NCBI GenBank assembly: GCA_012729695.1
Contig: JAAYCP010000184.1
Coordinates: forward strand, 1 to 40,524
Source of the DNA: Actinomycetales bacterium
GTDB lineage: Bacteria; Actinomycetota; Actinomycetes; Actinomycetales; Dermatophilaceae
DNA: 40,524 bases
Direction: 5' to 3'
In this document: positions 1 through 40,524 of the stretch, piece after piece
Layout: every line of letters starts with the position of its first letter
How positions within the stretch are numbered: position 1 is the stretch's first letter
The notes under the pieces: generated by a model
Told to the model about the DNA's origin: nothing
The model's database searches: none
The model's input: the letters and a program-made list of their open reading frames with translations, nothing else
Translations under genes and position numbers: made by a program

Positions 1-3030
<3,030 letters not shown>

Positions 3031-3042
3031 TCAGACGCCCAG

Positions 3043-3072
3043 CGCCGCACCATGACACGCCGCACCATGACA
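3043..3072. repeat. Tandem 15-bp duplication downstream of ligA
   Basis: The 15-mer CGCCGCACCATGACA occurs twice head to tail (3043-3057, 3058-3072) in the 143-base gap between the ligA stop and the convergent UPF0126 gene. No clear terminator hairpin with a T-run is visible in this gap. The same 15-base period is seen in the triplication at 3900-3944. Confidence 0.9.
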
Positions 3073-3173
3073 TGGAGCGCGATGGTGACACGCGCGTCGC
3101 GGTGGAGCGGTCGAGGGTCGCTGGTCTTCGCCCGCTGGTCTGCGACTGACCGCTGCCGGTGGCCTGGCCGGGC

Positions 3174-3875
3174 TCAGGGCCTGCGAGGCCTCGGCATGTT
3201 GAGGTCCAGTGCCACGGCCACCATGCGGGTGACGAAGACGAGGGCCACGCAGAGCCACAACGTCACCGGGTTGAGCAGGCCGACGGCGTCGAGACCGACG
3301 ATGAGCGCTGCACCCGCGACAGCGGGAACGGCGTAGAGCTCGCGCTGGAGCACCTCGGGCACCTGGCCGGCGAGGACGTCACGGATCATGCCGCCGCCGA
3401 CCGCCGTCACACCGCCGACGATGATCGCGGTCAGGGCGGGGCTGTCGAGCTGGATGGCCTTCAGCGCTCCGGCCACGGCGAAGACCGACAGCCCCACTGC
3501 GTCGAGGACCTTGACGAGGGCGGTGAGGATGCCGGCCGCACGCAGACGTCGGAGCACACCTGGCGGGCGCTCTCCGACCTCCTTCCCACCGGCCGCGTCG
3601 CGATCGTCGTCGATCCGGTCGTGGAGCGCGAAGACGACGAGACCTGCGGCGAGACCGGTGGCGACGAGGCGCCAGTCCGAGACGCCCACAGGAGGTGTCG
3701 CGCCGAGGAGCAGGTCACGGATGATCCCACCGCCGAGAGCGGTCACACCGGCCAGGACGTGGATGCCGAACAGGTCGAGGTGGGCGCGTAGGGCGACGAG
3801 TCCACCGGTGAGACCGAAGACGAAGACCCCGATGAACTCGAGGATCACCTGCAAGGTCGTCGGCTCGGTCACCAT
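3174..3875 (-). CDS. UPF0126 / TRIC-type membrane protein
   Basis: A 233-residue integral membrane protein made of two copies of a three-helix unit, each with a glycine-rich IRD motif (LGGGIIRDLLLG near residue 48 and VGGGMIRDVLAG near residue 145). This is the diagnostic pattern of UPF0126, the bacterial relatives of trimeric intracellular cation channels. The units are joined by a charged linker (about residues 84-110). The family is expected to form cation-permeable pores; the ion here is unknown. ATG at 3875 gives MVTEP and leaves a short N-terminal tail before the first helix. It is convergent with ligA and downstream of the TIGR03085-like gene on the same strand. Confidence 0.9.
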   Translation of the reverse strand: MVTEPTTLQVILEFIGVFVFGLTGGLVALRAHLDLFGIHVLAGVTALGGGIIRDLLLGATPPVGVSDWRLVATGLAAGLVVFALHDRIDDDRDAAGGKEVGERPPGVLRRLRAAGILTALVKVLDAVGLSVFAVAGALKAIQLDSPALTAIIVGGVTAVGGGMIRDVLAGQVPEVLQRELYAVPAVAGAALIVGLDAVGLLNPVTLWLCVALVFVTRMVAVALDLNMPRPRRP

Positions 3876-3899
3876 GGCGCCGGCCCTGCACCCGGATGC

Positions 3900-3944
3900 G
3901 CTCCCACCTCAGATGCTCCCACCTCAGATGCTCCCACCTCAGAT
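3900..3944. repeat. Triplicated 15-bp repeat carrying in-frame stop codons
   Basis: GCTCCCACCTCAGAT occurs three times without mismatch. On the minus strand each unit reads ATC TGA GGT GGG AGC, so the stop codon of the gene at 3939-4592 lies in the first unit met by the ribosome and the next two units repeat the TGA in the same frame. The array fills most of the gap to the next minus-strand gene. Confidence 0.95.
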
Positions 3945-4592
3945 ACCGAGCGAGGCGGTCTGCAGGGACATGATCGCCGGCTTCGACCCGCGTGCGTCGT
4001 ACGTGGCGTGCGCGCCTCGGCCGAAGGCGAGCAGGGCCAGCTCGCCGGGGGTGCCCGTCACCGTGACCGATCCCTTCTTCGAAGGTGCCTTCACGGCGAT
4101 CCGTCCGTAGCCGGGTGCGGCGAGGACGAGTCCGGCGCCCACCTTGCGGAACAGGACCTTGGCGGTGCGCTTGAGCGCGTGCCAGACACCCCACTCCGTC
4201 TCGGCGTCCAGCTCGCGCACCGGGTGGCCCGGTCGGGCGCGCAGCACGTCCTCGTGGTGGATGAAGAACTCCAGGCCGTTGACGGCCTCGTCGACCGCAG
4301 GGAACTTGGTCGGGTGCCAGCCCTGCGGTCCGGCACGGACCTGCTCGACGAGATCAGTCCACAGGGTGGTGAGGGCCAGCTCGCGCTGCTCCCGCTCGAG
4401 GCGCTCGCTGAGGATGGGGACCCACGCGCCGACGGCGATGCCGGGACGCCGCTCCCGCAGCACGAGGTGGGCGGCGAGGTCACGCGTGAGCCAGGGTGAG
4501 CACAGGGTCGGAGCATCCGGACCCACCTCGAGGAAGGTGTCGCAGATCGCCGCCCGCTCGGCGGCGGCGACGTGGCCGGTGGGCATGCTCAC
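3939..4592 (-). CDS. TIGR03085-like protein (DinB / mycothiol-dependent isomerase-like)
   Basis: 217 residues. The N-terminal half has the actinobacterial TIGR03085 signature: an ERAAICDTFLEVGPDAPTLC segment, then TRDLAAHLVLRERRPG, and FFIHHEDVLRARPGH at about residue 112. The conserved histidines (AHL and HHED) fit the metal-binding DinB-like four-helix bundle seen in mycothiol-dependent maleylpyruvate isomerases. The substrate is unknown. Start is GTG 4592 (MSMP), which overlaps the stop of the upstream metallophosphoesterase by four bases; an ATG two codons later is also possible. The overlap implies coupled translation. The stop lies inside a triplicated 15-bp repeat. Confidence 0.8.
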   Translation of the reverse strand: MSMPTGHVAAAERAAICDTFLEVGPDAPTLCSPWLTRDLAAHLVLRERRPGIAVGAWVPILSERLEREQRELALTTLWTDLVEQVRAGPQGWHPTKFPAVDEAVNGLEFFIHHEDVLRARPGHPVRELDAETEWGVWHALKRTAKVLFRKVGAGLVLAAPGYGRIAVKAPSKKGSVTVTGTPGELALLAFGRGAHATYDARGSKPAIMSLQTASLGI

Positions 4593-5374
4593 GGTCCTTC
4601 CTGCCGGTCGGTCGCGGGGTGCGTCCCGGGTAGGTCGATGCGGTCCTCGACGACGAGCTGGTCGTCGGTGAGCAGGAGGACGTCCACGGCCGGCTCGGCA
4701 CCCGGCTCAGGGAGTGTCACGACCGCCGTGCCGAACTCCTCGAGGACGAAGTCGAACTCGTCCCCCCGATGACGGATGGAGTAGTACGTCGAGGGAGACC
4801 CGATCAGGTAGGCCTCGCCGAGGCGTCCCCGGTACCCCTCGTGCGTGTGCCCCGAGAGGACGACCAGCGGGCCGCGGTGCTCTGCGACCGCACGGACCGC
4901 CTCCTCGTGACCGCTCAGGGTGAACCACTCGTGGGTGCTGCGCGACTCGACGGGGTGGTGCATGAACAGCACCGTGGGCTGCCCGTCCATCCCGGCCAGC
5001 GCCTCGACCACCGGCTGGCCGACACCGGCGACCTCTCCCACCACCTGGGTCTCGACGCCCACGAAGCGCCAGGGACCGACCTGCGCACCCGGCTCACCGA
5101 AGGCCCGTCGCACCGGCTCCGACAGGTCGTGGTTGCCGGGCACCGCGAGGACGACGGGCGCCAGGCCCTCGACGAGCTCGCGCACGGCGCGTGCGCCCTC
5201 CTCGCTGCCGTCGTCGCAGACGTCCCCGGTGACGACGACCGCGTCGAATGGTCCGTAGGGGCGGGCCCGGTCGAGCACCTCCTCGAGCCTGGCCCGGGAG
5301 TCGATCTCGGGGTGCATCGTGCGCGCACCGGGCGCGTGCAGGTGCGTGTCGCTGAGGTGCAGCAGTCGAGTCAC
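4589..5374 (-). CDS. Calcineurin-like metallophosphoesterase (CpdA/Icc-like)
   Basis: 261 residues with all five dimetal phosphoesterase blocks: DTHLH (DxH) at residues 9-13, GDVCDDG, GNHD, an HHP block and GHTHEG. Length and motif order resemble cyclic-nucleotide phosphodiesterases of the CpdA/Icc class, but cAMP as substrate is an inference. I start at GTG 5374 (MTRLLHLSDTHL) because this is the family N-terminus and a -10 hexamer TAGGCT lies exactly seven bases upstream on the minus strand, indicating a leaderless mRNA. The longer open frame to 5629 runs through the divergent gatC gene and is not coding. The stop overlaps the TIGR03085-like start by four bases. Confidence 0.9.
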   Translation of the reverse strand: MTRLLHLSDTHLHAPGARTMHPEIDSRARLEEVLDRARPYGPFDAVVVTGDVCDDGSEEGARAVRELVEGLAPVVLAVPGNHDLSEPVRRAFGEPGAQVGPWRFVGVETQVVGEVAGVGQPVVEALAGMDGQPTVLFMHHPVESRSTHEWFTLSGHEEAVRAVAEHRGPLVVLSGHTHEGYRGRLGEAYLIGSPSTYYSIRHRGDEFDFVLEEFGTAVVTLPEPGAEPAVDVLLLTDDQLVVEDRIDLPGTHPATDRQEGP

Positions 5375-5507
5375 GGGCCCGAGCCTAGTGGCGTGCCCCT
5401 CGGCACTTCCTGTCATCGCGCGCCCAACCGGCACGGGGAACTCGGGCGGTGTCCGCCCGCCTGCGCCGATGCGGAGGGTCCTCCCCGGGGTGCCTAGACT
5501 GCTCCGT
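5375..5507. promoter_or_regulatory. Divergent leaderless promoters (metallophosphoesterase / gatC)
   Basis: Two outward-facing -10 elements are visible: TAGGCT on the minus strand (5387-5382), seven bases before GTG 5374, and TAGACT on the plus strand (5495-5500), seven bases before ATG 5508. The spacing puts transcription start at or beside each start codon. No obvious -35 consensus or Shine-Dalgarno sequence is present. Confidence 0.7.
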
Positions 5508-5804
5508 ATGTCCGAACTCACCCGTGCCGACGTCGCGCACCTGGCGTCGCTGGCCCGCATCGACCTCTCCGAGGCCGAGCTCGACCACCTCTCCGGAGAG
5601 CTCGCGATCATCCTCGAGTCGGTGGCCACGGTGTCGTCCGCCCCGATCGAGGACGTCGAGCCGATGAGTCACCCGCTGCCCCTGGTCAACGTCTCACGAC
5701 CCGACGTCGTGACCCCGTCGCTCACTCCCGAGGAGGCGCTCGCCATGGCGCCGGAGGCCGAGGAGCAGCGCTTCTCCGTGCCGCGCATCCTCGACGAGGA
5801 CTGA
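5508..5804 (+). CDS. gatC: Asp-tRNA(Asn)/Glu-tRNA(Gln) amidotransferase subunit C
   Basis: 98 residues, the normal GatC length. It shows the family features: a start segment TRADVAHLASLARIDLSE, the DVEPM segment, and the C-terminal RPDV...APEAEEQRFSVPRIL tail that wraps around GatA. GatC is the small stabilising subunit of the complex that converts Glu-tRNA(Gln) to Gln-tRNA(Gln). It is followed by gatA after 81 bases and then gatB, forming gatCAB. ATG 5508 is supported by homology and by TAGACT seven bases upstream (leaderless start). Confidence 0.97.
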   Translation: MSELTRADVAHLASLARIDLSEAELDHLSGELAIILESVATVSSAPIEDVEPMSHPLPLVNVSRPDVVTPSLTPEEALAMAPEAEEQRFSVPRILDED

Positions 5805-5885
5805 CGAGCCACATCGATTCGCGAAGACGCCAGCCTCCGCACCCCCAGCTCCTCCCGCCATCCGCACCTTCCAGGACCGTGACCC

Positions 5886-7442
<1,557 letters not shown>

Positions 7443-7444
7443 GT

Positions 7445-8998
7445 ATGACGACCATGACCGGCGGCACGGCCGCCAGCGCCGAAGCCGTCCTCGACTACGA
7501 CGAGGTGACGAGCGCATTCGACCCGGTCCTCGGGCTGGAGGTGCACGTCGAGCTGCACACCGCGACGAAGATGTTCTGCGGCTGCCCGACGACGTTCGGC
7601 GCTGCTCCGAACACCCAGGTCTGCCCGGTCTGCCTCGGCCTTCCCGGAGCCCTGCCGGTCGTCAACGCCGTGGCCGTCGAGTCCGCGATCCGGATCGGCC
7701 TGGCCCTGAACTGCGAGATCGCGCAGTGGTGCCGCTTCGCCCGGAAGAACTACTTCTACCCGGACATGCCGAAGAACTTCCAGATCAGCCAGTACGACGA
7801 GCCGATCGCCTTCAACGGCTGGCTCGACGTCGAGGTCCCGGCCGAGCACGGCGAGGGCACCGAGGTGTTCCGCGTCGAGATCGAGCGCGCGCACATGGAG
7901 GAGGACACCGGTAAGTCGACCCACATCGGTGGCCTCACGGGCCGGATCCACGGCGCGACCCACAGCCTCGTGGACTACAACCGCGCCGGCATCCCGCTCA
8001 TCGAGATCGTCACCAAGCCGATCGTCGGTGCGGGGGAGCGGGCGCCCGAGGTGGCCCGCGCATACGTCGCCACCCTGCGTGACCTGCTCAAGGCGCTCGA
8101 TGTGTCCGACGTGAAGATGGAGCAGGGCTCGATGCGCTGCGACGTCAACCTCTCCCTCATGCCGAAGGGTTCCTCCCAGTTCGGCACCCGCAGCGAGACC
8201 AAGAACGTCAACTCCCTGCGCTCCGTCGAGCGTGCGGTGCGCTTCGAGATGTGCCGTCACGGCGCCGTCCTCTCCTCGGGCGGCTCGATCGTGCAGGAGA
8301 CCCGCCACTGGCACGAGGACACCGGGGTCACCACCTCGGGTCGCGTGAAGTCGGACGCGGAGGACTACCGGTACTTCCCCGAGCCCGACCTGGTGCCGAT
8401 CGCTCCGTCCCGTGAGCTCGTCGAGGAGCTCCGCGCCACCCTTCCGGAACCCCCGACCGAGCGGCGCAAGCGGCTCCAGAACGGCTGGGGTTTCAGCGAT
8501 CTGGAGATGCGCGACGTCGTCAACGCCGGCCTCGTCGAGCTCATCGAGGAGACCGTCGCGGCTGGCGCGTCACCGGCAGCGGCGCGCAAGTGGTGGTCCG
8601 GTGAGATCGCTCGCCGCGCCAACGCCGAGGGTCAGGACGTCCCGACGTATGCGGGGGTCCTGGGCGTCACGCCGGCTCACGTCGTCGAGCTCGAGTCCCT
8701 CATCACGAGCGGTCGGCTCAACGACTCGATGGCCCGCCAGGCGTGGGAAGGGGTCCTTGCGGGTGAGGGCACCCCGACCCAGGTGGCCGACGCCCGCGGT
8801 CTGGAGCTGGTTCAGGACACCGGTGCGCTCGAGGCCGCCGTCGACGAGGTCATCGCGGCGAACCCCGATATCGCCGACAAGATCCGCGACGGCAAGGTGC
8901 AGGCCGTCGGAGCTCTCATCGGTCAGGTCATGAAGGCGATGAAGGGGCAGGCTGACGCCGCCGCCGTCCGCGAGCTCATCATCGGCAAGCTGACGTAG
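7445..8998 (+). CDS. gatB: Asp-tRNA(Asn)/Glu-tRNA(Gln) amidotransferase subunit B
   Basis: 517 residues. GatB binds the mischarged tRNA and carries out kinase and transamidase steps. Visible landmarks are the LGLEVHVEL start of the catalytic cradle (about residue 28), the zinc-site cysteines in FCGCPTTFG...[36 protein letters not shown], the [13 protein letters not shown] segment, and a C-terminal helical YqeY-like tail ending in [11 protein letters not shown] that clamps tRNA. Start ATG 7445 lies two bases after the gatA stop; the open frame back to 7352 overlaps gatA and is not homologous. The stop is only five bases from the convergent DUF937 gene. Confidence 0.98.
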
Positions 8999-9003
8999 CC
9001 CCG

Positions 9004-9609
9004 TCAGCGGCGGCCGCCGCCGAGGAGCCCACCGAGGATGTCGGTGATGATCGAGCCGCCGCCCGCGGACTTGCCTCCGGTCTGGGCGGCACCGCCCGCG
9101 GCACCGCCGAGGACCTCACCCAGCAGGTCCTGCAGCGAGCCCGGAGCGCCCGCGTCACGCTGACCGCCGGATGTCGGCAGGGTGGCCCCGCCGCCCGGGC
9201 CACCCGCGCGTCCCTGCATCTGCTTCGCGAGGTAGGACAGCACGATCGGCGCGAGCATCGGCAGGAGCCTCTTCATGAGGTCTCCGCCCAGGCCACCGCC
9301 GGCACCGCCGAGGGCGTGCACGACCTGCTCCTGGTTGCCGCCGAAGATGTGGGAGCTGATCTTCTCGCCGTCCCTCGTGTCGACCCGGCCCAGATCGATG
9401 CGCTCGCCGAAGAGGTCGTCGCCGTGCTGGCCGATGGCCTGCTGGAGCGAGGCGGCGCCCTGCGGGTCAGCGGCGTTGGCCTGCAGGCCTCCGAGGAGCG
9501 CAGGCAGGGCCGTGGATGCGGCCTGGCGGGCGGTGGCCTCGTCGACGCCGAGCTGGGCAGCCAGCTGGTCCATCGGGAGGGAGCTGAGGATGTCGTCGAA
9601 TCCTGCCAT
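9004..9609 (-). CDS. DUF937-type protein with Gly-rich C-terminus
   Basis: 201 residues. The N-terminal portion (MAGFDDILSSLPMDQLAAQLGV, then a LPALLGGLQANA segment and SHIFGG) matches the DUF937 family, whose function is not known to me. The C-terminal 75 residues are low-complexity Gly/Ala/Gln with short GSLQDLLGEVLGG and GSIITDILGGLLGGG elements that could form short amphipathic helices. Start ATG 9609 is chosen for the AGAGG ribosome site nine bases upstream; the open frame continues to 9684 without homology. It is convergent with gatB and divergent from the dehydrogenase gene at 9716. Confidence 0.75.
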   Translation of the reverse strand: MAGFDDILSSLPMDQLAAQLGVDEATARQAASTALPALLGGLQANAADPQGAASLQQAIGQHGDDLFGERIDLGRVDTRDGEKISSHIFGGNQEQVVHALGGAGGGLGGDLMKRLLPMLAPIVLSYLAKQMQGRAGGPGGGATLPTSGGQRDAGAPGSLQDLLGEVLGGAAGGAAQTGGKSAGGGSIITDILGGLLGGGRR

Positions 9610-9715
9610 GGGGTGACCTCTCATCTGGCACGGTCGTCCTCGACCGGCGGCGTGGTGGTGCGCAGTCGCCTGCGTGCACTCCAACCTATCCCCGCGCGGC
9701 CCCTAGGGTGAGGGA

Positions 9716-10675
9716 ATGCACCTCCCGGGCCGCATCGTCGCCTCGCTTCCCGATCCGTCGTGGGTCGAGGACGTCGGCTCGATCGATGGTGTGGAGCTCA
9801 TCGCCTCCGACCTTCGATCCCTGCCCGATCGGCACGACGAGATCGAGGTGTGCGTCCCGCCGTACATGCAGCAGTACGACCGGTCGCTGTTCGCCAGGAT
9901 GCCGACTCTGCGGCTCGTGCAGGTGCTCACCGCCGGTTACGACGGTCTGCCTGAGGCCCTGCCGGCGTCGGTCGACCTGGCGAACGCCGTGGGTGTCCAC
10001 GACACCTCCACCGCCGAGCTCGCCGTGACTCTCGCGCTCGCGTCGCTGCGCTCCGTCCCGGAGTTCGTGCTCAACGCGCAGTCGGGGACGTGGGCCGCCT
10101 CGCGCGTCTACGACTCCCTCGCCGACCGGCACGTCGTCATCCTCGGTTACGGCGCCATCGGGCGGGCGGTGGCTGCCCGCCTGCAGCCGTTCGAGGTGCG
10201 GATGACCGGGATCGCCAGCCGTGCCCGGCCCGGCGACGGCCTTGTCGACACGGTGCTGGGAGTCGAGGAGCTCGCCGGGGTGCTCCCGACGGCGCAGGTC
10301 CTCATCGTCACCGTTCCGCTGTCCGACGCGACGACGGGTCTCGTCGATGACACCGTCCTCAGTGCGCTCCCCGACGGAGCGGTGGTGGTCAACGTCGCCC
10401 GGGGCAGGGTCGCCGACACGGACGCGATCCTGAGCCACGCCGGGCGCCTGCGCTTCGCCCTGGACGTGACCGACCCCGAGCCCCTCCCGCCCGACCACCC
10501 ACTGTGGCAAGCGCCGGGCGTGCTCATCAGCCCCCACACCGGCGGGCCGACCACGGCGTTCCGGCCCCGAGCGGTGCGCTACCTGCGTGAGCAGCTGCGC
10601 GCATACGCCGCGACCGGTTCGGTGCCCCACATCGTGCACGGTCCGGGATCGGGGAAGCTCTCCCCCCACCTGTAA
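9716..10675 (+). CDS. D-isomer-specific 2-hydroxyacid dehydrogenase
   Basis: 319 residues. It is expected to reduce 2-oxoacids with NAD(P)H. The coenzyme domain has ILGYGAIGRAVAARL (GxGxxG, about residue 142), and the catalytic Arg (VNVARGR), Glu (TDPEPLPPDHPLW) and His (ISPHTGG) are all present. The N-terminal domain is short and divergent, so the substrate (glyoxylate, hydroxypyruvate or other) cannot be assigned. ATG 9716 is preceded by TAGGGT with a six-base spacer, consistent with a leaderless transcript. It is not SerA, which is at 21091. Confidence 0.9.
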   Translation: MHLPGRIVASLPDPSWVEDVGSIDGVELIASDLRSLPDRHDEIEVCVPPYMQQYDRSLFARMPTLRLVQVLTAGYDGLPEALPASVDLANAVGVHDTSTAELAVTLALASLRSVPEFVLNAQSGTWAASRVYDSLADRHVVILGYGAIGRAVAARLQPFEVRMTGIASRARPGDGLVDTVLGVEELAGVLPTAQVLIVTVPLSDATTGLVDDTVLSALPDGAVVVNVARGRVADTDAILSHAGRLRFALDVTDPEPLPPDHPLWQAPGVLISPHTGGPTTAFRPRAVRYLREQLRAYAATGSVPHIVHGPGSGKLSPHL

Positions 10676-10705
10676 CAGCTCCGCGTGCAGTGGCATGCTT
10701 GCGTC

Positions 10706-11239
10706 ATGACGAGGGCGTCTGAAGACCGACTGCTGGTCCTGGTCCGGCACAGTGAGGCCGCGTCAGGAGGATCCGCCGACGAGGAGCGCGAGCTCACCGA
10801 GGACGGTTGGGCCCATGCCCGCGAGGCGGGCCGCTGGCTGCGCGAGTTCGGTATCGGGCTCGATGAGGTCTTCTGCTCCTCCGCCACCCGCGCCAGGCAG
10901 ACGTGCGAGGCCATCTGGGAGGCCGGCTGCAGTGAGGCGGACGTCCGCTACGACTCCCGCGTCTACAACGCGAGCGCCCAGCGGCTCCTCGACGTGATCC
11001 GGGACGCCGACACCGACGCCAACGTCGTCATGGTCGTCGGCCACGCACCCGGGATCCCCTATCTGGCGAGCATCCTCGCCGACGGGGAGGGCAGCGAGCA
11101 GGCGCACGAGGCCCTCGGCCACGGCTACCCGACGACCGGGATCGCGATCCTGTCCTACTCCGGCCACTGGTCCGACCTGGGCCCGGCCTCCGCGCGTCTC
11201 GACCGCTTCCACGTGGCGCGGCCGAGCGGTGGCGCGTAG
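10706..11239 (+). CDS. SixA-like histidine phosphatase
   Basis: 177 residues. The branch-2 histidine phosphatase signature RHSEA (phospho-acceptor His) is at about residue 15, with SSATRARQT and VVGHAPG supplying the second catalytic Arg and His. Length and the lack of an inserted subdomain match SixA, which dephosphorylates phosphohistidine in phosphorelays; the partner here is unknown. ATG 10706 is chosen because the family starts there and CATGCT lies six bases upstream, the leaderless arrangement seen elsewhere in the window. Confidence 0.88.
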
Positions 11240-11331
11240 TCCTCGACCAGGTCGCCTCGGGTGAGTGGGCTGCCGCCTCCCTGGTGAGACGGGAGGGTCG
11301 GGGTAGGGGGCCCGGCCCTAGACTCGGGACC

Positions 11332-13182
11332 ATGCCAGCGCTGCGTTCTCGTACCTCGACCCACGGTCGGACCATGGCCGGTGCCCGCGCCCTCTGGCGG
11401 GCCACCGGCATGACGGACAGCGACTTCGGTAAGCCGATCGTCGCGATTGCCAACAGCTTCACCCAGTTCGTCCCGGGGCACGTCCACCTCAAGGACATGG
11501 GCCAGCTCGTCGCCGGGGCCGTCGCGGAGGCCGGGGGAGTGGGCCGCGAGTTCAACACCATCGCCGTCGACGACGGCATCGCCATGGGCCACGCGGGGAT
11601 GCTCTACTCCCTCCCGAGCCGGGAGCTCATCGCGGACGCGGTCGAGTACATGGTCAACGCGCACTGCGCCGACGCGCTCGTGTGCATCAGCAACTGCGAC
11701 AAGATCACCCCCGGCATGCTCATGGCCGCCCTACGCCTGAACATCCCCACCGTGTTCGTCTCCGGTGGGCCGATGGAGGCGGGCAAGACCCAGGCCGTCG
11801 ACGGCGTCGTCCACACCAAGCTCGACCTCATCGACGCCATGGTCGCGGCGAGTGACGCATCGGTCAGCGACGCCCAGCTCGACGAGATCGAGCGCTCCGC
11901 CTGCCCGACATGCGGCTCCTGCTCCGGCATGTTCACGGCGAACTCGATGAACTGTCTCACCGAGGCCATCGGGCTGTCCCTGCCCGGCAACGGCTCCACC
12001 CTGGCCACGCACGCGGCCCGGAAGGACCTCTTCCTCACCGCCGGCCGCATCGTCGTCGAGATCGCCAAGCGCTACTACGACGAGGACGATGAGTCGGTCC
12101 TCCCGCGCAACATCGCCTCGATGGACGCCTTCCGCAACGCGGTCGCGCTCGACGTCGCCATGGGTGGTTCCACGAACACGGTCCTGCACCTTCTCGCCGC
12201 TGCTCGGGAGGCCGACCTCGACTTCTCGATCCAGGAGATCGACGCGATCAGCCGGCAGGTGCCGTGCCTGTCCAAGGTCGCCCCCAACAGCCAGAAGTTC
12301 CACATGGAGGACGTCCACCGCGCCGGTGGGATCCCGGCCATCCTCGGCGAGCTCGACCGAGCCGGACTCCTCGCGCGCGACGTCCACGCGATCCACAGCC
12401 CGTCCCTCGACACATGGCTCGCGGAGTGGGACATCCGTGGCGGGTCTGCCTCGCAGGCCGCGCTCGAGCTCTTCCACGCAGCGCCCGGTGGGGTCCGTAC
12501 GACCGAGGCGTTCTCGACGACGAACCGGTGGGCCTCACTCGACACCGACGCAGCCGAGGGGTGCATCCGCGACCGGGCCCACGCATACACGGCCGACGGT
12601 GGTCTCGCCGTGCTCCACGGCAACATCGCTCCGGACGGGTGCGTCGTCAAGACCGCCGGTGTCCCGGAGGAGATCTGGCGCTTCGAGGGCGTCGCGCGGG
12701 TCTACGAGAGCCAGGACGACGCGGTGGACGGCATCCTCGGCAAGGAGGTCCAGCCGGGCGACGTCGTCGTCATCCGCTACGAGGGCCCCAAGGGTGGCCC
12801 GGGGATGCAGGAGATGCTCTACCCCACCTCCTTCCTCAAGGGCCTCGGCCTCGGTCAGAAGTGCGCGCTCATCACCGACGGTCGCTTCTCGGGCGGCACG
12901 AGTGGCCTCTCGATAGGTCACATCTCCCCGGAGGCCGCCTCCGGTGGAGCCATCGGCCTCGTGGAGACCGGCGACCCGATCGTCATCGACATCCCGAACC
13001 GCTCGATTCACCTCGACGTGCCGGACGACGTCCTCGCCGAGCGCCGGGCGAAGCAGGAGGCCCGCGAGCGGCCGTGGACCCCCATCGACCGGGACCGGCC
13101 GATCAGCGCAGCGCTGCGCGCCTACGCCTCGATGGCCACCTCCGCCTCCGACGGCGCAGTGCGCCGGGTGCCCGACCTCTGA
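11332..13182 (+). CDS. ilvD: Dihydroxy-acid dehydratase
   Basis: 616 residues. It dehydrates 2,3-dihydroxy-isovalerate and 2,3-dihydroxy-3-methylvalerate to the keto-acid precursors of valine/leucine and isoleucine. The family's Fe-S and catalytic segments are intact: [11 protein letters not shown] (Cys about 122), [18 protein letters not shown] (about residue 190) and [13 protein letters not shown]. The C-terminal [15 protein letters not shown] region is also intact. The start is ATG 11332, with TAGACT seven bases upstream (leaderless). It stands 2.4 kb before the ilvB leader, separated by the two-gene ABC exporter, so it is regulated separately from ilvBN. Confidence 0.98.
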
Positions 13183-13203
13183 GCCGGCTCCGCGTCAGCC
13201 TGA

Positions 13204-13242
13204 CCTGCTCCGCCCCGACCGTTTGGCTTCGGGGAGAGCAGG
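13204..13242 (+). terminator. Strong hairpin after ilvD
   Basis: CCTGCTC and CCCCGA pair with TCGGGG and GAGCAGG, with a small bulge and a 10-base loop, 22 bases after the ilvD stop. There is no T-run, so it may be a processing or rho-assisted terminator rather than a classical intrinsic one. The next promoter (TAGGGT, 13278-13283) follows directly. Confidence 0.55.
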
Positions 13243-13290
13243 CCGAGCGTCGCGCGCCCGCGCAACCCGTGACCGTCTAGGGTGCCCATC

Positions 13291-14064
13291 ATGGACAGCC
13301 CGGGCACGAAGCGCGGTCCCGCGCTCGAGCTCCTCTCGCTGTCCAAGGCGTTCGGGCCGAAGTGGGCGGTCTACGACCTGAGCCTGCAGGTGCCGAGAGG
13401 CACGCTCTACGGGCTCGTCGGCCCCAACGGCGCGGGCAAGACGACCACGTTGTCGATGGCCACGGGCCTGCTCCGCCCGACCTCCGGCTCCGCGCGGGTG
13501 CTGGGCACCGACGTCTGGGCCGACCCCGCAGCGGCGAAGGCCATCATGGGGGTCGCTCCCGACGGCCTGCGGATGTTCGAGCACCTCACCGGACGCGAGC
13601 TCCTCACGTACACGGGAGCGCTGCGTCGGATGGACCCACGAGTGGTCGAGCAGCGCGCCGCCGAGCTCCTCGGCGTGCTCGAGCTGGACGGGGACCAGGA
13701 CCTGATGGTCGCCGACTACTCCGCCGGCATGAAGAAGAAGATCTCCCTGGCCTGTGCGCTCATCCACGCTCCGGAGCTGCTCATCCTCGACGAGCCGTTC
13801 GAGTCGATCGACCCGGTGTCGGGTCAGGTGATCCGCAGCATCCTGCGCAAGCTGGTCGCCGGCGGCCGCACCGTGGTCATGTCGAGCCACGTCATGGAGC
13901 TCGTCGAGGGACTCTGTGACCACGTCGCCGTCGTCGCCGCCGGACGCGTCCTCGCCCACGGCCCACTGGACGACGTCCGCGCCGGGAAGACCATGCAGGA
14001 GCGGTTCCTCGAGCTGGTGGGAGCGCGCGGCGACACTGGCGAGGGTCTCACGTGGTTGGACTGA
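13291..14064 (+). CDS. ABC transporter ATP-binding protein
   Basis: 257 residues. Walker A GPNGAGKTTT (about residue 45), an SAGMKKK signature loop (a diverged LSGGQ), and Walker B LLILDEPF are visible, with the switch His in MSSHVMEL. The subunit powers the membrane partner encoded next, which overlaps by 13 bases; exporters of this two-gene layout often expel peptides, lipids or drugs, but the cargo is unknown. Start ATG 13291 is preferred because TAGGGT ends eight bases before it; the GTG at 13282 would overlap that -10 element. Confidence 0.92.
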   Translation: MDSPGTKRGPALELLSLSKAFGPKWAVYDLSLQVPRGTLYGLVGPNGAGKTTTLSMATGLLRPTSGSARVLGTDVWADPAAAKAIMGVAPDGLRMFEHLTGRELLTYTGALRRMDPRVVEQRAAELLGVLELDGDQDLMVADYSAGMKKKISLACALIHAPELLILDEPFESIDPVSGQVIRSILRKLVAGGRTVVMSSHVMELVEGLCDHVAVVAAGRVLAHGPLDDVRAGKTMQERFLELVGARGDTGEGLTWLD

Positions 14065-15623
14065 TCGTCCGCCTGCGCTGGCGCGTCTGGTCCGGGCTGG
14101 TCCGGCGCAACACCGCTCTGCTCGTCGCGACCATCATCGGCGCCGTCTTCGCGCTGGGGCTCACCCTCCTCGCGGTGGGCGCCCTCGTGGTCCTGCGCGC
14201 GACGCCGATCGAGCTCCGCAGCGGGGTCGTCGCTGCCTTCGCGCTCGTGACCTTCGGCTGGACCGCTCTCTCGGTGCTCGGTGGGGCCGCCGAGTCGACG
14301 CTCGATCCCTCGCGCTTCGCACTCCTCCCGGTGCGCCCGGGCGAGCTCGCTCGCGGCCTGCTGGCCGCGACGCTGACCGGGGTCCCTCCGGTCCTGCTCA
14401 CCGTCGCGACCCTGAGCAGTGTCATCACCTGGTCCCAGTCGCTCGCCACGGCAGTGGCAGCTCTGGTCGCCGCCGCACTCGGGGTGCTCACCACGGTCCT
14501 GCTGGCCCGGGTCGTCGCAACCGGACTCGGAGGAATCATGAGGACCCGGGCAGGACGTGCTATCAGCGCCGTAGCCATCTCGGTGCTGGCGCTCGTGCCG
14601 GCGATGAGCGGCATCTACTTCGGTCGGCCGGGCGCCGGGGTCGAGCTCACCGACATCGATGCCGTCCGGCTCGCCGAAGCAGCCGGATGGACGCCAGTGG
14701 GCTGGGCGTGGAGCCTGCCGCTCCACGTCGCTCTCGGCCGTCCGATGAGGGCCGTCGTCGCGGCCACCCTGGTGCTGGTGCTGCTGACCCTCCTCTGGTG
14801 GCTGTACGTGCGACTCATCGGCCGCGCCCTCACCACGTCGCTCACCTCCGTCGGCGGCAGCCGCGTCCGCGGCAGGGGGCTCATCCTGCGCTGGGCCGGC
14901 CTCGGCCCCGTCGGTGTCATCGCGGCGCGGCGGCTCGCCATGTGGCGCAGGGACAGCCGCCTCGTGGCCATCGCGGTCCAGTCGGTGATCATGCCGGGAA
15001 TCCTCATCGGCCAGGCCGTGGTGACGGATCTGCAGTGGACGGCCCTGTTCGCGCTGGTGATGCTCGCGGTCTTCGCCGGCCTCCAGGTGCTCAACGACCT
15101 CGCGTTCGACGGCACTGCCTGGGCCCTCCACATCGTGACCGGCGCGCCGGGCTGGCAGGACCGCCTCGGCCGCGTCGCTGCCGCCCTGGTGCTCTTCGTC
15201 CCCGCGATGACGATCCTGTATGCGGTGCTCGCCTCTCTCGGACTCCTCACCGGAGGCGAGCGCTGGCTCGCCTGCGTACTCGTCGCCCTCGGCGCCTCCC
15301 TCGGATCGGCGTCCTACGTCGGGTCGCTCTTCCCGGGCAATGCCCCACCGCCGGGAGGCAGCCCCTTCGCCAGCACGACCGGTATGGGTGCCGAGGCCGC
15401 TCTGTCGGGGATGGCGGCGTTCGCGATCCCGATGCTGGTCGTCGTGCCGGTGGGTGTGGCCACGTTCGTGCTTCCCGACACCGGTGCGCTCACCGCGGCC
15501 CTCGTCGTGGCCGGCCTCCTTGCGGGCTGCTCCTTCGTCATCGCCGGCGTGGTCGCCGGAGGTCAGCGGCTCGACCGCCGCGGGCCGGAGCTGCTGGAGC
15601 AGCTGCGCCGAGCCGAGCGGTAG
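14052..15623 (+). CDS. ABC transporter permease (about 12 membrane segments)
   Basis: 523 residues with roughly 12 hydrophobic segments evenly spread along the protein, short charged loops and an Arg-rich N-terminus (RLRWRVWSGLVRRN). It lacks the soluble domains of FtsX-like permeases and resembles the large ABC-2-like membrane partners found beside single ATPase genes in Actinobacteria. The GTG start at 14052 lies inside the ATPase gene (13-base overlap), so translation is coupled. The stop is followed by the 130-base ilvB promoter region. Confidence 0.85.
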   Translation: MVGLIVRLRWRVWSGLVRRNTALLVATIIGAVFALGLTLLAVGALVVLRATPIELRSGVVAAFALVTFGWTALSVLGGAAESTLDPSRFALLPVRPGELARGLLAATLTGVPPVLLTVATLSSVITWSQSLATAVAALVAAALGVLTTVLLARVVATGLGGIMRTRAGRAISAVAISVLALVPAMSGIYFGRPGAGVELTDIDAVRLAEAAGWTPVGWAWSLPLHVALGRPMRAVVAATLVLVLLTLLWWLYVRLIGRALTTSLTSVGGSRVRGRGLILRWAGLGPVGVIAARRLAMWRRDSRLVAIAVQSVIMPGILIGQAVVTDLQWTALFALVMLAVFAGLQVLNDLAFDGTAWALHIVTGAPGWQDRLGRVAAALVLFVPAMTILYAVLASLGLLTGGERWLACVLVALGASLGSASYVGSLFPGNAPPPGGSPFASTTGMGAEAALSGMAAFAIPMLVVVPVGVATFVLPDTGALTAALVVAGLLAGCSFVIAGVVAGGQRLDRRGPELLEQLRRAER

Positions 15624-15753
15624 GGGAGAGCGCGGGGAGCCGCCCATACAACTGCAAGGGGGGCCCGGTTTGGCGGGAGAGTGGTACGCCGGTCGACCGC
15701 GACGGTGTGACCGACCCCACGAGCCCGCATGGTGGGACGGAGGCTACCCACCG

Positions 15754-15782
15754 TTGACAGCCCCTGCCGCGCCGACCAGAGT
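15754..15782 (+). promoter_or_regulatory. ilvB leader promoter
   Basis: A perfect -35 TTGACA (15754-15759) is followed after exactly 17 bases by CAGAGT (15777-15782). The leader-peptide ATG begins seven bases further on, which would make the transcript leaderless. This is the clearest sigma-A-type promoter in the window. Confidence 0.85.
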
Positions 15783-15789
15783 TGTGGCC

Positions 15790-15828
15790 ATGGCTCTCGT
15801 CCTCGTACTTAGGCAGCGCGCTCGCTGA
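15790..15828 (+). CDS. ilvB leader peptide (MALVLVLRQRAR)
   Basis: A 12-codon ORF whose residues 3-7 are Leu-Val-Leu-Val-Leu, with GTA and CTT (rare at this GC content) at the end of the run. It sits directly under the ilvB promoter and is followed by two hairpins, the second an intrinsic terminator. This is the classical transcription-attenuation layout already known for actinobacterial ilvB operons. Scarcity of charged Leu/Val tRNA should stall the ribosome at 15796-15810, just before the first hairpin arm. Confidence 0.88.
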   Translation: MALVLVLRQRAR

Positions 15829-15890
15829 CGCGAACGTCGCCGTTCTCGAGCGCGCACCCCTCTTGGTCCATCCGGACGGGAGGGTTTTTT
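15816..15890 (+). terminator. ilvB attenuator: pause hairpin and intrinsic terminator
   Basis: First hairpin: GCGCGCTCG (15816-15824) pairs perfectly with CGAGCGCGC (15847-15855); its 5' arm overlaps the end of the leader ORF. Second hairpin: CCCTC and GTCC pair with GGAC and GAGGG around ATCC (15858-15884), followed by TTTTTT (15885-15890). I could not identify a convincing antiterminator pairing by eye. The 178 bases from here to ilvB are C/A-rich and look unstructured. Confidence 0.85.
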
Positions 15891-16068
15891 CATGCCGCGA
15901 GACAATGGCCACGGGACGCGAGCGTCGTGCCGACGCAGGCGCCCGAGCACCGGACCTGAACCACGCACAGCACCAACCGAATTCGTACCGAAGCACCAGA
16001 CACCGAACCACCACCGAACCACCAGCCATCAACCATCAGATACCGACTCCAGAGCTGAAGGGACTGAC

Positions 16069-18000
16069 GTGAGCGACATGGCCACGCAACCCACCCCCAC
16101 CCCACCCCGAGCAACCCCCAGTGACGTGGCGGCCAAGCGGCCCGTCGAGGTCACCGGCGCGCAGAGCCTGATCCTGTCCCTCGAGGCGTTGGACGTCGAC
16201 ACCGTCTTCGGGCTCCCCGGCGGAGCGATCCTGCCCGCGTACGACCCGCTCATGGACTCGGTCAAGGTGCGCCACATCCTCGTCCGGCACGAGCAGGGCG
16301 CCGGCCACGCCGCCGAGGGGTATGCAGTGGAGACCGGCAAGGTCGGCGTCTGCATGGCCACGAGCGGCCCCGGGGCGACGAACCTCGTCACGCCGCTCGC
16401 CGACGCGTGGATGGACTCGGTGCCGGTCGTCGCCATCACCGGCCAGGTGAGCTCCGCCGCCATCGGGACCGACGCGTTCCAGGAGGCCGACATCCGCGGC
16501 ATCACCTTCCCGATCACGAAGCACAACTTCCTGGTGACGAAGGCGGACGAGATCCCGCGCGCGATGGCCGAGGCCTTCCACATCGCCTCGAGCGGGCGCC
16601 CCGGCCCGGTGCTCGTCGACATCACGAAGGACGCCCTCCAGGCACACACGACCTTCTCGTGGCCGCCGAAGATCGACCTGCCGGGGTACCGCCCGGTGAC
16701 CAAGCCGCACGGCAAGCAGATCCGCGAGGCCGCCAAGCTCATCGCCAAGGCCGAGCGTCCGATCCTGTATGTGGGTGGCGGGGTCATCCGGGCCCGGGCC
16801 AGTGAGCAGCTGCGCCGGTTGGTCGACCTCACCCAGATCCCGCTCGTCACCACCCTGATGGCGCGCGGCGCGGTCCCCGACAGCCACCCGCTGCACCTCG
16901 GGATGCCCGGGATGCACGGCTCGGTCGCCGCTGTGACGGGTCTGCAGCAGAGTGACCTGATCATCGCGCTGGGCGCCCGCTTCGACGACCGGGTCACCGG
17001 ACAGCTCTCGACGTTCGCCCCGGGCGCGAAGGTGATCCACGCCGACATCGACCCGGCAGAGATCGGCAAGAACCGCGCGGCGGACGTCCCGATCGTCGGC
17101 GACTGCGCGGCCGTCATCGAGGACCTCATCGCCCAGATCACGGCCGACCACGAGGCCGGCCGCGTCGGTGACTACCGCGAGTGGCGTGAGCTCACCGCCC
17201 GGTGGGCGAGGGAGTACCCCGTCGGATACACGCCGCCGGAGGACCCGCACGCCCTCTCGCCGCAGTACGTCATCGAGCGGCTCGGCGCCATCGCCGGCCC
17301 CGACGCCACGTACGCCGCCGGTGTCGGGCAGCACCAGATGTGGGCCGCCCAGTTCGTCAGGTACGAACGCCCGAACAGCTGGCTCAACTCCGGTGGGCTC
17401 GGGACGATGGGCTACGCCGTGCCCGCCGCGATGGGCGCCAAGGCCGCCGACCTCGACCGCGTGGTCTGGGCGATCGACGGCGACGGCTGCTTCCAGATGA
17501 CGAACCAGGAGCTGGCCACCTGCGTCATCAACAACATCCCGATCAAGGTCGCGATCATCAACAACTCCTCGCTCGGCATGGTCCGCCAGTGGCAGTCGCT
17601 CTTCTACAACGAGCGCTACTCCAACACCGACCTGCACACCTCGGTTGGCTCCCGGGTGCCGGACTTCGTGAAGCTGGCCGAGGCATACGGCTGTGTCGGT
17701 CTGCGCTGCGAGCACGCCGAGGACGTCGACGCGGTCATCCAGAAGGCGATGGAGATCAACGACGTGCCCGTCGTCATCGACTTCGTCGTCGAGCGGGACG
17801 CCATGGTCTGGCCGATGGTCCCGGCCGGCGTGAGCAACGACGCCATCCAGATCGCCCGCGGCATGTCGCCCAAGTGGGACCGGGAGGACGACCCCGCCAC
17901 CGAGCAGGACCTGGACGCCGACCTCAGCGGCATCCACCACGGCATGGAGCAGTCCGCGCTGTACCCCGAGGGCTACGAGCCGAAGGAGAGCGACCGATGA
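16069..18000 (+). CDS. ilvB: Acetolactate synthase large (catalytic) subunit
   Basis: 643 residues. It condenses pyruvate with pyruvate or 2-oxobutyrate, the first common step of valine/leucine/isoleucine synthesis, with TPP and FAD. Landmarks are [13 protein letters not shown], the catalytic Glu in [14 protein letters not shown], and the TPP-binding [14 protein letters not shown]...[12 protein letters not shown] block. Start GTG 16069 is chosen because GAAGGGA lies five bases upstream; an ATG three codons later is possible. The longer open frame back to 15892 covers the untranslated leader. The stop overlaps the ilvN start (ATGA). Expression is expected to be set by the attenuator at 15816-15890. 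Confidence 0.98.
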
Positions 18001-18509
18001 GCAAGCACACCCTGGCGGTTCTCGTCGAGAACAAGCCCGGCGTCCTGGCCCGCATCGCGAGCCTCTTCGCCCGCCGCGGCTTCAACATCGACTCGCTCGC
18101 GGTCGGACCGACCGAGCACCCCGAGATCTCGCGGATGACGGTCGTCGTCGACGTCGAGGACCTGCCGCTGGAGCAGGTGACCAAGCAGCTCAACAAGCTC
18201 ATCGAGGTGATCAAGGTCGTCGAGCTGGACCCGGCGTCCTCGGTGCAGCGCCAGGTCATGCTCATCAAGGTCAAGGCGGATGCGGCGCACCGCCCGCACA
18301 TCATCCAGACCGTCGAGCTGTTCCGTGCCGCCGTCATCGACGTCGGCCCGGACACGCTCACCATCCAGGCGACCGGGAACGGCGGCAAGCTCAAGGCGCT
18401 GCTCGACGTCCTCGAGCCCTACGGCATCAAGGAGCTCGTCCAGTCCGGGCACATCGGGATCGGCCGCGGCGCGCGTTCAATGACCGACCGGGCCCTGCGC
18501 ACGGCCTGA
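17997..18509 (+). CDS. ilvN: Acetolactate synthase small (regulatory) subunit
   Basis: 170 residues. The N-terminal ACT domain starts [31 protein letters not shown], the typical valine-sensing segment, and is followed by the C-terminal activation domain. It confers valine feedback inhibition on IlvB. ATG 17997 overlaps the ilvB stop by four bases, so the subunits are co-translated in near-equal amounts. Confidence 0.98.
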
Positions 18510-18536
18510 CCCCGACCCAGGCACCCCCAGGTGGGC

Positions 18537-18614
18537 GTACCAGAACGTGCCAATAGGAACGTTCTGGTACACCCCCGGCCGGACCAGAACGTGACAATAG
18601 GAACGTTTTGGTAC
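18537..18614. repeat. Two tandem copies of a palindromic hairpin between ilvN and ilvC
   Basis: Copy 1 (18537-18570): GTACCAGAACGT, loop GCCAATAGGA, ACGTTCTGGTAC, a perfect 12-bp stem. Copy 2 (18581-18614): ACCAGAACGT, loop GACAATAGGA, ACGTTTTGGT, with one wobble. The copies are direct repeats with a 44-base period and each is followed by ACACCCCCGG. The rest of the 294-base gap has a possible -10 TACGCT near 18670 and a good ribosome site before ilvC. Confidence 0.95.
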
Positions 18615-18803
18615 ACCCCCGGGCGGTGCGTCCACGGCTCGGGCGAGGTGTCCACAGCGCCGGGCCACCGCATACGCTCGACCCAGAACCCAGCCTGACC
18701 ACCGACTCGACCTCAGCTCGACCAGGTCACACACGTCAGTGCGACCACCGAATCACTGCACACCGATCACTGCACATCTGACAACGAAGGAGAGGCCACC
18801 GCT

Positions 18804-19835
18804 ATGGCCGAGATGTTCTACGACGACGACGCCGATCTGTCCCTCATCCAGGGCAAGAAGGTCGCCGTCATCGGCTACGGCAGCCAGGGGCACGCCCACG
18901 CCCTGTGCCTGCGTGACTCCGGCGTCGACGTCCGCGTCGGCCTCGCCGAGGGCAGCAAGAGCATCCCGAAGGCCGAGGCCGAGGGACTGACCGTCAAGAC
19001 CGTCGCCGACGCGGTCAAGGAGTCCGACTTCGTCGTCATCCTCACCCCGGACCAGGTCCAGCGCCACGTGTGGGCCGACCACATCGCGCCGAACCTCAAC
19101 CCGGGCTCGACCGTCCTCTTCGGCCACGGCTTCAACATCCGCTTCGGGTACATCACCCCGCCGAGCGACAGCGACGTCATCATGGTCGCCCCGAAGGGCC
19201 CGGGCCACATCGTCCGGCGTGAGTACGTCGACGGCCGTGGCGTGCCGGTGCTCATCGCCGTCGAGCAGGACGCATCCGGCCAGGCCCTCGAGGTGGCCAA
19301 GTCCTACGCCAAGGCCCTCGGCGGCCTGCGCGCCGGCGGCATCAGGACGACCTTCACCGAGGAGTGCGAGACCGACCTCTTCGGCGAGCAGGCCGTCCTC
19401 TGCGGTGGCGCGAGCCAGCTCGTCATGTACGGCTTCGAGACCCTCGTCGAGGCCGGCTACCAGCCCGAGGTCGCCTACTTCGAGTGCCTGCACGAGCTCA
19501 AGCTCATCGTCGACCTCATGATCGAGGGCGGCATCGCCAAGCAGCGCTGGTCGGTCTCCGACACCGCGGAGTACGGCGACTACATCTCCGGCCCGCGGGT
19601 CATCGACCCCCACGTCAAGGAGAACATGAAGGCCGTTCTCGCCGACATCAAGAGCGGTGCGTTCGCCAAGCGCTTCATCGACGACCAGGACGCCGGCGCG
19701 CCGGAGTTCAAGGCGCTGCGCGAGAAGGGTGCCCAGCACCCGATCGAGAAGACCGGCCGCGAGCTGCGCAAGCTCATGGCCTGGCTCGACACCGAGCGTG
19801 ACGCCGACTACGTCGAGGGGTCGGCCGCACGCTGA
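18804..19835 (+). CDS. ilvC: Ketol-acid reductoisomerase (class I)
   Basis: 343 residues. It isomerises and reduces acetolactate and acetohydroxybutyrate with NADPH and Mg2+. The Rossmann motif is [13 protein letters not shown] (about residue 22). The metal-binding acidic residues of the knotted C-terminal domain are in [17 protein letters not shown] and [15 protein letters not shown]. The length is that of the short class I form. ATG 18804 has GAAGGAGAGG upstream. It is separated from ilvN by 294 bases containing tandem hairpins, so its mRNA may be processed or separately initiated. Confidence 0.98.
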
Positions 19836-20308
19836 CCGACTTCCTCGCCGGACTCTCCGTCCCCGTCGCCGCCCTTGGACTCTGGGCTTTCGCCCTGGTC
19901 CGGGGCGGCGGCTACTACCTGCTGGGAGTCCTCATGCGAGGTCGGCCGGGTGGGCGGCTGGAGGCGTGGACCGAGCGTCGCTCACCCGGGGCCCTGACCC
20001 GCGCCGAGGACAAAGTCGGCCGCCTCGGGCCGAGAGCGATCATCCTCTCGTACCCGGTCTACGGGGTCTCCGCGTCCTCGCAGATCGTGAGCGGAGGACT
20101 GCGTATGCGGCTCTCCCGCTTCTATCTCGCGCTCGGGGTCGTGTCGCTCCCGTGGGCGATCATGCAGGCCATCGTCGGAGTCGCCGCGCTCCAGGCGCTC
20201 CTCGTGGGCCACGCACCGGCGCTCATCGGGCTGGCAGTCGTCGTCATCCTCATCATGGTGCTCTGGTCCCGCTGGCGACGCGTCCATGAGGACCGACGTC
20301 ACGCGTGA
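19832..20308 (+). CDS. Small DedA/VTT-like membrane protein, probable CTG start
   Basis: The frame is open from just after TGA at 19799-19801, yet has no ATG, GTG or TTG until ATG 19934, which would remove the first hydrophobic segment. If translation begins at CTG 19832, which overlaps the ilvC stop as CTGA, the product is 158 residues. That is exactly the length of the paralogue at 20392, and the two align without gaps (both have RG at residues 24-25, then YY or TY near 28-29). Later shared segments are [13 protein letters not shown] and [14 protein letters not shown]. It looks like a minimal SNARE-associated/DedA-type membrane protein with about three to four helices. Function unknown. Confidence 0.7.
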
Positions 20309-20323
20309 GGCGGGTCGGTTGAC

Positions 20324-20340
20324 CCCGCCGCAGCGGCGGG
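20324..20340 (+). terminator. GC hairpin ending the ilvC unit
   Basis: CCCGCCG, loop CAG, CGGCGGG, starting 16 bases after the stop of the preceding gene. An alternative pairing with the GGCGGGTC just upstream is possible. No T-run follows. Confidence 0.5.
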
Positions 20341-20391
20341 CGAGAGGACCGTCGCCGGGCGTCCTCATAATCGTTGCCTAGGCTTGTCCCC

Positions 20392-20868
20392 ATGTTGGAG
20401 ATGGTTCAGGGCTGGCCGGCCTGGGGCGTCTTCGCCTTCCTCTTCTTCGTTGCCTTTCTCCGGGGCAACGGGACCTACTGGATCGGCCGCGTGATCCGGG
20501 CAGGGGGAGCGCGCTCCCGATTTGCCGGGATGCTCGAGCGCCCCGGGATGCAGCGCGCCGAGCACTGGGTGCGCGCCGTCGGTCCGCCCGTCGTCGCCCT
20601 CGGCTTCCTCACCGTCGGCGTGCAGAGCGCCATCAACCTCTCGGCAGGGGCGCTCCGGATGCCTCAGCGCAGATGGTTGCCCGCTGTGGCGGCCGGCGCG
20701 CTGCTCTGGTCCGTGCTCTACACGACTGTCGGCCTGGCCTTCGTGGGTGCTCTGCTCGGGCGCATCGAGTGGTGGTGGGCCGCCCTGGCGGCCTCCGCCG
20801 TCGGGACGGTCGTCGTCCTGTCTGCCCGACTGCGTCGACGCAACAGCGTCGAGCTGGTCGAGCCCTGA
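20392..20868 (+). CDS. Small DedA/VTT-like membrane protein
   Basis: 158 residues, about four hydrophobic segments. FFVAFLRGNGTYWIGR followed by a basic loop, and VGVQSAINLSAGALRMPQRR followed by a helix, resemble the core of DedA/SNARE-associated (VTT) proteins. Some DedA members are linked to undecaprenyl-phosphate or phospholipid flipping; here the function is only inferred. ATG 20392 has TAGGCT seven bases upstream, so a leaderless start is likely; the TTG at 20374 precedes that -10 element. It is a tandem paralogue of the preceding gene, equal in length. Confidence 0.75.
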   Translation: MLEMVQGWPAWGVFAFLFFVAFLRGNGTYWIGRVIRAGGARSRFAGMLERPGMQRAEHWVRAVGPPVVALGFLTVGVQSAINLSAGALRMPQRRWLPAVAAGALLWSVLYTTVGLAFVGALLGRIEWWWAALAASAVGTVVVLSARLRRRNSVELVEP

Positions 20869-20977
20869 GCCTGCTCCGGATCGGCTCGAAGGCCCTTCTC
20901 CCGGCGTCCTGCTGGTCCGTCAGGGCGCCGGCGTCGTCCGTATCCCGGGCGGGAGCGTCCGGATGCCGGGCACTCCC

Positions 20978-21048
20978 TAGACTGAAGGCGGCTCACAAGG
21001 GCGTGGACCGACGGTGACGTGCCCGATCGCGGGCGCGTCGCATACCCT
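20978..21048 (+). promoter_or_regulatory. Possible serA promoters
   Basis: Two -10-like hexamers lie upstream of serA: TAGACT (20978-20983) and TACCCT (21043-21048). Neither is at leaderless distance from the GTG at 21091, which instead has an AGGAG ribosome site eight bases upstream. The 222-base gap otherwise shows no leader ORF with amino-acid codon runs. Confidence 0.4.
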
Positions 21049-21090
21049 CGATTCCGCTTCATCCAACCTGCACAGCCTAGGAGCGCACCC

Positions 21091-22677
21091 GTGACCAAAC
21101 CGGTCGTCCTCATTGCCGAAGAGCTCTCACCCGCGACGATCGATGCGCTGGGGCCTGACTTCGAGGTGCGCTACTGCGACGGAGCGAACCGCGAGGAGCT
21201 CCTCCCTGCGCTCGCCGACGCCGAGGCCGTGCTCATCCGCTCCGCGACGAAGATGGACGCCGAGGCCATCGCGGCAGCGAAGAAGCTCAAGGTCATCGCA
21301 CGCGCCGGAGTCGGTCTCGACAACGTCGACACCCCCGCCGCGACCAAGGCCGGCGTCATGGTCGTCAACGCGCCGACCTCGAACATCACCTCCGCCGCCG
21401 AGCTCGCCGTCGGGCTGCTGCTCGCCTGTGCCCGCAACATCGCCCCGGCGAACGAGGCCCTCAAGCAGGGCCAGTGGAAGCGCAGCAAGTACGGCGGCGT
21501 GGAGCTGCTCGACAAGACCGTCGGCATCATCGGCTTCGGCCGGATCGGCCAGCTCGTCGCCGAGCGGCTCAAGGGTTTCGGCGTGGAGCTGCTGGCCTAC
21601 GACCCGTACGCCAGTGCCCAGCGCGCCGGCCAGCTCGGCGCCCAGCTCGTGAGCCTCGACGAGCTCCTCACCCAGTCGGACTTCATCTCCGTCCACCTGC
21701 CGAAGACTCCCGAGACCGTGGGACTCCTCGACGCGGACGCGCTCGCCAAGGTCAAGCCCGGCGTCCGGATCGTCAACGCGGCCCGCGGCGGCATCATCGA
21801 CGAGGAGGCGCTCGCCGACGCGATCCGCGAGGGTCGAGTCGCCGGTGCAGGCCTCGACGTCTTCGCCCAGGAGCCGACGACCTCGAGCCCGCTCTTCGAG
21901 TTCGAGTCCGTCGTCGTCACGCCGCACCTCGGGGCGTCCACCGACGAGGCGCAGGAGAAGGCCGGTGTGGCTGTCGCCCGCTCGGTCCGCCTCGCGCTCT
22001 CCGGTGACCTCGTCCCCGACGCGGTCAATGTCGACGGTGGCCACGTGCCCGAGGAGGTTCGTCCCGGCATCGCTCTCGTGGAGAACCTCGGTCGGATCTT
22101 CACCGCGCTCGCCGGCGCGTGCCCGGTCCAGCTCGACGTGGACGTCAAGGGTGAGATCACCGAGCACGACGTGAGCATCTGGAAGCTCTCGGCGCTCAAG
22201 GGCCTCTTCACCGACATCACTGACGACCCGGTCACCTATGTCAACGCGCCGCTCATGGCCGCCGAGCGTGGGGTCCAGGTCCGGCTGCTGACCGACCCCA
22301 ACGCCTACGACTTCCGCAACGTCACCGAGCTGCGCGGCACCCTCGCCGACGGCCGGATCGTCTCCGTCGCCGGCACGCTCACGGGCCCGCGCATGGTGCC
22401 CAAGGTCATCGGGGTCAACGGCTTCGACCTGGAGATCCCGCTGTCGCGCCACATGGCGTTCTTCACCTACGAGGACCGGCCCGGTGTCATCGGCCAGATC
22501 GGTGGCCTGCTCGGCGACGCGAACGTCAACATTGCCTCGATGCAGGTCGCTCGCAACGACGAGGCCACCGAGGCACTCGTCGCGCTCACCCTGGACTCCC
22601 GGATCCCGGACGACGTCCTGGCCTCCATCGCCGAGGTCGTCGACACCGAGGCAGTCCAGGTCGCCAACCTCGACTGA
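21091..22677 (+). CDS. serA: D-3-phosphoglycerate dehydrogenase, long ACT-domain form
   Basis: 528 residues. It oxidises 3-phosphoglycerate, the first step of serine synthesis. N-terminal substrate/NAD domains show ARAGVGLDNVD, IIGFGRIGQLVAERL (about residue 148), the catalytic Arg in VNAARGGIIDE, and the Glu and His in QEPTTSSPLFE and VVTPHLGAST. An intervening allosteric domain (about residues 315-450) and a C-terminal ACT domain (FFTYEDRPGVIGQIG...VNIASMQVAR) make it the long, serine-inhibited type seen in mycobacteria. The GTG start at 21091 is fixed by AGGAG eight bases upstream and by the family N-terminus TKPVVLIAEELS. Confidence 0.97.
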   Translation: MTKPVVLIAEELSPATIDALGPDFEVRYCDGANREELLPALADAEAVLIRSATKMDAEAIAAAKKLKVIARAGVGLDNVDTPAATKAGVMVVNAPTSNITSAAELAVGLLLACARNIAPANEALKQGQWKRSKYGGVELLDKTVGIIGFGRIGQLVAERLKGFGVELLAYDPYASAQRAGQLGAQLVSLDELLTQSDFISVHLPKTPETVGLLDADALAKVKPGVRIVNAARGGIIDEEALADAIREGRVAGAGLDVFAQEPTTSSPLFEFESVVVTPHLGASTDEAQEKAGVAVARSVRLALSGDLVPDAVNVDGGHVPEEVRPGIALVENLGRIFTALAGACPVQLDVDVKGEITEHDVSIWKLSALKGLFTDITDDPVTYVNAPLMAAERGVQVRLLTDPNAYDFRNVTELRGTLADGRIVSVAGTLTGPRMVPKVIGVNGFDLEIPLSRHMAFFTYEDRPGVIGQIGGLLGDANVNIASMQVARNDEATEALVALTLDSRIPDDVLASIAEVVDTEAVQVANLD

Positions 22678-22777
22678 CGGGTCGTCCGGCCCGGTTCGTC
22701 CACGTGACGTCGCTCTCATCGGGCGGAACGAGCGTCCATGATGCGGATATCCGGTATCCGGCGCTCGAGCACGGGCG

Positions 22778-22783
22778 TACCGT
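22778..22783 (+). promoter_or_regulatory. -10 element of the serA-leuB leader unit
   Basis: TACCGT lies seven bases before the ATG of the short ORF at 22791, the same leaderless spacing as ilvD, ilvE and others here. Just upstream is a direct repeat TATCCGG TATCCGG (22749-22762) that could bind a regulator. Confidence 0.55.
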
Positions 22784-22790
22784 CGATTCC

Positions 22791-22838
22791 ATGACCTCGC
22801 GGCGCGTACTCATTCGCAGCCGCGACGAGGTGAGCTAG
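22791..22838 (+). CDS. Short leader ORF with a Val-Leu-Ile run (MTSRRVLIRSRDEVS)
   Basis: 15 codons. Residues 6-8 are Val-Leu-Ile encoded by GTA CTC ATT, two of them rare codons at this GC content. The last codons form the 5' arm of a perfect 10-bp hairpin. Position between serA and leuB, codon content and the leaderless -10 all fit a branched-chain amino acid attenuator leader. Unlike the ilvB and cimA leaders, I see no T-run terminator directly after it, and the next gene is a microprotein, not a biosynthetic enzyme. Confidence 0.6.
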   Translation: MTSRRVLIRSRDEVS

Positions 22839-22883
22839 TCGGTCCCCTCGTCGCGGTGATCCCGCGATGCCGCAGCGCTGCGG
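22821..22883 (+). promoter_or_regulatory. Leader hairpins after the Val-Leu-Ile ORF
   Basis: CGCGACGAGG (22821-22830) pairs perfectly with CCTCGTCGCG (22846-22855), enclosing the leader stop codon. It is followed by the perfect palindrome CCGCAGCGCTGCGG (22870-22883). The core CGCGACGAG arm is shared with the cimA leader hairpin at 31772-31796. A third small hairpin GCCCCT/AGGGGC lies near 22906-22921. Confidence 0.65.
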
Positions 22884-22978
22884 ACTGACCGACACGAGTG
22901 GCTCGCCCCTCACCAGGGGCTCGAGCACCCACATCACACTCACCACGAACCAGCGACGACGCGATCAAGGAGACTGTC

Positions 22979-23059
22979 ATGAGCGAAGAGGCACAGCGCG
23001 CCCGCCAGGCGCTGCAGGAGTCGATGGACCTGCGCGAGCAGGGCCACACCGACGAGTGA
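22979..23059 (+). CDS. 26-residue microprotein of unknown function
   Basis: ATG 22979 has AAGGAG seven bases upstream, a strong ribosome site. The product, 26 residues beginning MSEEAQRARQALQE and ending GHTDE, is highly charged and would form one amphipathic helix; G/C-rich third positions match real genes here. A strong terminator hairpin follows 12 bases after the stop, so this is a complete small transcription unit headed by the Val-Leu-Ile leader ORF. I do not recognise a family. Its place between serA and leuB suggests, but does not show, a link to branched-chain or serine metabolism. Confidence 0.65.
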   Translation: MSEEAQRARQALQESMDLREQGHTDE

Positions 23060-23071
23060 GCCCAACCCGAT

Positions 23072-23110
23072 GAACGGGGCCCGTCCGGCGCTGCCGGGTG
23101 GGCCCCGTTC
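23072..23110 (+). terminator. Terminator hairpin after the microprotein gene
   Basis: GAACGGGGCCC (23072-23082) pairs without mismatch with GGGCCCCGTTC (23100-23110) around a 17-base loop. No long T-run follows. It separates the leader/microprotein unit from leuB, which has its own -10. Confidence 0.75.
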
Positions 23111-23153
23111 GCATGGTGAGGGGTTCACCGCGCGGCACGGTCGCAGCTGCTTG

Positions 23154-23245
23154 ACCCGGTTGTGCCGGGTGACCGGGATATGCCCAGGTGGCCGGGTTGT
23201 CCCCGCGTGACCCGGCAATTGCACGGTCACCGGCCTGCAACCCGG
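23154..23245. repeat. Cluster of five CCGGGT/ACCCGG hexamers upstream of leuB
   Basis: ACCCGG or its complement occurs at 23154, 23165, 23192, 23210 and 23240. Two of them form an inverted repeat (GCCGGGT at 23191, ACCCGGC at 23210). The 330 bases between terminator and leuB hold no ORF I would support, so this may be an upstream regulatory region. High GC content raises the chance expectation for this hexamer. Confidence 0.45.
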
Positions 23246-23393
23246 TCGCGCGTTCGGAAGCCGGTCACCGGCGCACCTCCCGACACCACGACGTATGCGG
23301 TGGCTGGCCGACCCAGCCGGCCCACCGACTGCGGTGACCGTTTCGCGAGACGCAAGGTCCGCATACCGGGACGTCGCTCTAGTCTGTCCAGCT

Positions 23394-24449
23394 ATGACTG
23401 AGAGCATCCCGACTTCGCTCGACATCGCCGTCATCGGGGGAGACGGCATCGGTCCGGAGGTCGTTGCCGAGGGACTGAAGGTCCTCACGGCGGCTGCCTC
23501 GGGGGTGAGTGTGACGACGACCGAGTACGACCTCGGTGCGCGTCGCTGGCACGCCACGGGGGAGACGCTTCCGGACTCCGTCCTCGAGGAGCTGCGCGGC
23601 CACGACGCGATCCTCCTCGGCGCCATCGGCGACCCGAGCGTGCCGAGCGGGATCCTCGAGCGGGGCGTGCTGCTGCCGTTGCGCTTCGCCCTGGAGCACT
23701 ACGTCAACCTGCGTCCGGCCACGCTGTTCCCGGGCGTGCGCAGCCCGCTCGACGTCGCGAGCGTGGCGCCTGACGGCATCGACTTCGTCGTGGTGCGGGA
23801 GGGCACCGAGGGCCCCTACGTCGGCAACGGCGGCTCCCTGCGCACGAACACTTCGAACGAGATCGCGACCGAGGTGAGCGTCAACACCCGCTTCGGCGTC
23901 GAGCGAGTCGTCCGCGACGCTTTCGCCCGCGCCCAGGCCCGTCCGCGCAAGCACCTCACGCTCGTCCACAAGCACAATGTGCTCACGCACGCCGGACACC
24001 TGTGGCGGCGCACTGTCGAGGCCGTCGGCAAGGAGTTCCCCGAGGTCGAGACCGCCTACCAGCACGTCGACGCCGCGACGATCTTCCTCGTCACCGACCC
24101 CGGTCGCTTCGACGTCATCGTCACCGACAACCTCTTCGGCGACATCATCACCGACATCGCGGCGGCGATCGCCGGCGGGATCGGCCTGGCTGCGAGCGGG
24201 AACATCAACCCCGACCGCAGCGTCCCGAGCATGTTCGAGCCGGTCCACGGCTCCGCTCCGGACATCGCGGGGCAGGGCAAGGCAGACCCGACCGCGACGA
24301 TCCTGTCGGTCGCGATGCTGCTCGACCACGTCGGGCTCACCGGCGCGGCCACGCGCGTCGAGGAGGCCGTCGCTGCCGACCTGGCCGAGCGCGGCGACGC
24401 CGTCCGCTCGACCACGGCCGTCGGTGACGCCATCGCCGCCCGGCTGTAG
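23394..24449 (+). CDS. leuB: 3-Isopropylmalate dehydrogenase
   Basis: 351 residues. It oxidatively decarboxylates 3-isopropylmalate in leucine synthesis (and methylmalate-type substrates in the citramalate route). Visible landmarks are [17 protein letters not shown], the substrate-loop region [24 protein letters not shown], the tyrosine-containing [13 protein letters not shown], the Lys in [10 protein letters not shown] and the metal aspartates in [12 protein letters not shown], with [18 protein letters not shown] for NAD. It is the actinobacterial short form. ATG 23394 is eight bases after TAGTCT; the open frame to 23295 has no homology. Confidence 0.97.
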
Positions 24450-24507
24450 CGCATACGGCTCCACCCGGACGCCGGCCACCCAGACGCGTCAGCCAGACAC
24501 CGGCCAT

Positions 24508-24534
24508 CCAGGCGCGCCACCCCCACGCGCCTGG
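24508..24534 (+). terminator. Hairpin downstream of leuB
   Basis: CCAGGCGCG, nine-base loop CCACCCCCA, CGCGCCTGG, a perfect 9-bp stem 58 bases after the leuB stop and about 75 bases before the ilvE -10. No T-run. Confidence 0.55.
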
Positions 24535-24620
24535 CGAGCCCAGGGCTGTCACCCCGCGGCTGTCACACGGACGACTCAGCGAACCCGCCAGGGACGCGCC
24601 TAGAGAGTAGGTTTGGTCAC

Positions 24621-25715
24621 ATGACACTCTCCTTCCCAGTCACCCCAGCCGCGAACCCGCGCTCGGATGCCGAGCGCGCGGAGATCCTCGCGAACCCAGG
24701 TTTCGGCACCCAGTTCACGGACCACATGGTCGTCGCGACGTGGACCGAGGGACAGGGGTGGCACGACGGGAAGGTCGTCGAGTACGGCCCGATCACGCTC
24801 ATGCCGGCGGCCGCGGTGCTGCACTACGCCCAGGAGATCTTCGAGGGGCTTAAGGCCTACAGGCACGCGGACGGCTCGATCTGGTCGTTCCGGCCGGAGC
24901 AGAACGCTCAGCGCCTCAACCGCAGCGCCACCCGGTTGGCACTGCCGCAGCTGCCGGAGGAGGACTTCCTCGCCTCCCTGCGCGCCCTCGTCGAGGTCGA
25001 CCAGGCCTGGGTGCCGGCTCACGACGCGGGGGAGTTCAGCCTCTACCTGCGCCCGTTCATGTATGCGTCGGAGGCCTTCCTCGGCGTCCGGCCGGCCAAG
25101 GAGATCACCTACTCGGTCATCGCCTCCCCGGCCGGCGCATACTTCTCCGGCGGTCTGAAGCCGGTGTCGCTGTGGCTGTCGACCCAGTACTCCCGGGCCG
25201 GCCAGGGCGGCACGGGCGCCGCGAAGTGTGGCGGCAACTATGCGGCCTCGCTCGCTCCGCAGCTCGAGGGAATCGAGCACGGCTGTGACCAGGTCGTCTT
25301 CCTCGACTCCTCGACGCACACCTACATCGAGGAGCTCGGCGGGATGAACCTGTTCTTCGTCATGAAGGACGGCCGCATCCTCACTCCGCGACTGACCGGC
25401 ACGATCCTCGAGGGCGTCACGCGTGCGTCGATCCTCGAGCTCGCCAAGGAGATCGGTCTCGACCCCCGAGAGGAGCAGATCGAGATCGACGTCTGGAAGG
25501 AAGGCGTCCGCTCGGGTGAGATCCAGGAGATCTTCGCCTGCGGGACCGCCGCCGTCGTCACCCCGGTCGGCGAGCTGCGGTGGGAGGGTGGCTCCGCTCC
25601 CTCGACCGCGGGCGAGTCCGGCGGTGAGGTCACCAAATCCATCCGGCAGCGGCTGCTCGACATCCAGTACGGCCGCGCCGAGGACACCCACGGCTGGATG
25701 ACCCGGCTCGTCTGA
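24621..25715 (+). CDS. ilvE: Branched-chain amino acid aminotransferase
   Basis: 364 residues, fold-type IV PLP aminotransferase; final transamination of valine, leucine and isoleucine. Landmarks are VLHYAQEIFEGLKAYR, RPEQNAQRLNRSA, YLRPFMYASE, the PLP lysine in GTGAAKCGGNYAASL (about residue 205), EELGGMNLFFV and the FACGTAAVVTPVG phosphate-binding turn. ATG 24621 lies seven bases after TAGGTT, a leaderless arrangement. Confidence 0.97.
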   Translation: MTLSFPVTPAANPRSDAERAEILANPGFGTQFTDHMVVATWTEGQGWHDGKVVEYGPITLMPAAAVLHYAQEIFEGLKAYRHADGSIWSFRPEQNAQRLNRSATRLALPQLPEEDFLASLRALVEVDQAWVPAHDAGEFSLYLRPFMYASEAFLGVRPAKEITYSVIASPAGAYFSGGLKPVSLWLSTQYSRAGQGGTGAAKCGGNYAASLAPQLEGIEHGCDQVVFLDSSTHTYIEELGGMNLFFVMKDGRILTPRLTGTILEGVTRASILELAKEIGLDPREEQIEIDVWKEGVRSGEIQEIFACGTAAVVTPVGELRWEGGSAPSTAGESGGEVTKSIRQRLLDIQYGRAEDTHGWMTRLV

Positions 25716-25778
25716 GCTGCCTCGTCCTGCTGCCGGCTCGGCACCTGCTTCGATGTCTGTCTGGTGTGGTGGTCCTCA

Positions 25779-26582
25779 GTGAGACCACCTGCTCCCCGGC
25801 TCATCGCCACCGACCTCGACGGCACCTTCCTGCGTACTGACGGGACGGTGAGTGAGCGCAGCGCCCAGGTGTGGGCCGCCTTGCCGGAGCGGGGGATCGA
25901 GACCGTCCTGGTGACTGCGCGACCGCCGCGCTGGTTGCACGACCTCGAGCACGTCGTCGGCAGGCATGGCATCGCGATCTGCGGCAACGGCGCCTTCGTG
26001 TATGCGGTGGCCGAGCGGGAGGTCATCGAGGCCCACGGCTTCGACCGGGACGTCATCGCCGACATCATCACGGACCTGCGTGCCGAGGTGCCGTCGGTGA
26101 CCCTGGCGACCGAGACGGCGGTCGGTGCCTTCTTCGAGACGGCCTGGGCGCCGGCACGCGAGGACCGGACGTTCCCGATGTCGCGCGGTGACCTCGACGT
26201 CCTGCTCTCCGCTCCGGTGGGCAAGCTCCTGGCGCTCGCGCCGGAGCTCGTGACCGAGGACTTCCTCCGCACCGTCGAGGACGTGCTGGCGGGTCGGGGC
26301 CATCTCGCCTTCTCAGGTGTGTCGGGGCTCGCGGAGATCAATCCCCTCGGGGTGACCAAGGCCGCCGCGCTGGAGCGGTGGAGTGCCGAGCGGTCGGTCG
26401 CAGCGGAGCACGTGTGGGCATTCGGGGACATGCCCAACGACCTTCCGATGATCGAGTGGGCTGGGCTGGGGGTGGCGGTGGCCAACGCGCACCCGTCGGT
26501 GCTCGCGGCTGCGGACCGCGTCGCCCCGAGCAACGACGAGGACGGGGTGGCCGTGACCGTGGAGCCGTTGCTCGCCGGGTGA
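25779..26582 (+). CDS. HAD-superfamily (Cof-type) phosphatase
   Basis: 267 residues. Motif I TDLDGTFL near the N-terminus (nucleophile Asp), a C2-type cap in the middle, the motif III Lys in GVTKAAALERW, and motif IV GDMPNDLPMIEWAGLGVAVANAHP define a HAD-IIB phosphatase. Such enzymes dephosphorylate sugar phosphates or flavin-related metabolites; the substrate is unknown. GTG 25779 gives the family N-terminus RPPAPRLIATDLDG; an in-frame GTG at 25764 would add five residues. 112 bases separate it from the MBL gene. Confidence 0.88.
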   Translation: MRPPAPRLIATDLDGTFLRTDGTVSERSAQVWAALPERGIETVLVTARPPRWLHDLEHVVGRHGIAICGNGAFVYAVAEREVIEAHGFDRDVIADIITDLRAEVPSVTLATETAVGAFFETAWAPAREDRTFPMSRGDLDVLLSAPVGKLLALAPELVTEDFLRTVEDVLAGRGHLAFSGVSGLAEINPLGVTKAAALERWSAERSVAAEHVWAFGDMPNDLPMIEWAGLGVAVANAHPSVLAAADRVAPSNDEDGVAVTVEPLLAG

Positions 26583-26694
26583 GCCTTGCCACCGGGCAGC
26601 CATGCTCATCCGAGTGGACCTCCCTCACCGTAGAGCCGTGCCCGCAGGGTGAGCCTTCCTGCGTCCGGCGTTCGGAGTACCGGAGAATGGTCGG

Positions 26695-27822
26695 ATGAGC
26701 ACCCGCACCCGATTCGCGATCGCGACTGGCGCTGCCGGTGCTCTCGGCGCCCTGGCGGTGGCGGCGACCCGGACGGGGCGCAACGTCGGGACCCAGATCG
26801 GCGGGATCCCGGACGGGGACCGACTGACCCGGATGCAGCGTTCCCGACAGTGGCGCGATGGCAGGTTCCGCAACCGGGACCGTCGGGCGGGGGACACCCC
26901 GGCTGCCGACAGCATCGGAGCACGGGACGTCGCGCGCCGCTTCCTCATCGAGCGACCGCAGCGGGGGCCCAATGCGCCGGTGCCCCTGGCCTCCGAGGGG
27001 GTCGAGCTGCCTACCGAGGGGCTGCACTTCAGCTGGCTGGGGCACGCCTCGGTCCTGGTCTCGCTCGGCGGCGAGCGGCTGCTCTTCGACCCGGTGTGGA
27101 GCGAACGCTGCTCGCCCAGCCCCCACGTGGGACCCCGCCGGCTGCACGCCATCCCATGCGATCTCTCCGACCTGCCCCCACTTCGGGCAGTCGTCATCAG
27201 CCACGATCACTACGACCACCTCGACATGGAGACCATCCGCTCCATTCACGAGCTGCAGCCTGTCTGCGAGTTCGTCGTTCCGCTCGGGGTGGGTGCCCAC
27301 CTCGAGCGCTGGGGTGTGGAGCCGCGGAACACCATCGAGCTGGACTGGGACGAGTGCCACCGCGTGGGCTCCATCGAGCTGACGGCGGTGGCGTGCCAGC
27401 ACTTCTCGGGACGGGGCCTGCACCGGAACAACACCCTGTGGTCCTCGTGGGCGGCCCGCTCGCCCGCCGGATCGGTCTACTTCTCTGGCGACACGGGGTA
27501 CTTCTCCGGGTTCGAGGAGCTCCGGGACGCCTACGGTCCGTTCGACGTGGCGTTCATGGCGATCGGCATGTACGACCCGGCGTGGCGGGCGATGCACCTC
27601 AACCCCGAGGAGGCCGTGCAGGCCGGGCTCGAGCTCGGCGCCGGGCTGCTCGCTCCGATCCACTGGTGCACCTTCGCGCTGGCGCCGCATGCCTGGTCCG
27701 ACCCTCCCGAGCGCTTCGTGACGGCCGCGGAGGAGGCGGGCGTCGCATACGTCATCCCGCTCGTGGGCCAGCCCGTCGCGGTCGCCGAGCCACCCCGGAC
27801 CAAACCGTGGTGGCGCCCCTAA
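26695..27822 (+). CDS. MBL-fold metallohydrolase (NAPE-PLD/UlaG-like), membrane anchored
   Basis: 375 residues. A hydrophobic N-terminal stretch (FAIATGAAGALGALAVAA) looks like an uncleaved signal anchor. A basic linker follows, then the metallo-beta-lactamase domain from about residue 104: FSWLGHASVLV, the zinc motif SHDHYDHLD (HxHxDH), the His in QHFSGRGLH, FSGDTGY and APIHWCTF. The order matches NAPE-PLD/UlaG-like hydrolases acting on phosphodiesters or lactones. A palindromic repeat begins five bases after the stop and could end transcription. Confidence 0.88.
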   Translation: MSTRTRFAIATGAAGALGALAVAATRTGRNVGTQIGGIPDGDRLTRMQRSRQWRDGRFRNRDRRAGDTPAADSIGARDVARRFLIERPQRGPNAPVPLASEGVELPTEGLHFSWLGHASVLVSLGGERLLFDPVWSERCSPSPHVGPRRLHAIPCDLSDLPPLRAVVISHDHYDHLDMETIRSIHELQPVCEFVVPLGVGAHLERWGVEPRNTIELDWDECHRVGSIELTAVACQHFSGRGLHRNNTLWSSWAARSPAGSVYFSGDTGYFSGFEELRDAYGPFDVAFMAIGMYDPAWRAMHLNPEEAVQAGLELGAGLLAPIHWCTFALAPHAWSDPPERFVTAAEEAGVAYVIPLVGQPVAVAEPPRTKPWWRP

Positions 27823-27826
27823 TCGC

Positions 27827-27887
27827 GTTTGGTTCGTTCTTCCCCAGATCGGAGCGCTACAGCGCTCCGATGTGATGACTACGACCC
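27827..27887 (-). repeat. Palindromic dispersed repeat, copy A
   Basis: The inner stem is perfect: ATCGGAGCGCT (27848-27858), AC, AGCGCTCCGAT (27861-27871). It is flanked by GTTTGGTTCGTTCTTCCCC on the left and TGATGAC on the right. Copies B and C carry the same blocks in the opposite orientation. The left outer arm GGTTCGTT is intact; the right arm is degenerate here. Confidence 0.93.
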
Positions 27888-27996
27888 GGTTGGGACGTGG
27901 TCGGGGAAGTTCACAGCAGCCCGCCTGCTCGCGTGTGTCGTCCACATCGCCCCGACGGCGGCTGCCGACGTCGCAGGTCCGGTCCAGCGTGGGGCG

Positions 27997-28932
27997 ATGG
28001 ACGACCACTGCATGACCATGGCCGAAGCAGCCGGTGGCGTGTTCTCACGAGTCGAGGCTCTCCGCTGGGGGATGAGTGACAACGACCTGACCCGGCTGGT
28101 CCGGGCCGGTCGACTCACCCGACCCAGACGCGGTGTGTATGCGCTGCCCACCTCCGGCGGGAACCGCGAGGAGGAGCACGCGTACCGGGTCAGGGCGATC
28201 CTGCGGGGTCGACCTGCGTCCTGCGCGGCAGCGCGATCCACGCTCGCCCTGGCCCAGCTGCCACTCGTGAGGGCCGACCTGTCCACCGTGCTGCTGTGCG
28301 GGGCCGGCAAGGAGCGCTTCCGCCGGGGAGACGTCGTCACCTATCCGCTGCCGAGCGGGGAGAAGGGCATCACGATCGGCGGCGCCCCGTCGGTCAGCAT
28401 CGAGACCGCGATCTTCCAGACGGTCGCGCGTGACGGTCTGACGACCGCGATCGTCGCGGCGGATGCTGCCCTGCACCGCGGACTCGTCACTCCGGAGTCG
28501 CTCGAGCGCCGTCGGGTCGGGCTGCGGAGGTTGGCACCGCGCGGGCGTCAGCTGATGGAGTCCGTAGACGGTGCGTCGGAGTCTCCGGGCGAGAGCCTGA
28601 TGCGACTGATCCTCGTCGGGTTGGGGCACGACGTGCAGATCCAGGTCGTCATCACCACGCCCGACGGGGAGTTCGTGGCCAGGGTGGATGCGCTCGTGGA
28701 CGACTGGATCGTCATGGAGTTCGACGGTGCGGGGAAGTACGGCGACGCCGACGGGCGGGACGCGCTCATCCGCGAGAAGCGACGAGAGGACGCCCTGCGC
28801 GCCCTCGGATACATCGTGGTGCGGGTGACCTGGCGGGACCTCTTCACGCCCGGACGGGTCGCGGCCCTGGTGCGGGCTGCCCAAGCGCAGCTGCGGGCCC
28901 GGTCTGCCACTCCTCGAGCAGCCGCACGCTGA
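27997..28932 (+). CDS. AbiEi-type HTH fused to a DUF559/Vsr-like nuclease domain
   Basis: 311 residues. The N-terminal third (MAEAAGGVFSRVEALRWGMSDNDLTRLVRAGRLTRPRRGVYAL, quoted in part) is the winged-helix domain of AbiEi-type antitoxins. The C-terminal third has RVDALVDD, VMEFDG and then a REKRREDALRALGY helix and a VVRVTWRDL strand, which fits a PD-(D/E)xK nuclease of the DUF559/Vsr type with candidate Asp, Glu and Lys catalytic residues. Single genes of this architecture are common in Actinobacteria and no AbiEii toxin is next to it, so an antitoxin role is doubtful. Start ATG 27997 (others at 28012, 28018). The gene lies between two oppositely oriented palindromic repeats. Confidence 0.8.
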   Translation: MDDHCMTMAEAAGGVFSRVEALRWGMSDNDLTRLVRAGRLTRPRRGVYALPTSGGNREEEHAYRVRAILRGRPASCAAARSTLALAQLPLVRADLSTVLLCGAGKERFRRGDVVTYPLPSGEKGITIGGAPSVSIETAIFQTVARDGLTTAIVAADAALHRGLVTPESLERRRVGLRRLAPRGRQLMESVDGASESPGESLMRLILVGLGHDVQIQVVITTPDGEFVARVDALVDDWIVMEFDGAGKYGDADGRDALIREKRREDALRALGYIVVRVTWRDLFTPGRVAALVRAAQAQLRARSATPRAAAR

Positions 28933-28953
28933 GCGCGCTGACCGCCGAGGAGC

Positions 28954-29016
28954 GGTTCGCTGTCATCAGATCGGAGCGCTACAGCGCTCCGATCTGGGGA
29001 AGAACGAACCAAACAC
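28954..29016 (+). repeat. Palindromic dispersed repeat, copy B
   Basis: The stem extends to 14 bp here: CAGATCGGAGCGCT (28967-28980), AC, AGCGCTCCGATCTG (28983-28996). Outer arms are GGTTCGCT (28954) and AACGAACC (29003-29010). It fills the gap between the convergent AbiEi-like and nrtR genes (2 bases from the nrtR stop) and could serve as a bidirectional terminator. Orientation is opposite to copy A. Confidence 0.93.
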
Positions 29017-29018
29017 GG

Positions 29019-29735
29019 TCAGGAGGGGCGGAGCATCGCCGGCTGAAGGTAGGTCGCGGGGCCGCGCCGGAACAGCAGGGGACGTGGGCCGCCGGAGGAG
29101 CTGCCGCGCTCATCGGTCGGGACCACGAAGCCGTCGGTGGAGAGCACCTTGCGGCGGAAGTTGCCCAGGTCGGGCGCGACGCCCCAGACAGCGGCGTAGA
29201 CCGCGCGCAGCTCAGCGAGCGTGAAGGGCTCGGTGACGAACTGTGTTGCGAGAGTGGTGTACTCGAGCTTGGACCGGACCCGCTCCAACGCGTCGGCGAC
29301 GATCTCGGCGTGGTCGAACGCGAGGGGTGGTCCGTCCTCGTCCAGCACGTCCTCGACGGTCCACCACCGCGCGTCGCTGGCGTCCGAGCCGGCCTGCGGC
29401 TCAGCGAGGTTCGGCGCCAGGACGACGTGTGCGATGGAGACCACGCGCATCCGCGGATCCCGATCCGGGGCCGAGTAGGTCTTGAGCTGCTCGAGGTGCA
29501 CGGACAGCTCGCCGAGCGCGGTCTCCTCGGCCAGCTCGCGCTTGGCCGCCGTGAGGGCGTCCTCGTCGACGTCGATGAACCCGCCCGGCAGCGCCCAGTG
29601 GCCGGCGAAGGGCTCGTTCGCGCGCTCGACGAGGAGCAGGGACAGGGCGCCGTCGCGGATCGTGAAGACCGCGAGGTCGACCGTCACCGCGAACGGAGGG
29701 TAGGCGCTGGTGTCGTAGTCGGTCGGGGCACTCAT
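29019..29735 (-). CDS. nrtR: NrtR, Nudix-type repressor of NAD metabolism
   Basis: 238 residues. The N-terminal Nudix domain has a complete Nudix box (G, E and REL...EE residues in the segment starting GGFIDVDED, about residue 55). It is followed by the winged helix-turn-helix with [18 protein letters not shown] and [14 protein letters not shown], diagnostic of NrtR. NrtR represses NAD biosynthesis or salvage genes and is released by ADP-ribose or related NAD metabolites. It is the last gene of pncB-pncA-nrtR. ATG 29735 has GGAGG seven bases upstream and overlaps the pncA stop by four bases. The intact Nudix box leaves open residual ADP-ribose hydrolase activity. Confidence 0.9.
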
Positions 29736-30319
29736 GGTGATACCTCCATACATCCGGCCGCCCGCATCTCCTCCAGGGCGCTCGCGACCGTATCCGGGGC
29801 CACCCCCGCGTGCAGCCCTTCCAGGAGCCGAACGGTGAGCCCGGCCTCGGCGGCGTCGAGGGCGGAGGCCCGCACGCAGTGGTCGGTGGCGATCCCGCAC
29901 ACATCGACTGCGGTGATGCCCTGCTCCCGCAGGACGTCCAGGAGAGCTCGGCCGTCGTCGGTGACGCCCTCGAAGGCGGAGTATGCGGGCACCCCTTGGC
30001 CCTTGCGGACATGGACGTCGACCCCCGTGGTGTCGAGCTCCGGTGCGTACTCGGCGCCCGGGGTGCCTTGGACGCAGTGCGCAGGCCACTCGTCGAAGTG
30101 GCCGGCATTGCTCGACTCCGGCTCGTGCCAGTCGCGCGAGGCGACGACGAGCGCATACGAGTGCTCGCTGTTGACGAGCCTGCTGATACGTGCGGCCACC
30201 TCACGGCCGCCCTCGACCGGGAGGGAGCCTCCCTCGCAGAAGTCGTTCTGGACGTCGACGACGAGGAGCGCCCGCTTCGCCTCCTCTGTCCCCTCGATGT
30301 GCGCGCTTGTCTCGGTCAT
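29732..30319 (-). CDS. pncA: Nicotinamidase
   Basis: 195 residues, isochorismatase-like fold. It deamidates nicotinamide to nicotinate, feeding PncB. The catalytic triad is visible: Asp in [14 protein letters not shown] (about residue 22), Lys in VHVRKGQG and Cys in [12 protein letters not shown]. Metal-binding Asp/His residues are in SRDWHEP. Both ends overlap neighbouring genes by four bases (pncB stop, nrtR start), so the three genes form a tight operon. Confidence 0.95.
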
Positions 30320-31605
30320 GACGGTTCCTCCTCGGATACGGTCTGGCGGGCGGTCCCGTGGCTCACCTGACGGACGTCGTGGGGCAGCTCGGCAAGGGTT
30401 CTGGCCACCTGCTCGCGGCTCTCCTCCAGGGTGGGCTGGGGCATGATCTCGCCGGCCCGGACCACGTGGTGCTGCACCGGGTCCGCGCCCTCGGGGACGT
30501 GGCCGTCGCGGGAGAAGAACTCTCTGCCATCGGGAAAGCGGTAGGCCGTCTTGCGGCCGCCGAGGGACGCCTTGGACTCCGACGACTTGGCGACCGACCG
30601 CAGCTCGCCGCCGAGCTCGTCGGCGACGGCCACGAGCTTGTAGACCATGCCTGCTGTCGGGTGGCCGGACCCCGTCGCCACTCGGGTGCCGACTCCGTAG
30701 CCGTCGATCGGCGCATCGGCGAGCGCAGCGATGACGTACTCGTCGAGGTCGCTCGTGACGATGATCTTCGTCGACGTCGCACCGAGCTCGTCCAAAAGGA
30801 TGCGCGCCCGGCGCGACTCCACGGCGAGGTCACCCGAGTCGATGCGGATCGCACCGAGCTCCGGCCCAGCCACCTCGATCGCGGTGCGGATGCCTTCCTC
30901 GATGTCGTAGGTGTCGACGAGCAGCGTCGTCCCGACGCCGAGCGCCCGGATCTGGGCCTCGAAGGCGTCGCGCTCGCTGCGGTGGGCGAGGGTGAAGGCG
31001 TGCGCCGCCGTGCCGATGGTGGGCACCGCATACCGTCTGCCGGCGGCGAGGTTGGAGGTGCCGGAGAAGCCGGCGAGGTATGCGGCCCGTCCGACCGCGA
31101 CCGCCGCCTCCTCGTGCGCGCGCCGGCTCCCCATCTCCATGAGCGGGCGCCCCTCGGCCGCGATGGTCATGCGGGCCGCGGCCGAGGCGATGGCGGTGTC
31201 GTGGTTGAAGATCGAGAGCGCGAGTGTCTCGAGGAGGATGCACTCCCCGAGGCGTCCGCTGATGGTGAGGACGGGGGAGTGCGGCCAGTAGAGGTCGCCC
31301 TCGGCGTAGGCGAGGATGTCGCCGGAGAACCGGAAGTCGCCGAGCCAGTCGGCCGCCTCAGGCGTGAGTGCGCCGTCCGTGATCAGCCACTGCTTGTCCT
31401 CGGCGGTGAAGGTGAACTCCGGCAGCGCGTCGAGGAACCGACCGAGTCCGCCCAGGATCCCGAAGCGACGCCCCTCGGGCAGGCGCCGCGCGAACAGCTC
31501 GAAGACCGCAGGGTGGTCAGCGGTGCCGTCGGCGACGAACGAGCTGAGCATGGTCAGCTCGTACTTGTCGGTGAGTAGACCGGGAGTCACCACTGTGCCT
31601 GTCAT
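30316..31605 (-). CDS. pncB: Nicotinate phosphoribosyltransferase
   Basis: 429 residues. It joins nicotinate to PRPP, forming nicotinate mononucleotide in NAD salvage. Features include the N-terminal LLTDKYELTML, the GTAAHAFTLAH motif with the active-site His, and RIDSGDL in the phosphate-binding barrel. The start ATG 31605 has GGAGG directly upstream. A perfect palindrome over the promoter (31618-31632) is the expected NrtR target. Confidence 0.95.
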   Translation of the reverse strand: MTGTVVTPGLLTDKYELTMLSSFVADGTADHPAVFELFARRLPEGRRFGILGGLGRFLDALPEFTFTAEDKQWLITDGALTPEAADWLGDFRFSGDILAYAEGDLYWPHSPVLTISGRLGECILLETLALSIFNHDTAIASAAARMTIAAEGRPLMEMGSRRAHEEAAVAVGRAAYLAGFSGTSNLAAGRRYAVPTIGTAAHAFTLAHRSERDAFEAQIRALGVGTTLLVDTYDIEEGIRTAIEVAGPELGAIRIDSGDLAVESRRARILLDELGATSTKIIVTSDLDEYVIAALADAPIDGYGVGTRVATGSGHPTAGMVYKLVAVADELGGELRSVAKSSESKASLGGRKTAYRFPDGREFFSRDGHVPEGADPVQHHVVRAGEIMPQPTLEESREQVARTLAELPHDVRQVSHGTARQTVSEEEPS

Positions 31606-31617
31606 TGCACCTCCGAT

Positions 31618-31632
31618 TAGTCAGATTGACTA
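31618..31632. promoter_or_regulatory. Perfect palindrome over the pncB promoter, candidate NrtR operator
   Basis: TAGTCA GAT TGACTA, a perfect 6-3-6 inverted repeat 13 bases upstream of the pncB start. On the minus strand it overlaps a -10-like TATAGT (31634-31629), so a bound repressor would block RNA polymerase. NrtR is encoded in the same operon, hence the assignment; I cannot confirm the exact actinobacterial consensus. Confidence 0.75.
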
Positions 31633-31727
31633 TAACGGCGCGCGTGTGGTCCGGTCCACCGGGCGGCGACTGCCCATCATGTGGACACCACTGGGTATGC
31701 GGTGATCGCCTTGGCAGAGTGGGGCTC

Positions 31728-31772
31728 GTGATGACCTTCCGTGCCGCGACCGCGGCCGTCATTATCGACTAG
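31728..31772 (+). CDS. cimA leader peptide with an Ile-Ile run (ends AVIID)
   Basis: GTG 31728 or ATG 31731 opens a 13-14 codon ORF, MTFRAATAAVIID, ending with Val-Ile-Ile encoded by GTC ATT ATC just before the stop. CAGAGT, the same -10 as in the ilvB leader promoter, lies seven bases before the GTG. A 10-bp hairpin begins at the third base of the stop codon and a T-run terminator follows. The gene beyond is citramalate synthase, the entry to isoleucine from pyruvate, so isoleucine-sensing attenuation is the natural reading. Confidence 0.72.
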   Translation: MMTFRAATAAVIID

Positions 31773-31823
31773 CGCGACGAGCCCAGCTCGTCGCGCAGAC
31801 CTCCCGCACCCGGGGGGTCTTTT
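31772..31823 (+). terminator. cimA attenuator: hairpin plus intrinsic terminator
   Basis: GCGCGACGAG (31772-31781) pairs perfectly with CTCGTCGCGC (31787-31796) around CCCAG. Immediately after, AGACCTCCCG (31797-31806) pairs with CGGGGGGTCT (31811-31820, one wobble), and the stem runs into TTTT. The two stems abut. I found no clear antiterminator by eye. Confidence 0.8.
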
Positions 31824-32098
31824 GCTTTGTCGGGAAGGTTTCACACCTGAGAAGACCTGGCCGGCGGAGCAGACAGGACCGGCCCACACCCCAGGGCGGG
31901 ACCTGGCACAGCGTTGGTCGACAATGGACATCGGGAGCGGCTCACGTGAGGCTGCGCGCGTGGCGCCGGCGTCGAGGTGAACCCGGCCGGCCGGGTCCTC
32001 GTCGATGGTGGCGCCCGCGGCACCTCGGGTGGGACCTCTCCGACCCCAGGGCCGTGGACCGCGGCCGACCGAGATCTTCCTGACGAAGCGAAAGAACG
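31824..32098 (+). other. Long untranslated stretch between the attenuator and cimA
   Basis: 275 bases with no ORF I would call, beyond an 18-codon ATG frame from 31924 that lacks a ribosome site. GAAAG, six bases before the cimA ATG, is a modest ribosome site. Together with the attenuator it makes a leader of about 370 bases. Confidence 0.5.
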
Positions 32099-33727
32099 AT
32101 GACGACCGACGCATCGCCCGCCCCCGGCTCCCTCGAGGTCGCCGACCTGCATGTCTACGACACGACCCTGCGCGACGGCGCGCAGCAGGAGGGCCTGAAC
32201 CTCTCCGTCGCCGACAAGCTGGCCATCGCCCGGCACCTCGACGACCTCGGAGTGGGCTACATCGAGGGCGGATGGCCCGGGGCCAACCCGAAGGACACCG
32301 AGTTCTTCCACCGGGCCCAGACCGAGTTGCAGCTGCGCAACGCGACGCTCGCGGCCTTCGGCTCTACCCGCCGCGCCGGCGGACGCGCGGCCGAGGACCC
32401 CCTCACCCTCGCGCTGCTCAACTCGGGTGCCCCCGTCATCACGCTCGTCGCCAAGTCCCACACGGAGCACGTCGAGCGGGCCCTGCGGACCACGCTGGCC
32501 GAGAACCTCGAGATGATCCGCGACACCGTCACCTTCCTCCGCGGCGAGGGACGGCGGGTCTTCGTCGACGCGGAGCACTTCTTCGACGGCTACCGACTCG
32601 ACCGCGACTACGCCTTCGAGGCAGTCCGCGCGGCGATGGAGTCCGGCGCCGAGCTCGTCGCTCTGTGCGACACCAACGGTGGGATGCTGCCGGACCAGGT
32701 CGCCGACGTCGTCGCCGACGTCCTCGAGGCGACCGGTGCCAAGGTCGGCATCCACTGCCACAACGACACCGGCTGTGCCGTCGCGAACTCGATGGCTGCC
32801 GTCGACGCGGGGGCCACCCACGTCCAGGGGACCATCAACGGCTACGGCGAGCGGACCGGCAACGCCAACCTCGTCACCATCGTCGGCAACCTGCAGCTCA
32901 AGAAGGGCCTGCAGCTGGTCGAGCCCGAGCAGCTGCGCGAGGCGACGCGCATCTCGCACGCCATCAGCGAGATCACCAACGTCCCGGCCTACTCCCGTCA
33001 GCCCTACACGGGATCGAGCGCCTTTGCCCACAAGGCCGGGCTGCACGCGAGTGCGATCAAGGTCGATCCCGACCTCTACCAGCACCTCGACCCGAGGCTG
33101 GTGGGCAACGACATGCGCATGCTCGTCTCCGACATGGCCGGCCGGGCCTCGATCGAGCTCAAGGCCAAGGAGGTCGGCATCGACCTCGATCCAGAGTCCG
33201 AGCAGGGCAAGGCCGCGATCGCCTCGATCCTGGCCCGGGTCAAGGACCTCGAGCTCAAGGGCTGGACCTTCGACGCGGCCGACGCCTCCTTCGACCTGCT
33301 CCTGCGCCGCGATCTCGGCCTCGTGCCGGACTTCTTCGACGTGGAGTCCTGGCGGGTCATCACCGACCGCCGCGCCACGGATGCCGCCATGTCGGAGGCG
33401 ACCGTCAAGGTCGTTGCGGCCGGTGTCCGCCAGGTGCAGACGGGGGAGGGGAACGGTCCGGTCAACGCGCTCGACCACGCCCTGCGCGCCTGCCTGGCCG
33501 CCGCATACCCCGAGCTGGAGAAGTTCGAGCTGATCGACTTCAAGGTGCGCATCCTCGACGCATCGCACGGCACCGACGCTGTCACCCGCGTGCTCATCGA
33601 GACCAGCGACGGTGCGACGACGTGGACCACCGTGGGCGTCGCCGCCAACATCATCGAGGCCTCGTGGATGGCGCTCGTCGACTCGATCACCTACGGTCTG
33701 CTGCGCGCCGGGGTCGAGCCACGCTGA
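32099..33727 (+). CDS. cimA: Citramalate synthase (CimA; 2-isopropylmalate synthase-like)
   Basis: 542 residues. It condenses pyruvate and acetyl-CoA to (R)-citramalate, giving 2-oxobutyrate for isoleucine without threonine. The start [22 protein letters not shown] with [11 protein letters not shown] is diagnostic of the TIGR00977 citramalate synthase group rather than LeuA. Further landmarks are [13 protein letters not shown] (metal His), [23 protein letters not shown] and the C-terminal LeuA dimer regulatory domain (about residues 410-540). Start ATG 32099 is the homologous N-terminus. It is convergent with glgP. Confidence 0.9.
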
Positions 33728-33750
33728 GGCGGGTTCAACCCGTTACGTGA

Positions 33751-33794
33751 CGAGGGGCGGGGAGCGGTCGACTCCGACCGGTCCCCACCCCTCG
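33751..33794. terminator. Long bidirectional hairpin between cimA and glgP
   Basis: CGAGGGG, GGGGA and CGGTCG pair with CGACCG, TCCCC and CCCCTCG around ACTC, with one-base mismatches between the blocks (about 18 paired bases). It lies between convergent stops, so it can terminate both genes. No T-run on either strand. Confidence 0.75.
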
Positions 33795-33805
33795 CGGCCC
33801 AACCC

Positions 33806-36346
33806 TCAGTCCTGGGCGCGCCAGATCCGCGCGAGGTAGTCGACCATCGACCGGTCCGAGCTGAAGTACCCGGTACGGGCGACGTTGAGGATCGCCGAGC
33901 GGGACCAGGCGTCGGGATCGGCGTAGGCCTTCTCGACCTTGTCCGAGACGTCGAGGTAGGAGCGGAAGTCGGCCAGGGCCATGAAGCGGTCCCGGTAGAG
34001 CAGGTCGTCGATGACCGGTGCGGCGGCCTTCCGGTCGCCGCGGGTGAAGTGCCCGCTCGCGATGAGGTCGATGGCCGCCCGGAGCACCTCGTCCTGGCGG
34101 TAGTAGTCCGTCGGGACGTAGTTCTCCTGGAGGGCGGCGACCTCCGGCTCGCTCATGCCGAAGAGGAAGAAGTTGTCGTCCCCGACGAGCTGGCGGATCT
34201 CGACGTTCGCGCCGTCGTCGGTGCCGATCGTCAGCGCGCCGTTGAGGGCGAACTTCATGTTGCCGGTGCCGGAGGCCTCCTTGCCGGCGAGGGAGATCTG
34301 CTCGGAGAGATCCGCGGCGGGGATGAGCACCTCGGCGAGGGTGACGTTGTAGTTCGGGGGGAAGGCGACGGAGAGCTTGCCCTGCATCCGCTTGTCGGCG
34401 TTGATCGTCTCGGCCACGGAGTTGATGAGGAACATGATCTCCTTGGCCATGTAGTAGCCAGGAGCGGCCTTCGCGCCGAAGATGCACACGCGTGGGGTGA
34501 AGGAGTCGATGTCGATCCGACCCGAGAGCACGCCCTCGTAGGACGAGACGACGTGCAGGAGCTTGAGGGTCTGCCGCTTGTACTCGTGCAGGCGCTTGAC
34601 CATGACGTCGACCATGCCGTCGAGGGGCAGGTCGAGGCCGTCCCTCGCGATGAGGGCCTCGCGCAGGCGGTCCTTGTTGCGACGCTTGACGTCCCGGAAG
34701 CGGGCCCGGAACGACGGGTCGTCGGCGAGCGGCTCGAGGCCGCGGAGCTGCTCGAGGTCGGTCACCCACGACTCGCTTCCGAGGGCCTCGGTGATGAGGT
34801 TGCTCAGGCCGGGGTTCGCGAGCCTGAGGAAGCGGCGCGGAGTGACGCCGTTGGTGACGTTGGTGAAGCGCTCCGGCCACATCCGGGAGAAGTCGGGCAG
34901 CACCTTGTCGCGCAGGAGCTGGGACTGCAGCTCTGCCACGCCGTTGACCTTCATGCTCGCGACCGTCGCGAGGTAGGCCATCCGCACCGCACGCTCGGGG
35001 TGGTCGGCGACGATGGACATGCGGCGCACGAGGAGCTCGTCGCCCGGGTTCTGCTCGCGCACCTTGGCGAGGAACTCCTCGTTGATGCGGTAGATGATCT
35101 CCAGGTGCCGCGGCAGCAGCCGCTCCAGCAGCGCGGTCGGCCACACCTCGAGGGCCTCGGGAAGCAGGGTGTGGCACGTGTATGCGAAGCACCGTCGCGT
35201 GATGTCCCACGCCTCGTCCCACTCGAACCCCTTGAGGTCGACGAGGATCCGCATGAGCTCTGGAATGGCGATGACCGGGTGGGTGTCGTTGAGCTGGAAG
35301 GTGATCCGGTCCGGCAGCCCCCGCAGGTCGAAGCCGTCGTCGAGGGTGCGGTCGATGAAGTCGCGCAGCGAGCACGCCACGAAGAAGTACTGCTGCTGCA
35401 GACGCAGCTCGCGGCCCTGAGGGGTCGAGTCCTCGGGGTAGAGAACCTTCGAGATGTTCTCGGCGAAGGTCTGCGCCCGGACGGCCTGCGCGTAGTCCCC
35501 GGCGTTGAAGATCTGCAGGTCGAAGTCGTGGGTCGCGCGAGCGCTCCACAGCCGCAACGTGTTGACGACACCGTTGCGGTAGCCCGGCACCATGATGTTG
35601 TAGGGGATGCCCTGGACGTTCCAGTCCGGGATCCACCGGCAACGCTCCCGGCCGGACTCATCCGTGTACGTCTCCGTGCGCCCACCGAAGTCGACCTGGA
35701 CCGCCCGCTCGGGGTGCGGGAACTCCCACGGCGACCCGAGGCTCAGCCACGAGTCAGGGAGCTCGACCTGGCGGTTGCCCTCGAAGGTCTGGCGGAAGAT
35801 GCCGTACTCGTAGCGGATGCCGTAGCCGATACACGGAACGTTCATCGTCGCCAGGGAGTCGATGAAGCAGGCCGCCAGCCGGCCGAGGCCGCCGTTGCCC
35901 AGGCCGGGCTCGACCTCCTGGGCCCGCATGAGGTCCATGTCGATGCCGCACTGGGCGAGGGCGTTCGTCGCGATGTCGGTGAGCTCGGTCGCCAGGAGGG
36001 CGTTGTCGAGCTGGCGGCCGAGCAGGTACTCCGCCGAGAGGTAGCCGACCATCTTGGTCGGGTTCGCCCGGTTGTGGGTCCCGGTCTCCAGCCAGCTCGC
36101 GACGAGGTAGTCACGGACGGTCTTGGCCAGTGCGAGGTACTGGTCGTTGACCGTCGCGCGGCTGAGCAGGACGCCCTGCGCCATGTTGAGCTTGCGCAGG
36201 AACAGCTCGACGAAGCCGTCGACGGTCTTGCGCGGCAGCTCCACCGGTCCCTTGGCGAAGGGGTGGGTCGGCGGGTGGACCGGGCCGAGGACGGTGTCGT
36301 GGGTGCTGGGTGCCTCGAGAGGGGAGGGAGGCTGAATGAAGTCCAC
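33806..36346 (-). CDS. glgP: Glycogen/maltodextrin phosphorylase
   Basis: 846 residues from GTG 36346. It releases glucose-1-phosphate from alpha-1,4-glucans using PLP. Landmarks: EVEPGLGNGGLGRLAACFIDS, GYGIRYEYGIF, TFQLNDTHPVIAIPELMR, TNVTNGVTPRRFL, VKRLHEYKRQ and the PLP lysine in the ASGTGNMKFALNGALTIGT segment. GTG 36346 is chosen because GAAAGG lies six bases upstream; ATG 36361 (five residues longer) is an alternative with no ribosome site. The much longer open frame to 36736 is not homologous. A LacI-type palindrome lies 124 bases upstream. Confidence 0.96.
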   Translation of the reverse strand: MDFIQPPSPLEAPSTHDTVLGPVHPPTHPFAKGPVELPRKTVDGFVELFLRKLNMAQGVLLSRATVNDQYLALAKTVRDYLVASWLETGTHNRANPTKMVGYLSAEYLLGRQLDNALLATELTDIATNALAQCGIDMDLMRAQEVEPGLGNGGLGRLAACFIDSLATMNVPCIGYGIRYEYGIFRQTFEGNRQVELPDSWLSLGSPWEFPHPERAVQVDFGGRTETYTDESGRERCRWIPDWNVQGIPYNIMVPGYRNGVVNTLRLWSARATHDFDLQIFNAGDYAQAVRAQTFAENISKVLYPEDSTPQGRELRLQQQYFFVACSLRDFIDRTLDDGFDLRGLPDRITFQLNDTHPVIAIPELMRILVDLKGFEWDEAWDITRRCFAYTCHTLLPEALEVWPTALLERLLPRHLEIIYRINEEFLAKVREQNPGDELLVRRMSIVADHPERAVRMAYLATVASMKVNGVAELQSQLLRDKVLPDFSRMWPERFTNVTNGVTPRRFLRLANPGLSNLITEALGSESWVTDLEQLRGLEPLADDPSFRARFRDVKRRNKDRLREALIARDGLDLPLDGMVDVMVKRLHEYKRQTLKLLHVVSSYEGVLSGRIDIDSFTPRVCIFGAKAAPGYYMAKEIMFLINSVAETINADKRMQGKLSVAFPPNYNVTLAEVLIPAADLSEQISLAGKEASGTGNMKFALNGALTIGTDDGANVEIRQLVGDDNFFLFGMSEPEVAALQENYVPTDYYRQDEVLRAAIDLIASGHFTRGDRKAAAPVIDDLLYRDRFMALADFRSYLDVSDKVEKAYADPDAWSRSAILNVARTGYFSSDRSMVDYLARIWRAQD

Positions 36347-36435
36347 CGGTGACCTTTCCATGCAGACGATCAGGGCGGGCTCGCAGTGGTGGTGCGGGCC
36401 CGAGGCTGCGTGACGAGGCTGCGACCCGACGAGGG

Positions 36436-36462
36436 GTGACGTCGCGGTCGCCGCGACGTCAC
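36436..36462. repeat. Perfect 12-bp inverted repeat upstream of glgP
   Basis: GTGACGTCGCGG, TCG, CCGCGACGTCAC. It lies between the glgP start and the hypothetical gene upstream. It may be a second operator or a terminator stem for the upstream gene. Confidence 0.8.
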
Positions 36463-36469
36463 GGCATGA

Positions 36470-36489
36470 CTGCGGTAACGCTACCGCAG
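36470..36489. promoter_or_regulatory. Candidate LacI-family operator upstream of glgP
   Basis: CTGCGGTAACGCTACCGCAG is a 20-base palindrome with one mismatched pair (9 of 10 pairs) and a central CG, the form typical of LacI-family operators. A MalR-like repressor controlling glucan breakdown is a plausible ligand, inferred from position only. It also begins nine bases past the stop of the upstream minus-strand gene. Confidence 0.5.
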
Positions 36490-36497
36490 CAGACTGC

Positions 36498-37385
36498 CTA
36501 GAGCTGTCGCGCACCGGCCCCTGAGAGTATGCGGTCGCACACAGCGAGCAGCCGGTGCCGCAGGCCATTGGCCCGCGCGGTGAACTTCCGCTGGGCCTGC
36601 ACATAGTGCCGCTTGCCCTCCGGCGTCTCGATGGCGATGGGCTCGAGGCCGAGGTCCCGCAGGTCGTAGGGGGAGGCGCGCATGTCGAGGACGCGGATCT
36701 CGGCGGCCAGCTCGAAGGCGTCCAGCACGAGGTCACCGGGGACGGCCGGGGCGAGCTTGAACGCCCACTTGTAGACGTCCATCCCGGCGTGCAGACACCC
36801 TGGTTGCTCCAGGTCGAGCTGCTCGTCCCGGGTCGGCTGGACCGCGTTGAGGGGGATCGCCTGCGGGGTGAAGAAGCGCACCGCGTCGAAGTGTGTGCAC
36901 CGGAGCTGATGGCTGCGGACCACCTCGTCCGTGCCGTCGGAACCGAGGCGCAGGGGCCACCGCTTGTGCCGCACCTCGTCCTGGTCCACGCCGTACACCA
37001 TCGCCCACTCGTGCAGGCCGAAGCACCCGGTGAGAGCGGGCCGGGACAGCGTGCGGGAGAGCAGCTCGCGGACGAAGCGGACCGTCGAGCCCCGCGCCTC
37101 CACGAACGCGTCCAGGTCCAGGGCCACCGAGCCGTCGGGGTCGGTGCGGAAGTGCCGCCACATGGCGATGGGCTCGTCGGCGGCCTCCGCCAGGATGATG
37201 TGCGGTCCCGGATGCCAACGGCGCAGCCGGGAAGGCGGGTTGTTGTAGTACACGAAGAGGAAGTCGGCCACCGGGTGCGAACGGCCCTGCACCCGACGCT
37301 CGCGGTGGGCCGCTGTCAGGGAGTCCGCGCGGGCCTCGTGCTCCGTGGCAAGGCGCTGCCAGGTGGCGCGGTCGACGACGGTCAC
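36498..37385 (-). CDS. Conserved actinobacterial protein, function unknown
   Basis: 295 residues, no signal peptide or membrane segment. Conserved-looking blocks are HPVADFLFVYYNNPPSRLRRWHPG, TGCFGLHEWAMVY, RFFTPQAIPLNAVQPTR and GCLHAGMDVYKWAFKLAP. I recall this family being labelled 3-methyladenine DNA glycosylase in some annotations, but I see no helix-hairpin-helix or AlkA/TAG motif to support that. GTG 37385 is preferred because TACCCT lies six bases upstream on the minus strand (leaderless); the open frame to 37628 overlaps the divergent hydrolase gene. Confidence 0.75.
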   Translation of the reverse strand: MTVVDRATWQRLATEHEARADSLTAAHRERRVQGRSHPVADFLFVYYNNPPSRLRRWHPGPHIILAEAADEPIAMWRHFRTDPDGSVALDLDAFVEARGSTVRFVRELLSRTLSRPALTGCFGLHEWAMVYGVDQDEVRHKRWPLRLGSDGTDEVVRSHQLRCTHFDAVRFFTPQAIPLNAVQPTRDEQLDLEQPGCLHAGMDVYKWAFKLAPAVPGDLVLDAFELAAEIRVLDMRASPYDLRDLGLEPIAIETPEGKRHYVQAQRKFTARANGLRHRLLAVCDRILSGAGARQL

Positions 37386-37545
37386 CGCACCAGGGTAGGT
37401 CCACCGTCGCGGGAGTCCGCGCTCCCGAACCAGGCTCGGACCGCACCTGGCCGCCGACAGGGCGCGCACCCGGTGGGCGATCACCCAGGCCCACCCGTGC
37501 TCGGCCCGGTCACCGGGGGAGGCGCGCCCCGCATACCCTTGCGTC

Positions 37546-38316
37546 ATGCGTATCGCACGGTTCACGACAGGAGACGACCCCGCATACGGACTGGTCGACG
37601 CGACGGGAACGAAGATCGCCGAGATCACCGGTGACCCGCTCTACACGAAGATCGAGCTGACGGGCACGACCCACGCTGTCGAGGACGTGCGGCTCCTCGC
37701 TCCGGTCATCCCGCGCAGCAAGGTCATCGGGATCGGGAGGAACTACGCCGACCACGCAGCCGAGATGGGCAACGAGGCCCCGGCCGAGCCGCTCATGTTC
37801 CTCATCCCGAACACCGCAGTCGTCGGCCCCGGCGACCCCGTCGTCATCCCGCCGCTCACCTCGGAGGTGAGCTACGAGGGCGAGCTGGCGGTCGTCATCG
37901 GGCGGCTGTGCAAGGACGTCGAGCCCGAGGAGGTGTCGAAGGTGATCTTCGGGTACACCTGCGCCAACGACGTCACCGCCCGCGACCTGCAGCGCGGCGA
38001 CGGCCAGTGGGCCCGCGCCAAGGGCATGGACACCTTCTGCCCGCTGGGCCCGTGGATCGAGACCGATCTCGACCCGAGCCGGCTCTCGCTCGTCACCCGG
38101 TTGGATGGGGAGGTCGTCCAGGACGGTACGACCGCCGACCTCGTGCACGGGGTCGCCGCGCTCGTCTCGTATGCGTCGCGCGCCTTCACCCTGCTCCCCG
38201 GCGACGTCATCCTCACCGGCACACCTGCCGGCGTCGGGCCTGTGGTCGCGGGTCAGAGTGTCGAGGTCGAGATCGAGGACATCGGCGTCCTGTCCAACCC
38301 CTTCGTCGCACGCTGA
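37546..38316 (+). CDS. Fumarylacetoacetate hydrolase family protein
   Basis: 256 residues. FAH fold with VIGIGRNYADHAAEMG, the metal-binding EGELAVVIGR (Glu-x-Glu), GYTCANDVTARDLQ and LTGTPAGVGPV. Such enzymes hydrolyse or decarboxylate/tautomerise 2-oxo acids (acylpyruvase, oxaloacetate tautomerase and others); the substrate is not evident. ATG 37546 lies six bases after TACCCT (leaderless). gltX follows after 38 bases on the same strand. Confidence 0.92.
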   Translation: MRIARFTTGDDPAYGLVDATGTKIAEITGDPLYTKIELTGTTHAVEDVRLLAPVIPRSKVIGIGRNYADHAAEMGNEAPAEPLMFLIPNTAVVGPGDPVVIPPLTSEVSYEGELAVVIGRLCKDVEPEEVSKVIFGYTCANDVTARDLQRGDGQWARAKGMDTFCPLGPWIETDLDPSRLSLVTRLDGEVVQDGTTADLVHGVAALVSYASRAFTLLPGDVILTGTPAGVGPVVAGQSVEVEIEDIGVLSNPFVAR

Positions 38317-38354
38317 TCCGGCGCCTCTCCGCGCCACCTAGAATCGACGTCACT

Positions 38355-39866
<1,512 letters not shown>

Positions 39867-39899
39867 CGGCCACCGCTGGGTCCGGCTTCGCGCCAGACC

Positions 39900-39980
39900 G
39901 GTTCGTTGTCATCCAACGGGTTCGTTGTCATCACACCGGAGCGCTACAGCGCTCCGACCTGGGGGAGAACGAACCAAACG
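39900..39980 (+). repeat. Palindromic dispersed repeat, copy C
   Basis: The inner stem CGGAGCGCT (39937-39945), AC, AGCGCTCCG (39948-39956) lies between outer arms GGTTCGTT (39919-39926) and AACGAACC (39968-39975). The left end GGTTCGTTGTCATC is duplicated (39900-39913 and 39919-39932). It lies just downstream of gltX, again at a gene 3' end, in the same orientation as copy B. Confidence 0.93.
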
Positions 39981-40000
39981 CGGGGTAGGGAGTGCGGGAT

Positions 40001-40029
40001 TTGGGCGGACCCGACGGGACGGGTAGTAT
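40001..40029 (+). promoter_or_regulatory. tRNA-Gln promoter
   Basis: TTGGGC (40001-40006), 17-base spacer, TAGTAT (40024-40029), about 90 bases upstream of the mature tRNA. The leader it would produce contains the perfect palindrome ACCAGGCGCGCCTGGT (40079-40094). Confidence 0.65.
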
Positions 40030-40121
40030 CGTCCCTCGGTTCGTCGCCCGCGCGGACGTACTTCGGAAGGCCTGTGAGACCAGGCGCGCCTGGTACGTAC
40101 GAATGGGGCGGTGATACCCCT

Positions 40122-40196
40122 TGGGGTATGGTGTAATTGGCAACACTACTGATTCTGGTTCAGTCATTCTAGGTTCGAGTCCTGGTACCCCAGCCA
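40122..40196 (+). tRNA. tRNA-Gln (anticodon CTG), CCA encoded
   Basis: Acceptor stem TGGGGTA/TACCCCA, D-stem GTGT/ACAC, anticodon stem ACTGA/TCAGT with loop TTCTGGT (anticodon CTG at 40155-40157), T-stem CTAGG/CCTGG with loop TTCGAGT. Discriminator G 40193 and genomic CCA 40194-40196. It reads CAG codons and is expected to be charged via GluRS plus GatCAB. Confidence 0.96.
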
Positions 40197-40280
40197 GACA
40201 TCCGGGTGGTCTCCACGGCCGCCCACCGGTGTCGATTGGGAAGAATCTTCCTCTACCGGTAAGGTTTCTCCTCGTGTCAC

Positions 40281-40353
40281 GGCCCCGTTGTGTAGTGGCC
40301 TAGCACGCCGCCCTCTCAAGGCGGTAGCGCGGGTTCGAATCCCGTCGGGGCTA
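40281..40353 (+). tRNA. tRNA-Glu (anticodon CTC)
   Basis: 73 bases. Acceptor GGCCCCG/CGGGGCT with a first-pair wobble, anticodon stem CCGCC/GGCGG with loop CTCTCAA (anticodon CTC), T-arm CGGGTTCGAATCCCG, discriminator A. The CCA end is not encoded, unlike the neighbouring tRNA-Gln. It reads GAG codons. Confidence 0.96.
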
Positions 40354-40363
40354 CGTCGTGACG

Positions 40364-40393
40364 AAGGCCCACCTGGTTCTCCAGGTGGGCCTT
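40364..40393 (+). terminator. Terminator of the tRNA cluster
   Basis: AAGGCCCACCTGG, TTCT, CCAGGTGGGCCTT, a perfect 13-bp stem 11 bases after tRNA-Glu. Confidence 0.85.
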
Positions 40394-40437
40394 CGCTGTT
40401 TCCTGGGGCTCAGTCCGTCCTCGTGGCCAGCTCCCGC

Positions 40438-40524
40438 CGCGCTGGTGAGGAGGATTGCTGCTGCTATCGCGACAGCCATCTTCCCCACGAGCGGCGACGC
40501 GCTGGTGAGGAGGATTGCTGCTGC
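40438..40524. repeat. 27-bp direct repeat, 60-bp period, cut by the window edge
   Basis: The 27 bases at 40438-40464 recur exactly at 40498-40524, the end of the window. On the plus strand GTG 40445 opens MRRIAAAIATAIF, resembling a signal peptide, and minus-strand frames are open too, but nothing here can be called a gene with confidence. It may be a real tandem repeat, or an assembly or contig-end artefact. Confidence 0.7.

Follow-up and report, generated by a model that had tools for sequence, protein, structure and literature searches.

A LEU-like leader RNA with Val/Leu/Ile codons precedes, and may control, a conserved microprotein encoded near branched-chain amino acid biosynthesis genes in Actinomycetes

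The interval between serA and leuB in the stretch of DNA analysed here (the window; 40,524 nt) raises the question of what a short leader rich in branched-chain amino acid (BCAA) codons might control when it is followed by a hairpin and a 26-codon ORF rather than an enzyme gene. The window comes from a 3.04-Mb draft genome of the Dermatophilaceae, with Nostocoides sp. F2B08 as the closest named relative; the parts of the unit all lie on the + strand. An earlier note, made from the letters of this DNA, had proposed an amino-acid-sensing unit with a small protein or RNA as its output, and had named lack of conservation of its two ORFs in the serA-leuB gaps of relatives as fatal to the proposal. 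Every feature listed there was located in the sequence, and the observation lies well beyond chance. Both ORFs were found to be conserved, and the sequence supports an amino-acid-sensing layout in which a conserved small protein, and not an enzyme, is the output.

The 26-codon ORF (MSEEAQRARQALQESMDLREQGHTDE; 22979-23059) is preceded, as had been claimed, by a strong ribosome site, AAGGAG at 22967-22972, and AAGGA-type sites were detected in many relatives. When MSEEAQRARQALQESMDLREQGHTDE was used as the query, the microprotein was identified in 114 of 150 Dermatophilaceae genomes, representing 40 of 53 genera. A profile search was positive for 127 of 395 sampled Actinomycetes genomes, including most of the sampled f26 (Streptomyces-like) genomes as well as members of f24, f27, f34, and f16, where the family labels (f24 to f34) are arbitrary and the names Streptomyces-like and Micromonospora-like are guesses based on genome size and sequence. 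Across a phylum sample of 296 genomes, matches at an E-value of 1e-4 were confined to the Actinomycetes class. The core of the family, R.ALQ(E)(S/A)(M/L/I)D.R(D/E).G(G), contains near-invariant residues, and comparison of 73 distinct core DNA sequences yielded a pN of 0.100 and a pS of 0.443 (ratio 0.23). The microprotein is much more constant than its DNA and is thus under protein-level selection. No match near any cut-off was found among Pfam, NCBIfam, or PDB sequences, and no credible plasmid-borne relative was found. In the literature outside subscription journals, we found no printed occurrence of the conserved motifs and no description of a leuB-linked microprotein, with an earlier mention in subscription papers being possible. 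As far as sequence comparison can tell, the 26-residue ORF is a member of an undescribed microprotein family, and its product is probably a short hydrophilic helix. A variant form was also observed: in a group of Micromonospora-like loci (L047-L057, f27 g102), the microprotein has a 10-residue C-terminal extension and no leader, and seemingly begins at a promoter of its own.

The genes surrounding the microprotein were examined across these genomes. In most of the 114 loci the microprotein lies between serA and leuB; its flanks are mostly serA and/or leuB and are otherwise ilvC or ilvD, with the microprotein positioned 3′ of ilvC in some lineages (L031, L032, L035, and L036) and 5′ of ilvD in Janibacter (L034, L116, and L119). 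An orthologous leuB was wanting in 14 of the 150 family genomes, none of which carried the microprotein; these genomes, of which six lack leuB and eight (genus g47) have only a distant paralogue of ~52% identity, reflect a small number of independent events, and an assembly gap may account for one of them. The microprotein was also absent from ~20 family genomes with an orthologous leuB and is therefore not essential to the pathway. Among Streptomyces-like loci, leuB was found within 3 kb downstream of the microprotein in four of six and not in the remaining two.

Proximity to leuB suggests an alternative in which the ORF is a cis-acting second leader that tunes leuB through coupling or reinitiation, the protein itself has no role, and the separate unit of Dermatophilaceae is a late rearrangement. 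This reading would account for the ORF ending within ~30 nt of the leuB start, or overlapping it, in L033, L039, and f34, and it accords with the proposal that short ORFs raising translation of the next gene are common in Actinobacteria (PMC4833913). We consider it unlikely in view of (i) the near-invariant residues and the pN/pS ratio of 0.23; (ii) the strong stem and promoter-like box that separate the ORF from leuB in Dermatophilaceae; and (iii) the maintenance of the microprotein beside ilvC and ilvD, and in some Streptomyces-like loci that have no leuB in the 3 kb examined. Retention of the protein sequence beside ilvC and ilvD is the strongest counter to this alternative and to that of an RNA effector, considered below. 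As a separate observation, the microprotein stop codon of L039 overlaps the leuB start (ATGA), an arrangement that suggests translational coupling with leuB at this locus. Because the ORF ends within ~30 nt of leuB or overlaps it in L039 and f34, the leader, microprotein, and leuB may form one message where the leader occurs there.

The boundary between the unit and leuB is marked in the window by a stem-loop at 23071-23111 (-41.2 kcal/mol, z -5.15). Stems of -30 kcal/mol or lower were found after 66 of 90 distinct microproteins compared with 14 of 170 random places. The stem, described in the earlier note as an 11-bp terminator stem, is followed by no U-run; it is a probable terminator. A leuB promoter-like sequence, TAGTCT, was located by inspection at 23380-23385, 8 nt before the leuB ATG at 23394, and would place the unit boundary upstream of leuB; CTAGGCT/TAGTCT-like boxes precede leuB in relatives. 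Thus, plain run-through into leuB, which had been listed as evidence that would count against the unit, does not describe the Dermatophilaceae layout but may apply to other families (L039 and f34), where leader, microprotein, and leuB apparently form one unit. By the same comparison, the assertion that the unit differs from ordinary attenuators by ending before any enzyme gene holds in Dermatophilaceae and apparently not in L039 and f34, and is lineage-specific.

Upstream of the microprotein, a leader ORF (MTSRRVLIRSRDEVS, then stop; 22791-22838) with a Val(GTA)-Leu(CTC)-Ile(ATT) run begins 7 nt after a -10-like box, TACCGT at 22778-22783, in a leaderless layout; both had been pointed out in the earlier note, including the rare GTA and ATT codons. 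TACCGT, TAATCT, or TAACCT was found at an equal distance from the leader ATG in nearly all relatives. A scan of the unit with the sigma-70 consensus detected no promoter. Further upstream, at 22734-22748, a 15-bp sequence (GTCCATGATGCGGAT) with two mismatches to GTCCANNATGTGGAC is a predicted operator resembling those of NdgR, a controller of BCAA genes in Streptomyces with the published motif [GT]T[CT]CAC[CA][CTA][TC][GC][TC]GGAC (PMC4340878), and sites of the GTCTCA-N-TGGGAA type occupy the same place in relatives. Leaderless leaders with a Val/Leu/Ile run and an RGE/RDE ending were identified at 55 non-identical loci (typically MTRQVVLI..RGE.R followed by the stop), and leader and microprotein occur together in at least seven families (f1, f3, f15, f16, f24, f27, and f34). 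In f34, MRSVFVLIDCRGEA and its variants were present at 15 of 15 loci; the leaders of other distant families include MRQVLVLITCRGGA (part of f24), MRHALILRCRGGA (f3), MRFVLILRCRDGA (f15), MRHIFVLRCRGGAS (f16), and MLWSVRILSCRDGAR (f27), each ending at a stop codon. Where leuB loci had no recognised microprotein (14 loci), the leader was also missing in 13. In the fourteenth (L233, genome G175), the leader MRKQLVVIACRGGAS and its stop are kept, and the microprotein is decayed with loss of its helix core (MNTYPIEWGPAHLRDDAVTPAVEPAERPDDN). Codon usage in the leaders was skewed to rare codons: ATT accounted for 46 of 67 Ile codons, GTA for 45 of 91 Val codons, and CTT for 34 of 101 Leu codons, compared with 2%, 0.3%, and 1.5%, respectively, in window genes, where the leaders are drawn from many genomes and the control genes from the home window alone. 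Shine-Dalgarno pairing does not explain the rare leader codons, since common codons would pair better.

The leader runs into a conserved RNA structure. The hairpin across the leader stop, previously reported as 10 bp, was found to extend to 11 bp (P1; CCGCGACGAGG at 22820-22830 with CCTCGTCGCGG at 22846-22856), and its loop contains the TAG stop (22836-22838); the stop codon lies in or at the P1 loop at 55 non-identical loci. P1 was paired in 99.3% of cells across 45 sequences and displayed two covarying pairs, one changing from GC to AU in seven sequences and the other from AU to GC in four. The part of the loop that follows the stop codon is paired with a strand lying 40-60 nt further downstream, and the two form a pseudoknot, which in the window joins TCGGTC (22839-22844) to GACCGA (about 22888-22893). 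Own partners had a mean energy of -10.68 kcal/mol compared with -9.05 (sd 0.25) for permuted partners, with 0 of 2,000 permutations as good, and the helices were found to be diverse yet complementary (e.g., CCAGCC/GGCTGG, TCAGCG/CGCTGA, GATCAGC/GCTGATC, and GAGGCC/GGCCTC in addition to that of the window). A competing hairpin, P1b (CGCGG with CCGCG; 22852-22868), takes the 3′ arm of P1; it was 98.2% paired and nearly invariant, with weak covariation. In the minimum free energy (MFE) fold of the window, P1b was formed with the pseudoknot helix nested around it. P1 and P1b are mutually exclusive, a layout that suits a switch. The MFE fold also included a third hairpin, P3 (GGCTCGCCCC/GGGGCTCGAGC; 22900-22927), and a hairpin is visible by eye at this place in many relatives. 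The second palindrome of the earlier note, CCGCAGCGCTGCGG, is present at about 22869-22882 within the region connecting the pseudoknot, and shows no conservation in the alignment of relatives. A scan of 22680-23450 revealed no terminator-like site, and no U-run terminator was found between the leader and the microprotein. The Rfam 15 covariance models, including T-box, riboswitch, and leader RNAs, provided no plausible match to the window unit or to 17 distant loci. Two further candidates were set aside: (i) competition between the 5′ arm of P1 and P3 was rejected, as genomes with GACGAG keep a P3 that by eye does not match it; and (ii) a rut-like C-rich linker for Rho is not claimed, the C minus G value being 0.14 versus 0.01 in control windows, with ~10% of controls equal to it.

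A stable structure that is conserved and closes with a strong stem is also what would be expected if the unit were a small regulatory RNA (22791-23111) acting on other ilv-leu messages, with the leader and ORF carried along. We regard this as highly improbable, given the protein-coding signal of the 26-codon ORF, the linker between the RNA structure and the ORF, which is not conserved, and the persistence of the microprotein family at loci with a different 5′ RNA or none (L047-L057 and L150-L155). The last of these, which are Streptomyces-like loci with no leader, have another conserved and apparently structured 5′ region ~100-330 nt before the microprotein (CTTAGCTTTGTAGGAGCCGAACGTC...GCGAATGGCGGTCG...GGCAGGCAACCCCTGCGG) without an Rfam match.

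The P1 pattern was used to search the 3.04-Mb home genome and returned exactly two matches, the present unit and the leader of leuA (MGHTLLLRCRGEA, then stop), while the reversed-pattern control returned none. Among 120 family genomes, two hairpin classes were found to recur: GGCCTGA (leuA) and TAGTCAGC (microprotein). The home leuA copy is recognizable by sequence as the LEU element of Seliverstov et al. 2005 (PMC1262725), in which a leader with Leu codons is combined with a pseudoknot, an alternative hairpin, and a base stem formed by pairing of the codon run with the Shine-Dalgarno sequence of leuA. As a positive control, the base stem was detected in 14 leuA elements (own partners -10.79 versus permuted -9.44 kcal/mol; 42 of 3,000 permutations), while the same procedure on 50 microprotein elements left it unsupported (-7.77 versus -8.47 kcal/mol). 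Pairing of the base-stem type was present in some sub-lineages (L025, L101, and L121). Because the base stem was not found for the microprotein elements as a group, the unit is, by this comparison, a LEU-like relative and not a LEU element by definition. The earlier note had missed the twin before leuA, together with the pseudoknot and the NdgR-like operator at 22734-22748, and had instead related the hairpin to the leader of cimA; CGCGACGAG does recur there (31773-31781), but as a single arm only. In the cimA leader (31731-31831), the codons for MTFRAATAAVIID and a stop come before CGCGACGAG/CTCGTCGCG, and a terminator (GACCTCCCGC..GGGGGGTCTTTTGCTTT) lies beyond; the whole resembles an ordinary attenuator of the Ile/Val type, and positions 31672-31686 hold an NdgR-like site. 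With one shared arm and a U-run terminator of its own, the cimA leader was rejected as a close relative, the true twin being leuA.

The LEU element bears on a further alternative, in which the pseudoknot is the binding site of a regulatory protein and the leader codons are not sensors. A helicase-domain protein was suggested for the LEU element by Seliverstov et al. (PMC1262725), and leader-codon mutants of leuA and ilvB in Streptomyces coelicolor were reported not to behave as in classical attenuation (PMC1262725), but a protein site would not need codons skewed to rare ones, and in the same genome the codon run of the leuA twin (Leu) is systematically unlike that of the unit (Val/Leu/Ile). 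This alternative thus appears quite improbable to us.

Taken together, we think it fairly probable that a LEU-like RNA recoded to Val/Leu/Ile controls a microprotein acting in trans on BCAA synthesis. Transcription would start at the leader ATG from a promoter that may be under NdgR, and immediately upstream of the 5′ arm of P1 the ribosome would encounter the rare codons GTA, CTT/CTC, and ATT, at which the supply of charged tRNAs could be sensed. Fast translation would allow P1 and the pseudoknot to form; a ribosome stalled on these codons would block the 5′ arm and leave the 3′ arm free for P1b, around which the pseudoknot strand would be nested. While the pairings are conserved and mutually exclusive, the choice between P1 and P1b would be made by the ribosome. 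The RNA state may then set microprotein output through translation start or transcription, likely at a higher level in BCAA shortage, and the conservation and gene neighborhood of the microprotein suggest that it may act in trans on an ilv-leu enzyme or regulator. The stricter proposal, that a class-wide microprotein is devoted to regulating BCAA synthesis in trans and that the charging of Val, Leu, and Ile tRNAs determines its production by way of a duplicated and recoded LEU-type pseudoknot leader, is put forward tentatively, at somewhat less than an even chance. Microprotein selection and spread, the BCAA neighborhood, leader conservation, the codons, covariation, the pseudoknot, and the leuA twin all count for control of the microprotein by the LEU-like RNA. 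Counting against it are (i) the base stem that would explain Shine-Dalgarno control, which appears to be lacking here though detectable before leuA; (ii) the apparent absence of a U-run terminator between leader and microprotein; and (iii) the non-classical leader-codon mutants of S. coelicolor (PMC1262725). Leader control would not be universal, because Streptomyces-like genomes carry the microprotein at loci without the leader.

With these results, BCAA synthesis, which matters for industry and for antibiotic precursors, gains an unannotated and ancient microprotein family that is also represented in Streptomyces-like and Micromonospora-like genomes. The results also provide a second natural LEU-type pseudoknot, with other sensing codons and no base stem; as one genome holds both elements, the mechanism of the leuA element, a long-standing question, can be tested directly by comparing them. 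Leader peptides are usually viewed as cis controllers of enzyme or transporter operons, and the output here is apparently a small protein; if true, amino acid sensing by a leader peptide would be relayed through a small protein, beyond cis action on an enzyme operon. What appears new is the microprotein family and its pairing with a LEU-like element, neither of which was found in the databases and literature searched. The label of an undescribed system does not extend to the RNA part, which is a variant of an already published element, its leader, hairpin, and pseudoknot being closely related to those of the leuA LEU element.

Comparison with known systems places the unit as follows. It shares with classical transcription attenuators a leader with many codons for the amino acids to be sensed, but not the U-run terminator. 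The ilvB/ilvBNC attenuators of Corynebacterium, Mycobacterium, and Streptomyces likewise have a leader ORF of Ile/Val/Leu codons and precede BCAA genes; however, they place a U-run terminator hairpin before an enzyme operon (PMC1262725), whereas the unit has none and, in Dermatophilaceae, no enzyme gene before the stem. LeuL1 of Streptomyces lividans (MRFGLLLLSCRGEGL; PMC8079986) is similarly leaderless, and the hairpin arm dictates the same (S/C)RGE layout at its C-terminus, yet it has a leucine run and is positioned before leuA (PMC8079986). The LEU element is alike in its short leader ending in ..RGE/RDE.., branched-chain codon run, stop-codon hairpin, pseudoknot, and competing hairpin, and the home leuA copy shares the hairpin almost to the letter. 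The unit differs from it in that (i) the codon run is of rare Val/Leu/Ile codons, as opposed to LLL/LLLL in the leuA twin; (ii) the Shine-Dalgarno sequence comes after an extra hairpin and a longer linker, with the base stem unsupported; and (iii) the output is the microprotein and not leuA, the unit being situated between serA/ilvC and leuB/ilvD.
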